Origin: Roseivirga ehrenbergii
GTDB taxonomy: Bacteria; Bacteroidota; Bacteroidia; Cytophagales; Cyclobacteriaceae
Direction of reading: 5' to 3'
Assembly (NCBI RefSeq): GCF_001593005.1
Contig: NZ_LQZQ01000051.1
Span: 124,001 to 188,000, forward strand
Length of the DNA stretch: 64,000 bases
The position numbers and the translations under genes are program-made. The notes under the pieces were generated by a model. It had not been told where the DNA came from, made no database searches, and was given only the letters and a program-made list of their open reading frames with translations. Positions 1 through 64,000 of this stretch are shown here, piece by piece (within the stretch, counting starts at the first letter, position 1; each line of letters begins with the position of its first letter).

Positions 1-125
1 TCCTAGTTATTTAGAATCGTTTTAAATACAAAGGTACAACTTATAGATTAAAGGATTGGTTTCCTTAATTCCTTTTTTCAATAAACTATTACTAAAAGCT
101 ATTATGAGTTTAGAAATCCCTTGAA

Positions 126-593
126 TCAACTATCCAACTGAATGCTTCGGGTTAAAGTTTCTTCAAGTATGATAAAGGTTTCTGTACGTTCAATGCCGTC
201 TACTTTCTGAATTTTATCGTGGAGAATATCCTTCAAGTGATCGGTTCCTTTGGCGTAAATTCTCACAAACATGGAGTAATTCCCCGTAGTGTAGTGAATA
301 CTAGTAATCTCATGTATTTTTTTCAGTTGTGTGGCTACTTTTTCGTACAGGGAACTTTTAGAAAGGAAGACCCCCAAAAAGGCAGAGACATTATAACCAA
401 GTTTAGCAAGGTTTAAATCGAGTGAAGCGCCTTTTACTACACCCATTTTTTCAAGCTTGCTCATTCTTACATGTACAGTCCCGCTAGAAACAAATGCTTG
501 TTTGGCTACTTCGGTATAGGGCTTTTTTGCGTTATGCTGAAGAATAGAGAGGATTTTCAAATCCACATTATCGATTTCGTAATTATCGGCCAT
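126..593 (-). CDS. Lrp/AsnC family transcriptional regulator
   Basis: A 155-residue protein of the normal Lrp/AsnC length. An N-terminal winged helix-turn-helix (about residues 8-60, with DLKILSILQHNAKKPYTEVA and the recognition helix around SSGTVHVRMSKLEKMGVV) is followed by the RAM/AsnC effector domain (about 70-150). Members of this family bind DNA as multimers and respond to amino acids or related small ligands; which ligand applies here cannot be told. The gene is transcribed leftward, away from the tRNA-like RNA and the acyl-CoA ligase. A perfect 17-nt palindrome just upstream of its start (608-624) fits autoregulation. Confidence 0.92.
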   Translation of the reverse strand: MADNYEIDNVDLKILSILQHNAKKPYTEVAKQAFVSSGTVHVRMSKLEKMGVVKGASLDLNLAKLGYNVSAFLGVFLSKSSLYEKVATQLKKIHEITSIHYTTGNYSMFVRIYAKGTDHLKDILHDKIQKVDGIERTETFIILEETLTRSIQLDS

Positions 594-607
594 GATTTTT
601 GGTTAAA

Positions 608-624
608 ATTATTGATTCAATAAT
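608..624. promoter_or_regulatory. Palindrome upstream of the lrp-like gene, possible autoregulatory site
   Basis: The 17-nt sequence ATTATTGATTCAATAAT is a perfect palindrome around a central T, 15 bp before the start codon of the Lrp/AsnC-type regulator. AT-rich dyads of about 15 bp are typical operators of this family and most members repress themselves. The palindrome is seen; its role is inferred. Confidence 0.5.
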
Positions 625-703
625 AAATATATTGGAAAAATAATTTATCTCTAAATATTTGGTCATTACGTTGCTGATATTTTAATGAATCAACTGTTTC
701 TAT

Positions 704-711
704 TACCTTTG
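704..711 (+). promoter_or_regulatory. Bacteroidota-type -7 promoter element for the tRNA-like RNA
   Basis: TACCTTTG matches the Bacteroidota housekeeping -7 motif TAnnTTTG. Transcription would begin near 717-720, about 20 nt before the folded RNA at 739. No convincing -33 element was found. Confidence 0.5.
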
Positions 712-738
712 AAACAGTTTCAAAAGAGAAGCTATACA

Positions 739-859
739 CTGTAGGGTGATGAAACAGGCAGCCATGCCCTCCTTTCTCGAGGGTGGAGAAAAAGAAATAA
801 ATCTGAACTACCTGACGACTAATCTCTCCGTGAAGGTTCGACTCCTTCCCCTACAGCCA
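739..859 (+). ncRNA. tRNA-like structured RNA with an overlong variable region, unrecognised
   Basis: This gene-free stretch folds as an unusual cloverleaf. The acceptor-like stem CTGTAGGG (739-746) pairs over 8 bp with CCCTACAG (849-856), followed directly by an encoded CCA (857-859). A Leu-tRNA-like D arm has stem ATG/CAT (749-751/763-765) and loop AAACAGGCAGC. The anticodon-like arm CCCTC/GAGGG (767-771/779-783) has the 7-nt loop CTTTCTC. A 48-nt variable region (784-831) is closed by GGAGA/TCTCC (785-789/825-829). The T arm is canonical, GAAGG-TTCGACT-CCTTC (832-848). CAGGCAG (755-761) and CTACCTG (808-814) could pair with one mismatch as a pseudoknot. A -7 promoter lies upstream and a strong terminator downstream. 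The nominal anticodon would be TTC, but the variable region is far longer than in any standard tRNA. It could be a divergent tRNA or tmRNA-like molecule, or a known Bacteroidota RNA I do not recognise. Confidence 0.6.
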
Positions 860-912
860 TTCACATTGAATATTAGTTTGGAAACGTATTCAGTTTGTTT
901 TTTCTTAGATTG

Positions 913-946
913 AAAGGAGGCTTGTTTGTTAGCCTCCTTTTTTTTT
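913..946 (+). terminator. Intrinsic terminator of the tRNA-like RNA
   Basis: AAAGGAGGCT (913-922) and AGCCTCCTTT (931-940) form a perfect 10-bp stem with loop TGTTTGTT, followed by a run of nine T (938-946). It closes the tRNA-like transcript and separates it from the acyl-CoA ligase promoter 14 bp further on. Confidence 0.9.
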
Positions 947-959
947 GGTAATTCATCTT

Positions 960-967
960 TATATTTG
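960..967 (+). promoter_or_regulatory. -7 promoter element of the acyl-CoA ligase gene
   Basis: TATATTTG is an exact TAnnTTTG match 21 bp before the start codon at 989, so the ligase gene has its own promoter distinct from the preceding RNA gene. Confidence 0.6.
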
Positions 968-988
968 ATGATAGCCAAATTTTAATAC

Positions 989-2665
989 ATGAGTACTTTC
1001 CCCTGGATTGCGCATTACCCAAAGGGTGTTCCCGCAGAAATTGAAGATCAACGTCCTAAAAACCTTCTAGAACTTTATCAAAACGCCTTTAATCAGTTTG
1101 GCAGCCGCGAGGCTTTCGAGAACATGGGCGGAGTGCTTACTTTTCAGGAGGTAGATCAGCTTTCGACCAACTTTGCGGCCTATTTGCAAAATGAATTAGG
1201 CATGGTAAAAGGAGATAGAATAGCTATCCAAATGCCCAATTGTTTGCAATACCCTGTGGTGCTGATTGGTGCTATTAAAGCGGGTTGCACTGTGGTTAAT
1301 ACAAATCCGCTGTATACACATCGCGAAATGGAGCATCAGTTTAATGATGCTGGCATAAAAGCCATTGTGATTATGGCCAATTTCGCCAAAAGTTTAGAGG
1401 AGGCAATGCCAAATCTTTCTGTTGAAAATATCATTGTTACCGAACTGGGCGATATGCTTGGAGGCCTGAAAGGTAAGATTGTCAATTTTGTGGTGAAGCA
1501 CATTAAGAAGATGGTGCCTGCATTTAAACTTCCTAACACAACTTCTTTCAAGAGTGCTATGGCAAAGGGTGCTCGAATGAAATACACCAAACCAGAAATT
1601 GAAAGTGATGATATTGCCTTTCTTCAATATACTGGTGGAACTACAGGTGTATCGAAAGGCGCTATGCTTTCTCATGATAATGTAGTGGCTCATACACTTA
1701 TTATTACCCGAGTTTTTACACCGCTTTTAAAGAAAGGCCAAAAAGACATTATGATTACGGCCATTCCGCTCTATCATATTTTTGCGCTAAATGTGAACTG
1801 CACATTTATGATGCATATTGGCGCTAAAAACGTGCTAATTACTAACCCGCGCGATATGCCAGGTTTTGTCAAGGAATTAAAGAAACATCCGTTTACTTTA
1901 TTTACAGGCGTTAATACACTATTTAATGGATTGCTGAATCAGCCTAATTTTAAGGAAATTGATTTTACACATTTGAAGGTTTCGATAGGAGGAGGAATGG
2001 CAGTTCAGGATTTTGTAGCTAATAAATGGCAAGAAGTGACAGGGACACCCTTGGTACAAGGTTACGGCCTGAGTGAAACCTCTCCGGTGATTTGTGTGAA
2101 CCCATTAGATGGCACTCATAAAATGGGTTCTATTGGTTTACCTGTCCCTTCTACTGAATTGGCAATTTTCGATGATGAGGGAAACCGCTTAGCGCAAGGA
2201 GAAACGGGAGAAATTTGTGTTAAAGGGCCACAAGTGATGTCGGGCTATTGGAATAAAGACAACGAAGGGGTATTCTTTGAAGGAGGCTATTTCAAAACTG
2301 GAGACATCGGTATAATGGATGAAGAAGGTTTCTTCAAAATTGTAGATCGTAAAAAGGATATGATTAACGTTTCGGGTTTCAATGTATATCCAAACGATGT
2401 TGAAAATGCCATTGCCGACCATCCAAAAGTGTTAGAAGTGGCGGTTATCGGAGTTCCTGACCCACATTCAACCGAGTGTGTGAAGGCTTTTATTGTAAAA
2501 TCTGATCCGTCACTTACCGAAGAAGAGTTACGCGATTATTGTCATGAAAACCTAACAGGCTACAAGCGCCCGAAACATTATGAGTTCAGAACTGAACTAC
2601 CGAAAAGCAATGTGGGTAAAATCTTAAGAAGAAAGTTGAAAGAAGAAGAGGAGGCTAATACTTAA
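989..2665 (+). CDS. fadD: Long-chain acyl-CoA synthetase (AMP-forming)
   Basis: A 558-residue ANL-superfamily enzyme. It activates fatty acids with ATP and CoA to acyl-CoA, feeding beta-oxidation or lipid synthesis at the cytoplasmic face of the membrane. Seen: the AMP-binding P-loop YTGGTTGVSKGAM (about 214-226), the acyl-adenylate motif GYGLSETSP (about 354-362), GDIG followed by the hinge VDRKKDMINVSGFNVYP (about 434-472), and the C-terminal GKILRRKL with the catalytic lysine. The length fits FadD of other bacteria (about 560). It stands alone with its own promoter. Its stop codon overlaps by 4 nt the convergent abortive-infection gene, and no terminator is visible between them. Specificity for long chains is inferred from overall similarity to FadD. 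Confidence 0.93.
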   Translation: MSTFPWIAHYPKGVPAEIEDQRPKNLLELYQNAFNQFGSREAFENMGGVLTFQEVDQLSTNFAAYLQNELGMVKGDRIAIQMPNCLQYPVVLIGAIKAGCTVVNTNPLYTHREMEHQFNDAGIKAIVIMANFAKSLEEAMPNLSVENIIVTELGDMLGGLKGKIVNFVVKHIKKMVPAFKLPNTTSFKSAMAKGARMKYTKPEIESDDIAFLQYTGGTTGVSKGAMLSHDNVVAHTLIITRVFTPLLKKGQKDIMITAIPLYHIFALNVNCTFMMHIGAKNVLITNPRDMPGFVKELKKHPFTLFTGVNTLFNGLLNQPNFKEIDFTHLKVSIGGGMAVQDFVANKWQEVTGTPLVQGYGLSETSPVICVNPLDGTHKMGSIGLPVPSTELAIFDDEGNRLAQGETGEICVKGPQVMSGYWNKDNEGVFFEGGYFKTGDIGIMDEEGFFKIVDRKKDMINVSGFNVYPNDVENAIADHPKVLEVAVIGVPDPHSTECVKAFIVKSDPSLTEEELRDYCHENLTGYKRPKHYEFRTELPKSNVGKILRRKLKEEEEANT

Positions 2666-3753
2666 TAAGGCATGAGGTTTTCCAATTCTTCAAAAGCATA
2701 AAAGGTGGTTTCGTTTAGCCAACTTTCGTCTTTGTCAGGATAGGCCTTTTTGAGTTCTTTTTTATATTTTACTTGAGGTTCAATTGCAAAATCTACCAAA
2801 TGAAGTGGGAGGTTTTTAATCAATTTATAGTCGATTAGATAACGTGCTTCGTATCCAGTTTTTTCATCTCTGTCGAACCACATTCTTTTACCAGGCCCCC
2901 ATAGTGAGTTCAAGTATAGTAATGCTTGTTCAAAGTTAGAGAGTTGGGCACGTAAGACTTTAATATAGTTTTTCTTTTCAGAAACAGAGAGTTCATGGTT
3001 TGAGTGAACAAACTTAAGTATCTGATAAATATGACGATAATAATGTCCTAGGTTGGAAGACTGTCCTTGAAAAGGCGTGTAATTGAAGCGAAGGTTTGGT
3101 GTGTTGGCAAAATAGTATTGGAGTGGGTCGGTACCTAGAGGGGGGTAATAATCCTTTCCCCATCTTATAGCAGCAGATTTTATTAGTTCTAAAACAAATT
3201 CATCAATCAGATAAGGTCCTTTGTGATTACGTTCAGAGTATTTTGAAGTTGTTTTGTTGGTAATACCAAAAAAGAAAAGTTCATAGGCTTGTTCTGATAT
3301 GTCTTCCTTGTCTAGTTTGTCCAGTTTATTTTTCGATGCGTTGACGATATCAATAATTGTATAGATTCCCGCGTATTCTTTAAGAAATGACTCAAAGCAG
3401 ACTCGACCTTTTTTATCTGTATCGGTAATTTCAATTTCATTCACATTCTCTTTGTGAAGCCTCAAAAGCTCATAAAACTTATTTTCAAAACGTTCACGCC
3501 TGATGTCTTCTCGCTGGCTTTGATTCGCTTCGAACTGAACCCAAAAGGCTAAGAAAGTTAAGATCACCCCCATAGTTCCTATAAATGGGCTAGCTAATCC
3601 TCCAATGGTGTCCCCAATACTACCCGCAGTGCTAGCTGATGTTGGGTCAAGTTTAATTGAGAGAGCAATAATGTATGTGATTATGAAAATGGCTGCAATG
3701 ACATAGAGAGAGCCTAGTATGATCTTGAATTCCCGCTGACTTTTGATTTTCAT
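2662..3753 (-). CDS. Putative phage abortive infection protein (putAbiC-like) with two membrane segments
   Basis: A 363-residue protein from the ATG at 3753; a GTG at 3777 would add eight residues. Two hydrophobic helices lie near the N-terminus (ILGSLYVIAAIFIITYIIAL and, further on, FIGTMGVILTFLAFWVQF). A soluble domain follows, with a C-terminal signature of a conserved HYYRHIYQILKFV segment and LRAQLSNFEQALLYLNSL. This layout matches the putative phage abortive infection family related to lactococcal AbiC, which is thought to arrest infected cells. The mechanism of that family is not well established. The gene is divergent from the AbiD/F-like gene, with about 320 bp between the start codons, and converges on the acyl-CoA ligase gene. 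The two Abi genes probably form a defence island; cooperation is an inference. Confidence 0.72.
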   Translation of the reverse strand: MKIKSQREFKIILGSLYVIAAIFIITYIIALSIKLDPTSASTAGSIGDTIGGLASPFIGTMGVILTFLAFWVQFEANQSQREDIRRERFENKFYELLRLHKENVNEIEITDTDKKGRVCFESFLKEYAGIYTIIDIVNASKNKLDKLDKEDISEQAYELFFFGITNKTTSKYSERNHKGPYLIDEFVLELIKSAAIRWGKDYYPPLGTDPLQYYFANTPNLRFNYTPFQGQSSNLGHYYRHIYQILKFVHSNHELSVSEKKNYIKVLRAQLSNFEQALLYLNSLWGPGKRMWFDRDEKTGYEARYLIDYKLIKNLPLHLVDFAIEPQVKYKKELKKAYPDKDESWLNETTFYAFEELENLMPY

Positions 3754-3982
3754 GTTCAATATGAAATGTTTAAGCACAAATTAACCTGTTTATTTCAAAG
3801 TTTATTTGTTTATATCTTACTATGCGTTAGATTATAAGTTAAACAATCACGTATGCTGTATGGCTGTAGAGAAAATGAATAGTTGGCTTTATTATCAGAA
3901 GGATACTGAAATAGACTTTAGAAAAAATATAGAAATAAGTGACCCGTTTCTGTTGGCTTTACGTACATTTGTATTAACAGTA

Positions 3983-4021
3983 CTCGCCACGCTACCCATT
4001 AGAACAGCGTCCCAGGGCGAG
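3983..4021 (+). ncRNA. Stable hairpin upstream of the AbiD/F-like gene, candidate Abi-associated ncRNA
   Basis: CTCGCC (3983-3988) pairs with GGCGAG (4016-4021). Directly inside, ACGCT (3989-3993) pairs with AGCGT (4006-4010), leaving a CCCAG bulge and a 12-nt loop. The structure is far more GC-rich than its surroundings and sits 52 nt before the AbiD/F-like start codon. A 10-nt direct repeat GTTGGCTTTA occurs at 3882-3891 and 3952-3961. A conserved RNA motif named abiF, upstream of abiF genes, has been described, and HEPN/RNA pairs of this kind have been proposed as toxin-antitoxin or defence modules. That this hairpin belongs to that motif is my inference; the ends of the RNA are unknown. 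The rest of 3778-4072 shows no convincing gene. Confidence 0.5.
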
Positions 4022-4072
4022 TCTTTTGCTTTTATAGCTCCTCTGTTTTGTCTTTAAATCAAATTTTTTCTC

Positions 4073-4984
4073 ATGATTTACGACAAGTCTCCCATTACTA
4101 TTGAAGAACAAATTAGTAAACTCCAGAATCGAGGAATGATTTTTAATGACGTTTCTTTAGCACATAGGGCTCTTTCGCATATCAGTTATTACAGAATGGT
4201 CGGGTATTGGTGGCCTATGTATGAGGATAAAGAAAACCACATTTTTAAGCCGAATACAGTATTTGAAGATGTAGTCGCCCTTTATAATTTTGATCACGAA
4301 CTCAGGATTCTCTTGTTCGATATGATCGAAAAAATTGAGATAAGCTTAAGAACTAAACTGATCTACCACTTATCTCATGAGTTTGATCCTTGGTGGTTTC
4401 AAAACACTGATTTGTTTCAGGATAGCTTATCGTTGATAAAAACGCTTTCAAGTATTCAGGAAGAAGTGGAAAGGTCTAAGGATACTTTTATTAAAGAACA
4501 TAACAGAAAATACAAGGATGATAAACGTTTTCCGCCTGCATGGAAAACACTAGAGATGACCAGCTTTGGAAGCTTATCCAAATTGTATGGTAACCTAAAG
4601 AATAATATTAAATCGAAAGATGCTATAGCCGAAGATTATGGTGCGGTAAACCATACGTATTTACCCAGTTGGTTACAGTCGATGGCTCAAATCAGAAATT
4701 ACTGTGCACACCATAGTAGGCTTTGGAATAAAAATTTACCCGGAGCTCCAAAGCTTTTGCCAAAACCACCTAATCCATGGTTGTCTGAAGTTCCCAAGCA
4801 GCATGAGTTTCAAAAACTCTATATACATATGTGTTTGATGAAGTATATGTTAAATGTAATTCAGCCCAATAATAGATTTACAGAAAGACTTGCACTTTTA
4901 ATGAGTGAATACCGAAGTGTGGATCCTAATGCTTTAGGCTTTAAGGTGGGATGGGAAGAAGAACCATTATGGAGGCGACTTTGA
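4073..4984 (+). CDS. AbiD/AbiF-like abortive infection protein (Abi_2 family, HEPN-type)
   Basis: A 303-residue protein typical in length for Abi_2. The N-terminus has the family pattern around YDKSPITIEEQISKLQNRGM and LSHISYYRMVGYWWP. The centre contains YNFDHELRILLFDMIEKIE. The C-terminal part has RNYCAHHSRLWN, which includes the RxxxxH motif of HEPN ribonuclease domains (R208-H213). HEPN proteins of this group are thought to be RNases or RNA-binding toxins that act in phage exclusion or control of DNA uptake. An upstream hairpin RNA candidate and a divergent putAbiC gene accompany it. A perfect 10-bp inverted repeat (4981-5009) covers its stop codon. Its end lies 71 bp from the 3' end of tRNA-Arg, a common site for island insertion. 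Confidence 0.82.
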   Translation: MIYDKSPITIEEQISKLQNRGMIFNDVSLAHRALSHISYYRMVGYWWPMYEDKENHIFKPNTVFEDVVALYNFDHELRILLFDMIEKIEISLRTKLIYHLSHEFDPWWFQNTDLFQDSLSLIKTLSSIQEEVERSKDTFIKEHNRKYKDDKRFPPAWKTLEMTSFGSLSKLYGNLKNNIKSKDAIAEDYGAVNHTYLPSWLQSMAQIRNYCAHHSRLWNKNLPGAPKLLPKPPNPWLSEVPKQHEFQKLYIHMCLMKYMLNVIQPNNRFTERLALLMSEYRSVDPNALGFKVGWEEEPLWRRL

Positions 4985-5009
4985 CAACATAAGAACGGAA
5001 TGTTGTCAA
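4981..5009. repeat. Perfect inverted repeat over the AbiD/F-like stop codon
   Basis: TTGACAACAT (4981-4990) and ATGTTGTCAA (5000-5009) are exact reverse complements with a 9-nt spacer. The TGA stop codon of the Abi gene lies inside the left arm. No T-run follows, so it is more likely an mRNA 3' hairpin or an insertion-related repeat than a classical terminator. Confidence 0.6.
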
Positions 5010-5017
5010 GAAGACAT

Positions 5018-5052
5018 AAAAAAAGCCTTATTGGATTTCCAATAAGGCTTTT
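5018..5052 (-). terminator. Terminator of tRNA-Arg, also usable by the Abi gene
   Basis: AAAAGCCTTATTGG (5021-5034) and CCAATAAGGCTTTT (5039-5052) form a perfect 14-bp stem with a 4-nt loop. Read leftward it is followed by seven T, ending transcription just past the tRNA 3' end. Read rightward it has only four T, so it may terminate the Abi transcript more weakly. Confidence 0.85.
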
Positions 5053-5055
5053 AAG

Positions 5056-5129
5056 TGATCCCTTCAGGAATCGAACCTGAAACCTACTGCTTAGAAGGCA
5101 GTTGCTCTATCCAATTGAGCTAAGGGACC
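5056..5129 (-). tRNA. tRNA-Arg (anticodon TCT)
   Basis: The reverse strand gives a canonical 74-nt cloverleaf. The acceptor is GGTCCCT paired with AGGGATC, the D arm GCTCAATTGGATAGAGC, the anticodon arm ACTGC-CTTCTAA-GCAGT (anticodon TCT at 5095-5093, reading AGA), and the T arm TCAGG-TTCGATT-CCTGA. The discriminator is A and CCA is not encoded. The promoter lies at 5244-5251. The tRNA is preceded by two modified copies of its own 5' region (5133-5220) and followed by a strong terminator. Its 3' side borders the Abi island. Confidence 0.97.
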
Positions 5130-5132
5130 GTT

Positions 5133-5220
5133 GTGTCGCTCTATCCCCCCGACACTGCGGGGGAGCTAAGGGACCGTTAAGTTGCTCTATCCTTCCGAAG
5201 TTTCGGAAGAGCTAAGACCC
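5133..5220 (-). repeat. Two tRNA-5'-half mimics in the tRNA-Arg leader, each with a hairpin replacing the D loop
   Basis: The tRNA-Arg 5' segment (acceptor strand plus D arm) is repeated twice upstream in the transcript. Copy 1 (5133-5178) has GCTCTATCC and GAGCTAAGGGACCGTT flanking a CCCCC/GGGGG hairpin with loop GACACTGC. Copy 2 (5181-5220) has GTTGCTCTATCC and GAGCTAAGACC flanking the perfect stem TTCCGAA/TTCGGAA. In the intact tRNA (5101-5132) the same flanks enclose the normal D loop. Neither copy includes anticodon or T arms, so they are not tRNA pseudogenes in the usual sense. The flanks are nearly identical while the inserts differ completely. The origin could be slippage duplication or remnants of insertions at the tRNA gene. 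Confidence 0.8.
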
Positions 5221-5243
5221 AACGCGCTTTTCAAAAGCGAGTG

Positions 5244-5274
5244 CAAATATATGAAAATCGATTTTCTTTTGGCA
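5244..5274 (-). promoter_or_regulatory. Promoter of tRNA-Arg
   Basis: On the minus strand TATATTTG (5251-5244) is an exact -7 motif, preceded by TTG at a 21-bp spacing, which fits the Bacteroidota -33/-7 arrangement. Transcription would start near 5237, inside a CGCTTTT/AAAAGCG palindrome (5224-5238). The transcript then includes both tRNA-mimic hairpins before the tRNA. Confidence 0.65.
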
Positions 5275-5322
5275 AGTTGAACCTTGAATTTATTTGCATC
5301 TATTGCTGTTTAGTTTTTTGTG

Positions 5323-6219
5323 ATGAAATATAGAGCGCTAAAAAATACAGAATTACAAATCAGTGAAATCGCATTCGGCTGTATGTCAATGGATTTGAGT
5401 CTAAAGGACAATGATGAGTTGATCCACGCTGCCATTGATGGCGGAATAAATTATTTTGATACTGCCGACCTTTATGACCAAGGAAAGAACGAAAAAGCTC
5501 TTGGTCAGGCACTAAAAGGCAAAAGATCCGAGGTGATTGTGGCAACCAAAGTAGGCAATCAACTACGAGATGATGGCAGTGGTTGGGACTGGAACCCTTC
5601 GAAAGACCATATTCTGAAAGCAGTTGATCAGAGCTTGAAAAGACTGCAAACTGATTATATCGATTTGTACCAGTTGCATGGCGGAACAATGGAAGACCCG
5701 ATCAGCGAAGTGATCGAAGCTTTTGAGCAGTTAAAAGCTGAAGGTAAAATCAGGAGTTATGGTATCTCCTCCATTCGCCCCAATGTAATTCGGGAATATG
5801 TGGCCAATTCAAATATTGCGAATATAATGATGCAATACAGCTTGCTCGACAGAAGGCCCGAAGAGGAAATGCTGGACTTGTTGGAAAGTAGTAAGGTGGG
5901 CGTCATGGCACGTGGTGGTTTAGCCAAAGGGTTATTGGCAGGTAAAGCCCCAGAAGCTTTCCTGAATTATAAGCCACAAGAAATCGAATTATTGGTCAAT
6001 GAAATGAAGAAGCTCACGGATGACAAAACGAAACTCTCGCATGTGGCTTTGCAATGGATCTTGAGTCACTCTGCTATAACAAGTGCCGTGGTGGGAATTC
6101 GAACCAAAGAACAACTCGATGAAGCTTTGGCTTATGCCGAATCGACTGCTATTGAAAAGGCTAAGCTTGATGATTTAGGGAAGGTATTGCCGCCTGCTTA
6201 TTACCAAGCGCATCGATAA
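5323..6219 (+). CDS. Aldo/keto reductase family protein
   Basis: About 298 residues with the (beta/alpha)8 aldo/keto reductase pattern. The N-terminal strand EIAFGCMSM is followed by DGGINYFDTADLYDQGKNE (catalytic Asp and Tyr), a KVGN segment with the active-site Lys, and YIDLYQLHGG with the His. The C-terminal NADP-binding region around SAVVGIRTKEQLDEAL contains the usual SAVVGIR motif. It should reduce an aldehyde or ketone using NADPH; the substrate is unknown. The ATG at 5323 is chosen over the GTG directly before it. It is followed by two DUF2461 genes on the same strand, 78 bp to the first, which may be co-transcribed. Confidence 0.93.
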   Translation: MKYRALKNTELQISEIAFGCMSMDLSLKDNDELIHAAIDGGINYFDTADLYDQGKNEKALGQALKGKRSEVIVATKVGNQLRDDGSGWDWNPSKDHILKAVDQSLKRLQTDYIDLYQLHGGTMEDPISEVIEAFEQLKAEGKIRSYGISSIRPNVIREYVANSNIANIMMQYSLLDRRPEEEMLDLLESSKVGVMARGGLAKGLLAGKAPEAFLNYKPQEIELLVNEMKKLTDDKTKLSHVALQWILSHSAITSAVVGIRTKEQLDEALAYAESTAIEKAKLDDLGKVLPPAYYQAHR

Positions 6220-6297
6220 GTATAAAATGTCCCAAATTCAGCAGGTCATTCGTTTAGTAAATGTTAGTTTTAGTTGAAATATCAAACCATCAAAGTC

Positions 6298-6993
6298 ATG
6301 AACATCAGTGCCTCCAATTTTTCGTTTCTGAAAACCTTATCTGAAAACAATAACCGCGAATGGTTTACGGCCAATAAGAAGGAATACGAACAAGCCCATG
6401 AAAATGCGATTTCAGTAGCCGATGCCTTGTTGGTGGGGCTGTCGGAACACGACCAAATCACCACCGCTACTGGAAAGAAGAGTTTGATGCGGATCTATAG
6501 AGATGTACGTTTTTCAAAAGATAAAAGCCCTTATAATCCACGTTGGGCTGGGAGTTTCAATCGATCCAAACCAGCCTTGAGGGGCGGTTATTATTTCCAT
6601 TTACAGCCGGGCGGAAACACGGTAGTGGGCGGAGGTTTTTATCAGCCCAATGCCGATGATATCAAACTTATTCGTGATCACATTGCTATGGATGACGAAC
6701 CCTTGAGGAAAGTAATATCCGATCCTAAGTTCATAAAGACCTTTGGAGGCTTGCAAGGCGAACAACTGAAAACTGCGCCAAAAGGCTTTGAGAAAGATCA
6801 TCCTTCCATTGATTTATTAAGGTATAAATCAATGTATGTGTTTAAAAGCTTCTCCGATAAGGAAGTAACCTCACCCGACTTTGTAGAAAATGCTTTGTCT
6901 GTATTTTTGGCCTTGCGTCCTTTTTTCGATGTAATGACAGACTACCTCACTACTGATATGAATGGAATTTCTCTTATTGAAAATCAAGGGTAA
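6298..6993 (+). CDS. DUF2461 domain-containing protein (copy 1)
   Basis: About 231 residues from the ATG at 6298; a TTG at 6274 upstream in frame is less likely. The protein matches the DUF2461 (TIGR02453) family of unknown function. Seen are the N-terminal FSFLKTLSENNNREWFTANK, the core motif MRIYRDVRFSKDKSPYNPRW, the Gly-rich GGYYFHLQPGGNTVVGGGFY, and LKTAPKGFEKDHPSIDLLRY near the C-terminus. No membrane segments or signal peptide are seen. A second, shorter member follows 28 bp downstream, so this is a tandem paralogue pair. Confidence 0.9.
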   Translation: MNISASNFSFLKTLSENNNREWFTANKKEYEQAHENAISVADALLVGLSEHDQITTATGKKSLMRIYRDVRFSKDKSPYNPRWAGSFNRSKPALRGGYYFHLQPGGNTVVGGGFYQPNADDIKLIRDHIAMDDEPLRKVISDPKFIKTFGGLQGEQLKTAPKGFEKDHPSIDLLRYKSMYVFKSFSDKEVTSPDFVENALSVFLALRPFFDVMTDYLTTDMNGISLIENQG

Positions 6994-7021
6994 GCATTAA
7001 GGAGGAAAAAAGGGAATAAAG

Positions 7022-7678
7022 ATGATGGCAAGAAAACTGATTTTTGAATTTTTAGAACAACTCAGCGCAAACAACTCTAAAGAATGGATGGACGCCAACA
7101 GGGCTTGGTACGAAGAAGCCAAAAACGAAGTGGTCAATCTGTTCGAGCCTGTTTTAGCTTCGCTGAAGGAAATCGACCCAAGAATTGTACAGCCCTCGGC
7201 CAGAAAAGCCATTAGCCGAATCAATAACAATCTGATGTTTCATCCTGAAAGGCCGACCTATAAAGATCATTTTGGAGTAGTGTTTGGGCATGGGAAAGGC
7301 TTGGCCGATTTCTATGTACACTTGGGTACGGACGAAACCTTAATGGCGGGCGGGATTTGGCATCCAGACAGTGCAAGGCTGAAGAAAATCAGAACCGAGA
7401 TTGACTATGAAGGGCACAAACTGAAGAAAACCTTAAATGCTGAACCGTTTAAAAGTTGGTTTCATTTCTATACCGAAGGGGCACTAAAAACTGCACCAAA
7501 AGGCTATTCGCAAGATCATGAGTTTATCGAATTGCTGAGGCTGAAAAGTATCGCAGCCATGCGCCCGATTACACGGAAAGACATTCTTTCGGATGGTTTC
7601 CATGATATGGTAATTGAATCTTATGCGGCCATTTTACCGATGATCGACTTTTTGAATGTTGCTTTGTTGGATGATTAG
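7022..7678 (+). CDS. DUF2461 domain-containing protein (copy 2)
   Basis: A 218-residue paralogue of the preceding gene with the same landmarks: LEQLSANNSKEWMDANRAW, ISRINNNLMFHPERPTYKDH, VHLGTDETLMAGGIWHPDS and LKTAPKGYSQDHEFIELLRL. The conserved RIYRDVRF segment of copy 1 reads RINNNLMFH here, so the copies have diverged and may act on different partners. AAGGAGG lies about 15 nt upstream of the start. ATG-ATG leaves the exact first codon open (7022 or 7025). Function of the family is unknown. Confidence 0.9.
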   Translation: MMARKLIFEFLEQLSANNSKEWMDANRAWYEEAKNEVVNLFEPVLASLKEIDPRIVQPSARKAISRINNNLMFHPERPTYKDHFGVVFGHGKGLADFYVHLGTDETLMAGGIWHPDSARLKKIRTEIDYEGHKLKKTLNAEPFKSWFHFYTEGALKTAPKGYSQDHEFIELLRLKSIAAMRPITRKDILSDGFHDMVIESYAAILPMIDFLNVALLDD

Positions 7679-7756
7679 TTTTCGACTTTAGGGGATTTGG
7701 TGTTAGCTGTAATTTGATTTTTTTCATAGCTTCACCCTCTTCAAAACAACCCTGAT

Positions 7757-10700
7757 ATGAAAAAACAACTCATCACATTTTTAATGTTGGTTTCGGTAGG
7801 GCTTTTCGCCCAAACCGCACCAAACTGGCTTCGCTATCCGGTTATTTCTCCTGATGGCTCAACAATAGTTTTTACCTACAAAGGCGACCTATATAAGGTA
7901 AACTCAAACGGTGGCGATGCTACTCAACTTACCTTTCACGAATCGCATGATTTTATGCCTGTGTTTAGCAAAGATGGAAAAACCATTGCCTTTGCTTCCG
8001 ACCGTTACGGCAATTTCGATGTATTCACCATGGACATACGTGGAGGAGAAGCAAATCGCATTACGTTCCATTCAAACGATGAGCAGCCTTTCTCTTTTTC
8101 TGCCGATAATAAATCGGTATTGTTTGGTGCGCTAAGACAAGATTTGGCAGAACACAGACAGTATCCTCATGGTTCTCAGTCTGAATTGTATTCGGTTCCA
8201 GTAGCTGGAGGACGTGTAGACCAAGTTTTTACTTTTCCAGCAGAGTATGTGCAGGTAAATAAAAGCGGAAACCAGATGGTTTACCACGATAAAAAGGGTG
8301 GTGAAAACGAATTCCGTAAGCATCAAACCTCTGCTATTGCCCGCGATATTTGGGTATATGATAAAAAGACGGATTCTCACAAAATGATTACTTCTTATGA
8401 AGGAGAAGACCGCCAGCCGATTTATAGCCAAGACGAGAAAAGCCTTTACTTTTTAAGTGAAGAAAGTGGCAATTTCAATGTGTACAAGCTTTCGTTAGAT
8501 AACCCTTCTGCAAGGACTCAATTGACGAATTTCAAAACTCACCCAGTTCGTTTCCTAAGCATGGGCGGAGGCACTTTAAGCTTTGGCTACGATGGCGAAT
8601 TATACACCATGAAAGAAGGGCAACAACCTAAAAAGCTTTCGGTGAATATCGTTACACAAAGCAAGGCTAACAATGATAAATTCGTTTCCATCAATGGTGG
8701 TGTTGGCGAAATGGCCATTTCACCGAATGGAAAAGAAATAGCCTTTACGGCCCGTGGCGAAGTGTTTGTTACTTCTGTAGATGGTTCCCTCACAAAAAGA
8801 ATTACCAATACTCCAGAGCAAGAAAGGTTTGTTACTTTTTCACCCGATGGAAAATCAGTGGTGTATGCCAGCGAAAGAGATGGGCGATGGAGCATTTTCA
8901 AAACCACAAGAATCCGTGAAACCGAAGAACCATTTTTCTTTGCTTCTACCTTAGTAAAAGAAGAGCCTTTGGTACAAAATAAGCTCGATAATTACCTTCC
9001 TAACTTTTCACCCGATGGAAAAAAACTAGCTTTTATTGAAGGCAGAAGAACTTTGAAGGTGTTGGATTTGGCTTCGAACAATACAACTACTTTAATGACC
9101 CCAGATGATTTGTACCATATGGGCGATGGCGACCAATCTTTCACTTGGAGTCCCGATAGTAAATGGATTCTTTTCGATTGGGGAAAAACATTAAGCAATA
9201 ATGAGATTCTACTTTTAGCAGCCGATGGTTCTAAACGAGTAAATCTTACGGAAAGCGGTTATAGCGATAGTAATCCTAAATGGGTGAACGATGGTAAGCA
9301 AATGATTTGGTTCAGTAACCGAGATGGCTTGAAGAGTTACGCTACCAGCGGTTCGTCTCAACGCGATGTATACAGCATGTTCTTCGATCAAGACGCTTGG
9401 GACAAATATAACCTGAGCAAAGAAGATTACGACTTGATGAAGGAAATCGAAAAGGCGACTAAAAAAGATGAGCCGAAAGACAAAGAGGCGGATACGGATA
9501 AGAAAGATGAAAAAGAGAAAGAAAAGGTGAAAGACCTCACTTTCGATTGGGATGATATGAAAGACCGAAAGGTGAGAATGACCATTCATTCTTCTAGTTT
9601 GGGTGATGCCGTACTCTCTAAAGATGGAGATAAACTGTATTACTTGGCACGCTTCGAAAAAGGCATGAACCTATGGAGTACCGATTTAAGAACCCGTGAA
9701 ACAAAAATGGCAATGAAGCTCGATGCTGGTTTTGGAAGTCTTACTTGGGATAAAGACAGAAAAAATCTTTACCTATTAAGTGGCGGTAGAATTTCTAAAA
9801 TTGATCCAGAAAGCGGAAAGCGTGAAGGGGTGGATGTAAAAGGAGAAATGAATTATGATGCCGTTGCAGAACGTCAGTATATGTTTGATCACGTTTATAT
9901 TAGAACCAAAAATGTTTTCTACGAGCCAACTTTCCATGGTATTGATTGGGAATTGATGAGAAAAGAATACTCGAAGTATTTGCCTTCCATAGGCAACTCA
10001 TATGAATTCTCTGAATTGCTTTCAGAAATGCTAGGTGAACTGAATGTATCACACTCTGGCGCCAGATACAGCACAAGCATTCCAAATGCAGACGCCACTG
10101 CTTCACTTGGTGTTTTTATGGATTATAAACACAAAGGCGATGGTGTTTTAATTGCTGAAGTAATTAAAGGTGGGCCACTTGACAAAGCAAACCTCAATGT
10201 AACTAAAGGCATGATCATCGAGAAAATTGATGGTGAAACCATATCCCAGAATGTGGATGTGGCCAAGTATCTAAACCGTAAGGCCGACCAATTTACCTTG
10301 TTAGAAATTTATGATCCTGCTACTAAAAAGAGGCAGCAAATTACCATGAAGCCTATTTCTTTAGGGGCTGAAAGAGGTTTGTTGTATGACCGTTGGGTGA
10401 AAATCAATGAGAAAGAAGTAGAAGAGAAGAGTAAAGGTCAGTTGGGCTATGTACATATTCCGGGTATGAGCGATGGCCCTTATCGTGATATTTACGAAGA
10501 TATGATGGGTAAATTTTCTAATCGTAAAGCTGTTGTAGTCGATACACGATTTAATGGAGGAGGAGATTTGGTAGCTGATTTGGCCATGTTCTTCACAGGC
10601 GAACCATTTATTACTTATGCTACAGAAGCTAAAGTGGTAGGCGGAGAACCAACTTCTCGTTGGACAAAACCAACTTTAGCCATGTTCAACGAAAGTATGT

Positions 10701-10987
10701 ATTCTGATGGTCACTGCTTTGCCAGTGGTTATACAGATCTTAAGATTGGAAAAACGGTAGGCATGCCAGTGCCTGGCACATGTAGTTTTGCTGGTTGGGA
10801 AGGTTTGCCCGATGGTGGAAGATGGGGAGTTGTACCTGTGAGTGCCAAAAATAAGGCGGGCGAATGGATGGAAAACAACCAAACCGAACCTCAGTTTAAG
10901 GTAAAGTTAATGCCAGGTGTTGTAGATAAAGGAAGAGATCAGCAGCTGGAAAAAGCCATCGAGGAATTGATGAAAGAGATTAGGTAA
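7757..10987 (+). CDS. Tricorn protease homologue, secreted S41-family peptidase
   Basis: A 1076-residue protein. A signal peptide (MKKQLITFLMLVSVGLFAQ) is followed by a long TolB/WD40-like beta-propeller region (about 20-540) with repeated FSPDGK and F-A-x-R/DGN-type blades. A Lys/Glu/Asp-rich linker (about 565-595) follows, then the tricorn C1 core (about 690-790), a PDZ domain (about 780-870) and the S41 catalytic domain (about 880-1070). Catalytic-type residues are visible: the Ser-His pair in NVSHSGAR (His766) and YSDGHC (Ser983-Asp984). Tricorn-type proteases cut peptides released by other proteases. The signal peptide places this one in the periplasm or outside, as is common in Bacteroidota. 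It is monocistronic with a downstream terminator. Confidence 0.93.
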   Translation: MKKQLITFLMLVSVGLFAQTAPNWLRYPVISPDGSTIVFTYKGDLYKVNSNGGDATQLTFHESHDFMPVFSKDGKTIAFASDRYGNFDVFTMDIRGGEANRITFHSNDEQPFSFSADNKSVLFGALRQDLAEHRQYPHGSQSELYSVPVAGGRVDQVFTFPAEYVQVNKSGNQMVYHDKKGGENEFRKHQTSAIARDIWVYDKKTDSHKMITSYEGEDRQPIYSQDEKSLYFLSEESGNFNVYKLSLDNPSARTQLTNFKTHPVRFLSMGGGTLSFGYDGELYTMKEGQQPKKLSVNIVTQSKANNDKFVSINGGVGEMAISPNGKEIAFTARGEVFVTSVDGSLTKRITNTPEQERFVTFSPDGKSVVYASERDGRWSIFKTTRIRETEEPFFFASTLVKEEPLVQNKLDNYLPNFSPDGKKLAFIEGRRTLKVLDLASNNTTTLMTPDDLYHMGDGDQSFTWSPDSKWILFDWGKTLSNNEILLLAADGSKRVNLTESGYSDSNPKWVNDGKQMIWFSNRDGLKSYATSGSSQRDVYSMFFDQDAWDKYNLSKEDYDLMKEIEKATKKDEPKDKEADTDKKDEKEKEKVKDLTFDWDDMKDRKVRMTIHSSSLGDAVLSKDGDKLYYLARFEKGMNLWSTDLRTRETKMAMKLDAGFGSLTWDKDRKNLYLLSGGRISKIDPESGKREGVDVKGEMNYDAVAERQYMFDHVYIRTKNVFYEPTFHGIDWELMRKEYSKYLPSIGNSYEFSELLSEMLGELNVSHSGARYSTSIPNADATASLGVFMDYKHKGDGVLIAEVIKGGPLDKANLNVTKGMIIEKIDGETISQNVDVAKYLNRKADQFTLLEIYDPATKKRQQITMKPISLGAERGLLYDRWVKINEKEVEEKSKGQLGYVHIPGMSDGPYRDIYEDMMGKFSNRKAVVVDTRFNGGGDLVADLAMFFTGEPFITYATEAKVVGGEPTSRWTKPTLAMFNESMYSDGHCFASGYTDLKIGKTVGMPVPGTCSFAGWEGLPDGGRWGVVPVSAKNKAGEWMENNQTEPQFKVKLMPGVVDKGRDQQLEKAIEELMKEIR

Positions 10988-11007
10988 ACTAATACTTGAT
11001 CGTAAGT

Positions 11008-11048
11008 AAAAGCCTCTGTGAGTTAAATTACTCATAGAGGCTTTTTTT
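11008..11048 (+). terminator. Terminator of the tricorn protease gene
   Basis: AGCCTCTGTGAGT (11011-11023) and ACTCATAGAGGCT (11030-11042) form a 13-bp stem with one mismatch, loop TAAATT, followed by seven T. Confidence 0.9.
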
Positions 11049-11183
11049 ATTTCCACTCTTTCTATAAAACCTTTAATTGATTTAATCTATCTCTTACCTC
11101 AGCAGCACGACATTCTTTCCATTTTTTGGGCGCTTTTCTCTTTGATTTTGGTGTTCTTTGCACCTCAAATTTTTTAAAGAGGA

Positions 11184-12044
11184 ATGGTTGAGTTGAAAAT
11201 TGGTGGGGTGCCAGAACATTTTAATATGCCTTGGCAACTATTGCTTGCCTCTGGAATACTTGAGAAATCTAGAATTACACCACATTGGGCCGATTATCAC
11301 GGTGGTACTGGCCTTCTAGCGCAAGCTTTACACGATGGCGATTTAGACATTGGAATCTTGCTTACGGAAGGGGCTGTTCAAGGAATTGATAAAGGGAAAA
11401 CTTTCAAAATTTTCAGTTTCTATGTCGATTCTTCTTTAACCTGGGGGATTCATGTACCCGTTAATTCTGATTTTAAAACTGTTGCTGACATTGAAGGAAA
11501 ACGCTATGCCATTAGCCGCTATGGTTCGGGCTCTCACTTGATGGCCATTATTGACGCAAAAGCAAGAGGCTGGTTTACGGAGGATATGAAATTCGAAGTG
11601 ATCGATAATTTGGCTGGTGCACGCGAGTCATTCAAATATGGCGATTCAGATGTTTTCTTCTGGGAGAAGTTCACGACCAAATCTTTAGTGGATAATGGAG
11701 AATTTAGAAGAGTAGGGGAGCGAAAAACACCTTTCAGCTGCTTTGTAATCTGTGTGTCGGACAAGGCCTTTCACGAAAAGAAAGAAGCCGTGTTAACAAC
11801 TATAAATGCCTTGTTTCAGCAAGTAAATCAATTTATTACTAGTGCTGATAAAGTTAAATTGATCAGCGACTTCTATCATTTAAAACCAGAAGATGTAGAA
11901 GCATGGCTCAAAGATGTAAACTGGACACCTCGTCCGCACCTTAACCCAGCAATGCTGCAAACCACCATCGACACTTTAAGAGTGCTTAATTTGGTGAGTG
12001 AAAACTTGAAGGTAGATCATCTGGTTGGTCCAATGGAAGTGTAG
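11184..12044 (+). CDS. Periplasmic-binding-fold (type 2) substrate-binding protein lacking a signal peptide
   Basis: A 286-residue protein resembling NMT1/THI5-like or aliphatic-sulfonate substrate-binding proteins. It opens with VELKIGGVPEHFNMPWQLLLASG and has GTGLLAQALHDGDLDIGILLTEGAV, the region in which family members recognise ligand, and ADIEGKRYAISRYGSGSHLM. Such proteins normally feed ABC importers from the periplasm. This one begins directly with the first beta-strand, without signal sequence or lipobox, and no permease or ATPase gene is adjacent. A cytosolic role such as ligand sensing or enzymatic use of the fold is therefore inferred. It ends 31 bp before the convergent marR-type gene. 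Confidence 0.8.
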   Translation: MVELKIGGVPEHFNMPWQLLLASGILEKSRITPHWADYHGGTGLLAQALHDGDLDIGILLTEGAVQGIDKGKTFKIFSFYVDSSLTWGIHVPVNSDFKTVADIEGKRYAISRYGSGSHLMAIIDAKARGWFTEDMKFEVIDNLAGARESFKYGDSDVFFWEKFTTKSLVDNGEFRRVGERKTPFSCFVICVSDKAFHEKKEAVLTTINALFQQVNQFITSADKVKLISDFYHLKPEDVEAWLKDVNWTPRPHLNPAMLQTTIDTLRVLNLVSENLKVDHLVGPMEV

Positions 12045-12075
12045 GGGGAAATAACAGTCAAAAATTCAGGTTAAT

Positions 12076-12540
12076 TTAAACCATTTTATCTTTGGTGTGG
12101 AACCTCATTTTGTTCAAAAGCTTGTTCATTACTGTGGCTTCCGCTTCGGTAATGTTGCACATGACATCATCAAGCTTGCTTTTGTTTTGGTCAATGTCCT
12201 TCAAAAGCGCTTGACCTTTTTCGTGAATAAATGCCTGAATCAACCTGCCATCATGCGTGCAAGGTCTTTTCCAAGCCAAACCTTTGTCGCATAGCCTGTC
12301 TATTAAACGCGAAGTATCAGAATTACTAATAATCATTCGTTCTCTAATCTGCTTGGTGCTTATGGGTTCGGGGTGTTGCTCACCCAAAATGGTCAATACA
12401 TTGTATTGCTGTTGAGTAATATCGTATTGTTTTAAAAACTCGGTGGTCAAGTCACTGAGCCAATAAGCAGAGTACAATAGGTTTGCACGCAACTGCTCCT
12501 TAATGCTTTTGGTGTTCTGAGCGGTTCTTTGCGTATCCAT
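12076..12540 (-). CDS. MarR family transcriptional regulator
   Basis: A 154-residue protein of usual MarR size. The winged helix is clear: YDITQQQYNVLTILGEQHP, then STKQIRERMIISNSDTSRLI (recognition helix) and the wing RPCTHDGRLIQAFIHEKG, with dimerisation helices at both ends. MarR proteins usually repress genes near their own and release DNA on binding phenolic or oxidising ligands. The 14-bp palindrome AATGTTATAACATT lies 37 bp upstream of its start. A near copy lies upstream of the neighbouring AhpD-like gene, suggesting that both genes form its regulon. Confidence 0.93.
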   Translation of the reverse strand: MDTQRTAQNTKSIKEQLRANLLYSAYWLSDLTTEFLKQYDITQQQYNVLTILGEQHPEPISTKQIRERMIISNSDTSRLIDRLCDKGLAWKRPCTHDGRLIQAFIHEKGQALLKDIDQNKSKLDDVMCNITEAEATVMNKLLNKMRFHTKDKMV

Positions 12541-12577
12541 TTTTCAAATATTGTCGGTTAGCTTACTAATGAGGCCT

Positions 12578-12591
12578 AATGTTATAACATT
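12578..12591. promoter_or_regulatory. Palindromic MarR-type operator, site 1
   Basis: AATGTTATAACATT is a perfect 14-bp palindrome upstream of the marR-type gene. It differs only in its two central bases from the palindrome at 13336-13349. MarR dimers bind such dyads. That this MarR binds it is inferred from the shared motif. Confidence 0.6.
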
Positions 12592-12632
12592 GACTCAGTA
12601 AATCAAAATTTGCTTCGACTTAAATGGAAGAA

Positions 12633-12691
12633 GGCCTATAAACACATAGGCCATCTAACGCACAAGGTTGTTATCTTGATTATTAGATGGC
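12633..12691. repeat. Nested inverted repeats between the AhpD-like gene and marR
   Basis: GGCCTAT (12633-12639) pairs with ATAGGCC (12646-12652) around the loop AAACAC. Overlapping it, GCCATCTAA (12650-12658) pairs with TTAGATGGC (12683-12691). The two hairpins are mutually exclusive over GCC, resembling alternative RNA folds at the 3' end of the AhpD-like transcript. No T-run follows, and no gene is supported here. Confidence 0.45.
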
Positions 12692-12737
12692 TATGTTCAA
12701 CAATCACCAAAAACTTTATCCATAATTATTGCAGTAA

Positions 12738-13292
12738 TTATGCTTCTATAACTTCTTCAAGCGGTTTTGCCACTGGGAAATCTATGGCTATTTCTGTAAC
12801 GTTGTTTACGTAGTTGGTTACAGTATTATCGGCTACCAAAAGGACTAAATCCATAAGCGCAGCATTATCAAAGCCTTGAGCAAAGAAGTTCTCTACAGTT
12901 TCGCTAGACGGACGGCCGTGTTTAAGGGTAATCTCTCTTGCTAAAGCCACAATTGCATTTAATCGAGCATTCTCACTTTTTCCAGTCCTTAAATTCAAAG
13001 TTTCTTCTTCGCTAAAGCCGTTCATTTTTCCAATGGCGGTGTGTGCGGCTTGGCAATATGAACATCCGTTGGCTTGGGCTACAGCAAGCGCTGCTGCTTC
13101 TCTTTCCTTCGCATTGAATGATCCTTTCGCTTGGGCACCTTGAAAAGTAAGATAAGAATCTAGTGCGTTTGCAGAATAGCCTATGGTGGCATAAATGTTC
13201 GGTACCATTCCTATTTTCTGTTTTACGCCATCAAAAATGGCTTGTGCTGCTGGAGCTACTTGTTCTCTTGTAGGTACTTCAAATTTTCTCAT
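12738..13292 (-). CDS. Carboxymuconolactone decarboxylase/AhpD-like peroxidase family protein
   Basis: About 184 residues from the ATG at 13292; a TTG at 13325 is weaker. The AhpD-like core is present: the redox motif CSYCQAAH (CxxCxxxH) with the preceding EREAAALAVAQANG, then helices resembling the CMD fold and ending in a VTEIAIDFP segment. Members reduce peroxides or act as thiol-disulfide partners in antioxidant defence. The gene is transcribed toward the marR-type gene and carries a matching palindrome (13336-13349) upstream. A stress response controlled by MarR is the likely setting. The true electron donor and substrate are unknown. Confidence 0.9.
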   Translation of the reverse strand: MRKFEVPTREQVAPAAQAIFDGVKQKIGMVPNIYATIGYSANALDSYLTFQGAQAKGSFNAKEREAAALAVAQANGCSYCQAAHTAIGKMNGFSEEETLNLRTGKSENARLNAIVALAREITLKHGRPSSETVENFFAQGFDNAALMDLVLLVADNTVTNYVNNVTEIAIDFPVAKPLEEVIEA

Positions 13293-13335
13293 TGTATTTT
13301 TTGTTTTAGTGTTTTTCAAATTCAAGTAGTTAACT

Positions 13336-13349
13336 AATGTTGCAACATT
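13336..13349. promoter_or_regulatory. Palindromic MarR-type operator, site 2
   Basis: AATGTTGCAACATT is a perfect palindrome 43 bp upstream of the AhpD-like start, followed at 13357-13364 by a further half site CAACATTG. Together with 12578-12591 it defines a shared AATGTTnnAACATT box. Confidence 0.6.
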
Positions 13350-13519
13350 GAAGTTCCAACATTGAAATAAGAATATTTGAATATTTTGAAATGGTCTATT
13401 TAAAAGTCTGATAATGAGTGGTTAGTGTGGGTATTTATTTTTCAATAAACTTCTAAGTCTATGGGCTATACTTTAAGAAACTGGCTTTTGAAAAGGGAAA
13501 ATGAAGTGGTTTTAATGGG

Positions 13520-14164
13520 TTAGTCCTTACTTCCCAACCAAGCATGTCCTACTTTGAAAGAGTAATACTCTGTTACTTCACCGTCCTCTGATTTACTAAC
13601 TGTTTTTCGATGTGGCTTTTTTAATTGTTTTTCAAAGGCCTTTTTCTCTGTTAGGAAATCTACTTCATCGTAATAGTCTTCAGGCTCGCCCAGATCATTA
13701 CTGCTTAGATGCATTTCGTCTAGGCGGCATTCCCAATTGAAGCCATTAGGAAGGTTTTTGATTTGATGATCAGCCCGTGCTGTGTATTCTTGATCGGGAT
13801 TAAAGAATGTGCTGTCATAGAAATGGAGAAAATCACCAATCGCACAGACCACCTGAGAGTTGGCAAAGTACGGGTCGATAAGCCATATTTTGAGGTAATA
13901 AGGTTCTCCCAATGCATCCAACTGCTTTTTCCATTCGGTATAGATATCGATCAAACCAGCAAGTATTTTTTGGCGGGTTTTGCCTTTAGGTTGAGGGTAT
14001 TCGCTGTTCAATAAAGTATAGTCGCAATAGGGGCTGACCCAAATTTTTGTATGGTCGCGTTGACTACTTTTTAAGGATTCAATATCTAGTTTAAGATTTT
14101 CATTCTTCCAAGTCTCAATGTCCTTCCATATACGATGGTGCCCTCTTAGTTTCTTAATTCTCAT
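13520..14164 (-). CDS. Hypothetical protein, no recognised domain
   Basis: A 214-residue soluble protein, rich in Trp, Tyr and acidic residues. Segments such as RIKKLRGHHRIWKDIETWK at the N-terminus, WVSPYCDY, YYLKIWLIDPYFANSQVVCA in the centre and YYSFKVGHAWLGSKD at the C-terminus look like a compact globular domain. I do not recognise the family. Codon use looks ordinary, the reading frame is long and uninterrupted, and neighbours are a CMD gene and tRNA-Pro, which give no clue. It is probably a real gene because no other frame competes over its length. Confidence 0.75.
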   Translation of the reverse strand: MRIKKLRGHHRIWKDIETWKNENLKLDIESLKSSQRDHTKIWVSPYCDYTLLNSEYPQPKGKTRQKILAGLIDIYTEWKKQLDALGEPYYLKIWLIDPYFANSQVVCAIGDFLHFYDSTFFNPDQEYTARADHQIKNLPNGFNWECRLDEMHLSSNDLGEPEDYYDEVDFLTEKKAFEKQLKKPHRKTVSKSEDGEVTEYYSFKVGHAWLGSKD

Positions 14165-14357
14165 GCTCGGTCTATTGCGAAGTATTTCCTCAAAAAATGA
14201 GTGATAAGATAGTTAGACTTTTTTGTACTGGTGTAGACAAGATTGAATATCTGCTCTCGATTTGAAATTTAACAGAGTTTGGAACTTCTATAACAACGAA
14301 AGGAGATCAGAAAAACCTCTTTAAATGCCGGAATGAACCCACTCTCTCCAAATTAAG

Positions 14358-14431
14358 TCGGGGTAGCGGGATTTGAACCCACGACCTCTCGCCCCCCAGA
14401 CGAGCACGCTACCGGACTGCGCCATACCCCG
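14358..14431 (-). tRNA. tRNA-Pro (anticodon GGG)
   Basis: The reverse strand shows a 74-nt cloverleaf. The acceptor is CGGGGTA paired with TACCCCG, the D arm is GGCGCAGTCCGGTAGCGTG, and the anticodon arm is CTCGT-CTGGGGG-GCGAG, with anticodon GGG and G37 as expected for proline tRNAs. The T arm is GTGGG-TTCAAAT-CCCGC and the discriminator is A. CCA is not encoded. The rest of 14165-14487 shows no gene. Confidence 0.95.
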
Positions 14432-14487
14432 ATTAAGCTGCAATTATAATAATTTATATGATTATGAAATGTAAGAAAATGGGAATT

Positions 14488-14691
14488 TTAGCGGGTGTAC
14501 TTTCTTGCCAAATATATAAGGCCGAGTGCTAAATAGAATCCACCAAACCAAAGAAAAGTACTGTCGGTTTCGCAACAGCTAAAGTAGAAATATACTAGGG
14601 GTATAAAGTAGCACAAGGCAGTAAGTAAAAATAATGGCACGGCTATTTTATGTGCCGGTTGTGCCTTCAGTTCAAATGTTTTCTCTTCCAA
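14488..14691 (-). CDS. Small predicted membrane protein
   Basis: A 67-residue open frame with a soluble, charged N-terminus (EEKTFELKAQPAHK) followed by two hydrophobic stretches (IAVPLFLLTALCYFIPLVYF and FLWFGGFYLALGLIYLA) and a basic end (RKYTR). This suggests two transmembrane helices joined by a short loop containing CC and acidic residues. I do not recognise a family. It may be real given the coherent topology, but the length is short and there is no operon partner. Confidence 0.5.
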   Translation of the reverse strand: MEEKTFELKAQPAHKIAVPLFLLTALCYFIPLVYFYFSCCETDSTFLWFGGFYLALGLIYLARKYTR

Positions 14692-14866
14692 AACGCTAAT
14701 AAAAAAGTAACTACTTTCCTAAACTCAAGTATGTAGTAAAAGGTTAGTTCCTTTTTACGAAAGGGAAATCTGCTTGTTTTTTGGTAGAAATCCTTTTTTA
14801 GATTTAAAAAGCAAACCCCGAAGCTAGAGGCCTTGGTGTTTAGTTTAGCTGTTCTGAGCAGGAAAA

Positions 14867-15278
14867 CTAGTTTCCTCCTTTTTCTTTGGCTTTATCAAAA
14901 GCACTTTGGGTGTTCTTTCTTGGGAAGGAATTATTTTCCGTGTTTACATCGGCTAATTCCTTATTCGGGTCAAACATCATACTCGCCACTTCTTTGTCTT
15001 TAGCAATAATATGGGATACTTGACTTTCGCTAAGTCTCCAGATTTCTGCAGGAATTTTCTCGATTTCTTTAGTGCCATCTTTATATGTCCATTCAATTAC
15101 CAATGGTGTAATTAAGCCTGCACCGTTTTTTTTAACCTGCTGGTTCTCCCGACCCCGTGCGGTATTCATTAGGTGTAGGGAGGGTTGTGCCTAGCTGTTC
15201 GAATTTTGCTCCCCAATTTTGCTGAGCAAAGCTAATGAGCGGAAAGAGGCACATCATTACTAAGATTTTTTTTCTCAT
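14867..15278 (-). pseudogene. M1-family metallopeptidase remnant with large internal deletion and frameshift
   Basis: From the ATG at 15278 the frame encodes a signal peptide (MRKKILVMMCLFPLISFAQQ) and the start of a mature protein (NWGAKFEQLGTTLPTPNEYR), then hits TAA after GSGEPAG. In the next frame the sequence continues directly with the C-terminal module of Bacteroidota M1 aminopeptidase-like proteins (PLVIEWTYKDGTKEIEKIPA, SQVSHIIAKDKEVASMMFDP), ending at 14867. The whole catalytic part (GxMEN and HExxH zinc motif) is absent. Full-length relatives have 600 or more residues, so well over 1 kb was lost in one event near 15147-15160. No peptidase activity is expected. A separate 100-residue frame from 15169 exists but begins inside the N-terminal segment in the wrong frame. 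Confidence 0.8.
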
Positions 15279-15370
15279 GGGTTACAGTTTTTATGCATCG
15301 AAAATTAACGATTTGTGATTCAATTGTAACAATTTATTAATAATGATTTTCAATTTCTGCTAAGTAAAAA

Positions 15371-16408
15371 ATGAAGTTTTACAGCATGAAAACTAAACTA
15401 ACAAGCTTAAAATTAACTGCAATTGCTTTGTTCCTGACCATCAATGGTTTTGCCCAAGACACCAGCCGAACTAAAGTATTAACCACTATTGCTATCGGTT
15501 CGTGCAGTCGCCAAGAAGCACCTCAGTATTTATGGCCCGAAGTGCTAAAAAATAACCCAGACCTATGGATTTGGTTAGGCGATAATATTTATGGTGATAC
15601 CCAAGATATGGTACTCTTGAAAGAAAAGTATGAAGTACAAAAATCAAATGCTGACTACCAGAAGATGCTGAAGCAGATGGATATTATTGGCATTTGGGAC
15701 GACCATGATTATGGGGTGAACGATGGCGGTAAAGAGTTTGTGAAACGTGAAGAAAGCCGCGACCTAATGTTTGAGTTTTTAGATGTAGAGCGTAATAACC
15801 CCGCTTGGAAAAGGGAGGGTGGTTACCAATCGTACGAATACGGAGTAGCCGGTAAAAAGGTGAAGATATTGCTTTTAGATGCTCGCTATTTCAGAGATGA
15901 ATTGAAGCGTGAAAACCGAAAATATGTACCAAACTTAGAAGGAGATATTTTGGGTGAAGATCAATGGAAGTGGCTTGAAAGTGAACTGACCCATAGTGAT
16001 GCCGATATTCATATTTTGGCAGGAGGAATCCAGTTATTGCCAGAGGAGCACCCTTACGAAAAGTGGAATAATTTCCCGAAGGCAAAGCAAAGGCTAATGA
16101 AGCTTATCGGTACTGTTCAGCCAAAGAATACTTTCTATCTAAGCGGAGATCGCCATATTTCGGAAATTTCAAAAACAGTGATTCCTGGCTATGGTGCATT
16201 TTATGATTTCACCTCAAGTGGTTTAACCCATAGTTCGGAAGGAAATACATCTGAACCCAACGGATTTAGAGTGAGTAAATTGGTAGATAAAAAGAGCTTC
16301 GGACTTATTAAAATAGACTGGTCTCAGGCTAAACCTCAAGTAACTTTTGAAATGCGAGGCTTAGAAAATGTTTTAATCGATACTCATAAAGTAGATTGGG
16401 GAAAATAA
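15371..16408 (+). CDS. PhoD-like alkaline phosphatase family protein, secreted
   Basis: A 345-residue metallophosphatase of the PhoD type. The N-terminus is a signal peptide ending in INGFAQ; the ATG at 15386 is an equally good start. Motifs are TIAIGSCSRQEAP, WIWLGDNIYGD (metal ligands), GIWDDHDYGVNDGG (DDHDYG is the PhoD signature), GGIQLLPEEHP and FYLSGDRHISEIS. Such enzymes hydrolyse phosphomonoesters or diesters in the periplasm, often to scavenge phosphate. This version lacks the long N-terminal domain of Bacillus PhoD, as is common in Bacteroidota. A glycerophosphodiesterase follows on the same strand, fitting phosphate or phospholipid turnover. Confidence 0.92.
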   Translation: MKFYSMKTKLTSLKLTAIALFLTINGFAQDTSRTKVLTTIAIGSCSRQEAPQYLWPEVLKNNPDLWIWLGDNIYGDTQDMVLLKEKYEVQKSNADYQKMLKQMDIIGIWDDHDYGVNDGGKEFVKREESRDLMFEFLDVERNNPAWKREGGYQSYEYGVAGKKVKILLLDARYFRDELKRENRKYVPNLEGDILGEDQWKWLESELTHSDADIHILAGGIQLLPEEHPYEKWNNFPKAKQRLMKLIGTVQPKNTFYLSGDRHISEISKTVIPGYGAFYDFTSSGLTHSSEGNTSEPNGFRVSKLVDKKSFGLIKIDWSQAKPQVTFEMRGLENVLIDTHKVDWGK

Positions 16409-16415
16409 AGTTGAG

Positions 16416-16449
16416 ACGCCCTGTTTTTTAATTATAAGCAGGGCGTTTT
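16416..16449 (+). terminator. Terminator of the PhoD-like gene
   Basis: ACGCCCTG (16416-16423) and CAGGGCGT (16439-16446) form an 8-bp stem, followed by TTTT. The T-run is short, so termination may be partial. Confidence 0.65.
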
Positions 16450-16515
16450 ACTACCTTGTCCGTTTCAGAATCTCATTTTTAATTTCCTTTGCGTAATTTG
16501 ATTCAAATTCTATTT

Positions 16516-17403
16516 ATGAAAACTTCTGTATTACTTCTTTTTTGTGTTGTCTTAAGTTGTGCCAAAGTTCAAGAACCTCTCGATATTCAAGGGCACAGAG
16601 GCGCTAGAGGCTTAATGCCTGAGAATTCTATTCCAGCATTTATGAGAGCTTTAGAGGAAGGGGTAACTACACTGGAACTGGATGTGGTCATTACCAAAGA
16701 CAAACAAGTAGTGGTTTCGCACGACCCATATATGCTTTCTACAATTTGCGATAAACCCAATGGAGAACCCGTCACTAAAGATGAGGAAGGAACACTGAAT
16801 ATTTATGAGATGGATTACGCAGAAGTGGTGGGCTATGATTGCGGATCGAGAGGAAATGCTCGTTTTCCAGAGCAAGTGAAAACTGAAACGGCAAAGCCAT
16901 TATTGGCCGATGTAATTTCAATGGTGGAAGATCACTTAAAAGAAAATAAGAAACCCAAAGTGAACTATAATATTGAAATCAAGAGTGTTGAGAGTGAATA
17001 TAATGTCAGCCAACCAGAAGTAGATGAGTTTTCTGAGTTAGTCTTAAGTGTAATTCGAGAAAGGCTTACCAACGATCGCTTTACCATTCAATCATTTGAT
17101 TTTAATGTACTCAAGCATTTACATAAGTCAAACCCAGAGGTTCATTTGGTGGCTTTGATAGAAAATGCAAAAGGAGTGGAGGCCAATCTGGAAGCGCTAG
17201 GGTTTATTCCAGAAGTTTACAGCCCATATTACATTCTCCTGAAGAAAGAAGACATTGATCTGATTCATGAAAAGGGAATGAAAGTAATTCCTTGGACCGT
17301 AAATGACCGAAAAGATATGGAGCGATTAGTGGCTGATGGCGTAGACGGAATTATTACTGATTACCCTGATAGGGCGAAAGGGCTGAGGAATAGAGGAGCC
17401 TGA
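16516..17403 (+). CDS. Glycerophosphodiester phosphodiesterase lipoprotein
   Basis: About 295 residues from the ATG at 16516. The N-terminus MKTSVLLLFCVVLSCAKVQE is a lipoprotein signal with the lipobox VLSC, so it is membrane-anchored in the periplasm. The GDPD fold is evident from QGHRGARGLMPENS (catalytic His-Arg), TLELDVVITKDKQVVVSHDP (metal-binding ExD and second His), KVNYNIEIKS, and the C-terminal IPWTVNDRKDMERLVADGVDG with IITDYPD. It cleaves glycerophosphodiesters to glycerol-3-phosphate and an alcohol. A TTG at 16489 would add nine residues and spoil the signal peptide. Confidence 0.94.
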   Translation: MKTSVLLLFCVVLSCAKVQEPLDIQGHRGARGLMPENSIPAFMRALEEGVTTLELDVVITKDKQVVVSHDPYMLSTICDKPNGEPVTKDEEGTLNIYEMDYAEVVGYDCGSRGNARFPEQVKTETAKPLLADVISMVEDHLKENKKPKVNYNIEIKSVESEYNVSQPEVDEFSELVLSVIRERLTNDRFTIQSFDFNVLKHLHKSNPEVHLVALIENAKGVEANLEALGFIPEVYSPYYILLKKEDIDLIHEKGMKVIPWTVNDRKDMERLVADGVDGIITDYPDRAKGLRNRGA

Positions 17404-17509
17404 TTTTTAACACAGAGATTTGCCTTCGATCACATTCTTATCAAATGCCTTCGAATAACATTTTGATGTTGGGTATATCTAATTATTTTTGGGCTGCCCA
17501 ATTTCGTAC

Positions 17510-18679
17510 ATGCAACTATTTGAAGTTACCGACAGCCATTCCGAAAAAGAATTCATTCAATTGCCTGTAAGGCTTTATAGAAATGAAAAAAACTGGATTA
17601 GACCCCTTGATAAGGACATCAAGGCCGTTTTCGACCCCAGTAAAAATAAAAATTATAGAAATGGAGAAGCCATTCGCTGGATTCTGAAGAATGATAAAGG
17701 CGAGGTCATTGGAAGACTGGCAGCATTCATTATCAAAAAGGTAGCCGAGGCACAAGAGCAGCCTACAGGTGGAATTGGCTTTTTTGAATGCATCGATGAT
17801 CAAGCTGCGGCATTTATGCTTTTTGATGCAGGCAAAAAATGGCTTGAAGAACGAGGAATGGAAGCCATGGATGGGCCAATCAATTTTGGTGACCGTAACA
17901 ATTGGTGGGGCCTTTTAGTCGATGGGTTTTCAGAGCCTAACTATCAAATGCCGTATAATTTCCTCTACTACAAAGATCTTTTCGAGGCTTACGGTTTTAA
18001 AGAATATTTCAAACAGTTTACCTACAAACGTCCGGTGGGCAGCCAAGTAGAGCTTGACGATCGCTTTTATGCGAAGGCTCAAAGTAGCCTAGATAACCCC
18101 GACTACGAATTCAGACATATTAGAAAGGACGAATTTAAAATTGCCCATAAATATTTCTTGAAGGTTTACAATGAAGCTTGGACGGGACATAATGGAGTAA
18201 AACCCATGACAGAAGCACAAGCGCATAATATTTTCAAGCAACTAAAACCAATTACTGATGTTAAAATTGTATGGTTTGCTTTTTACAAAGGAGAGCCTGT
18301 CGCTTTTTTCATTTCCATTCCAGAATTGAATCAGCTTTATAAACACCTAAACGGCCAATGGAATTTATGGTCGAAAATTAAGTTCATGTATATGCTCAAG
18401 ACTGGTGTATGCAAAAAGGCATTGGGAATTGTGTTTGGAGTGGTACCAACCCATCAGCGGAAAGGCGTTGAAGGAGGTTTGGTGGTTTCGTTTGTAAAAA
18501 CCTTAGCTTGGAAAAAAGGGTTTCAGTACGAAAATATTGAAATGAACTGGATCGGTGATTTCAATCCGAAAATGATGCGTGTGGCAGAGCAAATCGGTGC
18601 CGAAATTGCAAAAACGCACATCACCTACCGAAAATTATTTGACGAAACGAAGGAGTTTAAAAGAGCTTCCTTTATATAA
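17510..18679 (+). CDS. GNAT-like N-acetyltransferase family protein, function unknown
   Basis: About 389 residues from the ATG at 17510. It starts MQLFEVTDSHSEKEFIQLPV, with an RLYRNEKNWIRPLDKDI block, and has the motif MDGPINFGDRNNWWGLLVDG and a second half resembling an acyltransferase (GVVPTHQRKGVEGGLVVSFV, which looks like the GNAT acetyl-CoA loop). Relatives are widespread in Bacteroidota as large, uncharacterised proteins with two GNAT-like halves. The substrate is unknown. It precedes adenosine kinase by 9 bp and is likely co-transcribed with it. No signal peptide or membrane segment is present. Confidence 0.8.
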   Translation: MQLFEVTDSHSEKEFIQLPVRLYRNEKNWIRPLDKDIKAVFDPSKNKNYRNGEAIRWILKNDKGEVIGRLAAFIIKKVAEAQEQPTGGIGFFECIDDQAAAFMLFDAGKKWLEERGMEAMDGPINFGDRNNWWGLLVDGFSEPNYQMPYNFLYYKDLFEAYGFKEYFKQFTYKRPVGSQVELDDRFYAKAQSSLDNPDYEFRHIRKDEFKIAHKYFLKVYNEAWTGHNGVKPMTEAQAHNIFKQLKPITDVKIVWFAFYKGEPVAFFISIPELNQLYKHLNGQWNLWSKIKFMYMLKTGVCKKALGIVFGVVPTHQRKGVEGGLVVSFVKTLAWKKGFQYENIEMNWIGDFNPKMMRVAEQIGAEIAKTHITYRKLFDETKEFKRASFI

Positions 18680-18688
18680 TAATAGCAT

Positions 18689-19684
18689 ATGAAAAAGAAG
18701 TACGATGTATATGGCATTGGAAATGCCTTGGTTGACCTTGAGTTCAAGATTGACGAACAATTCTTAACCGAACATAAGGTTGAAAAAGGCTTAATGACCT
18801 TAGTAGACGAGGAAACACAGTTCAGGTTGATTAACTCAATGATGCAAACCGATACAGTACGTAAATCGGGTGGTTCTGCGGCCAATTCTATGATTGCCAT
18901 CAGTCAGTTTGGAGGGAAATCGTTTTATTCATGCAAAGTAGCCAACGATGAATTTGGCGATTTCTACATGAAAGATATGCGTGAGGCAGGCGTAGACACC
19001 AACCTCGACAAGCAAGAAAGAGAAGATGGAGTTACAGGTAAATGTTTGGTAATGATTACGCCAGATGCCGACAGAACCATGAACACTTTCTTGGGGGCTA
19101 CATCGAATTTTTCGGTAAAAGAACTGGACGAAAATGCCATTAAAGATTCACAATATATTTACCTAGAAGGTTATCTGACCACTTCTCCAAATGGAGTAGA
19201 AGCTATGATGAAGGCCAAGAAAATAGCCGAAGATTACCGTGTAAAAACTTCGATTACACTTTCAGATCCTTCTATTGCTAAATTTTTCAAAGCCCAGTTT
19301 ACGGATGTTATTGGTGCTTCGGTAGATTTGATTTTCTGCAACGAAGAAGAGGCCAAAACTTACACCGGCAAAGATAACTTAGAAGAAGCCCGTCAGGCCA
19401 TGAAGAAAGACGCCAGAAGGTTTGTGATCACACAGGGTAAGAATGGCGCTATGATTTTTGATGGCGATACTTTTATCGATATCGAAGCATATGATGTAAA
19501 AGCCATAGATACCAATGGAGCAGGAGATATGTACGCTGGGGCTTTCTTGTACGGTATTACCAACGGAATGTCGTATGCTGAAGCTGGAAAATTAGCCAGT
19601 TTGGCCAGTTCAAGAATAGTGAGCCAATATGGGCCAAGATTAAAAACTCCAGAGGCGCACGAAGTGCTAAGACGCCTAAAGTAA
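18689..19684 (+). CDS. Adenosine kinase-type PfkB family carbohydrate kinase
   Basis: A 331-residue ribokinase-family kinase. It starts YDVYGIGNALVDLEFKID, has the sugar-binding GGSAANSMIAISQFGG and C-terminal DTNGAGDMYAGAFLYGI containing the catalytic Asp and anion hole. In Bacteroidota this type is generally annotated adenosine kinase (adenosine + ATP to AMP + ADP), part of purine salvage; other nucleosides or sugars cannot be excluded. It follows the GNAT-like gene with 9 bp spacing and is terminated at 19709-19740. Confidence 0.88.
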   Translation: MKKKYDVYGIGNALVDLEFKIDEQFLTEHKVEKGLMTLVDEETQFRLINSMMQTDTVRKSGGSAANSMIAISQFGGKSFYSCKVANDEFGDFYMKDMREAGVDTNLDKQEREDGVTGKCLVMITPDADRTMNTFLGATSNFSVKELDENAIKDSQYIYLEGYLTTSPNGVEAMMKAKKIAEDYRVKTSITLSDPSIAKFFKAQFTDVIGASVDLIFCNEEEAKTYTGKDNLEEARQAMKKDARRFVITQGKNGAMIFDGDTFIDIEAYDVKAIDTNGAGDMYAGAFLYGITNGMSYAEAGKLASLASSRIVSQYGPRLKTPEAHEVLRRLK

Positions 19685-19708
19685 TCATCCGAAATAGTAT
19701 AGAACAAG

Positions 19709-19740
19709 AAGCCATCTGTCGCCTGACGGATGGCTTTTTT
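19709..19740 (+). terminator. Terminator of the adenosine kinase operon
   Basis: AAGCCATC (19709-19716) pairs with GATGGCTT (19729-19736), extended inside by GTC/GAC, followed by six T. Confidence 0.9.
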
Positions 19741-19755
19741 CATTATTTTGCATCA

Positions 19756-21012
19756 ATGTCAAAGCCCGAAATCAACAATACGCTCGATCATCTTTTTCGG
19801 CAAGAGTATGCAAAAATGATTTCGCTTTTTACGAACCGCTATTCCTCTGCTTTGATCGATCAAATCGAAGATGCCGTGCAGGAATCCTTACTTAAAGCAG
19901 CAAAACAGTGGAGCTTTCAACCCATGCCAGAAAACCCTTCGGCTTGGTTATATCGAGTGGCCAACAATCAGTTAATCGACCAACTTAGAAGGCAAAATAA
20001 GTCTGTGGCTTACGAGGCGCATAATGAAAGTGAGAGTGAAGCTGCTTTGGAGTTTGAGTTCGAAGAAGGGCAGTTGGTAGATGGTCAGTTGAGAATGATT
20101 TTCGCCTGTTGCCATCCTTCAATGAAACTTCAAGAACAATTGATGCTAAGTCTGAAACTGCTTTGCGGACTAAGCGTGAAGGAAATTGCTCGGGCACTTT
20201 TAAAGAAGGAGGATGCAGCCAAGAAGGCAATTACTAGGGTCAAACAGAAATTTAAGACAGAAGTAGGTGAGCTTTCTGTTCCAGAGGGAGAAGCAATTAA
20301 TGAACGGTTGGAGGCAGTTCTTCACGTAATTTATCTTTTGTTCAATGAAGGTTATAAAGCCACGGAAGGTGATGAATTGATTCGTCATGAACTTTGTGAA
20401 GAAGCCATTCGCCTGGCTTTTATTCTTACCAATGCCAAAGATTGCTATACCAGTGAGCTGAATGCATTAATCGCCATGATGCTATTTAAAGCGGCTCGTT
20501 TTCCAGCAAGAATAGGTGAAGATGGCGGTTTGGTGACTTTGGAACATCAAGACAGAAGTCTTTACCGAGAAGATTATATACAGTGGGGTTGGAAGTTTAT
20601 GCAAGAATCTAGCAAAGCGGAAAATACTTCAGTATATCAACTAGAGGCAGCCATTGCAAGCTATTATACCGTGGCAGCCAGCTATGAAAAAACCAACTGG
20701 AAAGTAATTTTTAAGCTGTATGATGGTTTAGTAAAACTGAAACCTTCGCCCGTAGTGAAAATGAGCCGGGTGTTTGTGATGAGTAAAGTGCTTGGTGCTC
20801 ATAAAGCATTGGAGGCCATGGCCGATATTGAAAGTGAATCTTCTGAAGTTCAATCTTTCCAAGCCTTAAAAGCCGAGCTGTATGCCGAAGTTGGAGATTT
20901 TGAGAATGCCAGTATTTGTTTAAAAAAGGCAATAAACCAGGCGCAGAATATAACGGAAAAGAAATTCTTAGAGACCAAGTTGCTCAATTGGAAAACCCCT
21001 AGACCTGCCTAA
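19756..21012 (+). CDS. ECF-type RNA polymerase sigma factor with long C-terminal helical extension
   Basis: A 418-residue protein, far longer than ordinary ECF sigma factors. Region 2 (about 5-80) shows EDAVQESLLKAAKQWSFQ and NPSAWLYRVANNQLIDQLRR; region 4 (about 120-175) shows LKLLCGLSVKEIARALLKKE. The remaining 230 residues form a helical domain (LEAVLHVIYLLFNEGY at its start), as in the ECF42-type group with a TPR-like C-terminus. Those factors are usually next to a YCII/DGPF-type gene; none is seen here. The C-terminal domain probably takes the place of an anti-sigma factor in controlling activity. A LuxR-type regulator follows 4 bp downstream. Confidence 0.9.
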   Translation: MSKPEINNTLDHLFRQEYAKMISLFTNRYSSALIDQIEDAVQESLLKAAKQWSFQPMPENPSAWLYRVANNQLIDQLRRQNKSVAYEAHNESESEAALEFEFEEGQLVDGQLRMIFACCHPSMKLQEQLMLSLKLLCGLSVKEIARALLKKEDAAKKAITRVKQKFKTEVGELSVPEGEAINERLEAVLHVIYLLFNEGYKATEGDELIRHELCEEAIRLAFILTNAKDCYTSELNALIAMMLFKAARFPARIGEDGGLVTLEHQDRSLYREDYIQWGWKFMQESSKAENTSVYQLEAAIASYYTVAASYEKTNWKVIFKLYDGLVKLKPSPVVKMSRVFVMSKVLGAHKALEAMADIESESSEVQSFQALKAELYAEVGDFENASICLKKAINQAQNITEKKFLETKLLNWKTPRPA

Positions 21013-21015
21013 CCT

Positions 21016-21447
21016 ATGTCTCCATTATTAAAAACAGTTTTGCGGTTTGGCTTAATTATTCTGGCTTTGTTAATTCTATTTCAGTTAACGAATGCGTCAC
21101 TTTTTATCCCTTCCATTTCTGCCGATTTCGTAATTGGAATAGCAGCAATTGTTCTGTTAGCCTTAGGGATTTATTTAGGCAAGGGGATTAAAAAGGAGAA
21201 AATAGTTGAGGTAAAGCCTATTTCGATTATTGATGAAAAGAGAATTCTTAGTCTTGGTATTAGTCCTCGAGAATTGGAAGTATTACAGTTAATTTCAGAA
21301 GGTCTATCTAATCAAGAGATTGCAGAAAGGCTTTTTGTGTCGGAAAGCACTATCAAAACCCATATTTCCAATCTCTTTGTAAAGCTAGATGTGAAACGTA
21401 GAACTCAAGCTGTTATTCGAGGGAAAGAGTGGCGGATTATACCTTAA
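21016..21447 (+). CDS. Membrane-anchored LuxR-type HTH regulator
   Basis: A 143-residue protein with two N-terminal hydrophobic helices (VLRFGLIILALLILFQL and DFVIGIAAIVLLALGIYLG) and a C-terminal LuxR/FixJ helix-turn-helix (SPRELEVLQLISEGLSNQEI, AERLFVSESTIKTHISNLFV, KLDVKRRTQAV). There is no receiver domain, so DNA binding is tied to the membrane instead of phosphorylation. It lies 4 bp after the sigma factor gene and is followed by a DUF4199 membrane protein, a pairing seen in other Bacteroidota. Direct repeats at 21481-21516 between them may be its operator. Confidence 0.87.
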   Translation: MSPLLKTVLRFGLIILALLILFQLTNASLFIPSISADFVIGIAAIVLLALGIYLGKGIKKEKIVEVKPISIIDEKRILSLGISPRELEVLQLISEGLSNQEIAERLFVSESTIKTHISNLFVKLDVKRRTQAVIRGKEWRIIP

Positions 21448-21480
21448 CTTTTGGAGTGTTTTATACCAAATTCTCGTCTA

Positions 21481-21516
21481 GTACTAAAGTCGGAATGTGA
21501 ATTTTGGTACTAAAGT
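21481..21516. promoter_or_regulatory. Direct repeats GTACTAAAGT upstream of the DUF4199 gene
   Basis: GTACTAAAGT occurs at 21481-21490 and 21507-21516, a 26-bp period, each followed 6-13 bp later by a further similar GA(A)TTTTG stretch. The spacing of about 2.5 helical turns, the position between luxR and its partner gene, and the absence of coding sequence suggest a regulator-binding array. Binding by the LuxR-type protein is inferred. Confidence 0.5.
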
Positions 21517-21571
21517 ATGAATCGATTTTGGCCATTCTGAGCTTGATTTGGAGGTACATAAAAATTTAACC

Positions 21572-22090
21572 ATGAAAAATATTGTTGTTCGTTACGGAGT
21601 TATTGCCAGTTTAATTGTGGTGGGTATGCCTTTGCTTTCAGGGCTAATCATCGGCTTTGGCATGGATAGTTTTGCCATGGGTGAAATAGTGGGGTACACT
21701 TCCATGATTGCTGCCATGACTACCGTCTATTTCGCCATGCGCCAGTACCGAGATCAAATTAATAATGGAATGCTGAGTTTTGGCCTAGGTTTAAAAATCG
21801 GTTCTTTAGTTTCTGTTTTGGCTGGAATTGCCTTTGCCATTTATAATGTTGTTTTCGTAACCATTATTATGCCCGACTTCAATGAGCAGTATTTCGCATA
21901 TGCGGAGGGCCTAGAGTTAGGAACTCCTGAATTCGAGGCGAAATTCACTGCCATGATGGAAAGCAATGGCTTTATGTTTAGTGTATTAGGAGGCACAATC
22001 TTGATGTTTGCTACGGTTTTCTTAATTGGGTTCATCATGAGCGTTATTTCGACACTTATCCTCCAACGCAAACAAGTAATGACTGTGTAA
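21572..22090 (+). CDS. DUF4199 domain membrane protein
   Basis: About 172 residues from the ATG at 21572. Four hydrophobic segments are visible (VVRYGVIASLIVVGMPLLSG, EIVGYTSMIAAMTTVYFAM, GSLVSVLAGIAFAIYNVVFV, GGTILMFATVFLIGFIMSVI). The motif TTVYFAMRQYRDQINNGMLS and the general layout fit DUF4199, an inner-membrane family of unknown function common in Bacteroidota. It lies downstream of the membrane-bound LuxR-type regulator, which may sense its state or control its expression. A TTG at 21548 is a poorer start. Confidence 0.85.
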   Translation: MKNIVVRYGVIASLIVVGMPLLSGLIIGFGMDSFAMGEIVGYTSMIAAMTTVYFAMRQYRDQINNGMLSFGLGLKIGSLVSVLAGIAFAIYNVVFVTIIMPDFNEQYFAYAEGLELGTPEFEAKFTAMMESNGFMFSVLGGTILMFATVFLIGFIMSVISTLILQRKQVMTV

Positions 22091-22177
22091 TTGCAATTGT
22101 GAATGATTGTTTACCTTAGCACAAAACTGCTCTGGTATCAATTTTGGGAGGGTGGTATTGATTGAAATCTAAGACTT

Positions 22178-22786
22178 ATGCGTTTCCTATTCCTGTCTGT
22201 CGTTCTTTTGTGTTTGTTTTCATTTGCGCCTATAAATGCTCAAAATGTGAGTTATATTGAAGAAATTGAAGCGTATCGAAAAGAGCAAAACGAAGAATTT
22301 TTGAATCCAAGTAAATCGCCTTTGACAGCCCAAGAACGAAAGGATTTTAAAGGCCACGATTTCTTTCCCATTGATGAAGACTATAGGGTAGAAGCGAGAT
22401 TTGAGCCTACTCCAGATTCAAAGCCATTTCCTCTAAATACTAGCAAAGGCACAACGCAGTTGTATAAGCGCATCGGAATTCTTCATTTCGAATTAAAAGG
22501 CAAACCTTATACTTTAGAGGCTTATCTTCAAATTCAGAGGTTCACCATTCCAGGGCAAAAAACCTATGTATTTCTTCCTTTGATAGATGCCACTACTGGT
22601 GAAAGCACTTATGATGCTGGGCGCTATTTACACTATGAAGGTATTCCTGAAGGTACAGATTGGGTTATCGACTTTAATAAACTCTATAATCCATATTGCG
22701 CTTATAGCGATAAATATGAATGTCCGATGGTGCCCGAACCAAATCATTTACCCATTGCTGTTGAGGCTGGGGTAAAGGGGTATTGA
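22178..22786 (+). CDS. DUF1684 domain-containing secreted protein
   Basis: A 202-residue protein with a signal peptide (MRFLFLSVVLLCLFSF, cleavage near INAQ). The mature part matches DUF1684: YRKEQNEEFLNPSKSPLTAQ, FKGHDFFPIDEDYRVEARF, a central FPLNTSKGTTQLYKRIGILH and the C-terminal CAYSDKYECPMVPEPNHLPI, which holds the family's cysteines. The function of DUF1684 is unknown. It is a stand-alone gene, convergent with an FMN reductase gene 8 bp away. Confidence 0.9.
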   Translation: MRFLFLSVVLLCLFSFAPINAQNVSYIEEIEAYRKEQNEEFLNPSKSPLTAQERKDFKGHDFFPIDEDYRVEARFEPTPDSKPFPLNTSKGTTQLYKRIGILHFELKGKPYTLEAYLQIQRFTIPGQKTYVFLPLIDATTGESTYDAGRYLHYEGIPEGTDWVIDFNKLYNPYCAYSDKYECPMVPEPNHLPIAVEAGVKGY

Positions 22787-22794
22787 TTGAGAAT

Positions 22795-23328
22795 CTAACT
22801 GAGCTTGTTTTTGAAGACGGAAATCTTCTCTTCTAATTCAATTTTTAATACTTCGTTCGAGATCTTCCCCTCAGAGAAGTTTTGTTCAAAGGATGGAAGA
22901 GAAAAGGCCTCAATAATTTCCGCACCGCAGCGAGGCAAAAGAATTTTACCTGAGTTCATGGCATTTCCAGCACCGTAGCCGCCTGGGGAAGTGCTCATCA
23001 ATAACATAGGTTTGTTTCCAAAAATATTGATGTCAATTCTGCTACACCAGTCGATGGTGTTTTTGAAAACAGCAGTATAGTTTCTGTTATGTTCGGCCAA
23101 AGAGCAAATAATGGCATCAGCTTTTTCCATTTCTAGCCTAAATTTATAAGCGTTTTCAGGGTAGCCCTGTTCTTTTTCTAGGTCTACGGAAAACATAGGC
23201 ATTTCAAAATCATTAAGGTCTAATAAGCTGATTTCAAAATATTTAAAGTAGGTAAGCGCGAACTCTACTAACTGCTTATTAATGGATGTACTACTATTAC
23301 TGCCTGCAAATGCTACTATTTTCTTCAT
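22795..23328 (-). CDS. NADPH-dependent FMN reductase family protein
   Basis: A 177-residue flavodoxin-like protein. The FMN phosphate loop FAGSNSSTSINKQLVEFAL lies at the N-terminus, AIICSLAEHNRNYTAVFKNT holds the typical EHN(x)NY/Y pattern near residue 75-95, and MLLMSTSPGGYGAGNAMNSG is the third flavin-binding loop. Family members reduce FMN, quinones, azo dyes or chromate using NAD(P)H; the natural substrate is unknown. It ends 8 bp from the convergent DUF1684 gene. Confidence 0.9.
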   Translation of the reverse strand: MKKIVAFAGSNSSTSINKQLVEFALTYFKYFEISLLDLNDFEMPMFSVDLEKEQGYPENAYKFRLEMEKADAIICSLAEHNRNYTAVFKNTIDWCSRIDINIFGNKPMLLMSTSPGGYGAGNAMNSGKILLPRCGAEIIEAFSLPSFEQNFSEGKISNEVLKIELEEKISVFKNKLS

Positions 23329-23422
23329 ATGTTTTTCGGCCTTGTTTTAAATTTACAATGGGCAACCAATTCAAGTTAAGGTTATATCCTTTCATGTACA
23401 AAGGAGCGAGAGATAGTTAAAT

Positions 23423-23460
23423 AAAAAGCGTTCCTCAATCCTAAAAATCGAAGAACGCTT
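23423..23460 (-). terminator. Terminator of the VWA lipoprotein gene
   Basis: On the minus strand AAGCGTTC (23460-23453) pairs with GAACGCTT (23433-23426), followed by a T-rich tail. It lies 23 bp after the stop codon of the VWA gene. Confidence 0.8.
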
Positions 23461-23482
23461 GATGTGATTATTGTAAAACGGA

Positions 23483-24502
23483 TTATTGTATGTTACAACT
23501 GCCGTTAAAATCTGAGGCGTCAAAAATAGTTTTGGCGCTACCTTTTAAATTGCCTTGTACTACCTCGATGGTGAGCTGGTTACTTCCAGAACGTTTGGGA
23601 GAACAATATTCTAATAAATAGTAACTGTTGGCTTTACCGTTGATTAAATCACCGATTTCTTTGAATTTATCTAGCAACTCGCCAATGTTTACAGCTGATA
23701 CAAAGCTGGTTTTCCCAATCTCTTTCAATACTGGTTCGTCAATTTCGCCCCCAAGTCCAATGGTGTAGAACGAAATAGAAGGGTCTGCTTTTCTTACGGC
23801 TTCTAACGCTTGGCCTTTGGTAGATCGGTTGGCTTGGTCGGTTCCGTCAGTAAAAATCACTACCGAATTCGATCCAAACTTATCTAGTTCTTGCGACTGA
23901 CCGAGTCTTTGCGTTGCAATGCCTACACTTTGAATCACAGCGCCATAAAGGTTGGTAGAATTGTCTGAGCTCATTGAGGCGTTAATATTGTCAATGGCAT
24001 TTTTTAAAGTGGTTGTATTGGAAGTGATGGGTTGAAGCTGCTTAATGTTTTGAGAACCATCGAACCACCAAATTTCAACTTTTACGGCTCCGGCAGAAAC
24101 TTCACCTTCAGAAGGCACTACTTCGTCAATAAAGCTTTTAGCTGCCGACTTTAGAGGAGCCAAATTCTGACTACTTAATATACTTCCACTCAAATCGAGC
24201 AAAAGCATAATGTTGTAGTCTAAAACCTTCTCGTTCGGTTGTATTTTTCGTACCGCCTCAAACTCTGAAATTAAACTTCCATTTTCATAAATATTGAAGT
24301 CGGATTCTTTTAAGCCCGCCTTTCCTTTTCCTGCGCCATCTTGTACTTTAAAAAATACAGATACATTGGAAGGTAAATTGGTAAACTGATTTTCAATGGT
24401 TACTTGCAGTTGTGGAGTGGTGTCATTGTCTCCACTACAACTTTGTATAAGCATAAATATAAGTGCAGTCATTAGACCTGCCGTAAAACGTATTTGAGTC
24501 AT
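23483..24502 (-). CDS. Von Willebrand factor A domain lipoprotein
   Basis: About 339 residues from the ATG at 24502. The N-terminus MTQIRFTAGLMTALIFMLIQ ends at a lipobox-like IQSC, so it is probably a lipoprotein. An N-terminal Ig-like region (about 25-95) precedes a VWA domain with an intact MIDAS: DLSGS, a Thr in the central loop, and VIFTDGTDQ. The last 40 residues contain two cysteines (YCSPKR and GSCNIQ) and may form a small beta domain. It probably binds another protein through a divalent metal at the cell surface; the ligand is unknown. A TTG start at 24532 is possible but would displace the signal peptide. Confidence 0.85.
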   Translation of the reverse strand: MTQIRFTAGLMTALIFMLIQSCSGDNDTTPQLQVTIENQFTNLPSNVSVFFKVQDGAGKGKAGLKESDFNIYENGSLISEFEAVRKIQPNEKVLDYNIMLLLDLSGSILSSQNLAPLKSAAKSFIDEVVPSEGEVSAGAVKVEIWWFDGSQNIKQLQPITSNTTTLKNAIDNINASMSSDNSTNLYGAVIQSVGIATQRLGQSQELDKFGSNSVVIFTDGTDQANRSTKGQALEAVRKADPSISFYTIGLGGEIDEPVLKEIGKTSFVSAVNIGELLDKFKEIGDLINGKANSYYLLEYCSPKRSGSNQLTIEVVQGNLKGSAKTIFDASDFNGSCNIQ

Positions 24503-24578
24503 GTTGTCTCTAGGTTGGTACTTCACACTCAACCTTGAAACTTATGTCGATATTGTGTGGTTAACAGCATAATTGATT

Positions 24579-24586
24579 TAATTTTG
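24579..24586 (+). promoter_or_regulatory. -7 promoter element of osmC-like gene
   Basis: TAATTTTG matches TAnnTTTG exactly and lies 22 bp before the OsmC-family start codon. Confidence 0.55.
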
Positions 24587-24608
24587 AACTTTAATAAAAC
24601 CACGCAAT

Positions 24609-25013
24609 ATGAGAGTTACAACTACGTTCAAGGATGATTATGAATTTCAATCGGTTAACGAAGAAGGCAATGTTCTAGACATTGACATGTATTCTGCTGA
24701 CAAGAAAAAACACATGTCGCCTACCCAATTGTTGTTATCAGGTTTAGCAGCTTGCGCTTCGGTTGACTTGGTTCAAATGTTGAAAAAGCGTAAGAAAACT
24801 GTAAATGGCCTTACTGTAGTTGCCGATGGTACTCGTAGGGATGAACACCCGAGAGCATTCACTCATATTACTCTCACCTTTACCGTTGATTCTCCTGACG
24901 TTACCGAGGAAGAGTTTGAGAAAATGGGTCATTTGGCCGCTACAAAATATTGCTCTGTTGCTGGTACATTAAACTCAGAAGTAGATCACAAGTTTATAGT
25001 GAATAGAGCCTAA
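24609..25013 (+). CDS. OsmC family protein (thiol peroxidase-like)
   Basis: A 134-residue OsmC/Ohr-superfamily protein. SPTQLLLSGLAACASVDLVQ includes the first redox Cys in the family helix, and LAATKYCSVAGTLN holds the second. Members use this Cys pair to reduce organic hydroperoxides. This is the short YhfA/OsmC-like type. It has its own promoter (24579-24586) and is followed after 9 bp by a small gene that may be co-expressed. Confidence 0.92.
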   Translation: MRVTTTFKDDYEFQSVNEEGNVLDIDMYSADKKKHMSPTQLLLSGLAACASVDLVQMLKKRKKTVNGLTVVADGTRRDEHPRAFTHITLTFTVDSPDVTEEEFEKMGHLAATKYCSVAGTLNSEVDHKFIVNRA

Positions 25014-25022
25014 TTACTACCT

Positions 25023-25253
25023 GTGAGAGTTGTAAAGGAGATACCCAATAGCAAATGTAAAATCACCGTTTTTTCATGGAATGGAAAATTCCTCATCAAA
25101 TTGGAAAACGGTGGTTTTGAACAAACCTTTAAGGTAAGCGAGCTTGATGTACTTGAGCAAGAACTTGACGAAATACTAAACGAAACTTTTATTACAGAAG
25201 CTATTGAGCGATTTGATGATATGGCAAAATCGCTGCGTAAAGCCATTCCTTAG
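25023..25253 (+). CDS. Small conserved-looking protein, unknown
   Basis: A 76-residue open frame starting with GTG 9 bp after the OsmC gene. The sequence reads as a small alpha/beta protein: a beta-rich first half (KCKITVFSWNGKFLIKLENG, then TFKVSELDV) and an amphipathic second half (ETFITEAIERFDDMAKSLRK). No signal or membrane segment is present. I do not recognise a family. The tight spacing and coherent composition make it likely to be a real gene. Confidence 0.65.
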   Translation: MRVVKEIPNSKCKITVFSWNGKFLIKLENGGFEQTFKVSELDVLEQELDEILNETFITEAIERFDDMAKSLRKAIP

Positions 25254-25297
25254 AATGTGCTATTGATTTTTTGGCTGGTATTGTGTAAGTAGTTCTG

Positions 25298-25305
25298 TAT
25301 TTTTG
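25298..25305 (+). promoter_or_regulatory. -7 promoter element of the hybrid histidine kinase gene
   Basis: TATTTTTG matches TAnnTTTG exactly, 40 bp before the start codon at 25346. Confidence 0.5.
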
Positions 25306-25345
25306 TTATTCTTGTTCTTGAACATTTGCTTTTGCTAAACATTAC

Positions 25346-27415
25346 ATGATCTATTTTCTACTCTCTTTAGCTGTCATTCTAGCACTTGTTTTCGCCTATC
25401 TTTTATTTCAAGCCAAACAAAAGACTACCTCATTACAAGGAGAACTCCATGCAGTAAAGGAGAAGTATGATGAGAACCAATTTCAACTCGACTTTTTCTT
25501 AGATCATACTTCCGACTTCCTTTTTAAATTCAATACCAAGGGAATAGTTACCTATTCATCAATGAATGTGGTGCGAGTAATGGGACGAAATCCTAATATA
25601 AGACTCGCCCATTATAGTACGAGTTACACCGACAATCCAATAAATGATAAAGCACGCGAGAGAATAGATGGATTTCTTGCAGGAAAGTATGATTCTGTCC
25701 CTCCTTATTTTGTTGAGGTAAACGATTCAAAAGGCTATCCTCATATGTTAGAGGTGTTTCATAAGCCTATTTATAACGATCAAGGAGAGTTGATTTCTGT
25801 GACGGGAATTGCCAAAAACATTACTGGTATTTACAATGCAGAGTTAGAAATCAAGAAGTTTGAAAAGGAACAAATGTTGATTTTGGATGCCATTCCAGAC
25901 ACCATGTTCACCTTTGATAAAAAAGGTGTCTTCTTGAATTATCATGCTAAAAATGAGATGGGAGTAATTCTTTCAGCTGAAAAGCGAATAGGAGATAATA
26001 TAGTCGATATTTTCCCTGAAAGTATAATTTCATTGATGACTGCGGGCTTAAAGAAAGCACTTGAAACCGATCAAATGCAAACGGTTGAGTTTAAACTCCA
26101 AGTAAATAAGAAAGAGCATTTTTGCGAAGGCAGGTTTATCAAACTAACCGATGATAGGATCCTTTTGATGATGCGCGATATTACCGCTCAAAAGCAACTG
26201 GAAGAAGGTTTGAAATTGGCCAAAGAAGCTGCTGAAAATGCAAACCAAGCTAAGAGTACATTTCTGGCAACCATGAGTCATGAAATAAGAACGCCAATGA
26301 ATGGTGTAATTGGAATGACGAATCTCTTAAATGAAACCTTGCTCAATCCTGAACAGAGAGATTATGTGGAAACCATAAAGGTAAGTGGAGAAACATTACT
26401 TAGAATTCTAAACGATATTCTTGACTATTCCAGAATTGAATCGGGTAAGATAACTTTAGAAGATTCAGTTTTTGGATTGAAAAGGGTAGTGGAGGAGTCT
26501 TTAAATCTTGTGGCTTATGAAGCTAAAGGCAAGAAAGTTGGACTGAACTTAATTATAGATGAAAATGTACCTGAATTTTTCTTTGCCGATAGAAATAGAC
26601 TAGGGCAAATACTAGTCAATTTGCTTTCAAATGCAGTAAAGTTTACAGAAAGAGGCTTTGTGTCTGTTAGGGTTTCTTTGATAGAAATTAAAGGAGATAC
26701 GGCCAATATAGAGTTCAAAATTCAAGATACAGGGATAGGAGTTGCAAAAGAGGAAATCAAAAACCTCTTTAAAGAATTTACCCAAGTAGAATCTTCTAAT
26801 TCCAGACGATTTGGAGGCAGCGGATTAGGTTTAGCTATCGTTAAGAATTTGCTAAAGTTATATAACGGAAAGGTTTCTGTTCAAAGTGAGCTTGGTGTTG
26901 GTTCCCTGTTCAGTTTTAACGTGCACTTGAACCTTGCAGTAGAAGGTATGGTAGAAGGGAAAATGGAGCATTCTACCAAATCTAGTCGCTACGAAACGGG
27001 TAAATTAGCAGGAGTACTTTCAGGTAAATACCCGCTCAAAATTCTTTTGGCAGAAGATAACAAGATCAATAGCAAACTCATATGTCTTATATTAGAGCGT
27101 ATGGGCTACATACCAGCCTTAGCAAAAACAGGGTTAGAAGCATTGTCAAAAATGCAAGCGGAGACTTTTGATGTGATTTTAATGGATGTTCAAATGCCAG
27201 TAATGGATGGGCTAGAAGCCACAAAAAAAATTAAAGCGCTCGACTTAAATACACCTCCCTATATCATCGGTATTTCAGCAAGTGCTTTCGATGAGGATGT
27301 TCAAAAAGCCCTCGAAAGCGGCATGGATGATTATCTGATAAAGCCTGTTAAGTTTGATGCTCTGCGCGAAAAACTTATCCAAGTAGGGCAAAGGCGTTTT
27401 CCTTTTGTGTCTTGA
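25346..27415 (+). CDS. Hybrid sensor histidine kinase with PAS domains and receiver
   Basis: A 689-residue protein. One N-terminal membrane helix (MIYFLLSLAVILALVFAYLL) is followed by a PAS domain (about 45-165), a second PAS (about 175-290), HisKA with the phospho-acceptor His312 in TMSHEIRTPMNGVIGM, and an HATPase domain with N-box QILVNLLSNAVKFTE, DTGIGV and GGSGLGLAIVKNL. A C-terminal receiver has its phospho-acceptor Asp614 in VILMDVQMPVMDG and the switch lysine in YLIKPVK. It senses a signal through the PAS domains and passes phosphate internally to its own receiver. No response regulator or HPt gene is adjacent. The cognate output is unknown. It ends 22 bp before bioD but is probably separate. 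Confidence 0.93.
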   Translation: MIYFLLSLAVILALVFAYLLFQAKQKTTSLQGELHAVKEKYDENQFQLDFFLDHTSDFLFKFNTKGIVTYSSMNVVRVMGRNPNIRLAHYSTSYTDNPINDKARERIDGFLAGKYDSVPPYFVEVNDSKGYPHMLEVFHKPIYNDQGELISVTGIAKNITGIYNAELEIKKFEKEQMLILDAIPDTMFTFDKKGVFLNYHAKNEMGVILSAEKRIGDNIVDIFPESIISLMTAGLKKALETDQMQTVEFKLQVNKKEHFCEGRFIKLTDDRILLMMRDITAQKQLEEGLKLAKEAAENANQAKSTFLATMSHEIRTPMNGVIGMTNLLNETLLNPEQRDYVETIKVSGETLLRILNDILDYSRIESGKITLEDSVFGLKRVVEESLNLVAYEAKGKKVGLNLIIDENVPEFFFADRNRLGQILVNLLSNAVKFTERGFVSVRVSLIEIKGDTANIEFKIQDTGIGVAKEEIKNLFKEFTQVESSNSRRFGGSGLGLAIVKNLLKLYNGKVSVQSELGVGSLFSFNVHLNLAVEGMVEGKMEHSTKSSRYETGKLAGVLSGKYPLKILLAEDNKINSKLICLILERMGYIPALAKTGLEALSKMQAETFDVILMDVQMPVMDGLEATKKIKALDLNTPPYIIGISASAFDEDVQKALESGMDDYLIKPVKFDALREKLIQVGQRRFPFVS

Positions 27416-27437
27416 GTTTCGTTCATAGCTTTACAGC

Positions 27438-28049
27438 ATGAATTATTTTGTTACAGCCATAGGTACCGATAGTGGCAAAACCTTGGTTTCCTCCATTTTA
27501 GTAGAGGCCTTGAAAGCCGATTATTGGAAGCCTGTGCAAGCAGGAAAACCATTAGATACAGAAACGGTTAAAGAATTGGTGAGCAATGAGATCACAAGGT
27601 TCCATCCTGAAACTCATATATTTAAACTACCAGCTTCACCACATGCTGCTGCAAAATTCGAACATCTAGCCATACAACTAGATGATTTTGTGCTTCCTGA
27701 AACTACCAATGATATTGTAATTGAAGGAGCAGGAGGGGTTTTGGTACCCATTAATCAAGAGCATTATGTGATCGATATTGCCCGCGAGTTATCTTCTCCG
27801 GTAATTCTAGTGGTGAACCTTTATTTGGGCTGTATTAATCATACTTTACTTACGGTAGATTATTTAAAGCGAAATAAAATTCCAGTGTTAGGGATAGTTT
27901 TCAACGGAGATCCTGACTTTGAAAGTGAAAGTATTATTGAAGAAAAATCTGGATACAAGGTGCTGTTAAGACTTCCAAAACTCAGTTTGATCAATAAAGA
28001 AATAATAAAATATTGGGCTGACGAGCTAATGCTGAATTGGTATGAGTGA
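27438..28049 (+). CDS. bioD: Dethiobiotin synthetase BioD
   Basis: A 203-residue enzyme that forms the ureido ring of dethiobiotin from 7,8-diaminopelargonate, CO2 and ATP. The P-loop GTDSGKTLVSS is at the N-terminus, followed by YWKPVQAGKP (substrate-binding), EGAGGVLVPI (second nucleotide and metal motif) and the NLYLGCINHTLL helix. It overlaps bioA by 8 nt, giving a translationally coupled bioD-bioA pair that covers the two steps before biotin synthase. bioB, bioC, bioF and bioH are not in this window. TTTG (27404-27407) and TAGCTTTA (27426-27433) resemble a promoter with almost no leader. Confidence 0.95.
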   Translation: MNYFVTAIGTDSGKTLVSSILVEALKADYWKPVQAGKPLDTETVKELVSNEITRFHPETHIFKLPASPHAAAKFEHLAIQLDDFVLPETTNDIVIEGAGGVLVPINQEHYVIDIARELSSPVILVVNLYLGCINHTLLTVDYLKRNKIPVLGIVFNGDPDFESESIIEEKSGYKVLLRLPKLSLINKEIIKYWADELMLNWYE

Positions 28050-29340
28050 TTGGATTAAGAAAGATGCTGAAGCGATTTGGCACCCTTTCACCCCTTTAAG
28101 GGGAATGGAAAATCCGCTGATGATCGAGCGGGCAGAAGGAGTAAATTTATATACCAGTGATGGGGCGAAAATCATTGATGCCATTTCATCTTGGTGGGTC
28201 AATTTACATGGGCATAGCCATCCACATATTGCCAAAGCCATTGCAGACCAAGCGTCAAAATTAGAACATGTAATTTTTGCAGGTTTTACACACGAACCCG
28301 CTATTCGTTTGGCGGAGCGTTTATTAGAAATACTGCCCGAAAATCAATCGAAGGTTTTTTATTCCGATAACGGAAGTACAGCAACAGAAGTAGCTATAAA
28401 AATGGCTTTTCAGTATTTCTATAATCAAGGGGTTAGTAAAAAGAAAATTATAGCGATTGATGGTGCATATCATGGCGATACGTTTGGTGCTATGTCGGTA
28501 GGGGAAAGAGGCCCGTTTACTGAACCTTTCGATCCATATTTGTTCGATGTCAGTTTTGTTGATTTTCCAGAAGAAGGAAAAGAAGAAAAGGTTTATCAGC
28601 AATTTAGAACCTTGGTTGAAAAAGGTGATGTGGCTGCTTTTATTTTCGAACCCATCATTCAAGGGGCATCGGGTATGCGTGTTTACAGCATGGCTTTGCT
28701 CGATAAAATGATGGCACTGGCGCAGACATATGATGTGATTTGCATTGCCGATGAAGTAATGACAGGATTTGGCCGAACAGGGAAATTGTTTGCTTCCGAT
28801 TGTCTCATCAATAAACCAGATGTATTCTGTTTATCGAAAGGCTTATCAGGTGGAGCAATGGCCATGGGAGTAACTACATGCACAGAGAAAATTCAAGCCG
28901 CTTATCGTTCAAATGACTTGATGAAAACCTTCTTTCACGGTCATTCATTTACGGCCAACCCAATGACCTGCGCAGCGGCAAATGCCTCCTTAGATTTATT
29001 GCTTACCAAAGAAAGTGAAGAGAACAGATTGCGATTAAATGATCGTCATCTTTCATTTCTGAAAATGATAGAAAACCATTCTATGGTACGAAATGCCAGA
29101 GTTTTGGGAACAATTCTGGCCTTTGAAATGAATACAGAAAAGGATACCTCTTATTTTAATGAGGCGCGTCATTATCTTTATCCCTACTTCATTAGCAAAG
29201 GAGTTTTGCTTCGTCCCTTGGGAAATGTGCTCTATTTGATTCCTCCTTATGTAATTAGTGACGAAGATTTGAACTACGTATATCAAACCGTTTTAGACTT
29301 CTTAAATAACCCACCTAAACCAGAGAGTACAAAAGGTTAG
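28042..29340 (+). CDS. bioA: Adenosylmethionine-8-amino-7-oxononanoate aminotransferase BioA
   Basis: A 432-residue class-III aminotransferase that converts KAPA to DAPA using S-adenosylmethionine as amino donor. Visible: substrate region IWHPFTPLRGMENPL, SDNGSTATEVAIKMAFQYF at the PLP phosphate site, AYHGDTFGAMSVG, DEVMTGFGRTGKLFA (Asp contacting the PLP nitrogen) and LSKGLSGG with the PLP lysine. Its start lies inside the end of bioD, which signals operon expression. Length and motifs fit BioA rather than the related DAPA-lysine-type enzymes. Confidence 0.95.
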   Translation: MSDWIKKDAEAIWHPFTPLRGMENPLMIERAEGVNLYTSDGAKIIDAISSWWVNLHGHSHPHIAKAIADQASKLEHVIFAGFTHEPAIRLAERLLEILPENQSKVFYSDNGSTATEVAIKMAFQYFYNQGVSKKKIIAIDGAYHGDTFGAMSVGERGPFTEPFDPYLFDVSFVDFPEEGKEEKVYQQFRTLVEKGDVAAFIFEPIIQGASGMRVYSMALLDKMMALAQTYDVICIADEVMTGFGRTGKLFASDCLINKPDVFCLSKGLSGGAMAMGVTTCTEKIQAAYRSNDLMKTFFHGHSFTANPMTCAAANASLDLLLTKESEENRLRLNDRHLSFLKMIENHSMVRNARVLGTILAFEMNTEKDTSYFNEARHYLYPYFISKGVLLRPLGNVLYLIPPYVISDEDLNYVYQTVLDFLNNPPKPESTKG

Positions 29341-29515
29341 AAAACAGCTTATACAACTTAAAAGGAAGGCTTTTAAGTAAAACTGACTGATACATTTAGT
29401 TGAGTGCAGAACTAAAATTTTCTATTGTGCCAAAAAGCTAGGTTTTGATACCGAGTATTGATTTTATTTTTAACTTTATGCGATTAAAGTACCCATAGTA
29501 ATAAACCCAGTTTTT

Positions 29516-30637
29516 ATGAAGTTTATCGTTTCTTCAGCAGAATTGCTAAAGCGCCTTTCCAATATCAATGGAGTAATCACTACTAATCCAGTAGTGCCAA
29601 TCCTTGAAAACTTTTTATTCGAAATTAAAGATGGGCTTTTGACCATCACGGCTTCTGATCTTCAAACCTCAATGATTACAGAGATTGATGTAGAAGCAAA
29701 AGAAAATGGAAGCATTGCGGTTCCTGCTCGTATCTTAATGGATACGCTTAAGAATTTACCAGAGCAGCCTGTAACGTTTACTATCGACAATGAAACTTAC
29801 AGTGTTGAAATCAACTCTGACAATGGTAGATATAAACTGGCTGGTGAAAACGCTACTGATTTCCCTAAAGTGCCAGAGGTAACTGATGCCTACCAAGTAG
29901 ACATGTCTACAGAGGTGTTGAGCAGTGCAATCAACAATACAATTTTTGCTACTAGCAACGATGAGTTGCGACCAGCAATGACTGGGGTTTATGTAAAGTT
30001 GGCAGAAACTAACACTACTTTTGTAGCGACTGATGGTCACCGTTTGGTACGTTATAGAAGAGTAGATGTAGCTTCTGATACTGGAATGTCGATCATCATT
30101 CCTCGTAAAGCCTTGAACTTGCTTAAGTCTACTTTGCCTTCAGAAAATTCGAATGTAGTGGTGGAATACAATGCATCTAATGCCTACTTCCATTTCAATG
30201 CAATAAAAATGATTTGCCGTTTGATCGATGAGCGTTTCCCTGATTATGAAAACGTAATTCCTTCTGACAACCCAATCGAAATGAAAATCAACAAAAGCGA
30301 GCTTTTAGGTTCGTTGAAAAGGATTTCGATTTATGCCAACAAAACTACACACCAAATTAGATTGAAAATTACAGGTAGCGAACTTACTGTTTCTGCTGAA
30401 GATTTAGATTTCTCTAACGAAGCAAAAGAAACTTTGGCTTGCGAGCATGAGGGAGAAGATATCGAAATTGGTTTCAACGCTAAATTCTTGGTAGAAATGT
30501 TGAGTAACCTGCATTCTAAAGAAGTTACGCTTCAAATGTCAGCGCCTAATCGTGCTGGGCTTTTGATTCCTGGTGATAAAGATGAAAGCGAAGATATTCT
30601 TATGCTGGTAATGCCAGTTATGTTGAATAACTACTAA
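29516..30637 (+). CDS. dnaN: DNA polymerase III subunit beta (sliding clamp)
   Basis: A 373-residue protein with the three repeated clamp domains. The N-terminus MKFIVSSAELLKRLSNINGV, the second-domain ATDGHRLVRY and the C-terminal MLVMPVMLNN (hydrophobic end that closes the clamp site) are characteristic. As a ring dimer it tethers DNA polymerase III and other repair proteins to DNA. It is not next to dnaA here, which is usual in this phylum. A strong terminator follows. Confidence 0.97.
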   Translation: MKFIVSSAELLKRLSNINGVITTNPVVPILENFLFEIKDGLLTITASDLQTSMITEIDVEAKENGSIAVPARILMDTLKNLPEQPVTFTIDNETYSVEINSDNGRYKLAGENATDFPKVPEVTDAYQVDMSTEVLSSAINNTIFATSNDELRPAMTGVYVKLAETNTTFVATDGHRLVRYRRVDVASDTGMSIIIPRKALNLLKSTLPSENSNVVVEYNASNAYFHFNAIKMICRLIDERFPDYENVIPSDNPIEMKINKSELLGSLKRISIYANKTTHQIRLKITGSELTVSAEDLDFSNEAKETLACEHEGEDIEIGFNAKFLVEMLSNLHSKEVTLQMSAPNRAGLLIPGDKDESEDILMLVMPVMLNNY

Positions 30638-30661
30638 TTCATCATCAGCAAAAATTTAAAG

Positions 30662-30685
30662 AAAGGAGCTTTAGGCTCCTTTTTT
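30662..30685 (+). terminator. Terminator of dnaN
   Basis: AAAGGAGC (30662-30669) pairs with GCTCCTTT (30675-30682) around a 5-nt loop TTTAG and is followed by further T, a typical short intrinsic terminator. Confidence 0.88.
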
Positions 30686-30732
30686 ATTTTCAATCCTCTT
30701 TTTTTGATAACTTCGTTAATTAAAAACGAAAA

Positions 30733-31146
30733 GTGCTATCTAAGAAAACCCAATACGCTTTCCATGCCCTTACCTACTTGGCTGAAAACCAAGACAAGGG
30801 GCCCGTACTCATTTCTGAAATTTCAGAAGAGAGAAAAATCTCTTTAAAGTTCTTAGAGAATATTCTTTTAGAATTGAAGAAGTCTGGTATTCTGGGGAGT
30901 AAGAAGGGAAAGGGTGGAGGCTATTACCTTATTAAACCTCCCGAAGAGATTGGTCTAGCAAAAATTATTCGGTTACTCGATGGTCCTATCGCATTGCTTC
31001 CATGTGTTAGTTTAAACTATTATGAACGATGTGAAAACTGCCAAGAAGAGATTTGTGGACTTAATGTAGTGATGAGCGAGGTGCGTGATAATACACTTAA
31101 AGTGTTGGAAAATAAGTCGTTAAAGGATGTATTGAGAAAGCATTAA
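30733..31146 (+). CDS. Rrf2 family transcriptional regulator
   Basis: A 137-residue protein with GTG start. The winged helix is SKKTQYAFHALTYLAENQDK, SEERKISLKFLENILLELKK, GKGGGYYLIKPPEEIGLAKI. Four cysteines cluster in the C-terminal half (PCVSLNYYERCENCQEEICG), a pattern used for Fe-S ligation or thiol sensing in Rrf2 proteins such as IscR. Position directly upstream of the sulfate-assimilation genes suggests that it senses sulfur or Fe-S status and controls them, like CymR/CysR-type Rrf2 proteins. The regulatory target is inferred. Confidence 0.9.
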   Translation: MLSKKTQYAFHALTYLAENQDKGPVLISEISEERKISLKFLENILLELKKSGILGSKKGKGGGYYLIKPPEEIGLAKIIRLLDGPIALLPCVSLNYYERCENCQEEICGLNVVMSEVRDNTLKVLENKSLKDVLRKH

Positions 31147-31188
31147 AAAAATTTTACTTATTAGTCTATTAAAATGGTAGGGAATATA

Positions 31189-31196
31189 TACTTTTG
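31189..31196 (+). promoter_or_regulatory. -7 promoter element of the DUF2061-cysHDN operon
   Basis: TACTTTTG is an exact TAnnTTTG match. Transcription would begin near 31203, downstream of the in-frame GTG at 31196. This favours the ATG at 31229 as the DUF2061 start. Confidence 0.6.
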
Positions 31197-31228
31197 TGAA
31201 CTCAGTGTTTCAACAAAAGAGAAGTACT

Positions 31229-31474
31229 ATGTTTTTAGACTCGGTGGTAAAGAGTAAAATAGAGAGGGAGCAGCAAAGTGATAGCAACCTTAAAAGCATT
31301 CTTAAAACAATTAGTTGGCGAATTGTCGGTACGATCGACACCATAATGATTTCTTATTTTATTACAGGTGAAGTAAGTCTGGCCTTGTCAATAGGTTCGG
31401 TTGAGGTATTCAGTAAAATAGTTCTCTACTATTTTCACGAACGAGTTTGGTCTTCTGTAAAGCTGAAAAAATAA
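31229..31474 (+). CDS. DUF2061 small membrane protein of the sulfate assimilation operon
   Basis: About 81 residues from the ATG at 31229. The protein holds the DUF2061 pattern KSILKTISWRIVGTIDTIMI followed by SYFITGEVSLALSIGSVEVF and YYFHERVW, with two short membrane helices. Its function is unknown, but the family repeatedly occurs in sulfur gene clusters. It is 3 bp from cysH and is the first gene of this operon. A GTG at 31196 would start within the promoter and is rejected. Confidence 0.85.
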   Translation: MFLDSVVKSKIEREQQSDSNLKSILKTISWRIVGTIDTIMISYFITGEVSLALSIGSVEVFSKIVLYYFHERVWSSVKLKK

Positions 31475-31477
31475 AGG

Positions 31478-32188
31478 ATGAAGGAGAGGATTGATGAGTT
31501 TAACAGCCAATATGCTGGACATGCAATAGAGGAGGTGATCCATTCATTAACTGAACAGTTTCCTGCTCAGGTTAAGTTTTCAAGTGCCTTTGGGCAAGAA
31601 GATCAAGTGATTACCGACATCATTTTTAGAGAACAGTTGGCGGTTGAAGTTTTCACTTTGGATACGGGGCGCTTGTTTCCTGAGACCTATGACTTAATGG
31701 AAAAGACAAGGGTGCGCTACAAGCAGGAAATAACAACCTACTTCCCAAAGTCAGAAGATGTTGAGTCACTAGTGAGTGAAAAAGGTTTTTTCAGCTTTTA
31801 CGAATCCATTGAAAATAGGAAGGAATGCTGCTATATACGAAAAGTGGCTCCGTTGAAAAGGGCTTTAAAAAGCGCTAAGGTTTGGATTACAGGTTTAAGA
31901 GCCGGTCAGTCCGACAGTCGTCAACATTTGAATTTGTTTGAATGGGATGAAGCCAATCAGGTAATTAAGTACAACCCCATTCTAAATTGGAGTTATGATG
32001 CCATGCTTGCTTATCTCGAAGAATACAAGGTGCCTTACAATACGCTTCATAATAAGGGCTTTGTGAGTATTGGTTGCCAACCATGCACTCGGGCAATAAG
32101 CCCTGACGAACCTGCAAGGGCTGGCCGATGGTGGTGGGAGAGTTCACAGAAAGAGTGTGGTTTACACGGAGTTACAACTAAGAAATAA
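31478..32188 (+). CDS. cysH: Adenylyl-sulfate reductase, Fe-S type (CysH family)
   Basis: A 236-residue assimilatory reductase. It begins with the PP-loop SSAFGQEDQV and has LDTGRLFPETYDLM. Paired cysteines CC (in RKECCYIRK) and CxxC (in GCQPCT) ligate a [4Fe-4S] cluster, and the C-terminal KECGLHG has the catalytic cysteine. Enzymes with the CC...CxxC pattern prefer APS over PAPS. The operon contains cysD and cysN but no APS kinase, which fits direct reduction of APS to sulfite with thioredoxin. Spacing to cysD is 8 bp. Confidence 0.95.
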   Translation: MKERIDEFNSQYAGHAIEEVIHSLTEQFPAQVKFSSAFGQEDQVITDIIFREQLAVEVFTLDTGRLFPETYDLMEKTRVRYKQEITTYFPKSEDVESLVSEKGFFSFYESIENRKECCYIRKVAPLKRALKSAKVWITGLRAGQSDSRQHLNLFEWDEANQVIKYNPILNWSYDAMLAYLEEYKVPYNTLHNKGFVSIGCQPCTRAISPDEPARAGRWWWESSQKECGLHGVTTKK

Positions 32189-32196
32189 AGCTTAAT

Positions 32197-33102
32197 ATGA
32201 ATGTTTTTGACGGGCAATTTCCACGTGAGTTGGAAGATGAGTCCATTTACATAATGAGAGAAGTGGCAGCTCAATTTGAGCGTCCTGTTTTATTGTTTTC
32301 TGGCGGAAAAGATTCTATCACCTTAGTGCGATTGGCTGAAAAGGCATTTTATCCCGCTAAAATCCCCTTTCCATTATTGCATGTAGATACTGGTCATAAT
32401 TTTCCGGAAACCATTGCTTTTCGTGATGCACTGGTGGAGGAGCTTGGGCTTGAGTTGCACGTGCGATACGTACAAGATTCTATAGACAAGCAATTGGCAG
32501 TAGAAGAATCGGGTAAATACGCCAGCAGAAACGCACTTCAAACGGTTACTTTGTTGGCTGCTATTGAGGAGTTTAAGTTCGATGCCTGCATTGGTGGGGC
32601 AAGGCGTGACGAAGAAAAGGCTAGGGCCAAGGAGCGAGTGTTCTCGGTGAGGGATGACTTTGGTCAGTGGGATTCCAAAAAGCAACGACCTGAGCTTTTC
32701 GACATGCTCAATGGAAGAATTAATGTGGGTGAAAACGTTCGAGTATTTCCGATCTCTAACTGGACCGAAATTGATGTTTGGAACTACATCAGAGAAGAAA
32801 ACCTTGAAATTCCATCCATTTATTATGCGCATCAGCGCGAAGTTTTTCAACGAGATGGTATGATTTGGCCAAACTCACCCTTTATCAATAAAGATGAAAG
32901 TGAAAATATAGAGACCCGTACAGTGCGCTTCCGTACTGTAGGCGACATGACCTGTACTGCCGCGGTAGAATCTGATGCAGATCGGATAGAACGGGTGATC
33001 GAAGAAATTTTAAGTGCCACTATTTCCGAACGAGGTGCTAGAATTGATGACAAACGTTCGGAAGCCGCCATGGAAAAAAGAAAACAGTATGGATATTTCT
33101 AA
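32197..33102 (+). CDS. cysD: Sulfate adenylyltransferase subunit 2 (CysD)
   Basis: A 301-residue PP-loop ATPase-type subunit. The PP-loop SGGKDSITLVRLA, LLHVDTGHNFPETIAFRD, the GGARRDEEKARAKER segment and KQRPELFDM are standard for CysD. With CysN it makes adenylyl sulfate from ATP and sulfate, coupled to GTP hydrolysis. The C-terminus overlaps the start of cysN by 14 nt. Confidence 0.97.
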   Translation: MNVFDGQFPRELEDESIYIMREVAAQFERPVLLFSGGKDSITLVRLAEKAFYPAKIPFPLLHVDTGHNFPETIAFRDALVEELGLELHVRYVQDSIDKQLAVEESGKYASRNALQTVTLLAAIEEFKFDACIGGARRDEEKARAKERVFSVRDDFGQWDSKKQRPELFDMLNGRINVGENVRVFPISNWTEIDVWNYIREENLEIPSIYYAHQREVFQRDGMIWPNSPFINKDESENIETRTVRFRTVGDMTCTAAVESDADRIERVIEEILSATISERGARIDDKRSEAAMEKRKQYGYF

Positions 33103-34348
33103 CAAACAAGTTTTACGAATAGCTACAGCGGGAAGTGTAGATGATGGTAAAAGCACATTGATTGGAAGATTGCTCTTCGATACCAAATCGGTTACCTCAG
33201 ATAAGCTGCTGGCCATTGAAGAAAGTAGTCGAAGAAAGGGGCTTGATTATACTGACCTTTCTTTACTAACAGATGGCTTAGTGGCAGAAAGAGAGCAAGG
33301 AATTACCATTGATGTAGCCCATATTTATTTCGCTACCAAAACCAGAAAGTATATCATTGCTGATACTCCTGGGCATATTGAATATACCCGTAACATGGTG
33401 ACAGGAGCAAGTAACGCTGATGTTTCCTTGATTTTAATAGATGCAAGAAATGGTTTGGTGGAACAGACAAGAAGGCACCTTTATATTGCTCACCTCTTAC
33501 GTGTACCCAAAGTGCTAGTTTGTGTCAATAAAATGGACTTGGTCGGATATAATCAGAAGCGATTTGAAAGTATTGTGAAAGAAGTAAATGCTTTGGTGGC
33601 CAATGCTTCACTAACAGGTTTTGACATTTCTTTTCTACCTATTAGTTCACTTTACGGTGAGAATATAGTTGATGTAAGTAAAGAAATGCCTTGGTATTCG
33701 GGCAGTTCACTGATCGAAATACTGGAAGCTACTGAAGTAAAAGCGCAGCAACGCGAACTGCCATCAAGGTTCCAGATTCAGCATGTTATTAGGCCTAAAA
33801 CAAAGAATTACCACGATTATAGAGGTTATGCGGGCAAAATAGCAAGTGGTGTGTTCAAGGTTGGGGATAAGGTTACCATATTACCTTCAGGGGCCGTGTC
33901 AGAGATAAGTGCTATTCAAAAATATACCACAACGCTGAATGAGGCTGTCGCTGGCGAGTCGGTGAGTGTTTTGCTGAAAGATGATGTAGGAGCTAGCCGA
34001 GGGGATATGTTGGTGAAGGAAGGCGGCTTAAACTTTGGGAGTGAAGTAATTTCTGAGATTTGCTGGATGGATAGCAACCCGTTGATAGCAGGAAAAACTT
34101 ATAAGTTGCAACATGGGGTAAGCGAATCAAGAGTAAAGATTTTGGGGCTAAACCATAAGATAAATACAGACAGCTTGTTGGTTGAATCAGGTATTTCTGC
34201 CTTTCAGTTGAACGACATTGGTGAAGTGGTTTTGAAATCCTCTAAGCCTGTGTTAGCCGATTCATACGAGCAAAACCGAAACAATGGAGCCTTTATTTTG
34301 ATTGATGAGTTTACCAACAACACCGTAGGAGTGGGGTTTGTGGCTTAA
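33089..34348 (+). CDS. cysN: Sulfate adenylyltransferase subunit 1 (CysN)
   Basis: About 420 residues, a GTPase of the EF-Tu-like type. G1 is AGSVDDGKSTLIGRLLF, the switch region TDGLVAEREQGITIDVAH, G3 is DTPGHIEYTRNMVTGAS, and G4 is NKMD in VCVNKMDLVG. GTP hydrolysis drives APS formation by CysD. The start at 33089 gives the usual N-terminus ISNKQVLRIATAGSVDDGKS; longer in-frame extensions overlap cysD and are not needed. No CysC domain is fused to the C-terminus, so APS kinase activity is absent. The stop overlaps the convergent VIT1-type gene by 4 nt. Confidence 0.96.
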   Translation: MDISNKQVLRIATAGSVDDGKSTLIGRLLFDTKSVTSDKLLAIEESSRRKGLDYTDLSLLTDGLVAEREQGITIDVAHIYFATKTRKYIIADTPGHIEYTRNMVTGASNADVSLILIDARNGLVEQTRRHLYIAHLLRVPKVLVCVNKMDLVGYNQKRFESIVKEVNALVANASLTGFDISFLPISSLYGENIVDVSKEMPWYSGSSLIEILEATEVKAQQRELPSRFQIQHVIRPKTKNYHDYRGYAGKIASGVFKVGDKVTILPSGAVSEISAIQKYTTTLNEAVAGESVSVLLKDDVGASRGDMLVKEGGLNFGSEVISEICWMDSNPLIAGKTYKLQHGVSESRVKILGLNHKINTDSLLVESGISAFQLNDIGEVVLKSSKPVLADSYEQNRNNGAFILIDEFTNNTVGVGFVA

Positions 34349-35079
34349 GAAATCATACTTTCCAAAATTACCCCAACATAATATGCGAGAATAGCTGCTG
34401 AGCCGCCTAAGAAAAGCGTTTCGAGCACACCTCGTACTCGGCTGGTAGAGGTTACATAGCTTTTTGCGTAGCCAATGGCACCGAATGCAACGAAGGTGAG
34501 AATGGAAGAATAAAGAAATAAATCAGCATCTAGGCCTCTTGTGTAGTCAATTACATACACAATGAGCGGAATAAAGCCCATTAGTAAAAATGAAATAAAA
34601 GTGACCAAGCCCATTTGAAAAGGTGACTTGGTCTCTTCCATCATTTCTAACTCCTCTTTCATCATTACATCTACCCAGCGGTCTTTATCTTCAGTGATTT
34701 TATCAACCACTTGTTCTAAAAGTTCGCCTTCAAAGCCTTTGGCCTGATAGATTTCCCTGATTTCTTCTCGTTCTTTTTCTGGTAAGTGATCCACCTCCCA
34801 GTATTCAATGGCTTTATGTTTATCGTAATTCTGTTTTTCAGATTTGGTAGAAAGGTAGCTGCCAACAGACATGGCAAAACCATCGGCAAAGAGGTTGGCA
34901 AAGCCCAAAATGATTACTACAGCGCTGTCGAGGTTGGCGCCAGCAGCCCCTGCTACAACAGCAAATGTGGTTACACTTCCGTCTATTCCTCCATAGATGA
35001 ATTCGCCAATGTATTCTTGGAATTTTGAGAAGAAAGATGTTTTTCCGTGTAAATGGGCTTCGTGATGTTTCTTGCTCAT
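34345..35079 (-). CDS. VIT1/CCC1-type transporter family protein
   Basis: A 244-residue protein. The N-terminal IGEFIYGGIDGSVTTFAVVA is the signature of the vacuolar iron transporter family. Membrane helices flank a hydrophilic central region rich in E/K (about 85-140), similar to the metal-binding domain of VIT1, and three further helices follow (for instance GLVTFISFLLMGFIPLIVYV). Such proteins export Fe2+ or Mn2+ from the cytoplasm. The metal here is inferred from the family. It converges with cysN with 4-nt overlap. Confidence 0.9.
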   Translation of the reverse strand: MSKKHHEAHLHGKTSFFSKFQEYIGEFIYGGIDGSVTTFAVVAGAAGANLDSAVVIILGFANLFADGFAMSVGSYLSTKSEKQNYDKHKAIEYWEVDHLPEKEREEIREIYQAKGFEGELLEQVVDKITEDKDRWVDVMMKEELEMMEETKSPFQMGLVTFISFLLMGFIPLIVYVIDYTRGLDADLFLYSSILTFVAFGAIGYAKSYVTSTSRVRGVLETLFLGGSAAILAYYVGVILESMIS

Positions 35080-35144
35080 ACTGCTTGAGTAATAGGGTTT
35101 AACCTGAATATTTACTCAATATAGCACGATTGCTTTTTTAAACC

Positions 35145-36449
35145 CTATTGTCTTTGAATCTTAGCGCCTAATGCGTTTAATCTTTGATCAATATGTTGGT
35201 AGCCTCTGTCAATTTGCTCAACATTATCAATTACACTGGTGCCTTCGGCAGAAAGCGCTGCAATAAGCAAGGCCTGTCCCGCACGAATATCAGGAGAAGT
35301 CATACGAATCCCTTTGAGCTTTTGCTGGCGGTTTAAGCCAATAACAGTAGCTCTGTGCGGATCGCAAAGAATAATTTGTGCTCCCATATCAATCAGCTTA
35401 TCGACAAAGAACAAGCGGCTTTCAAACATTTTCTGGTGTACTAAAACCGTTCCTTTGGCTTGAGTAGCCATCACCAAAATAATGCTCAAAAGGTCGGGAG
35501 TTAATCCTGGCCAAATGGCATCGGCAATGGTCATGATAGAGCCATCAATAAAGGTTTCTATTTCATAATGATCTTGCCCCGGAATAAAAATATCGTCACC
35601 TCTAAACTCCATTTGAACTCCCATTTTTCTGAAGGTGTCTGGAATTAAACCAAGCTGATCAATTCGGCAATCTTTAATAGTGATTTCCGATTGTGTCATG
35701 GCAGCCATACCAATAAAACTGCCTATTTCAATCATGTCAGGCAGCATCGTATGCTCTGTACCTCCAAGCGAATCAACGCCTTCAATATGTAACAGATTAG
35801 ATCCTACACCTGTGATTTTTGCACCCATTCTATTCAGCATGGCACATAGCTGCTGCAAGTAAGGCTCGCAGGCCGCATTGTAAATGGTAGTTTTTCCATT
35901 GGCCATTGCGGCTGCCATTAGGATGTTGGCCGTACCTGTAACCGAAGCTTCCTCCAAAAGCATATAAGCGCCTTTCAGTTGCGAAGCATCAATGTGGTAC
36001 ATACCCGTTTCGGCCTCGTAAAGAAAGCGTGCACCTAATTTTTGAAAACCAATAAAGTGGGTATCGAGTCTTCTGCGACCAATTTTATCACCTCCTGGTT
36101 TCGAAATTTTTGCTTTTCCAAAACGCGCCAACAGAGGCCCTAAAATCATTACCGAACCACGGAGCGATGATGCTTTGGTTCTGAACTCTTCAGTTTCTAA
36201 GTAATCGATGTTTACATTTTTTGCACAAAAGCGGTAACTCTCTCCCCCTAAGAATTGCACTTCTACACCCATGGCGCCAAGCAATTCGATCAGTTTATTT
36301 ACATCACGAATATCAGGGACTTTGTGAAGTGTAACGGGTTCTGGAGTGATTAAAACAGCACACAAGATTTGTAATGCTTCGTTTTTGGCACCCTGTGGAG
36401 TGATTTCTCCACTCAATTTGGTACCGCCTTCAATTACAAAAGATGCCAT
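35145..36449 (-). CDS. murA: UDP-N-acetylglucosamine 1-carboxyvinyltransferase (MurA)
   Basis: A 434-residue EPSP-synthase-fold enzyme for the first committed step of peptidoglycan synthesis: UDP-GlcNAc plus PEP gives enolpyruvyl-UDP-GlcNAc. The Lys22 motif GAKNEALQIL, TKASSLRGSVMILGPLLARF and LDTHFIGFQKLGARF are conserved. The catalytic loop that holds Cys115 in E. coli reads PGGDKIGRR here, with Asp121 at that position. The Cys-to-Asp change is known to give fosfomycin insensitivity in other MurA proteins and appears to be usual in this phylum. It starts 3 bp after the DUF4290 stop and probably shares its transcript. Confidence 0.96.
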   Translation of the reverse strand: MASFVIEGGTKLSGEITPQGAKNEALQILCAVLITPEPVTLHKVPDIRDVNKLIELLGAMGVEVQFLGGESYRFCAKNVNIDYLETEEFRTKASSLRGSVMILGPLLARFGKAKISKPGGDKIGRRRLDTHFIGFQKLGARFLYEAETGMYHIDASQLKGAYMLLEEASVTGTANILMAAAMANGKTTIYNAACEPYLQQLCAMLNRMGAKITGVGSNLLHIEGVDSLGGTEHTMLPDMIEIGSFIGMAAMTQSEITIKDCRIDQLGLIPDTFRKMGVQMEFRGDDIFIPGQDHYEIETFIDGSIMTIADAIWPGLTPDLLSIILVMATQAKGTVLVHQKMFESRLFFVDKLIDMGAQIILCDPHRATVIGLNRQQKLKGIRMTSPDIRAGQALLIAALSAEGTSVIDNVEQIDRGYQHIDQRLNALGAKIQRQ

Positions 36450-36452
36450 TAA

Positions 36453-37091
36453 TTATGCACGTCTACGTTTTGTATAATTCTTTTTTCTGTTTTGGTTAGA
36501 CGAACCAGAGGATGGTCTTCTTTCTCTAACACTGGTATTGAATAAACCTTCTTCTTTGATTTTTTCAATATTTACTTTCAATTGCCCCTTCGACATTCTG
36601 TGAATATGCTGAGCAATTACTTCGTCTTCAATATTGTCTTTGTTCCAGTTAGAGAAGAAGCTTTTCATTAAGCGGCCAATGTGAATTATCGCATTTTCAC
36701 GAGATTCTTCATCTTCCATTTCTACTGCCAACTTCACCATTGTTTCTAAGTTTCTACCATAATGGCGGAACTTGATTTCATCGGTTTTGTACTCCATACG
36801 CTGAGGCTTTTTACCAATTGATTCTTTCTCAGGCATTGGGAAAGGAGATTCAACGTCTAAATCAAAACGTGACATGATGTATAAATCATCCCATACTTTT
36901 TGATCGTATTCGGCATTTTCGCGAAGCAAATTAGGGTTAATCTGACGCATAAGGTCAGTGAGCGTTTGCGCATATTGATTGCGCTTTTCTTTGTCTTCTA
37001 CGGTTTTGATATATTCAACCAGTTTCTGTACGTTTCTGCCGTACTCCTTCTGGATTACATCTTCTCTTTGGGTATTATATTCTAAACTCAT
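36453..37091 (-). CDS. DUF4290 domain-containing protein
   Basis: About 212 residues from the ATG at 37091, where the family consensus start MSLEYNTQREDVIQKEYGRN begins; a GTG at 37106 adds five residues. The body (LVEYIKTVEDKEKRNQYAQT, IKFRHYGRNLETMVKLAVEM) contains two similar halves with a YGRN/Y-G-R-N motif, and the C-terminus is a basic, Ser/Arg-rich tail. Such proteins occur widely in Bacteroidota upstream of murA; their role is unknown. A link to cell-wall synthesis is only suggested by position. Confidence 0.88.
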   Translation of the reverse strand: MSLEYNTQREDVIQKEYGRNVQKLVEYIKTVEDKEKRNQYAQTLTDLMRQINPNLLRENAEYDQKVWDDLYIMSRFDLDVESPFPMPEKESIGKKPQRMEYKTDEIKFRHYGRNLETMVKLAVEMEDEESRENAIIHIGRLMKSFFSNWNKDNIEDEVIAQHIHRMSKGQLKVNIEKIKEEGLFNTSVRERRPSSGSSNQNRKKNYTKRRRA

Positions 37092-37261
37092 GTTTTCAGT
37101 TTTCACTACGAAATTAACAATTATTCTGGAAGAAGAAGGTCTATTTAATGCTAGATGTGAATCGGTTTGAGTGCCGTTTTATAAACTTGATCCTTCTTTC
37201 GGACTAATATATTCTCAACGTATATGGCGTTGGCTTGTTATGGCTGTAAGTTAATTCTTTT

Positions 37262-39538
37262 TTATTCTACAATCCTAAGCTTCGCGAAGCTCAATAACAG
37301 GGTTTTTTCACCGAAGTTCTCAAATATTACCCTAGCTTTTTTGTTCGAACCTTCGATATCCATTTTATGTACTTTTCCGAAACCGAATTTAGGATGCTCC
37401 ACTTTCATTCCTTCTTTCAGGTTTGAAATATCACTTGGGGTGAAATTATCTGAAGGTTTATGGTAGGCCAAAGGCTTTTTAGGGGCGGTATTTCTATTTG
37501 CAATTAGGTTTCGGGCGTAGTTTGAACCCACCTGTGGCACATTTCTGTTAGGGTTAGGGCTAAAACTTGAAGGCTTTTGTTCGCGACTTCCGTATTTGGT
37601 ATTAACCTTGATGTAACTCGGGTCTACTTCCTCAATAAATCGGCTGGGCTCACAGTTCAGCAAACGACCATAACGATAGCGCGATAGCGCATAGGAGAAA
37701 TAGAGGTTTTCCTTTGCTCGAGTAATGGCCACATAGAATAGACGCCTTTCTTCTTCTAAATCGGCTCTGCTACTCATCATCATTTGGGAAGGAAAAAGGT
37801 CTTCCTCCATGCCCACAATGAACACATTCTTAAACTCGAGCCCCTTGGCGGAGTGTATGGTCATTAGAGTTACTACATCGGTCTCTTGATTTTCCTTGTC
37901 ATTGTCGGTTAACAAGGCGATGTCTTGCATGAAGTTATTCAGCGATTTATCCTCAACTTCTGGCGTATCTACAAACTCTTTGATGGCATTCAGTAATTCC
38001 TGAACGTTTTCATAACGGTTCAAGCCCTCTATGGTTTTGTCTTCATAAAGTTCTTTTAACAGGCCAGAATTTTTGGCAATATGACTGGCTGTTTCAAAGG
38101 CATCCTTTGTTTCAACATAAATCATAAAACTCTTAATGAGCGTTACAAAGTCGTTGATGGCATTGGCGGCTCGACCGGGTAGAAAGGAATTTATATTGGT
38201 GAGTACTTCCCAAAGTGGAATATCATGCTCGAAAGCCGCTACAACAATCTTTTCTACAGAAGTTGGGCCAATACCTCGTTTCGGCAAGTTGATGATTCTT
38301 CGGAAAGATTGTTCATCGTTTGGGTTGATGGCAAACCTTAAATAGCCCATCAAATCCTTAATTTCCTTTCTTTGATAGAACGAGAGCCCACCATAAATGC
38401 GATAGGCAATGCCTGATTTTCTTAGTGCTTCTTCAATGGAACGCGACTGGCTATTAGTTCGGTACAGAATAGCGAAATCCTCGTTTTTGTAGTTTCGGTT
38501 AGCTTTTTGTTCGAAAATCTCTGAGGCTACAAATCGTCCTTCCTCATTGTCTGAAACTGATTTGATTAATTCAATTTGGTTGCCATCGTTATTAGCCGTC
38601 CAGACGGTCTTTTTCAGTTGGCTTTTATTTCTTCCAATTACTGAATTTGCCGCGTTTACAATGTTCTGAGTAGAACGGTAATTTTGTTCTAGTTTAATCA
38701 CCTTCAGGTCTGGAAAATCTTTCTCGAAATTCAGAATATTTTCGATGTCTGCTCCGCGAAAAGCATAGATGCTTTGTGCATCGTCTCCCACCACAGCAAT
38801 ATTTCTATTTACCGCAGAAAGCTTTTTTGTAATCAAATATTGAGAAACGTTCGTGTCTTGAAACTCATCTACCAGTACATACTGAAATCTATGTTGGTAT
38901 TTGTTCAATACGTCTAGATGATCTCGAAATAATACGTTAGTGTTAAAAAGCAGGTCGTCAAAGTCCATAGCATCTGCTTTTTTACAGCGCAAACTATAGG
39001 CTTTGTACAGTCGACCCATTTCTGGTTTCATGGCCGAATCATCATCGGCTTTGTAAATGGGGTTTGTGGTGTATTCCTGCCAAGAGATTAACCTGTTTTT
39101 GGCACTAGAAATTCTACTGAGTACCGTGTTGGGCTTATAAACTTTATCGTCTAACCCGTATTCTTTAACAATATTTTTAATGAGCGATTTAGAATCGTCT
39201 GTATCGTAAATGGTGAAATTACTTGGGTAGCCTAACTTACCAGCTTCTGCCCTAAGAATTCTGGCAAATACCGAGTGAAAAGTGCCCATCCATAGATTTC
39301 TGGCATTAGAACCCACAACGCTCTCAATCCTTTCACGCATTTCTTTTGCGGCCTTATTGGTAAAAGTGAGGGAAAGGATATTGAAAGGATCAACTCCTTT
39401 ATCCTGCATCAGGTAAGCGATACGGTAAGTAAGCACCCTAGTTTTTCCGGAACCCGCACCAGCAATAATCATGGTAGGGCCTTCCGTATTCACTACTCCT
39501 TCGTATTGGGGTTCATTAAGGGAAGAGAGGTAATCCAT
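37262..39538 (-). CDS. UvrD/PcrA-type ATP-dependent DNA helicase
   Basis: A 758-residue superfamily 1A 3'-5' helicase. Motif I AGAGSGKTRVLTYRIAYLM, Ia TFTNKAAKEMRERIE, II DEFQDTN, III VGDDAQSIYAFRGAD, IV EQNYRSTQNIV, V TLMTIHSAKGLEFKNVFIVG and VI EERRLFYVAITRAKENLYFS are all present. The C-terminus ends in a basic tail with KHPKFGFGKV, the small Tudor-like region seen in PcrA/UvrD that contacts RNA polymerase. It acts in repair and in clearing replication-transcription conflicts. Whether it is PcrA or UvrD cannot be told. Confidence 0.95.
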   Translation of the reverse strand: MDYLSSLNEPQYEGVVNTEGPTMIIAGAGSGKTRVLTYRIAYLMQDKGVDPFNILSLTFTNKAAKEMRERIESVVGSNARNLWMGTFHSVFARILRAEAGKLGYPSNFTIYDTDDSKSLIKNIVKEYGLDDKVYKPNTVLSRISSAKNRLISWQEYTTNPIYKADDDSAMKPEMGRLYKAYSLRCKKADAMDFDDLLFNTNVLFRDHLDVLNKYQHRFQYVLVDEFQDTNVSQYLITKKLSAVNRNIAVVGDDAQSIYAFRGADIENILNFEKDFPDLKVIKLEQNYRSTQNIVNAANSVIGRNKSQLKKTVWTANNDGNQIELIKSVSDNEEGRFVASEIFEQKANRNYKNEDFAILYRTNSQSRSIEEALRKSGIAYRIYGGLSFYQRKEIKDLMGYLRFAINPNDEQSFRRIINLPKRGIGPTSVEKIVVAAFEHDIPLWEVLTNINSFLPGRAANAINDFVTLIKSFMIYVETKDAFETASHIAKNSGLLKELYEDKTIEGLNRYENVQELLNAIKEFVDTPEVEDKSLNNFMQDIALLTDNDKENQETDVVTLMTIHSAKGLEFKNVFIVGMEEDLFPSQMMMSSRADLEEERRLFYVAITRAKENLYFSYALSRYRYGRLLNCEPSRFIEEVDPSYIKVNTKYGSREQKPSSFSPNPNRNVPQVGSNYARNLIANRNTAPKKPLAYHKPSDNFTPSDISNLKEGMKVEHPKFGFGKVHKMDIEGSNKKARVIFENFGEKTLLLSFAKLRIVE

Positions 39539-39575
39539 TCTGCACAGTTTTCAACCTGCAATTTAAGCTTTGATT

Positions 39576-40679
39576 CTAGTTTTTCGACACTAAACCGTAG
39601 AAGTATTCCTCGTAATTCAGAATTGTACTCTCCATACTGAAAGTCTCGAAGGCGGTGGTTAACCCATTTTCGATAAACTTATCTCTGGTGGGTTGATCGG
39701 AGAGAAGCTGCTTTATTTTAGAGGATAGTTCAGTAATGTTTCCGTTTTCGAAGAGAAAACCGTTGTAATCGTTTTGAACTACATCGGCTATACCTCCAAA
39801 GTTGGTGGCGATTACGGGGCATTTCATGGCCATGGCTTCAATCAACACCAAACCGAAGCCGTCCATGGTGGAAGCAAGAATATTGATGTCGAACAAACGG
39901 TAAAGGTTGAGTACTTCTTTTCCAGAAACATCGCCCAAGCAAATCACTTCATTCTTTAGGCCAAACTGCTCGATATAAGGCTGTAGTTGACTTTGTTCAA
40001 TTCCTGCAAAAACGAGTTTAATACTTGGGTCGTTGAGTTGGGCAACGGCTTCAATAATTTGAGGCTGCTCTTTAAAGCGAGAAACACAACCGATTACTTT
40101 TTCTGTTGCTTTGATCTTAAGCTGTTGTCTGAATTTCTCTACGGTTTCCTCATTCCATTGCGTTAGTCGCTCTGCGGGAATGCCGTTATGAATTACTTTT
40201 AAATGATTTTTGGGATAGCCCTTTTCTGCGAAAATGGTTTTCAAGCCTTCGCTAATTACCACAATTCCAGCAGTGTTTTTTACGTAAAACCATTTCTGTA
40301 ACCAACCGCCAGCGCTCAATGGATTTTGTCTTCGGGTATGAACAATTTCTACCTTAAGCTTATACCAGAGTTTGGCAAAAATGGCCGTGTAGCGGTCGTA
40401 GCTCGATTGGGCGTTAATCACTTGAATGCGATGTTTTTTTACTGTATCCCGAATCTGCCGCCAGTTTTCAATGTCGAACTTTCCTTTGAATGTCATTGGG
40501 ATTCGCTGCACTTTACTGCCTTCCAGCAAATCCCAAATGAGCATGTCTTGCCTGCAGCCCACAAAAACCTCGTGCCCCTTTTCGGCCAGCCCTTTTGCTA
40601 AATAGGCAATGGAATTGGTAGAACCTGCCAAACCACCTTGGTAGGTAATAAAAAGAAGCCTGAGTTTGTCTTTCGGCAT
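39576..40679 (-). CDS. Glycosyltransferase family 4 protein
   Basis: A 367-residue GT-B fold enzyme. The N-terminal domain has LLFITYQGGLAGSTNSIAYL with a Gly-rich loop and IVVISEGLKTIFAEKGYPKN. The C-terminal domain holds the nucleotide-sugar motif LASTMDGFGLVLIEAMAMK (EX7E type, with E at both ends) and VIATNFGGIADVV. It probably transfers a hexose from a nucleotide sugar to a lipid or cell-surface glycan. Donor and acceptor are unknown; it stands between helicase and pyrE genes on the same strand. Confidence 0.9.
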   Translation of the reverse strand: MPKDKLRLLFITYQGGLAGSTNSIAYLAKGLAEKGHEVFVGCRQDMLIWDLLEGSKVQRIPMTFKGKFDIENWRQIRDTVKKHRIQVINAQSSYDRYTAIFAKLWYKLKVEIVHTRRQNPLSAGGWLQKWFYVKNTAGIVVISEGLKTIFAEKGYPKNHLKVIHNGIPAERLTQWNEETVEKFRQQLKIKATEKVIGCVSRFKEQPQIIEAVAQLNDPSIKLVFAGIEQSQLQPYIEQFGLKNEVICLGDVSGKEVLNLYRLFDINILASTMDGFGLVLIEAMAMKCPVIATNFGGIADVVQNDYNGFLFENGNITELSSKIKQLLSDQPTRDKFIENGLTTAFETFSMESTILNYEEYFYGLVSKN

Positions 40680-40702
40680 GTTTTAAATAAGTGCTTTGCG
40701 GA

Positions 40703-41353
40703 TTAACCTTTCCAGTTGGCCGGATCTTGTCTCCACTTTTCTAAAGAAGCCAAGTCGTCTTGGTTTACATAACCAAGTTCTTTCGCCTTTTCAAGCATTA
40801 CTGAATAGTTACTCAAGCAGTGAAGCTTGATGCCCGCTTTTGAAAAATTTTCGTCAGCTAAAGGGAAACCATAAGTGAAAATGGCCACCATTCCAAGTAC
40901 TTCATAGCCAGCAGCTTTTAGTGCTTCTGCCGCTTTTAAGGAACTTCCTCCGGTAGAAACAAGATCTTCTACAATCACTACTTTTTGGCCCGGTGCGACT
41001 TTACCTTCAATAAGATTTTCCATGCCATGTCCTTTTGGGGAAGAACGAACATAAATGAAGGGAAGGTCCAGTTCGTCTGCAAGTAAAGCGCCTTGAGGAA
41101 TACCAGCAGTAGCTACACCTGCAATAGATTGCGCTTCTGGGTAGAGTGATTTACATGCTTCGGCTAGTGCCTTTTTAATGTAAGTTCTTGTGGCAGGAAA
41201 AGAAAGCGACATGCGGTTATCGCAGTAAATTGGAGATTTCCATCCTGAGCTCCAGGTAAACGGTTGAGACTTATTAAGTTGAATTGCTTTTATTTCTAAT
41301 AAGTCGGAAGCAACTCTTAGTGCTGTATCTTTAGGGGTGCCTGATTTTTCCAT
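40703..41353 (-). CDS. pyrE: Orotate phosphoribosyltransferase
   Basis: A 216-residue type I phosphoribosyltransferase of the pyrimidine pathway, converting orotate and PRPP to OMP. The PRPP loop VVIVEDLVSTGGSSLKAAEA and the substrate hood WSSGWKSPIYCDNRMSLSFP are clear. IAGVATAGIPQGALLADELD and FIYVRSSPKGHG are the remaining core motifs. pyrF is not adjacent. It precedes the glycosyltransferase by 23 bp in the direction of transcription, so the two may be co-transcribed. Confidence 0.95.
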   Translation of the reverse strand: MEKSGTPKDTALRVASDLLEIKAIQLNKSQPFTWSSGWKSPIYCDNRMSLSFPATRTYIKKALAEACKSLYPEAQSIAGVATAGIPQGALLADELDLPFIYVRSSPKGHGMENLIEGKVAPGQKVVIVEDLVSTGGSSLKAAEALKAAGYEVLGMVAIFTYGFPLADENFSKAGIKLHCLSNYSVMLEKAKELGYVNQDDLASLEKWRQDPANWKG

Positions 41354-41454
41354 GGCACGAATTTAAGGGATTTTTTTTCTGAAATTTATAAACCCAACAG
41401 AGGTATTGTTCTTAAAAAATATTTCATATTAGCAAAAATTAGTGCTCACAATAG

Positions 41455-42138
41455 ATGAGAATATACATCAAAGATAAGCCCCTTCGAATCAAACGCCCGG
41501 AGGAAGTTAAGGATCATTCGAAATTCGACCTTGTAATCAATGTGGATGATATTATTCTGAATGAGAAAGCATTTAGGGGTAATATGTTGATCACCAACGC
41601 TTCTCAGGGAATGATAAAATCGTTACTTTTTATTTTGCACCATAGCAAATTAAAGGGCTTTAAGTCTGTAACCCTTATTACTCCAGAATACGAAGAAACC
41701 GTCAATTTAATCAAAGCGAAGTTTAAGATCATTAAAGCGGCTGGTGGGGTAGTAGAGAAGGACAATAAAGTGCTAATGATTCACCGGCTCGGCATGTGGG
41801 ATTTCCCAAAAGGTAAAATCGAAGGGAAGGAAAGCGTTCAAGAGGGTGCGAAGAGAGAAGTAGAGGAAGAGTGTAACGTTAAGGTGCAGGTGAAGGAACA
41901 GATATGTGTTACTTGGCATACGTATGTGCGTGGTGGAAAGGATATTCTAAAGAAAACCAGTTGGTTTTTGATGGATAACCTTGACGACTCTAAAATGAAA
42001 CCTCAAGTGGATGAAGATATTGATGAAGTGAAATGGATGAACTCTAACGAGGTAAACGTGGCACTTTACCACACTTATCGTTCAATTCAACACGTTTATA
42101 AAAAGTATAAGAAAAAGAGAAAGAAGAAAGTCGTTTAA
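41455..42138 (+). CDS. NUDIX hydrolase with N-terminal extension
   Basis: A 227-residue protein with a Nudix domain in its C-terminal half (about 90-215). The Nudix box reads GKIEGKESVQEGAKREVEEE followed by CNV, matching Gx5Ex7REUxEExGU apart from the last Gly. The first 90 residues (RIYIKDKPLRIKRPEEVKDH) are a separate alpha/beta region found with Bacteroidota Nudix proteins. It hydrolyses a nucleoside diphosphate linked to X; the substrate is unknown. A basic Lys-rich tail (YKKYKKKRKKKVV) may bind nucleic acid. It converges with coaD with 4-nt overlap. Confidence 0.92.
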   Translation: MRIYIKDKPLRIKRPEEVKDHSKFDLVINVDDIILNEKAFRGNMLITNASQGMIKSLLFILHHSKLKGFKSVTLITPEYEETVNLIKAKFKIIKAAGGVVEKDNKVLMIHRLGMWDFPKGKIEGKESVQEGAKREVEEECNVKVQVKEQICVTWHTYVRGGKDILKKTSWFLMDNLDDSKMKPQVDEDIDEVKWMNSNEVNVALYHTYRSIQHVYKKYKKKRKKKVV

Positions 42139-42590
42139 AGCTCGTAAGGCAGGAACTCTTGAACATCGCCTCCATAACGATGCACTTCTCTGATAATGGT
42201 AGAACTGACCGATGATAGCTCGGGTGAAGTAATTAAAAATACCGTTTCGAGTTCATCGTTTAGATGCCTATTTACCTGAGAAATACTGTTTTCGTACTCA
42301 AAATCTGTTGTATTTCGTAACCCTCTTATTAGGTATTTAGCGCCCATTTTATTTGCGAGGGTGGCTGTAAGCTCATTATAAACAACTACTTTTACCCTTG
42401 GAACATTGACAAACGTGGTTTCAATTTTTTTCACCATAAAATCAATATCGAAATATCGATTTTGCTTGGCGGTATTGTAGCCAATCGCAATAACCACTTC
42501 GTCAAACAGCCCTAAAGACCTCATTACAATATCATGATGTCCTTTTGTGAAAGGATCGAATGAACCTGGGAAAATAGCGATGCGCTTCAT
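42135..42590 (-). CDS. coaD: Phosphopantetheine adenylyltransferase
   Basis: A 151-residue nucleotidyltransferase of the HxGH family. The N-terminal IAIFPGSFDPFTKGHHDIVM has the T-x-G-H form used by CoaD, and the C-terminal SSVSSTIIREVHRYGGDVQE has the second ATP motif. YLIRGLRNTTDFEYENSISQ is the CoaD-specific segment. It makes dephospho-CoA from 4'-phosphopantetheine and ATP. Its start is 15 bp downstream of the DUF3822 stop, an arrangement common in Bacteroidota. Confidence 0.96.
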   Translation of the reverse strand: MKRIAIFPGSFDPFTKGHHDIVMRSLGLFDEVVIAIGYNTAKQNRYFDIDFMVKKIETTFVNVPRVKVVVYNELTATLANKMGAKYLIRGLRNTTDFEYENSISQVNRHLNDELETVFLITSPELSSVSSTIIREVHRYGGDVQEFLPYEL

Positions 42591-42605
42591 AGCAGCGGGT
42601 ATTGG

Positions 42606-43478
42606 TTATGAATTGGTGTCTGAGAAGCTTCCGAAAATTTCTATGTGTTCGTAAAGCTCAATTTCATCAAACTGATGACTCATTTTAAATTGAGTAGATC
42701 TTTTACCCAAGCTAAGGTTTTTAAAGTATTTTTTCAGCAGCGGTTCTAAGCTTTTTATTCTGTCTTTAACACCCCATAGCGTTATTGGGGTGTCCTGGCC
42801 TTCTTGACTAAATTGCTGAATTGACATCAAAATTAATTTAGGCATCTGCTTTAGGTCGCCAATTTTGAATTGGTTATAAATCATCAACTTTTGCCCATTA
42901 AAACCAGCAAGCATTAAGTTGTCCGAATTACAATTGAGGTATAAGGCTGGTTTAGCAACTTTAAGCAATTGCTTTTCTATACTCTTTAAAAAGGTAGAAC
43001 CTTCATGAAAAACATGGATACTGGCCTTTTTATATTTAGAGAAGAACCAGTCTTGAATGGCAGCAGGGTAACCAAAAACATATGTAGCGGCCAATGACTT
43101 GTGTTGCTGTATAGCGTAATTGTCTAAATCAGGATTGCTATCGGTATTCAGGCGTATGTAATTGTATGCTGAATCTTCATCGAATAGGAAGCTAGGTACC
43201 AAACAGAACTGATTATTCCTGATATGAATATGTATAGTAGGCCAAAAACCAGCAGGTACTAACTCATGCTGATCGTGTAGCTTATCGAGAAATTCAATCG
43301 GGGAAGATGAAATAAGGTGATTTTCGAAAAGCAGAAGCTTCTGCTTTTGTTCATCAAATACTATGATTTGACAGTCGTGCTCACCAATAAAAAACGAAAG
43401 ACGACATTGATCAATATGATCAATGTCCATTCTTTCGTCTTTAATTTTTATGAGTTCTTGGTTTTTAAAAGTACTCAC
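42606..43478 (-). CDS. DUF3822 family protein
   Basis: A 290-residue protein with GTG start at 43478 (next ATG at 43430). It resembles the DUF3822 family found beside coaD in Bacteroidota. Features are RLSFFIGEHDCQIIVFDEQK, LVPSFLFDEDSAYNYIRLNT, a conserved VFGYPAAIQDWFFSKYKKAS and LYLNCNSDNLMLAGFNGQKL. The fold is likely ASKHA/actin-like, but this cannot be shown here. Function is unknown. The genes 43491-44069, DUF3822 and coaD are closely spaced and likely one operon. Confidence 0.87.
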   Translation of the reverse strand: MSTFKNQELIKIKDERMDIDHIDQCRLSFFIGEHDCQIIVFDEQKQKLLLFENHLISSSPIEFLDKLHDQHELVPAGFWPTIHIHIRNNQFCLVPSFLFDEDSAYNYIRLNTDSNPDLDNYAIQQHKSLAATYVFGYPAAIQDWFFSKYKKASIHVFHEGSTFLKSIEKQLLKVAKPALYLNCNSDNLMLAGFNGQKLMIYNQFKIGDLKQMPKLILMSIQQFSQEGQDTPITLWGVKDRIKSLEPLLKKYFKNLSLGKRSTQFKMSHQFDEIELYEHIEIFGSFSDTNS

Positions 43479-43490
43479 TATAATGATTTA

Positions 43491-44069
43491 CTACCAGTTA
43501 CCTGAAGTGGTGATTTCAGTTCTAGAACCGAAACGTAAAGGTCTTCTGTTTTTAATTTCGTGATCCTCTGTTCTTGTTCTGTCGAAAGGATAAGTGTCAA
43601 CTACCTCAATGTAATCTACATTAACACCTGAACGAACGGAATCTTTGGCGTAAAGCGAAAAGAACTTGTCTGGTGCATGTGGTAACCTTGGTAGGTTCAT
43701 TGGGTTGAAGTTTGGCATTTTAAACAATGAATCTTTCACTGTTCTAAAACCTAATGTGTCATAAGTAAAGGTAGAAATTTCTTCTCCATAGGCTTGAGGG
43801 GTAATGGTTTCAGTTCTTTGAATCAACCAGATTTTTCCACTATCTACATAAGAAATTAATTTCTCCCAAGTATCGGCATAGTCACCGTAAGTCACTTGAT
43901 AAGCAATTTGTGCATCACGAATGAGTTCAAGTTTGGCTTTCACCGAATTTTCTACTCTTTCAATCTCTTTTGCTTTCTGAATGGTTGAGTTAATACTGTC
44001 ATAAAGGAAGTAGCCAAATGCGATGGCTCCAATGAATATGACTACAGTAAGGATTTTAGTTAGGCTCAT
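43491..44069 (-). CDS. Conserved membrane-anchored protein upstream of DUF3822, unknown
   Basis: A 192-residue protein with one N-terminal membrane helix (ILTVVIFIGAIAFGYFLYDS) and a coiled-coil-like stretch (IQKAKEIERVENSVKAKLEL) containing IRDAQIAYQVTYGDYADTWE, a pattern resembling type IV pilin-like/pseudopilin N-terminal helices. The rest is a soluble domain with WLIQRTETITPQAYGEEI, probably periplasmic. I do not recognise a named family. It is the first gene of the DUF3822-coaD group with 12 bp spacing. Confidence 0.75.
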   Translation of the reverse strand: MSLTKILTVVIFIGAIAFGYFLYDSINSTIQKAKEIERVENSVKAKLELIRDAQIAYQVTYGDYADTWEKLISYVDSGKIWLIQRTETITPQAYGEEISTFTYDTLGFRTVKDSLFKMPNFNPMNLPRLPHAPDKFFSLYAKDSVRSGVNVDYIEVVDTYPFDRTRTEDHEIKNRRPLRFGSRTEITTSGNW

Positions 44070-44148
44070 TTTTTAAGGTTGATCTTTTTGCGAAAATAAC
44101 TATTTTATTAGGTAACTGAAATAAATCGAACTGCTATTTTATGCAATT

Positions 44149-44325
44149 CTAACGAAATTTGAAATAGCCAGTCTGATTTAAAAGGCTTTCGAAACTAGTA
44201 ATATTTTGAATAAGATGGTGCAAGGGAGCGTTAGGGATTTGTTTTATTTTTTCAAAGGGTTTAAAATCGGTTTGAGCGATAACCTGAGAATAGGCTTCTA
44301 TTTGAGTTTTAGGGCTTTTTTTAAC
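44149..44325 (-). pseudogene. Remnant of a NUDIX hydrolase 3' end (duplicate of the 46090-46581 gene)
   Basis: Reading the minus strand from 44325 to 44149, 58 codons and a stop translate to a sequence collinear with the end of the intact NUDIX gene at 46090. Shared landmarks include QVIAQTDFKPFEKIKQIPNA against QIITQVEFRSFEEIQQLPKA, and HLIQNITSFESLLNQTGYF against HYVIQNMSSFESLLSRTGYM. Roughly half of the residues agree. The frame is open but an upstream stop and the missing Nudix box show it is only a 3' fragment. The TlpA-type gene sits between the fragment and the intact gene. The rest of 44070-44449 contains nothing else I can support. Confidence 0.85.
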
Positions 44326-44449
44326 TTTTTATATTAGTTCACGGTTGAGAATATTTTTTTTTCGATTTGAATATTCAATCGGCTATTTGGGTTTTGAATT
44401 GAGCCTTGTTGAATTTTAAAACGAGGCTTATGTCCAAGAATTTCTAGTA

Positions 44450-46030
44450 CTAATTGCTTGAAGTGTTGAGAGCATTCATCAACTGTGCTTTTAGAAGTTC
44501 TGATTCACTTGGTCTTGGAGCATCCTTATTTACCAAACGTCCTTGGGTATCGTAAATCATGTAGCGCGGAATAAATTGAATTTCTAAATCGTCCATTTGC
44601 AATGAATTATCTGCGTTCATAATGCGGTAATTGGTGCTTCCTTCTAACTCTAGTTTTTTTAATGCCTTTTGCCATGGTTCTTCTGTGCGGTCTGTAGAAA
44701 GGTAGAGGTAGACGATATTCTCGTTGTTCATTTCTTTCTGGAATTTCTTAGAACTAGGCATTTCAGCAATACAAGGGGCGCACCAGCTGGCCCAATAATC
44801 TACATAGATCACTTTTCCTTTATTGGTCGAAATGAATTCATTCAGTGTTCCAGTCTTTCCGCTGTTATCTACTAATTGAACATCGTCATCAATTTCAAAC
44901 TTGACATTATACTTCTTTACAAAGTCATTAAATAGCACAGTGTCTTGATAATCATTTTTGAATTTGGTGAGGTATTTAAGCCTTGTTTCAATGTTGAAAT
45001 CCCCAGTCTCAGAAAGTATTTTGTCTAAGTTTTTATACTGAAGAAGTTTTCTTTCTGTGGGACTGAACGCTTTAGATGCTTGAATAGAATCGTATGAGGT
45101 AGCGTAGTCTCTTATACTGCTAGCACTACCTCTACCTCTCATTTCAAGCTTCGGAAGAGGGTAGAGTCGCTTGGCTTTTTCTTCAATGAATTTTTGGTAA
45201 CCCCCTGAAACGAGAAGAGAATCGTTTCTAATCGCAAGCACTGGGTGATCTTTTTCTAAATCTTTTAAAATTTGATAGAGCTCTCCAAAAGCTTCACCCT
45301 CGGGTTTCTTGGTTATACTGGTCAATCCATTGGTAAGTTTCCAGTATAGATCACTAAGTATGGCATTCTGATGTTGTTCTGTTATTAGGTTACTTTTTCT
45401 GAAAGAGGTAATTAGTTTAACGTCTTCGATTAGCTCGTTTATCAAAATTTCGCCAATCTTGTTTTTGTAATTTTTAACAAACTTTGTGTAATCAATAGTT
45501 CTGTCGTTAAGTTCATAGTACTTTTTATCAATCAATATAGGGTGGCTAAAGACAAGTAAAGCTGGCATGTCATCATGATAAACAGAATCTCGCTGATGTA
45601 GACTGAAGTTTGTGATCTCCGGGTTTTCCCTTCGATTAATGATTTTGGCTATTGGCTTCTTCCCCTCATAGTCAAAAACTACGGTGTCCCCCTTCTGAAA
45701 ATAATAGGTGAGTTCATCTTGGGACTTGTAGGTAAGTTTAACTTCGAATAAATCACGCTTAGTGTTTATGATTACGGTATCGGATGTAGCATTAACTTCA
45801 AATTTGTAGCGCGTTGGAATAAATTGATCATTTATAGTTGCAATCTGATGCGGGTGACTTATGGCAGTGACACTATCGAAAGTAGGAAAAGTGTATCTCG
45901 CATGCGATTGAGGGTTTTTGAAAATCAAAACCACCTGATCTGGCAATTGAGGCAGGTCTACGAGTTTTTCTTTATTGTCACTACAGGCCAAAGTGGATAT
46001 TAAGATCAGTAAAACGAGGTGCTTATTCAT
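44450..46030 (-). CDS. TlpA-like thioredoxin-fold lipoprotein
   Basis: A 526-residue lipoprotein: MNKHLVLLILISTLACSDNK has a lipobox LAC. A long N-terminal region (about 20-375) of beta-rich and helical, unrecognised sequence is followed by a thioredoxin domain with the active site YWASWCAPCIAEMPSSKKFQ and the cis-Pro region IQFIPRYMIYDTQGRLVNKD. TlpA-type proteins reduce or oxidise disulfides in exported proteins. The large extra domain is typical of Bacteroidota versions; its role is unknown. It is bracketed by NUDIX sequences on both sides (44149-44325 and 46090-46581). Confidence 0.9.
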   Translation of the reverse strand: MNKHLVLLILISTLACSDNKEKLVDLPQLPDQVVLIFKNPQSHARYTFPTFDSVTAISHPHQIATINDQFIPTRYKFEVNATSDTVIINTKRDLFEVKLTYKSQDELTYYFQKGDTVVFDYEGKKPIAKIINRRENPEITNFSLHQRDSVYHDDMPALLVFSHPILIDKKYYELNDRTIDYTKFVKNYKNKIGEILINELIEDVKLITSFRKSNLITEQHQNAILSDLYWKLTNGLTSITKKPEGEAFGELYQILKDLEKDHPVLAIRNDSLLVSGGYQKFIEEKAKRLYPLPKLEMRGRGSASSIRDYATSYDSIQASKAFSPTERKLLQYKNLDKILSETGDFNIETRLKYLTKFKNDYQDTVLFNDFVKKYNVKFEIDDDVQLVDNSGKTGTLNEFISTNKGKVIYVDYWASWCAPCIAEMPSSKKFQKEMNNENIVYLYLSTDRTEEPWQKALKKLELEGSTNYRIMNADNSLQMDDLEIQFIPRYMIYDTQGRLVNKDAPRPSESELLKAQLMNALNTSSN

Positions 46031-46089
46031 AACATGTGGTTTATTCTATAAATATATAGAAATATCACATTTATAAACTAACATTTTAG

Positions 46090-46581
46090 TTATTTATTTT
46101 TCATATAACCAGTCCTACTTAAAAGACTCTCAAAGCTGCTCATGTTTTGAATCACATAATGCAAATGTGCTTTTGGGAGTTGTTGTATTTCTTCAAAGGA
46201 TCTAAACTCGACTTGTGTGATGATTTGTGCATTGGCCTCCATTTCTGGGTCAGTGCCTTTTTTGAGTTTTCCACCCGTTATTCTTACTTCAAAAAATAAT
46301 TCAATGCCGTGTAGTGGCGGATCGAGGTATTCATGCACAAAAAGGAATCTCTCCACTTCAATCTCCAAATGGGTTTCTTCTATAAACTCACGTTTTAATG
46401 CTTCATGAGCACTTTCTCCATATTCCATACCTCCGCCCGGTGGCGCCCATAAAGAGCCACCTTTTCCCAAAGCAGTATGATGAACCATCAACAGACCTTC
46501 TTCGGTAATGCAGATGCCGCAAACCCGAACCCGAAGTTTTTCGCCATAATTAGATTTGATTTTGGATTCCAGTGAGTCCAT
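46090..46581 (-). CDS. NUDIX hydrolase
   Basis: A 163-residue compact Nudix protein. The Nudix box is GGGMEYGESAHEALKREFIE followed by ETHLEIE, with GSLWAPPGGG just before it. The N-terminus has LRVRVCGICITEEGLLMVHH. It should hydrolyse a small nucleotide-containing substrate of unknown identity. Its 3' part was duplicated to 44149-44325. It is divergent from the thioesterase gene; the +7-side promoter of the latter lies at 46597-46604. Confidence 0.93.
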   Translation of the reverse strand: MDSLESKIKSNYGEKLRVRVCGICITEEGLLMVHHTALGKGGSLWAPPGGGMEYGESAHEALKREFIEETHLEIEVERFLFVHEYLDPPLHGIELFFEVRITGGKLKKGTDPEMEANAQIITQVEFRSFEEIQQLPKAHLHYVIQNMSSFESLLSRTGYMKNK

Positions 46582-46596
46582 AAGTAGGAGATACGA

Positions 46597-46604
46597 TATA
46601 TTTG
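46597..46604 (+). promoter_or_regulatory. -7 promoter element of the PaaI-type thioesterase gene
   Basis: TATATTTG is an exact -7 motif. The candidate TTG start at 46602 lies inside it, so the ATG at 46620 is preferred. Confidence 0.6.
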
Positions 46605-46619
46605 TCCAAAATTGAAAAG

Positions 46620-47075
46620 ATGATAAAGGTATTGAATCCCAACTTTAAATCAAGAATCGAGAAATTCCTCGAAAGACAATATTTTATGAAGCTGGTAGGC
46701 TTTGATTTGAATGTGATTGAAGCGGGAACTACGGAAGGTTGGTTGACTTTAAAACAAGAGCATCAGCAGCAAACGGGTTTGGTGCATGGAGGCGTTACGG
46801 CTACTGTGGCCGATATTGTTGCGGGTTTTGCCGCTTATACGGTGGTGCCGGAAGATCACCACGTAGTGACGGGAGAGATTAAAATCTCCTATTTTTCTAA
46901 AGGTAAAGGAGACCGACTTCATGCCATTGGCAAAGTGATTAAACAAGGTAGAAAGCTGAACTTCTGTGAAGCCGAAGTGTGGTGCTTGGGTGGAGAGAAA
47001 AGAACATTGATTGCAAAAGCCACCACTACCATGGCTACTATTTTCCCTGAAGACATCTCACCCGCTAAAAAATAA
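46620..47075 (+). CDS. PaaI/hotdog-fold thioesterase family protein
   Basis: About 151 residues from the ATG at 46620. The hotdog signature is QQTGLVHGGVTATVADIVAG, with the HGG(x)T/A turn that carries the active site in PaaI-type acyl-CoA thioesterases. The later strands VVTGEIKISYFSKGKG and GRKLNFCEAEVWCLG complete the fold. It probably cleaves an acyl-CoA. It precedes the RecD-like helicase by 3 bp, so the two are in one transcription unit although their functions seem unrelated. Confidence 0.9.
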   Translation: MIKVLNPNFKSRIEKFLERQYFMKLVGFDLNVIEAGTTEGWLTLKQEHQQQTGLVHGGVTATVADIVAGFAAYTVVPEDHHVVTGEIKISYFSKGKGDRLHAIGKVIKQGRKLNFCEAEVWCLGGEKRTLIAKATTTMATIFPEDISPAKK

Positions 47076-47078
47076 GCA

Positions 47079-48479
47079 TTGGCAAAACCTTCAGAAATAT
47101 TATTGAGCAAATTCCCTTTTGAACCCACTTCTGGCCAAAAGGAGCTTTTCCGTATGTTCGATAAATTTCTTTTGGACAAAGATTTAGTAAAGCCTACCCT
47201 GACCATTCGGGGTTATGCTGGAACGGGGAAAACCACTGTGATTGGAGCGGTGGTCAATATGCTTCCCTTCTTCAATATGAAGTATGTGTTGATGGCGCCA
47301 ACTGGGCGTGCCGCCAAAGTGATGTCTTCTTATTCCAAACGCACGGCTTTTACGATCCACAAAAAGATCTTCCAACAAACAGAAGAGCCGGGGGGAAGTC
47401 TTCGTTTTTCGCGTCAGAAGAATTACCACACGAATACACTCTTTATTGTGGATGAAGCTTCAATGCTTTCCGACCAATCGGACTATGGCACAAAAGGGCT
47501 GTTGACCGAGTTGATGGACTACGTGTTTGAAAAGGAGGGGAACAGACTTTTGCTGATTGGTGATGTGGCGCAGCTTCCGCCAGTAGGCAGTGCTGAAAGC
47601 CCAGCTTTGGAAGCCTCATACCTGAAACACAATTTCAAAACCGATAACTTTTCCATAGAGCTTACCGAAGTAATGCGGCAGGAGGAATCTTCTGGGATAC
47701 TATATAATGCTACGCAACTCAGGAAAGAACTTAGCAAAGAGAAGTTTGATATTAAGTTTACCACAGGTCAGTTTAAAGATATTTTTAAAATGACGGGTGA
47801 AAGGTTGGAAGATGGTCTTCGCTATGCCTACGATAAATATGGAACCGAGAATACGGTGATTGTTTGTCGGTCGAATAAAAATGCGGTGCAGTACAATCAA
47901 TACATCCGCAGGGCGATTCAATATAGAGAAGACGAATTGGAGGCTGGAGATATATTGATGATTGTCCGGAACAACTATCACTATTTACCAGAGAATACGC
48001 CTGGTGGTTTTTTAGCGAATGGAGATTTTGTGGAGGTGATGAAAATAGTTCGGTTTGAAGATGTTTACGGATTGCGTTTTGCTACGCTGAACCTCCGATT
48101 ACTCGATTACCCAGATCATGAGCCTTTCGAGGCCAAAGTAATTTTAGACACCCTTTATACGCCAGAAGCCTCATTGCCAAGTGCAGATCAAAAGAAACTT
48201 TACGAGCAAGTGGTTGAAGATTATGCGGATGTAGAATCGAAAGGGGAGCGGATAAAATTGATCAAGAAGGATCCTTATCTGAATGCTTTACAAGTGAAAT
48301 TCGCTTATGCGCTTACCTGCCATAAATCCCAAGGCGGGCAATGGGAGGCAGTTTTTGTAGATCAAGGTTACCTCAATGAAGAAATGATCGATCAAGATTA
48401 TTTACGCTGGCTGTATACAGCCGTTACCCGTGCCTCAAAAGAGCTTTTTCTTGTTAATTTTCATCAGAAATTCTTCTGA
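47079..48479 (+). CDS. RecD-like/Dda-type DNA helicase (SF1B)
   Basis: A 466-residue ATPase starting with TTG; the next ATG would cut off the FEPTSGQKELFRMF Q-motif, so TTG is favoured. Motif I RGYAGTGKTTVIGAVV, motif Ia MAPTGRAAKVMSS, motif II LFIVDEASML, motif III GDVAQLPPVGSAESP and the C-terminal LTCHKSQGGQWEAVFVDQGY and YTAVTRAS are seen. Such helicases unwind DNA 5'-3'. It lies 3 bp after the thioesterase gene and is followed by the double-palindrome hairpin at 48510-48568. Confidence 0.9.
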   Translation: MAKPSEILLSKFPFEPTSGQKELFRMFDKFLLDKDLVKPTLTIRGYAGTGKTTVIGAVVNMLPFFNMKYVLMAPTGRAAKVMSSYSKRTAFTIHKKIFQQTEEPGGSLRFSRQKNYHTNTLFIVDEASMLSDQSDYGTKGLLTELMDYVFEKEGNRLLLIGDVAQLPPVGSAESPALEASYLKHNFKTDNFSIELTEVMRQEESSGILYNATQLRKELSKEKFDIKFTTGQFKDIFKMTGERLEDGLRYAYDKYGTENTVIVCRSNKNAVQYNQYIRRAIQYREDELEAGDILMIVRNNYHYLPENTPGGFLANGDFVEVMKIVRFEDVYGLRFATLNLRLLDYPDHEPFEAKVILDTLYTPEASLPSADQKKLYEQVVEDYADVESKGERIKLIKKDPYLNALQVKFAYALTCHKSQGGQWEAVFVDQGYLNEEMIDQDYLRWLYTAVTRASKELFLVNFHQKFF

Positions 48480-48509
48480 TTACTTCTTTAACCGCAATAC
48501 TTGTATAGT

Positions 48510-48568
48510 CTTTTTGGTGAATCAATTCACCGATAGTTATGACTTTTGGTGAATTGATTCACCAAAAG
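48510..48568. terminator. Long hairpin made of two self-palindromic arms; probable bidirectional terminator
   Basis: The arm at 48512-48531 (TTTTGGTGAATCAATTCACC) and the arm at 48548-48567 are exact 20-bp reverse complements around a 16-nt loop. Each arm also contains its own palindrome, GGTGAATnnATTCACC, at 48516-48531 and 48548-48563. It sits between convergent genes and could terminate both, but lacks a long T-run. Paired 16-bp dyads are also the form of a repressor operator. Confidence 0.6.
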
Positions 48569-48585
48569 TTAAGTTTATGCTGCTC

Positions 48586-48963
48586 TTAAAGACTATTCTT
48601 CACCCCTAAAACCAAAAACAACCAACCCATAATAAAGCCCAAGCCTCCAATTGGAGTGATAGCGCCCAACCACGTAACATTGGTCAATGATAAGGTATAG
48701 AGCGAACCACTAAAAATGAATATGCCCGCTACAAAGCAGATGGCAGCATAGCCAAAGTAATTGCTTTGGTAATTGATCATTAACATGCCTAAAAGGAAAA
48801 GTGCCAAAGTGTGATAAAACTGATATTTCACGCCAGTTTCAAAAGTATCCATTCGATTGTTGGCAGTTAATGTACTTTCCAAACCATGCGCACCAAAAGC
48901 GCCAATGGCTACGGATAACATTCCAAATATTCCAGCTAAAATTAAAACAGTTTTTGCGCTCAT
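48586..48963 (-). CDS. DUF423 family membrane protein
   Basis: About 125 residues from the ATG at 48963, where the family start AKTVLILAGIFGMLSVAIGA begins; a longer frame from 49032 is not supported. Four helices are apparent (for instance FYHTLALFLLGMLMI and GAITPIGGLGFIMGWLFLVL), with the AFGAHGLE motif of DUF423 near residue 23-30. The function of this family is unknown. The start overlaps the yggS stop by 1 nt (TAATG), indicating translational coupling. Confidence 0.93.
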   Translation of the reverse strand: MSAKTVLILAGIFGMLSVAIGAFGAHGLESTLTANNRMDTFETGVKYQFYHTLALFLLGMLMINYQSNYFGYAAICFVAGIFIFSGSLYTLSLTNVTWLGAITPIGGLGFIMGWLFLVLGVKNSL

Positions 48964-49640
48964 TATTGATTGTAGTTTCGTCCTCCAAAAATAGCAGACC
49001 CAATCCTTACCATAGTGCTGCCTGCTTGGCAAGCCACTTGGTAATCATTAGTCATGCCCATTGATAATTCCTTCATTTCTAAATTTTCGGAATGAATTTC
49101 ATTTTTGATTTGATCGAAAAGTGTTTTCAATCCAGTAAACTCATTCTTTACTCTTTGCATGTCATCAGTATTGGTGGCCATGCCCATGAGTCCAACAACT
49201 TTGATGTGCTTTAAATCTTGAAAAGCTTCAGATTTTAAGAAGTCAAGCAATTCTTCTTCTGAAAAACCAAACTTACTTTCTTCCTTAGCAATAAATACTT
49301 GCAGTAAACAAGGAATAATGCGCTCGTTTTTCTCTGCTTGCTTATTTATTTCCTTTAAAAGTCTCTCGCTGTCTACGGCATGAATGAGGTGTACAAAAGG
49401 TGCAATGTACTTTACTTTATTTCGCTGTAAGTGGCCAATCATGTGCCACTGAATGTCTTTCGGCAGCGCTTCTGCTTTTTCTGTAAGTTCCTGAACCTTA
49501 TTCTCGCCAAATGCACGTTGCCCAGTTGCGTAAGCCTGTAACAAATCTTCCTTGGGCTTAGTCTTACTCACTGCAATCAATTGAGCACCGAATGGTTTTA
49601 GAATTTCGCGGTATTTTTTTATGTTGTTTTCTACACTCAT
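48963..49640 (-). CDS. YggS/PLPBP family pyridoxal phosphate homeostasis protein
   Basis: A 225-residue TIM-barrel PLP-binding protein. The PLP lysine is in LIAVSKTKPKEDLLQAYATG. QRAFGENKVQELTEKAEALP, QWHMIGHLQRNKVKY and SMGMTNDYQVA are the family landmarks. It has no enzymatic reaction known but keeps free PLP in balance. It is co-translated with the DUF423 gene. Confidence 0.96.
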   Translation of the reverse strand: MSVENNIKKYREILKPFGAQLIAVSKTKPKEDLLQAYATGQRAFGENKVQELTEKAEALPKDIQWHMIGHLQRNKVKYIAPFVHLIHAVDSERLLKEINKQAEKNERIIPCLLQVFIAKEESKFGFSEEELLDFLKSEAFQDLKHIKVVGLMGMATNTDDMQRVKNEFTGLKTLFDQIKNEIHSENLEMKELSMGMTNDYQVACQAGSTMVRIGSAIFGGRNYNQ

Positions 49641-49663
49641 TTGAGTTGCCTTAATTTCAGTAG

Positions 49664-49681
49664 TACTTTTGTTTATATTTG
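49664..49681 (+). promoter_or_regulatory. Two adjacent -7-type promoter elements upstream of the GH3 gene
   Basis: TACTTTTG (49664-49671) and TATATTTG (49674-49681) are both exact TAnnTTTG matches, 10 bp apart. They face the GH3 gene 76 bp downstream. Which is used is unknown. Confidence 0.5.
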
Positions 49682-49756
49682 AAACGCTCAGTAGGTTCCA
49701 AAGTTAGAATAAATTCGCTTTGAAAGGGGCTTACCGACCACATGAAAATTGATTGA

Positions 49757-51310
49757 ATGGCCATATTAGGGACTATACTTAAAAAAGGGATAAAGCTTAG
49801 GGAAACGCTCGAACAAGACTATACATCGCCCTATGAGCTTCAAAAAAAGGAATTGTCGAAACTGCTTATCAGCGCAAGAAACACGCAATTTGGTAGAGAA
49901 TATGATTTCGTAAGTGTGCTCGAATCATTTAGAAACCATGGAGGGCACGATTTTCTTGATAAGTTTAAGGCCAATGTTCCCGTTTGCGATTATGAAAAAA
50001 TGAATGCCGACTGGTGGCATAAAATAAGGGAAGGCGAGGAAGATGTTTGTTGGCCAGGAAAAACCAAGTTTTTCGCTTTAAGTTCTGGCACTTCAGGTGC
50101 CGCTTCAAAATATATTCCTGTTACAAAGGATATGATTCGCCAGATCAGAAGAACGGGAACTCGACATATTTATACGCTGTCTAAATACGATTTACCCGAT
50201 AAATTTTTCCAGTCAGGAATGCTTATGTTGGGTGGAAGTACCTCGCTCAATTTCTCTGGAAACTTCTATTATGGTGACTTAAGCGGTATCACTACAGGCC
50301 AATTGCCACTTTGGGTTCAAGGTTTTTCTCGTCCAACACCTAAGATTAAAAAGAACAAAGATTGGGCTGCCAAACTAGATGAAATCGTAGAGTCGGCTCC
50401 CAAGTGGAATATCGGGATGATCGTGGGTGTGCCCGCATGGATGCAAATTCTTTTAGAGAGAATTATTGAAAGGTACCATGTGAAGAATATCCATGAAATT
50501 TGGCCGAATCTCCAAGCTTTCGTGCATGGCGGGGTGTCGTTCGAACCTTACAAAAAGGGCTTTGAAAAACTATTGGGTAAGCCGGTTCATTACATAGAAA
50601 CTTATTTGGCTTCTGAGGGATTCTTAGCCTTTCAATCTGAGCCCAATAAAAAATCAATGAGACTGGTGCTCAATAATGGTATTTTCTATGAGTTTGTGCC
50701 TTTCAATGATAAGAACTTCAGCCCTGATGGAGTGATTGTAGATAACCCAGAAACCGTAATGATTGATGGAGTAGAAGAAGGTAAAGACTATGCCTTATTG
50801 ATTTCTACTTGTGCAGGTGCTTGGCGATACCAAATTGGTGATACCGTTAAAATCGTAGACAAAAGAAACTCTGAAATTATCATTACAGGGCGAACAAAGC
50901 ACTTCTTAAGTCTTTGTGGTGAACATCTTTCCGTAGATAATATGAATCATGCCATTGAAGTGGCTGCCGAAGAAATGAATATTAGCGTTAAGGAATTTAC
51001 CGTTACGGGTGTTCCTGATGGTACATTATTCTCGCATAAATGGTATGTAGGTACCGATGATGAAGTAGATAGCACTGCGCTCTGTGAACGAATCGATGCG
51101 CAGCTAAAAGTGGTTAATGATGACTATGCCGTAGAACGAAAGCATGCACTAAAGAATGTAACCTTGGAAATTCTTCCAACATCTGTTTTTTATGATTGGA
51201 TGCGCTCAGAAGGTAAAGAAGGTGGGCAATCTAAATTCCCGAGAGTACTTAAAGGAAATCACCTTAGCAGTTGGGTTGATTTTCTTAGTAAACAACCTAA
51301 GAAGTTCTGA
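49757..51310 (+). CDS. GH3 family acyl-adenylate-forming protein
   Basis: A 517-residue protein of the GH3 family, best known in plants for conjugating auxin or jasmonate to amino acids. The ATP-binding motif is FALSSGTSGAASKYIPVT. The second nucleotide motif with ETYLASEGFLAFQ corresponds to the YxxxE-type segment, and ALLISTCAGAWRYQIGDTV matches the third. C-terminal STALCERIDAQLKVVNDDYA belongs to the mobile domain. Bacterial GH3 proteins are common in Bacteroidota with no assigned substrate. It likely adenylates a carboxylate and transfers it to an amino group. Its last base is the first base of the LysE-type exporter gene, suggesting functional coupling. Confidence 0.9.
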   Translation: MAILGTILKKGIKLRETLEQDYTSPYELQKKELSKLLISARNTQFGREYDFVSVLESFRNHGGHDFLDKFKANVPVCDYEKMNADWWHKIREGEEDVCWPGKTKFFALSSGTSGAASKYIPVTKDMIRQIRRTGTRHIYTLSKYDLPDKFFQSGMLMLGGSTSLNFSGNFYYGDLSGITTGQLPLWVQGFSRPTPKIKKNKDWAAKLDEIVESAPKWNIGMIVGVPAWMQILLERIIERYHVKNIHEIWPNLQAFVHGGVSFEPYKKGFEKLLGKPVHYIETYLASEGFLAFQSEPNKKSMRLVLNNGIFYEFVPFNDKNFSPDGVIVDNPETVMIDGVEEGKDYALLISTCAGAWRYQIGDTVKIVDKRNSEIIITGRTKHFLSLCGEHLSVDNMNHAIEVAAEEMNISVKEFTVTGVPDGTLFSHKWYVGTDDEVDSTALCERIDAQLKVVNDDYAVERKHALKNVTLEILPTSVFYDWMRSEGKEGGQSKFPRVLKGNHLSSWVDFLSKQPKKF

Positions 51311-51948
51311 TGCATCCTGTTCTCAATGGCTTACTGTTTGGTTTATTACTCTGTGTACTTATTGGTCCGGTGTTCTTTGCCCTTATCCAAAATAGTATAG
51401 AAAAGGGGTTTTGGTCTGGATTCTTCATGGCCATAGGTGTGGCCCTTAGCGATATCTTTTATATTGTCATCACCTACTTCGGGGTTTCTCAACTTGTAGA
51501 AAGTGAAAACTTTAAAATGTGGCTGGGAGGGGTAGGAGGAGTGATTATGCTGGTGTTTGGACTTTTCTATTTGTTTAAATCTGTACCTAAGATTACTGCT
51601 ATGAAAAATGCCAATGGTAGTAAAGATGGTTTCAAACAAATATTAAAGGGCTTCTTTCTGAATGGTGTGAATCCTTTCGTGCTCTTCTTTTGGATCGGAA
51701 TTATGAGTAAGGTATCTATCGATTTTGAATACACTTCAAATCAAGCCTTTGGTTTTTTTGCTGCTTTAGTGGGTACGGTATTTATTGTAGATGTACTAAA
51801 ATCGCATTTCGCTACTAAGCTTAGAGAAATTGTAACGGCTCGTTTTATGAGAATCATGAACCGTACTGTAGGTGTAGCTTTGATCCTTTTTGCCCTTCGT
51901 TTGCTTAATTTCTTGCTCGAAGGTTTTGGAATAGAACTCTTTGCGTAG
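51310..51948 (+). CDS. LysE family translocator
   Basis: A 212-residue integral membrane protein with about six helices. The N-terminal LLFGLLLCVLIGPVFFALIQ contains the GPVFFAL signature of LysE/RhtB amino-acid exporters, followed by FWSGFFMAIGVALSDIFYIV and later NGVNPFVLFFWIGIM. It is thought to export an amino acid or derivative. It overlaps the GH3 gene by 1 nt, so a GH3-made amino-acid conjugate is a conceivable cargo; that is inference. Confidence 0.92.
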   Translation: MHPVLNGLLFGLLLCVLIGPVFFALIQNSIEKGFWSGFFMAIGVALSDIFYIVITYFGVSQLVESENFKMWLGGVGGVIMLVFGLFYLFKSVPKITAMKNANGSKDGFKQILKGFFLNGVNPFVLFFWIGIMSKVSIDFEYTSNQAFGFFAALVGTVFIVDVLKSHFATKLREIVTARFMRIMNRTVGVALILFALRLLNFLLEGFGIELFA

Positions 51949-51950
51949 CC

Positions 51951-52547
51951 ATGAAAAAATCACTCATTCTTACCTTGTTCTTAGTTTTCATCACCTTTCA
52001 GGCGCTTGGCCAGTCATCTGACCTTACAGTATTCAATGCCGACCGGCTGGAATTGAATAAAGTGGGGATGATTGTTTTGGGAAGTTGGGCTGTTGGGAAT
52101 TTTGCCACGAATGCGGCTTTACTAAGAAACCCAAGTACTAAAGAGCAAGGCCATTTTTATAGGATGAACATCTATTGGAATGTAGTCAATTTAGCACTGG
52201 CGGTTCCTGGCTTACGCAACTCCCTAATTGCCAACCCTGGCTCAATCAGTTTAACAGAATCCATTGGCGATTATCACCAAATGGGTAAAGTGCTTTTGAT
52301 CAATGCTGGGCTAGATGTAGCCTATATTACGGGTGGTTTCTTAATGAAAGAAATGGCCAAAACACGACCGAACAAACAAGACCTGTTGAATGGCTACGGT
52401 AAGTCTTTAATCCTGCAAGGTGGATTTCTCTTTGCTTTTGATGTAGTAATGTATGGCTTATTACAATCTAAGAGTGAAAGCCTAAATAAAATAATAGAAA
52501 CAGTAACCGTAAATGCTGACGGATTTAGTCTGGCTTTAAGGTTTTAG
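51951..52547 (+). CDS. Conserved membrane protein with signal peptide, unknown (DUF6992-like)
   Basis: A 198-residue protein starting with a signal sequence (MKKSLILTLFLVFITFQALG, then Q) and four helical hydrophobic stretches in the mature part (for instance VGMIVLGSWAVGNFATNAAL, MGKVLLINAGLDVAYITGGF, SLILQGGFLFAFDVVMYGLL). It resembles a small Bacteroidota family (possibly DUF6992) of unknown function. It starts 2 bp after the LysE-type gene and closes the GH3-LysE operon. Confidence 0.75.
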   Translation: MKKSLILTLFLVFITFQALGQSSDLTVFNADRLELNKVGMIVLGSWAVGNFATNAALLRNPSTKEQGHFYRMNIYWNVVNLALAVPGLRNSLIANPGSISLTESIGDYHQMGKVLLINAGLDVAYITGGFLMKEMAKTRPNKQDLLNGYGKSLILQGGFLFAFDVVMYGLLQSKSESLNKIIETVTVNADGFSLALRF

Positions 52548-53074
52548 TCTTTAATTCTAAAGAAATATGTAGGGCGTTTTTTTCGACCGAAAATAGGTCT
52601 TACTCTCTTTCTTGATAAGCGCCCATTTTCTTGTACTTTAAAAAGCTTATTGTTTCTCCTGAATAATTTATCAAACCTGATATCGGTCAATTGACCTCCA
52701 GAAGATAATTGACTTGAAACAAAATCTTCAATTGTTATTACACCAGAACTTTGGTCGGCTGACAATACCAAACTATCCAACTCCTTGTTTAATCTTCCAT
52801 CTGACACCCTTAATGTGTCATAAACTGGAGTGACTTTTAGGAATATGAAGCTATCGCTTTTATACCACTCGCCTATTGACCATCGTGAAGCTAAGTCGAA
52901 CTTCCAATTATATATAAAAGTGGAGTCAGATCTTAATTCTAATTTTTCTCCGAAATAACTTCTGTAAGTTCCTGAAATACTAGATTGAGCATCAAGAGCT
53001 TTTTCTGCAACAAAGAAAATGGCTATCAATACGAACATTATATACTTATGTGAAATGCACTTCATATTCATCAT
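52544..53074 (-). CDS. Secreted hypothetical protein
   Basis: A 176-residue protein with an N-terminal hydrophobic segment (YIMFVLIAIFFVAEKALDAQ) likely to be a signal peptide. The mature part is beta-rich: ISGTYRSYFGEKLELRSDST and the FIYNWKFDLASRWSIGEWYK block resemble lipocalin-like or copper-resistance-like small domains, and the C-terminus is basic (RKRVRPIFGRKKRPTYFFRI). No family is recognised. Start could be any of three nearby ATG codons (53074, 53071, 53065). It overlaps the preceding gene's stop convergently by 4 nt. Confidence 0.7.
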   Translation of the reverse strand: MMNMKCISHKYIMFVLIAIFFVAEKALDAQSSISGTYRSYFGEKLELRSDSTFIYNWKFDLASRWSIGEWYKSDSFIFLKVTPVYDTLRVSDGRLNKELDSLVLSADQSSGVITIEDFVSSQLSSGGQLTDIRFDKLFRRNNKLFKVQENGRLSRKRVRPIFGRKKRPTYFFRIKD

Positions 53075-53184
53075 AATCTAAGGCATTCACATAAACTATA
53101 CAATACTAGTTAGGTATTGTCTTAGTGGATTGTAAGTTTAAATAGAGAAATGATCAGAGTGCATTTCTAAAGCGGTTTAGATTC

Positions 53185-54234
53185 TTAATCCTCCAACACG
53201 TTACTCACAAAAGTACTTTTAGAGAGCATAAATAGAATAAAGAAAACCAATCCCCATTTGGCATAAATAGGGTAGAAGTCTGTAGTGTTCTTATAACGGG
53301 TTTCTTTGATTTCAGCTTTCTCGTATTGGTCAATTAAGCTGAAAACGTTTGAAAGTGCTTCATTATCAGAAGCGCGATAGAACTGACCATCACCAATCTC
53401 GGCAATCTTTCTAAGCGTGGTTTCATCCAGCGTATTTTCGATATAGTTGGGTCTGCCAAAGAAGTCTTTTCCGTAAGGCACTTTTCCGTCCTTACCAATG
53501 CCAATGGTGTAGATTTTAATACCATAAGCAGCGGCCAATTCAGCGGCAGTAATTGGATCAATATTTCCGGCAGTGTTATCTCCATCACTCAATAAAATCA
53601 TCACTTTAGAAGCCGCAGATGATTCCGTCATTCGGTTGGTTCCAGTGGCAATGGCGCTACCAATGGCTGTTCCTCGGTTCTCAATCTTACCAAAGTCTAC
53701 TTCAGTATCGATAAAACTACCTAGTAATTCATAATCAGTAGTCAATGGAGAAAGTGAATAGGCATCACCCGAGAAAATCACCAATCCAATTCTGTCTTGA
53801 AACCTGCCATTGATAAAATCGCGTGCGGTTTGTTTAGCAGCTTCAAGTCGGTTGGGCTTAAAATCTTCAATCTGCATTGATTCAGACGTATCAATAATGA
53901 GTACAATATCAATTCCTTCTGTCCATTGCTCAACTTGCTCGTTTGTTCGTTGTGGGCGGGCAAGGGCTACGATTAACATGGCCAAAGCCAGTGCGGTAAA
54001 TAGGTTAGGAATTACCCTTAAATAGCTTGTCCAGCTGCGTTCAATGTCTTGTTTAGGAAGGGCAACAGGAAGTTTCTGCTTTATTTTAGTTCCGATTAAC
54101 CATTTAAGAAGAAAAAGAATGAGCACTAATGGAAGGGCATAAAGAAAAATCGGAAATGCCCAATCAAAGGATTTGAAACCCTCAGGAGTAAACCACTCCA
54201 GAGAAAGCCAGCTATATTTCGATTCGTCAAGCAT
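53185..54234 (-). CDS. BatA-like VWA domain membrane protein
   Basis: A 349-residue protein with two N-terminal helices (FPIFLYALPLVLILFLLKWL; LFTALALAMLIVALARPQ) and a C-terminal one (WGLVFFILFMLSKSTFVSNV). The VWA domain carries an intact MIDAS: IVLIIDTSESMQIEDF, Thr in the middle loop and MILLSDGDNTAGN. RPQRTNEQVEQW before the domain is characteristic of BatA. In Bacteroidota it belongs to the Bat (aerotolerance) set, whose molecular role is poorly known. Neighbours are the linker protein and DUF58 gene, overlapping by 8 nt. Confidence 0.93.
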   Translation of the reverse strand: MLDESKYSWLSLEWFTPEGFKSFDWAFPIFLYALPLVLILFLLKWLIGTKIKQKLPVALPKQDIERSWTSYLRVIPNLFTALALAMLIVALARPQRTNEQVEQWTEGIDIVLIIDTSESMQIEDFKPNRLEAAKQTARDFINGRFQDRIGLVIFSGDAYSLSPLTTDYELLGSFIDTEVDFGKIENRGTAIGSAIATGTNRMTESSAASKVMILLSDGDNTAGNIDPITAAELAAAYGIKIYTIGIGKDGKVPYGKDFFGRPNYIENTLDETTLRKIAEIGDGQFYRASDNEALSNVFSLIDQYEKAEIKETRYKNTTDFYPIYAKWGLVFFILFMLSKSTFVSNVLED

Positions 54235-55126
54235 TTTTAATTACTTCTGAAATGTGATTGTATCGGTCTTGAGTATAGTCTTTCAAAAACTCAAAATCAT
54301 TTTGTAAAGCAGAAACGGTAGCCTTACTGTATATGTTTTTATCAATAGATTTGAGCGTTTCATCTAAGCTAGAACTTTGCATTAACAATACAATTTCTTT
54401 GGTAGTCAGCTTGGTGAAAGGCAGGTTTTCTAAACCTTCCATGTAGCTCTTCCAGTATTTTAGTGTTTTCTCTATGTTGGCTTTGGTTGTGTCATTGCTC
54501 AACGCATCAATCTGTTGGTCAAAACCAGCATTGAATTTTTCAAGGCCTTTCTTCAACCTATACAGCTTAATCTTTTTCCTAATGTCTTTACCCCAAACTA
54601 CTAACACAATGATGGCCAAAACACCTAGAACAACTAAAGCGATAATGAAATAAGGGTAGTTGAATTGCAGAGAAACGGGTCTGTAATAAGAGTTTTCTTC
54701 CATATTCACACTGTCGGGCATTTGCGTAACTACCTGATCGAGAATGATGGAATCCATTAAACTAAAATTCGGAATACTATCGCTTTCTGTAATTAAGAAA
54801 ACAGGAAGAGAAAGCCTTTGAACCGTATCGATTTCAAAAGTAGTGAGGTAATAAACCGCACTATCAATACTATTAATGTCGTCAGATTGGGTGTTGAAAT
54901 ACTCTTTACTTACCAGCTCAAACGGAGCAAAGTTGTAAAGCGAATCAGGAAATATAACAGACCTGTTTTTCTTGTCTTTATAACTGAAAATAAAAGGAAC
55001 CGGCTCACCGATTTTCACACTGTCTTTCAAGAAAAAACCAATTGGTTTTGTTTCCTGAGCGTGAATTGCCTGACTTCCAGAAAAAAATAAGGCGACTAGA
55101 ATGGTAAGTTTAACGATCTTAATCAC
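54227..55126 (-). CDS. Bat operon protein of unknown function, one membrane helix
   Basis: A 299-residue protein with a signal peptide (ILVALFFSGSQAIHAQ), a periplasmic Ig-like or beta-rich domain (about 25-165), one strong membrane helix (PYFIIALVVLGVLAIIVLVV) and a cytoplasmic helical domain (about 190-299, with LTTKEIVLLMQSSSLDETLK). The arrangement resembles DUF4381-type or BatD-related proteins of bat operons. It overlaps BatA by 8 nt and DUF58 by 8 nt, indicating tight coupling. A structural or signalling role next to BatA is inferred. Confidence 0.82.
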   Translation of the reverse strand: MIKIVKLTILVALFFSGSQAIHAQETKPIGFFLKDSVKIGEPVPFIFSYKDKKNRSVIFPDSLYNFAPFELVSKEYFNTQSDDINSIDSAVYYLTTFEIDTVQRLSLPVFLITESDSIPNFSLMDSIILDQVVTQMPDSVNMEENSYYRPVSLQFNYPYFIIALVVLGVLAIIVLVVWGKDIRKKIKLYRLKKGLEKFNAGFDQQIDALSNDTTKANIEKTLKYWKSYMEGLENLPFTKLTTKEIVLLMQSSSLDETLKSIDKNIYSKATVSALQNDFEFLKDYTQDRYNHISEVIKNA

Positions 55127-55997
55127 GTTTCATTGATTTATTTCGCAGTTTGAAAAGTTTGATGAGTTGTGGGATATAATAATCCTTGGTATTGATTTCT
55201 ACATAATTGATCTGGTGCTTTCTGCAAAATAACTGTAAGTCATCTTTATTGGTAGAGTATCGTTTTTCTAGTTTATTTCTAAAGTCTTTTGACGAAGTAT
55301 TTACCCACACAGTTTTTCGGCTTTCTTTGTCGTAAACAGGAATTATCCCCAAGTTAGGTAAATTAGTTTCTCGGTCGTCTTTTAAGTGAATCACCACAAG
55401 GTCATGTTTGTTGGCCAAAGTCCTCAGGTTCTTCTCGTAATCGGTATCAATAAAATCCGAAATCAAAATCACCACACTTTTTTTGTTGATGGCTTCAAGC
55501 GCTAAACCAATCGCTTTACTGATATTCGTTTTTCCAGATTTTGGTTTTAGGTTATACAGTTCATGAATAATAGCATAACCGTGTTTGCTGCCTTTTCCTG
55601 ACTTTACAAATTTTTCTTTTTGATCTGAAAAACAAATAAGCCCCACTCGATTTTGCTCTTTAATAGCCGAAAGGGTTAAAACCGAAGCAATTTCTTTTCC
55701 TACATCAACTTTTTGTGCACCTGGGTTTCCTATTTCTTGCGAACCACTTACATCCAGCAAAAAGAAAACTGTTTGTTCTTTCTCTTCTTTAAATGTTTTT
55801 ACAAAGGTTCCGTGTCCCTTAGCCGAACTGTTCCAGTCGATGTTTCTTACATCGTCACCATAGTGGTATTCGCGCACTCCATCAAACTCCAATCCCGATC
55901 CTTTAAAAATGGAATGGAAGTCTCCTTGCATCCGAGAATTGATGGCTTTTCTGATTTGTATTTCGTACTTCCTAAGCTTGGAAATTATGTGCTCCAT
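55119..55997 (-). CDS. DUF58 domain-containing protein (Bat operon)
   Basis: A 292-residue cytosolic protein. The N-terminal GSGLEFDGVREYHYGDDVRN holds the DUF58 signature (EF.GVREY..GDD.R.IDW). The C-terminal half is VWA-like, with FLLDVSGSQEIG and ILISDFIDTDYEKN. In most bacteria a MoxR AAA+ ATPase precedes it; here the upstream gene is divergent and unrelated (DUF4296). It begins the operon DUF58-linker-BatA. Confidence 0.92.
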   Translation of the reverse strand: MEHIISKLRKYEIQIRKAINSRMQGDFHSIFKGSGLEFDGVREYHYGDDVRNIDWNSSAKGHGTFVKTFKEEKEQTVFFLLDVSGSQEIGNPGAQKVDVGKEIASVLTLSAIKEQNRVGLICFSDQKEKFVKSGKGSKHGYAIIHELYNLKPKSGKTNISKAIGLALEAINKKSVVILISDFIDTDYEKNLRTLANKHDLVVIHLKDDRETNLPNLGIIPVYDKESRKTVWVNTSSKDFRNKLEKRYSTNKDDLQLFCRKHQINYVEINTKDYYIPQLIKLFKLRNKSMKRD

Positions 55998-56092
55998 ATC
56001 TAAAAGGCCAAAAATAGAATTAAATCGGTTTTATTCAGCGTCAACTATCTTAAATTTGGTTAAGAAGCATTCCGCTACCGTGCAGAATACGT

Positions 56093-56100
56093 TACCTTTG
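56093..56100 (+). promoter_or_regulatory. -7 promoter element of the DUF4296-mutS2 unit
   Basis: TACCTTTG is an exact TAnnTTTG match 49 bp before the DUF4296 start. Confidence 0.5.
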
Positions 56101-56148
56101 ACAAATTCGTTTGAAAATCGAAGTTGAAAATAAAATTGAGAATTGAGT

Positions 56149-56493
56149 GTGAAAAAGCTTTTTTTGTTGGCGGTTTGTTGCTTGTTTTTTACCTGCGGTA
56201 GTAAAGAGGAGTTGCCAGAAGGATTATTGTCTGAATCTGAGATGATCGACATCATGGTAGATATTAGAGTAGCTGAAGGTAAGGTGACCCACTTATTGCT
56301 TCCGGCAGACTCCGCAAAAAAGGTATTTAAGATATTGGAAAAGAGGATTTTCGAAGAACACAATGTAGATACAGTAGCCTACAAAAAAAGCTATCAGTAC
56401 TATTTGCTTCATCCAGAAAAAGCCTCTGTCATCTTCTCTACCACACTAGATAGCCTCAGTGTTATGAAAGAAAGAGATACAAACCTGAGATAA
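56149..56493 (+). CDS. DUF4296 domain lipoprotein
   Basis: About 114 residues from the GTG at 56149; a TTG at 56143 is the alternative. KKLFLLAVCCLFFTCGSKEE is a lipoprotein signal with lipobox FTC. LSESEMIDIMVDIRVAEGKV and FEEHNVDTVAYKKSYQYYLL match DUF4296, a small helical family of Bacteroidota with no known function. It lies 20 bp before mutS2. Confidence 0.87.
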   Translation: MKKLFLLAVCCLFFTCGSKEELPEGLLSESEMIDIMVDIRVAEGKVTHLLLPADSAKKVFKILEKRIFEEHNVDTVAYKKSYQYYLLHPEKASVIFSTTLDSLSVMKERDTNLR

Positions 56494-56513
56494 GAATAAG
56501 CCCCATTTACCGA

Positions 56514-58892
56514 ATGCTTTACCCCCCAAATTTAGAAGAAAAGTTAGGTTTTGATAAAATCAGGGCCGTTTTGCTCGAAAAGTGCGAGAGCAATTTAGGC
56601 GCCCAGTTTGTTTCGAAAATAAAATACGCCACAGATCGCAATTCCATAGATAAGTGGTTAGAACAAACCCACGAGTTTACGAGAATTATTCAAAGTGGAG
56701 AGCTTTTTCCAAACGCCAATTATATAGATGTTTCTTCACACCTTAAAAAGGTGCAGATGGAAAACTCATTTCTTTTAGAGGAAGAGTTTTTTGATTTGTT
56801 GCTGGTTTTTAAAACGGCCGACCAATGTTTGAGCTTTTTTAGCCAAAAACGAGAAGATTACCCTGAATTGGTTCAGCTTACTCATCCTTTGCTTTGGAAT
56901 GATGAATTGCTCTGGTCAATCGACCGAAAGTTTGACGAGCGAGGCAAATTAAAAGACAATGCTTCGGCTTTATTGGCCGACATTCGAAAGGGGATTAATG
57001 CCGAACAGCAAAGGCTTAGAAAAGTACTTGATGGTATTTTAAGAAGAGCGCAAAAAGATGGCTTTACGCCTGATGATGTTTCCATTACGATTCGGGAAGG
57101 TAGAATGGTAATTCCGGTGTTGGCGGAATACAAAAGAAGAGTGCGAGGTTTTGTGCATGGCGAATCTGCCACGGGACAAACGGTTTATCTAGAGCCTAGC
57201 GAAGTGCTCGAAATCAACAATGAAGTACGTGAATTGCAGTACGCAGAAAAGCGGGAAGTCATTCGAATTTTAACGGCTCTCACCGATGAGGTTCGTCCAG
57301 AATTGGAAAACCTTTCAGGAATTATGAAGTTCTTGGGCATCATCGATTTTATTCGAGCCAAAGCCCGTTTTGCAATAGATATTGATGCCATAAAACCACT
57401 TTGGAACGAAACGAAGGGCTTTTCTTGGCAAGAGGCGAGACATCCGTCACTTTATCTTTCCTTTAAAAAGTTGGGGAAGAAAGTAGTACCACTCAATATT
57501 TCGCTCGATGCTGAAAAAAGAATTTTGGTCATTTCTGGACCAAATGCAGGAGGAAAGAGTGTTTGCCTGAAAACCGTGGGTTTATTGCAGTACATGTTCC
57601 AATGTGGCTTACTGGTTTCGGTGAATGAAACTTCACGCTTTACCATTTACAAAGATCTCTTTATTGATATTGGCGATGAACAGTCCATCGAAAATGATTT
57701 AAGTACATACAGTTCGCATTTGGTGAACATGAAAAACCTTTTGGGTCATGTAAACAAAGGCAGCTTGTTTTTGATTGATGAATTTGGAACTGGTACCGAA
57801 CCGCAGTTTGGTGGTGCTATTGCCGAAGCCATTTTGGATGAACTTCGTAGTTCGAAGGGTATGGGCGTAATTACTACGCACTATGGCAACCTAAAAGAAT
57901 ATGCCGACAAGCAACAAGGCCTGGTAAACGGGGCTATGAAGTATGACCTAAAGAACCTTCAGCCTATTTATCAATTAGAAATTGGAAAACCCGGGAGTTC
58001 CTTCGCTTTAGAAATTGCCCGAAAAATTGGTCTTTCAAATCAGACCATAGAATACGCAAAATCAAAAGTAGGGGTAAAGCAGGTTTCCGTAGATCAGCTT
58101 TTAGGCCAGCTAGAAAGTCAACAATACGAAGTTGAAAAGGCTGAAAAAAGAGTAAAGGCCAAGGAGAAGGAATTGGATGAGCTAACGACTCAATATGCCG
58201 AGTTAAAATCTCACTTGGAAAACCAAGAGAAGAAAATTCTAAACAACGCCAAGCGTGAAGCTAAAGTGTTGCTGGATAGCGCTAATAAGGAAGTAGAGCG
58301 TGTGATTCGCGAAATCAAAGAAGCCCAAGCAGATAAAGAAAGGGTAAAGCAAGCTCGTGAAAGTTTAGAGGCAGCCAAGAAGAAAACTAAAATCACTTCG
58401 CAAGAAAAAGAAGTAGTTCAAACAGAATCTGGCGCCATTGAAGTAGGGAGTTATGTCCGTATTAAAGGGCAGGAAACTACAGGGAAAGTAATTTCGATCA
58501 AAGGCAAGGATGTAGAATTGAGTATTGGAGCATTAACCTCTATGGTTAAACTGAATCGTTTAGAGAAAATTACCCGCAAAGAAACCCGTGAAAAAGCCAA
58601 TTCAATTTCAGTGAAGGGCGGTGTTTCTCTCAACGATAAAATGGCCAATTTCTCTCAGAAGTTAGATATCCGTGGATATCGTGCTGAAGAAGTAATTCCC
58701 AAGCTTGAACAATATATGGACGAAGCCATTCTGCTGGGCTTTAACGAACTCCATATTTTACATGGAAAAGGTAATGGCGTTTTAAGGCAAATCGTACGAA
58801 CTCACCTTTCGTCTTACAAAGAAATTGCTCAAATGAAAGACGAACATGTAGACCGTGGAGGCGCAGGGATAACTGTGATTACGATGAGGTAG
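56514..58892 (+). CDS. mutS2: MutS2 family DNA mismatch/recombination endonuclease
   Basis: A 792-residue MutS2. The N-terminal helical core (LGFDKIRAVLLEKCES) precedes the ATPase domain with Walker A SGPNAGGKSVCLKTVG, Walker B FLIDEFGTGTEP and the MutS signature STYSSHLVNMKNLL. A long coiled coil (about 520-640) and KOW-like region follow, and the C-terminal Smr domain has LDIRGYRAEEVI and LHILHGKGNGVL (nuclease loops). MutS2 suppresses recombination and acts on stalled ribosomes in some bacteria. No MutS mismatch-recognition domain is present, as expected. Confidence 0.96.
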   Translation: MLYPPNLEEKLGFDKIRAVLLEKCESNLGAQFVSKIKYATDRNSIDKWLEQTHEFTRIIQSGELFPNANYIDVSSHLKKVQMENSFLLEEEFFDLLLVFKTADQCLSFFSQKREDYPELVQLTHPLLWNDELLWSIDRKFDERGKLKDNASALLADIRKGINAEQQRLRKVLDGILRRAQKDGFTPDDVSITIREGRMVIPVLAEYKRRVRGFVHGESATGQTVYLEPSEVLEINNEVRELQYAEKREVIRILTALTDEVRPELENLSGIMKFLGIIDFIRAKARFAIDIDAIKPLWNETKGFSWQEARHPSLYLSFKKLGKKVVPLNISLDAEKRILVISGPNAGGKSVCLKTVGLLQYMFQCGLLVSVNETSRFTIYKDLFIDIGDEQSIENDLSTYSSHLVNMKNLLGHVNKGSLFLIDEFGTGTEPQFGGAIAEAILDELRSSKGMGVITTHYGNLKEYADKQQGLVNGAMKYDLKNLQPIYQLEIGKPGSSFALEIARKIGLSNQTIEYAKSKVGVKQVSVDQLLGQLESQQYEVEKAEKRVKAKEKELDELTTQYAELKSHLENQEKKILNNAKREAKVLLDSANKEVERVIREIKEAQADKERVKQARESLEAAKKKTKITSQEKEVVQTESGAIEVGSYVRIKGQETTGKVISIKGKDVELSIGALTSMVKLNRLEKITRKETREKANSISVKGGVSLNDKMANFSQKLDIRGYRAEEVIPKLEQYMDEAILLGFNELHILHGKGNGVLRQIVRTHLSSYKEIAQMKDEHVDRGGAGITVITMR

Positions 58893-58974
58893 GGGTAGTT
58901 ATGAGTGTATTGGTTATTAGTTAGTGGGAGTGAGCAGCAATCTCACTTTTTCAAATTACAGAAACTGCCACCTA

Positions 58975-59061
58975 GAGACTGCTTCGTTACAGCCCATTGC
59001 TACCGCATGGCCTGCTTCTGCGCCAACGCTGAAGCTAAGGCGTAAGCGTTCGCAGTGACGG
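58975..59061. repeat. Interspersed-repeat-like GC-rich element between mutS2 and ytxJ
   Basis: A GC-rich block interrupts an AT-rich spacer. Its ends, GAGACTGCTTCG (58975-58986) and CGCAGTGACGG (59051-59061), resemble the border patterns of interspersed repeats seen in other Bacteroidota genomes. ACTGC pairs with GCAGT near the ends and, inside, AACGCT pairs with AGCGTT. No gene or terminator is visible in the gap 58893-59155. Copies elsewhere cannot be tested from this window. Confidence 0.45.
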
Positions 59062-59155
59062 TTGTTTTTGGCGTCATTCTGAAATTTTAGACTGATGTGA
59101 GTCAGGATAAAATGAAAGAATCTGTTGGATAAACTGCCGTTGAGCTAAATCAACC

Positions 59156-59524
59156 CTAAATCAACTTCAACATCGCATCATAATCAATTGACATGTGCGA
59201 ACTATGGTGAACAGCCTTACCGTTTTTAATTACAATGGCTTGTGGAGATTCATGTTGTACACCAAATTGTTCGGCCACAGCATTAGAAACTTCTCTAAAT
59301 TGAATCAAGTCTAAGTAATAAACTTTCAGCTGGTTTCCCTCTGCCGTCCAGTTGCGTTCCAAACGGTTCAGCGCCATGCTGCTAATGCTGCAACGGGTGC
59401 TGTGCTTGTAAATCACAACCGTTTGATTTTTGCTCTCTTCAATGATTTCAGAAAGTTGATCTAAACGCTCCAATCTATTCCATGGCACTTCAACAGTGTC
59501 TTCTTTCTTCTTATTCCAAAACAT
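59156..59524 (-). CDS. ytxJ: YtxJ-type bacillithiol-linked redox protein (DUF2847)
   Basis: A 122-residue thioredoxin-fold protein. The motif VVIYKHSTRCSISSMALNRL places a single Cys in the usual active-site position, without the second Cys of a CxxC pair. This is the YtxJ (monothiol bacilliredoxin-like) pattern. Relatives occur with bacillithiol synthesis in Bacteroidota and Firmicutes. It is 5 bp downstream of the E1 dehydrogenase gene, consistent with one operon. Confidence 0.88.
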   Translation of the reverse strand: MFWNKKKEDTVEVPWNRLERLDQLSEIIEESKNQTVVIYKHSTRCSISSMALNRLERNWTAEGNQLKVYYLDLIQFREVSNAVAEQFGVQHESPQAIVIKNGKAVHHSSHMSIDYDAMLKLI

Positions 59525-59529
59525 AAAAC

Positions 59530-61503
59530 TTAGTAATTTATCAAGTCATTCAACTTCTCTACAAGTCTTTGTTTTGGTAAAAAGTTCTCTTCTAAGTGTT
59601 TTCCGAAAGGAACAGGAGTATCAAGGCTGCCCACTCTAGCTACAGGAGCATCTAAATGTTGGAAGCAGTTCTCGCCAATCCAGGCGGCTATTTCGGCACC
59701 AATGCCGCCTGTAAGCGTGTCTTCGTGCAATACAATTACTTTATTGGTTTTTTTCACCGTAGCTTCAACAGCTTCCTTATCCCAAGGCAATAAAGTTCTT
59801 AAGTCTAGAATTTCAATTGAAGCCTCCGTAGCGGCAGCCAATTCTTTCGCCCAGTGCACACCCATACCATAAGTAATGATGGAAATATCATCACCTTCTT
59901 GGGCAATGGCAGCTTTCCCCACCTCAACCGTGTAATAATCGTCAGGGATATTTTCGATTACAGAACGGTACATGGCCTTGTGCTCGAAGAATAAATAGGG
60001 ATTTGGGTCTTCGATGGCTGCTGCCAAAAGTCCTTTCGCATCTTTTGGGTTAGAAGGGTAAACGATTTTTAAACCAGGCGTGTGGAAAAACCAAGCTTCG
60101 TTGGATTGTGAGTGGAATGGCCCAGCGCCAACGCCAGCACCCGTAGGCATACGCACTACAACATCTGCATTTTGCCCCCAACGGTAGTGACTTTTCGCTA
60201 AGTTATTTACAATTTGGTTGAAACCGCAAGTAACAAAATCGGCAAACTGCATTTCGACCATAGCCTTATAACCATTAATACAAAGCCCGAGCCCTGTACC
60301 AATAATGGCCGATTCGCACAAAGGTGTATTACGCACTCTTCCACTTCCGAATTTCTCTAAAAAACCGTCAGTAATTTTGAAAACACCACCATACTCAGCA
60401 ATGTCTTGCCCCATCAACACGAGGTTGTCGAAACGTTCCATGCTTTGCTTTAATCCATCCGAAATCGCATCTACAAAACGTTTTTCTGAGGTTGCATCGC
60501 TTTTTAGTTCAATCACTTCCTGAACAAATGGTGCATGCATGTCGTCAATTTCCATCTGCGTAGCCGGAGGTAATTCTTCTGCATAAGCCAACTCTAAACC
60601 TTCTTCAATGTCGGCTTTGATTTTGGCTCTAATTTCTTTTTCTGCTTTTGCGGTCAGTATTTTTTCCTTCTTTAAAAAGGACTCATAATTTTCAACAGGG
60701 TCTTTCTTCGCCCATTCTTCCATCAAAGCTTTTGGAACGTATTTAGTACCGCTGGCTTCTTCATGACCACGCATTCTGAAAGTCATGCATTCCACAATCA
60801 CTGGCTTAGGTTCTTTTCTAACCTCCTCTGCTAATTGCTTTATGGTAGAATGTACTTCAAGCAAATTATTGCCATCTACTTTTACTGCTTTAATGCCGTA
60901 GCCTGGGCCTTTGTCTATAAAATTTTTGAACCTAAACTGCTGTTCGCTAGGAGTTGAAAGGCCATAGCCGTTGTTCTCAATCACAAAAATTACTGGCAAG
61001 TCCCAAACTGCTGCTACGTTAAGTGCTTCGTGGAAATCACCTTCCGAACTTGCACCGTCTCCTGTAAAGACTAAAGTAGCTTTTTTGCTTTCTTTAAGTT
61101 TGTCGGCTAAGGCAATTCCATCAGCCAAGGCCATTTGTGGACCTAAATGCGAGATCATTCCCACAATGTTAAATTCCTTCGTTCCAAAGTGGAAGGAGCG
61201 ATCTCTTCCTTTTGTGAAGCCACTTAATTTGCCTTGAAACTGTGCGAAAAGGCGACTGTACGGAATGTTTCTACCTGTAAAAACGCCAAGATTTCGGTGC
61301 ATAGGCAAAATATACTCTTCTTGGTCGATGGCATTCACTGCTCCAACAGAAACTGCTTCTTGTCCAATTCCAGAAAACCATTTAGAAATTCTTCCCTGAC
61401 GGAGCAGAATGAGCATTTTTTCTTCGATCATGCGTGGTCTAAGAATTTGCTCGTAGAGGTGTAAAAGTTCTTGCTTGGAGTAACCTTCTCGTTTAAAAAT
61501 CAT
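59530..61503 (-). CDS. Fused alpha-beta E1 component of a 2-oxoacid dehydrogenase complex
   Basis: About 657 residues. The N-terminal half is an E1 alpha-like TPP domain with FSGIGQEAVSVGAVNAI and GDGASSEGDFHEALNVAAVW (TPP motif GDG...N). The second half (about 350 onward) is E1 beta-like, with DISIITYGMGVHWAKELAAA and VALHEDTLTGGIGAEI-type segments. It oxidatively decarboxylates a 2-oxoacid, probably branched-chain, with lipoyl E2 and E3 partners encoded elsewhere. The ATG at 61503 is used because the -7 promoter (61528-61535) overlaps the longer frame. Confidence 0.92.
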   Translation of the reverse strand: MIFKREGYSKQELLHLYEQILRPRMIEEKMLILLRQGRISKWFSGIGQEAVSVGAVNAIDQEEYILPMHRNLGVFTGRNIPYSRLFAQFQGKLSGFTKGRDRSFHFGTKEFNIVGMISHLGPQMALADGIALADKLKESKKATLVFTGDGASSEGDFHEALNVAAVWDLPVIFVIENNGYGLSTPSEQQFRFKNFIDKGPGYGIKAVKVDGNNLLEVHSTIKQLAEEVRKEPKPVIVECMTFRMRGHEEASGTKYVPKALMEEWAKKDPVENYESFLKKEKILTAKAEKEIRAKIKADIEEGLELAYAEELPPATQMEIDDMHAPFVQEVIELKSDATSEKRFVDAISDGLKQSMERFDNLVLMGQDIAEYGGVFKITDGFLEKFGSGRVRNTPLCESAIIGTGLGLCINGYKAMVEMQFADFVTCGFNQIVNNLAKSHYRWGQNADVVVRMPTGAGVGAGPFHSQSNEAWFFHTPGLKIVYPSNPKDAKGLLAAAIEDPNPYLFFEHKAMYRSVIENIPDDYYTVEVGKAAIAQEGDDISIITYGMGVHWAKELAAATEASIEILDLRTLLPWDKEAVEATVKKTNKVIVLHEDTLTGGIGAEIAAWIGENCFQHLDAPVARVGSLDTPVPFGKHLEENFLPKQRLVEKLNDLINY

Positions 61504-61527
61504 AGTTGTTTTGAGTGCAGTGCGAAG

Positions 61528-61535
61528 CAAAATTA
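61528..61535 (-). promoter_or_regulatory. -7 promoter element of the E1 dehydrogenase gene
   Basis: On the minus strand TAATTTTG is an exact TAnnTTTG match, 25 bp before the ATG at 61503, and covers the upstream in-frame start at 61530. Confidence 0.6.
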
Positions 61536-61575
61536 AAGTAAACCCTCAATTGCCGAAATTAATGTGCATTATTTT

Positions 61576-61583
61576 TATTTTTG
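61576..61583 (+). promoter_or_regulatory. -7 promoter element of the M16 peptidase operon
   Basis: TATTTTTG is an exact -7 motif. It lies downstream of the in-frame GTG at 61564, so the true start is the ATG at 61603. Confidence 0.65.
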
Positions 61584-61602
61584 CCAGCCTACCCAATTGT
61601 AT

Positions 61603-62847
61603 ATGATCCAATTTGAACAATTTGAACTAAAAAACGGCCTTCAGGTCATTTTTCACCAAGACCTTACTTCACCTATGGTGGTGGTAAATGTACTTTACAA
61701 TGTGGGGTCGAGAGATGAAGATGAAAAGCGCACCGGATTTGCTCATCTTTTTGAGCATTTAATGTTTGGCGGCTCACTAAACGTACCCAATTATGACGAG
61801 CCATTACAGAAGGTTGGGGGCGAGAATAATGCGTTCACAAGCCCAGATATTACAAACTACTACATAACGCTTCCGGCCGAAAATATGGAAACTGCATTTT
61901 GGTTGGAATCGGACAGAATGCTAAGCCTTTCTTTCGACCCGAAAGTATTGGAAGTACAGCGTTCTGTGGTGATCGAAGAGTTTAAGCAACGGTACTTGAA
62001 TCAACCTTATGGTGATGCTTGGCTGAAACTAAGGCCGTTGGTTTATAAAGAACATCCTTACAAATGGGCCACTATTGGGAAGGAGATTGAGCACATTGAA
62101 AAGGCCACCATGGATGATGTGAAGGATTTCTTCCATCGTTTCTACAAACCCAATAATGCAGTTTTAGTGGTGGCTGGAAATACTACTTTGGATGAAGTAA
62201 AACGACTGAGCGAAAAGTGGTTTGGGGAAATTCCTAGAGGCGAAACCAATGTACGAAATTTACCTCAAGAGCCTGTTCAAACTGAATATAGAGAGTTAGA
62301 GGTAGAAGCGCCTGTGCCGGCAGACTCGCTGTATATGGCTTTCCATATGGAAGGTAGAGCGGATGAAAAATATTACGCTACTGATTTATTGAGCGATATT
62401 TTAGGGCGTGGTAAGTCGTCATTATTGCACGATCAATTGGTAGAAAAACAAAGACTGTTTAGTTCGATTGGGGCTTATGTAATGGGTTCTAGTGACCCTG
62501 GCTTACTCGTTATCAATGGGCAATTGAGTGCTGGTGTTTCGCTGACTGAGGCTGAAAAAGCAGTTTGGGATTTGATTGAGGATTTTAAAAACACTTCGGT
62601 TGAAGCCGCTACTTTGCAGAAGGTGAAAAACAAAGCGGAGTCGACCATTGTTTTTGGCGAAGTTGAATTACTAAACCGAGCCATGAATTTGGCGCATGCT
62701 TGGACTTTGGGCGATCCCGACATGGTAAATCATGAGGGCGAGAAAATTCAGGCCGTTACGGAAGAAGATATTAAGGAGCAGGCCGAAAAAATATTAGTGA
62801 AAACAAACGCTTCAGTATTAAGGTATAAAGCAAAAAACGAAATATGA
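61603..62847 (+). CDS. M16 family zinc metallopeptidase
   Basis: About 414 residues from the ATG at 61603. The inverted zinc motif HLFEHLMFGG (HxxEH) and the distal Glu in EVQRSVVIEEFKQRYLNQPY are present; the C-terminal half corresponds to the inactive-type M16 domain. There is no signal peptide, so it is probably cytoplasmic, degrading peptides. It overlaps ispF by 4 nt and is first in the operon with ispF and mnmD. Confidence 0.92.
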   Translation: MIQFEQFELKNGLQVIFHQDLTSPMVVVNVLYNVGSRDEDEKRTGFAHLFEHLMFGGSLNVPNYDEPLQKVGGENNAFTSPDITNYYITLPAENMETAFWLESDRMLSLSFDPKVLEVQRSVVIEEFKQRYLNQPYGDAWLKLRPLVYKEHPYKWATIGKEIEHIEKATMDDVKDFFHRFYKPNNAVLVVAGNTTLDEVKRLSEKWFGEIPRGETNVRNLPQEPVQTEYRELEVEAPVPADSLYMAFHMEGRADEKYYATDLLSDILGRGKSSLLHDQLVEKQRLFSSIGAYVMGSSDPGLLVINGQLSAGVSLTEAEKAVWDLIEDFKNTSVEAATLQKVKNKAESTIVFGEVELLNRAMNLAHAWTLGDPDMVNHEGEKIQAVTEEDIKEQAEKILVKTNASVLRYKAKNEI

Positions 62848-63320
62848 AAATCAGAGTAGGGTTTGGATACGATGTACATCGTTTAGAAGAAGGAAAAGAC
62901 TTTTGGTTGGGTGGAATTAAGGTGCCTCATACACATGGAGCCGTTGGTCATTCAGATGCAGATGTACTGATTCATGTAATTTGCGATGCGCTTTTAGGCG
63001 CAGCCAATCTGCGAGATATCGGTTTTCATTTTTCAGATAAGGATCCGAAATTCAAGGGGATCGATAGCAAAATTTTATTGAAGGAAGTAGTGGCGCTTGT
63101 AGAGGCCAAAGGCTTTTCTATTGGCAATATTGATAGCACTATTTGTTTAGAATTACCAAAAGTGAATCCACACATTCCTGAAATGAAAAAATGCCTTGCA
63201 GGCGTAATGGGAATTGACGAAGAAGATATTTCCATCAAAGCCACCACCACTGAAAAACTTGGTTTTGTAGGTAAGGCTGAAGGTGTAGCTGCTTATGCTA
63301 CAGTGCTGATTCAAAAGTAA
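62844..63320 (+). CDS. ispF: 2-C-methyl-D-erythritol 2,4-cyclodiphosphate synthase
   Basis: A 158-residue trimeric enzyme of the MEP isoprenoid pathway, forming MEcPP from CDP-ME2P. VGFGYDVHRLEEG has the zinc ligands (Asp-x-His), HSDADVLIHVICDALLGAAN the remaining family signature, and ATTTEKLGFVGKAEGVAAYA the C-terminal nucleotide-binding part. Length and motifs are standard. It is coupled to the M16 gene upstream and abuts mnmD downstream. Confidence 0.97.
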   Translation: MKIRVGFGYDVHRLEEGKDFWLGGIKVPHTHGAVGHSDADVLIHVICDALLGAANLRDIGFHFSDKDPKFKGIDSKILLKEVVALVEAKGFSIGNIDSTICLELPKVNPHIPEMKKCLAGVMGIDEEDISIKATTTEKLGFVGKAEGVAAYATVLIQK

Positions 63321-63998
63321 ATGACCGAAGTTAAAATTATAGTCACCGAAGATGGTTCTCATTCGCTGTACCATGCCGAACTGAACGAAACTTATCATTC
63401 TTTTCACGGAGCGGTGCAAGAGTCGCGTTATGTGTTTCTGAAAGAAGGACTCGATTTTCTTCTGTCTAGTTTTGATTTGGATAACATCCGGGTGCTTGAA
63501 GTTGGCTTCGGTACGGGTTTGAATGCCATACTTACTTCAGAATGGGCGGTGGCACATGAGGTGAGAGTTGAATACACCACTTTAGAGCCTTTCCCCTTAA
63601 AAAGTGAAGTGTTTGAAGCACTGAACTACCACGAATTTTTTGATGATAAAACTGTGAAGGAGCGGTTTTTAGAGCTTCATAAGGCCGATTGGGAACAGGA
63701 GTTTCAGCAAAACGAATTTTTCACCATACTAAAGTCAGAAGACAAACTGCAAGACTTTAATAACAATTCATTTTTTGATATCGTTTTTTTCGATGCTTTC
63801 GCCCCAAGCAAACAATCCGAAATGTGGGATTTAGAGGTGATCGAAAAAACGGCTTTACTGCTCGACTCAAATGGTGTTTTTGTCACCTATTGTGCAAAAG
63901 GACAGCTAAAAAGAGATTTAAAAGCAGTTGGACTAACCGTTGAAACCCTTCCTGGCCCTCCAGGTAAAAAGGAAATGGTAAGAGGAGTAAAGCGCTAA
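63321..63998 (+). CDS. mnmD: tRNA 5-(aminomethyl)-2-thiouridine methyltransferase MnmD
   Basis: A 225-residue SAM-dependent methyltransferase. The SAM motif VLEVGFGTGLNAILTSEW, the DUF752/MnmC N-terminal-like FFDAFAPSKQSEMWDLEVIE and C-terminal FVTYCAKGQLKRDLKAVG with LPGPPGKKEMVRGVKR fit MnmD, the stand-alone methyltransferase half of MnmC. It finishes mnm5s2U34 in tRNAs by methylating the nm5 form. The FAD-oxidase half is absent. The stop codon (63996-63998) lies just inside the window, so the gene is complete. Confidence 0.93.
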   Translation: MTEVKIIVTEDGSHSLYHAELNETYHSFHGAVQESRYVFLKEGLDFLLSSFDLDNIRVLEVGFGTGLNAILTSEWAVAHEVRVEYTTLEPFPLKSEVFEALNYHEFFDDKTVKERFLELHKADWEQEFQQNEFFTILKSEDKLQDFNNNSFFDIVFFDAFAPSKQSEMWDLEVIEKTALLLDSNGVFVTYCAKGQLKRDLKAVGLTVETLPGPPGKKEMVRGVKR

Positions 63999-64000
63999 GG

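What the first reader, a model, noticed from the sequence alone, without database searches (positions are those of the whole stretch)
2662..5129. Compact two-gene Abi island with a candidate RNA next to tRNA-Arg
A putAbiC-like membrane protein and an AbiD/F-like HEPN protein are divergent around a hairpin-forming spacer, and the island abuts the 3' end of a tRNA gene. Together they may form a phage-defence or DNA-uptake control system that differs from single-gene Abi loci. Neighbours on both sides are housekeeping genes.
Basis: partly seen in the sequence, partly recalled or inferred. Interest (0 to 1): 0.75.

Follow-up and report, generated by a model that had tools for sequence, protein, structure and literature searches.

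The report
RNA-antitoxin defence module and phage copies
Next to a tRNA gene, this bacterium carries a suspected RNA-cutting defence toxin together with a small hairpin RNA that probably keeps it switched off, and many viral sequences carry the same small RNA without the toxin, perhaps to disarm such defences.

Summary
The described features are real, but they are two unrelated modules. (1) Window 3964-4984: a hairpin RNA (3976-4038) behind a Bacteroidetes-type -7 box, 34 nt before a full-length Abi_2/AbiF HEPN protein (match to PbAbiF 8vz6, E 3e-59; R-x4-H kept). The RNA matches no Rfam family, covaries strongly, and precedes Abi_2 (whole or partial) in 87 of 119 copies from a capped genome scan. 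Best reading: an AbiF toxin with its RNA antitoxin, a known type III-like kind with an uncatalogued RNA. (2) The putAbiC gene is a separate neighbour: it co-occurs with Abi_2 in 2 of 291 genomes, as chance predicts (1.9). The site is a defence hotspot: the sister Roseivirga echinicomitans has a 16-kb integrase-bearing element with tRNA-derived repeats there. Unexpectedly, the RNA occurs without Abi_2 in R. echinicomitans (2 of 61 bases changed; ligase fourfold sites 44%) and in 76 IMG/VR stretches (three subtypes, 19 clusters, several with portal or terminase genes; 69 with enough sequence to judge), often in phage tRNA arrays, with outer stems re-paired and, in subtype A, the U-tail mostly lost. 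This suggests phage-encoded antitoxin mimics, comparable to RNA anti-CRISPRs. Expression and activity were not testable; six named phages showed no convincing copy.

The parts
3964..3971 (+). Bacteroidetes-type -7 promoter box TACATTTG (TANNTTTG) in front of the RNA
   Evidence: Sequence. The box lies at the same distance from the RNA core in 68 of 87 Abi_2-paired copies and 17 of 28 solo copies; at any spacing within 45 nt, 75 of 87 and 20 of 28, against about 0.025 expected per window. The consensus is recalled, not from a call; no -33 element is evident at the usual spacing.
3976..4038 (+). Candidate RNA antitoxin (AbiFr-like): 7-bp outer stem, 5-bp inner stem, 12-nt apical loop ACCCAUUAGAAC, 5-nt 3' bulge CCCAG, U-rich tail CUUUUGCUUUUAUA
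   Evidence: CM R1 match 94.1 bits (R1 was built with this sequence); covariation on relatives; no Rfam match, RF03085 abiF not matched in the genome. Ends are those of the model, not mapped transcript ends.
4073..4984 (+). AbiF/AbiD-type Abi_2 HEPN protein, 303 aa, RNYCAH at 208-213; candidate toxin
   Evidence: Pfam Abi_2 2.4e-57, PADLOC AbiD 8.1e-78, PDB 8vz6 E 3.4e-59 over residues 9-301, motif position, R208 and H213 invariant in 10 of 10 aligned sequences, the window's included.
2662..3777 (-). putAbiC-family protein, 371 aa (GTG start), N-terminal helices that look hydrophobic by eye, long helix 48-114, helical C-terminal part; separate neighbour
   Evidence: Pfam putAbiC 6.5e-19; model mean pLDDT 82; no PDB match by sequence or, at E <= 0.001, by fold; no association with Abi_2.
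5021..5052 (.). Symmetric hairpin with T run between Abi_2 and tRNA-Arg; terminator-like on the - strand
   Evidence: 15-nt inverted repeat, 100% complementary; terminator-like site on - strand.
5055..5129 (-). tRNA-Arg(tct); its 3' end is repeated at the far end of an integrative element in G014
   Evidence: ARAGORN, Rfam tRNA; 35-nt repeat of the tRNA 3' end, 16.3 kb apart, in G014; a single copy in the window.

Best explanation
Positions 3964-4984 are an AbiF-type toxin with an RNA antitoxin. A promoter directly in front of the hairpin makes a short RNA, with read-through to the Abi_2 mRNA (inferred). The RNA binds the HEPN RNase AbiF and holds it inactive, as reported for PbAbiF/AbiFr and C. 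difficile AbiF/RCd22 (transferred by homology). Phage infection or loss of the RNA would release AbiF, which cuts RNA and stops growth before phage release (inferred). The neighbouring putAbiC gene is an independent passenger of the same tRNA-Arg hotspot. Solo copies of the RNA in phages most likely act in trans as decoy antitoxins that keep host AbiF inactive (inferred, held with less confidence; see the section on the most novel reading).
For: Full-length match to PbAbiF 8vz6, E 3.4e-59, R-x4-H at 208-213. RNA 34 nt upstream with a -7 box. In a capped genome scan for the RNA core, 87 of 119 copies have an Abi_2 domain (E <= 0.01) starting within 100 nt downstream (median 36), 28 are solo, 4 are cut; 82 of the 87 have E <= 1e-5 and 66 cover 200 or more HMM positions. 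Of 77 paired copies with at least 1150 nt held downstream, 64 are near full length and 13 partial. Covariation on 51 RNAs fitted to the model: 11 of 12 pairs changed on both sides (shuffle mean 8.7, reached in 30 of 500), 96.4% of cells paired, 125 cells with double changes (shuffle mean 27.7, 0 of 500), score 0.610 against 0.183 in shuffles (0 of 500) and at most 0.149 when slid. Stem pairs that the search pattern leaves free on both sides: all five formed in 83 of 87 paired and 25 of 28 solo copies. Order survey: of 22 genomes with an RNA that I keep, 11 have it beside Abi_2. In literature, RCd22 neutralises AbiF in cis and in trans by binding the protein (PMC12373285: abstract, introduction, part of the results and passages).
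Against: No expression or activity data. The RNA does not match Rfam's abiF motif RF03085: the model is held and finds nothing in this genome at E <= 1, though it also rang in none of the 14 control genomes, and it is absent from the lists. The RNA bound in 8vz6 could not be read, so identity with AbiFr rests on position and partner. In the order survey, of 24 Abi_2-positive genomes 14 have an RNA match beside Abi_2 (E <= 0.0024), G253 a marginal one (E 0.05), and 9 none; three of the 9 hold only remote Abi_2 members (E about 1e-6 to 1e-8), several others show different hairpins by eye. 28 of 119 RNA copies have no Abi_2 beside them.
Confidence: 0.86

Rival explanations
1. The putAbiC and Abi_2 genes are two halves of one defence system (for example sensor and effector) with a shared divergent regulatory region.
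For: Both are defence-like and divergent around one spacer, and a putAbiC homologue (40% identity) lies in the element at the same tRNA in G014.
Against: Co-occurrence at chance level: 1 of 59 and 2 of 291 genomes (expected 1.9), on different contigs in the second genome of the latter. In G014 the RNA follows the ligase with no putAbiC between, and G014's putAbiC lies inside the separate repeat-bounded element.
Confidence: 0.05
2. The hairpin is only the cis-acting leader or attenuator of the Abi_2 mRNA (terminator plus U-tail), not a free antitoxin.
For: In bacteria it is followed by a T-rich tail in 107 of 115 paired or solo copies and by the Abi_2 start within 100 nt in the paired ones. Viral subtype T also ends in a T run behind a gene.
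Against: 28 bacterial copies and all 69 uncut viral copies have no Abi_2 beside them, yet carry the hairpin; viral subtype-A copies mostly lack the T-rich tail (6 of 37 have it). The loop, which an attenuator would not need, is strongly conserved across the model-found set. RCd22 also acts in trans.
Confidence: 0.12
3. Phage copies are not decoys but serve phage RNA processing, termination or stability; AbiF borrowed a common phage or host hairpin.
For: 17 of 37 subtype-A viral copies start right or shortly behind a tRNA 3' end on the same strand and 15 of these have another tRNA within 300 nt downstream; subtype T sits behind a gene and ends in a T run like a terminator.
Against: Contexts differ between clusters (tRNA arrays, behind coding genes) while the AbiF-associated loop recurs; in bacteria the steady neighbour is Abi_2.
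Confidence: 0.3
4. The Abi_2 locus is a decayed, inactive remnant.
For: The closest sister genomes G014 and G005 have no Abi_2; 13 of 77 paired copies elsewhere have truncated Abi_2.
Against: Here the ORF is full length, the HEPN motif intact, and the promoter box and RNA present.
Confidence: 0.05

Closest known systems
PbAbiF/AbiFr (Prevotellaceae; PDB 8vz6; Zilberzwige-Tal et al. 2025)
   Same: Full-length homologue of the HEPN toxin; an RNA antitoxin partner; same phylum.
   Different: About 36% identity; whether AbiFr has the same loop could not be read (paper not held; known here from passages of the review PMC12737573, and of PMC12373285).
C. difficile AbiF/RCd22 (PMC12373285)
   Same: Abi_2 toxin, upstream RNA with its own promoter, read-through into the toxin gene; antitoxin works in cis and in trans.
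   Different: RCd22 has two abiF motifs (RF03085) and a separate terminator; here one hairpin, not matched by RF03085, whose own U-tail may terminate.
Lactococcal AbiF/AbiD1
   Different: Systems of Bacillota; AbiD1 is described there as controlled by a phage protein acting on its 5'UTR.
RNA anti-CRISPRs, Racr (PMC10651486, abstract read)
   Same: Phages encode solitary copies of a structured host defence RNA.
   Different: Racr mimics CRISPR repeats and is experimentally shown; here the mimicked RNA would be an AbiF antitoxin, and function is inferred only.
ToxIN escape through pseudo-ToxI in phage PhiTE (recalled)
   Same: A phage carries an RNA antitoxin mimic against a type III TA.
   Different: Arose in selected escape mutants; here found in many phage clusters, and against AbiF.

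Membership tests
AbiF / AbiD-F (Abi_2) toxin | Abi_2 domain over the curated cut-off | tested here: met
   194.7 bits against cut-off 25.6
AbiF / AbiD-F (Abi_2) toxin | HEPN R-x4-H motif aligned with R210/H215 of PbAbiF | tested here: met
   RNYCAH 208-213 aligned with RNSCCH of 8vz6; mutation data from a passage of PMC12373285
AbiF / AbiD-F (Abi_2) toxin | Toxicity and ssRNA cleavage | not testable with these tools
   needs bench work
Type III-like toxin-antitoxin (AbiF with ncRNA) | Structured RNA directly upstream of the toxin gene, conserved linkage | tested here: met
   87 of 119 copies followed by an Abi_2 domain within 100 nt; covariation
Type III-like toxin-antitoxin (AbiF with ncRNA) | RNA binds and inhibits the toxin | not testable with these tools
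   known for homologues only
Type III-like toxin-antitoxin (AbiF with ncRNA) | Promoter in front of the RNA | tested here: inconclusive
   TANNTTTG box in 75 of 87 paired copies within 45 nt, against 0.025 expected; sequence only, no transcript data
Rfam abiF motif RF03085 | Match to the covariance model | tested here: not met
   no match in the genome at E <= 1 (none in its 14 controls either); not listed
tRNA-integrated genomic island (self-mobile) | Integrase and flanking att repeats | tested here: not met
   window has one copy of the tRNA 3' end and no integrase-like ORF between ligase and tRNA; repeats and an integrase SAM-like protein are found in G014
putAbiC-Abi_2 two-gene system | Conserved co-occurrence and adjacency | tested here: not met
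   1 of 59 and 2 of 291 genomes, chance level
RNA-based anti-defence (Racr-like mimic) | Solitary copy of the defence RNA in phage genomes without the effector | tested here: met
   0 of 69 uncut viral copies with Abi_2 beside the RNA, 7 more are cut; 0 of 37 subtype-A records with PF07751 in what is held; records may be fragments
RNA-based anti-defence (Racr-like mimic) | Inhibits the defence effector | not testable with these tools
   needs bench work

The most novel reading that the evidence does not exclude
Phages of Bacteroidota carry solo copies of the AbiF antitoxin RNA, often embedded in their tRNA arrays and processed with the tRNAs, as RNA anti-AbiF decoys that disarm a HEPN defence toxin, a natural counterpart to RNA anti-CRISPRs; solo copies kept in bacteria such as Roseivirga echinicomitans would be immunity (anti-addiction) RNAs against incoming AbiF elements.
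Probability: 0.55. Interest if true: 0.88.

Novelty: new variant of a known kind. Interest (0 to 1): 0.74.

Why it matters
AbiF is described as ancestral to Cas13 (PMC12737573, PMC12373285 passages), so the RNA it recognises matters for how RNA-guided enzymes arose. A set of over a hundred candidate antitoxin RNAs with a strict loop and freely covarying stems suggests which bases the protein reads. If the phage copies are decoys, they would extend RNA mimicry as counter-defence from CRISPR to RNA-antitoxin systems in many phage clusters, and would explain some non-tRNA hairpins inside phage tRNA arrays. It is directly testable with short RNAs and laboratory strains.

Tried and rejected
Whole-spacer folding gave no signal (z -0.48); only the core hairpin did. 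Rfam searches found no family for the RNA (RF03085 alone) or for the tRNA-like RNA at 734-860. The R1 order survey listed 28 of 291 genomes at E <= 0.01; I dropped six (G052, G132, G144, G273, G290, G299), whose matches look by eye like terminators or, in G132, a degraded copy, leaving 22; one of the 22, G160, keeps the stems but has a different loop. putAbiC: no PDB match by sequence or by fold at E <= 0.001. Named phages: blastn of the RNA found nothing in the phage collection; R2 on six named phage records gave eight weak matches in four of them (best E 0.001), all without the loop by eye, so I count 0 of 6. Plasmids: one weak partial match (E 0.06), not followed. A fourth subtype pattern gave 3 viral stretches, seen by eye only, not counted. 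The reversed pattern of subtype A gave 0 viral matches; subtypes T and C had no such control. Considered and rejected: DNA-uptake control (no evidence either way); toxin plus protein partner (the 83-aa spacer ORF has no Pfam match, and overlaps the RNA).

Limits: the patterns fix the inner stem, loop and part of the bulge, so conservation of pattern-found copies was judged only on positions they leave free; the A7 alignment was fitted to the model. IMG/VR contigs are mostly fragments and partly near-duplicates (76 stretches in 19 clusters at tblastx > 100 bits). PHROG scans covered 40 chosen proteins of the viral stretches and 15 gave no match at E <= 1e-5; not every cluster was scanned. None of the literature listings I saw reports phage-encoded AbiF antitoxin RNAs (open-access library only; listings with abstract starts). 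Zilberzwige-Tal et al. 2025 is not held and may contain related observations.

Full report
WHAT IS THERE. The window most likely lies in a Roseivirga genome: two genomes that the tool calls same genus (G014, G009) have contigs of the same lengths as contigs titled R. echinicomitans KMM 6058 (57252) and Roseivirga sp. UBA6061 (45089), at the same RNA copies. Between an acyl-CoA ligase (989-2665) and tRNA-Arg(tct) (5055-5129, minus strand) stand a putAbiC gene (2662-3777, minus) and an Abi_2 gene (4073-4984, plus); an aldo/keto reductase follows. The items in the finding are real.

TWO MODULES, NOT ONE. Protein searches of 59 relatives found putAbiC in 12 and Abi_2 in 7, both only in this genome. 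In 291 genomes of the order, family models found Abi_2 in 24 and putAbiC in 23, both in 2 (expected 1.9), and in the second case on different contigs. In sister genome G014 the RNA described below starts 84 nt behind the ligase stop, with no putAbiC between. The putAbiC model (mean pLDDT 82) has no PDB match at E <= 0.001; I cannot say what it does beyond its family name.

THE SITE IS A HOTSPOT. Ligase and reductase stay close on one contig in four of 19 genus genomes, with 2.7 kb (window), 18.7 kb (G014), 11.9 kb (G005) and 9.7 kb (G006) between them. G014 holds there a 16.3-kb element bounded by a 35-nt repeat of the tRNA-Arg 3' end (94% alike), with a protein matching integrase SAM-like domains (its catalytic domain was not matched at E <= 0.001), HsdR, HsdS and HsdM and a putAbiC. 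G005 holds HsdR and an AAA ATPase, with HsdM and HsdS by eye. G006 holds genes that by eye are alpha-glucan enzymes (not scanned). The window itself has a single tRNA 3' end and no integrase-like ORF there: cargo at an attachment site, not a self-mobile island.

THE RNA. A 63-nt element (3976-4038) recurs upstream of Abi_2 in G009, G038 and G019 and, diverged, in G012. It has a 7-bp and a 5-bp stem stacked on the 5' side, a 12-nt loop (by eye about WHCCRUNNGAWC), a bulge of about 5 nt on the 3' side, and a U-rich tail. A TANNTTTG box stands 4 nt before it. Rfam does not list it, and RF03085 finds nothing in the genome. CM R1 matched 28 of 291 genomes of the order, of which I keep 22 after reading the sequences; 11 of the 22 have Abi_2 directly downstream. 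87 of 119 have an Abi_2 domain start within 100 nt (median 36), 28 are solo, 4 are cut by an end. Stem pairs left free by the pattern are all formed in 83 of 87 paired and 25 of 28 solo copies, through AU, UA, CG, GC and UG pairs. On 51 bacterial and viral RNAs, aligned to the model, 11 of 12 pairs change on both sides; score 0.610 against 0.183 +/- 0.016 in shuffles and 0.039 to 0.149 when slid.

THE PROTEIN. The Abi_2 protein matches PbAbiF 8vz6 over residues 9-301 (E 3.4e-59) and keeps R208 and H213 of the HEPN motif; the corresponding double mutant of PbAbiF is reported inactive (PMC12373285 passage). AbiF of C. difficile is reported toxic and neutralised by its upstream RNA RCd22 in cis and in trans by direct binding. 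By homology and anatomy I read the window locus as AbiF plus RNA antitoxin. Shown here: family, motif, RNA structure, linkage, promoter-like box. Inferred: expression, binding, toxicity, phage trigger.

SOLO COPIES IN BACTERIA. G014 (R. echinicomitans) has no Abi_2 match and no recognisable remnant near its RNA, yet its RNA differs from the window's at 2 of the first 61 positions, while fourfold sites of the adjoining ligase differ at 98 of 222 (44%); binomial P 4e-13. This shows constraint since the split, but cannot tell whether it acted before or after the toxin was lost. Of 28 solo copies 20 keep a promoter box within 45 nt. By eye several stand inside or beside type I restriction genes and some are followed by what look like Abi_2 start fragments, so some are leftovers of lost toxins.

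SOLO COPIES IN VIRUSES. The same pattern found 37 IMG/VR stretches: 33 solo, 4 cut, 0 with Abi_2 beside them, against 87 paired and 28 solo in bacteria (Fisher P 2e-16; stretches are not independent). PF07751 was absent from all 37 records as held, four of them 168-174 kb. Two further subtype patterns, T and C, gave 26 and 13 stretches, again none with Abi_2 (36 solo, 3 cut). The reversed subtype-A pattern gave none. The 76 stretches form 19 clusters. Viral collections do hold Abi_2: a protein-led scan found 37 loci, of which 8 have an R1 match (E <= 0.1) just upstream of Abi_2. Phage hallmarks: portal in L283, L305, L318, L321, L325 and L347; terminase in L292, L305 and L335; DNA polymerase, primase, helicase, ribonucleotide reductase or RNA ligase in some others; 15 of 40 proteins scanned gave nothing. 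Hosts are not settled. L321's portal matches 132 phage records, among them Bacteroides, Flavobacterium, Cellulophaga and crAss-like phages, but the best-scoring record is a cyanobacterial (Leptolyngbya) phage at 31%, and L281's polymerase likewise has that phage first, then gut phages. L285 shares 75% DNA identity with Flavobacterium phage immuto over 9% of the 5.8 kb compared. L303's 525-aa protein has only remote matches. Bacteroidota hosts fit, but are inferred.

Of 37 subtype-A viral copies, 17 stand behind a tRNA on the same strand (16 of them with the RNA starting 0-2 nt after the tRNA) and 15 of these also have a tRNA within 300 nt downstream; 7 have only a downstream tRNA and 13 none called nearby. 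The T-rich tail is mostly gone (6 of 37 have it, against 107 of 115 uncut bacterial copies) and the promoter box is present in 1 of 37, while the free outer pairs are all formed in 31 of 36 testable copies, with pairs rare in bacteria (column 10: UA in 18 of 25 distinct viral RNAs; CG in 90 of 93 distinct bacterial ones). Subtypes T and C lack nearby tRNAs except one, and many T copies end in a T run behind a gene. Five subtype-A phage stretches have a second, different hairpin with the same loop type directly behind the first; none of 119 bacterial copies and 0 of 1850 shuffles does by the same test. Phages thus keep the AbiF-associated fold in their own stems and expression settings. The simplest reading is a decoy antitoxin, as in RNA anti-CRISPRs (PMC10651486, abstract). 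A phage sk1 DNA region protecting another phage from AbiF has been reported (Rince et al. 2000; title seen in a reference list; paper not read).

AGAINST. Nothing here shows expression or activity. AbiF in the actual hosts of these phages is not shown. No named phage examined carried a convincing copy. The patterns enrich for the loop by construction.

VERDICT. Core locus: a member of the AbiF RNA-antitoxin kind with an RNA family that Rfam does not list. Wider finding: probable phage-encoded antitoxin mimics, a new variant worth testing.

Noticed in passing
window 734-860 (+): tRNA-like RNA (7-bp acceptor stem, T arm, anticodon-like loop CTTTCTC, long variable arm, 3' GCCA) that ARAGORN and Rfam do not call; similar sequence upstream of the ligase in 9 of 18 other genus loci examined, in one to three copies.
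   Followed up: partly
window 5130-5220 (-): Two copies of a 'half tRNA' (acceptor 5' strand plus D arm of the adjacent tRNA-Arg) with the D loop replaced by a palindrome; an exact pattern for such units hits 5 times in 3 of 19 genus genomes, each time at this tRNA locus. L024 shows a similar unit beside another tRNA by eye.
   Followed up: partly
L064 2307-18642: 16.3-kb integrative element at tRNA-Arg in R. echinicomitans with type I restriction, putAbiC and an integrase-like protein.
   Followed up: yes
L075 1501-1641 and L107 upstream of Abi_2: Two different hairpin subtypes in tandem in front of one Abi_2 gene, recalling the two abiF motifs of RCd22 (second type by eye).
   Followed up: no
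L286, L287, L298, L304, L308: Phage stretches with a second hairpin (loop AACCRTAAGAAC) directly behind the first, perhaps aimed at a second AbiF subtype.
   Followed up: partly
L312 841-1227 and L315 7105-7491: A tmRNA gene called by ARAGORN in phage tRNA arrays close to the solo RNA.
   Followed up: no
L152, L176, L183 (Sphingobacterium phlebotomi): Three solo RNA copies in one genome, each near an ORF that by eye is a NUDIX hydrolase.
   Followed up: no
L169, L182, L196, L198, L153, L097: Solo RNAs inside or beside type I restriction genes (by eye; L196 is cut downstream), suggesting AbiF modules are often nested in these operons and lost from them.
   Followed up: no
L342, L346, L350, L351, L352: Solo RNA of the C subtype framed by a short direct repeat ATATGAAGATT in a group of related viral contigs (by eye).
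   Followed up: no
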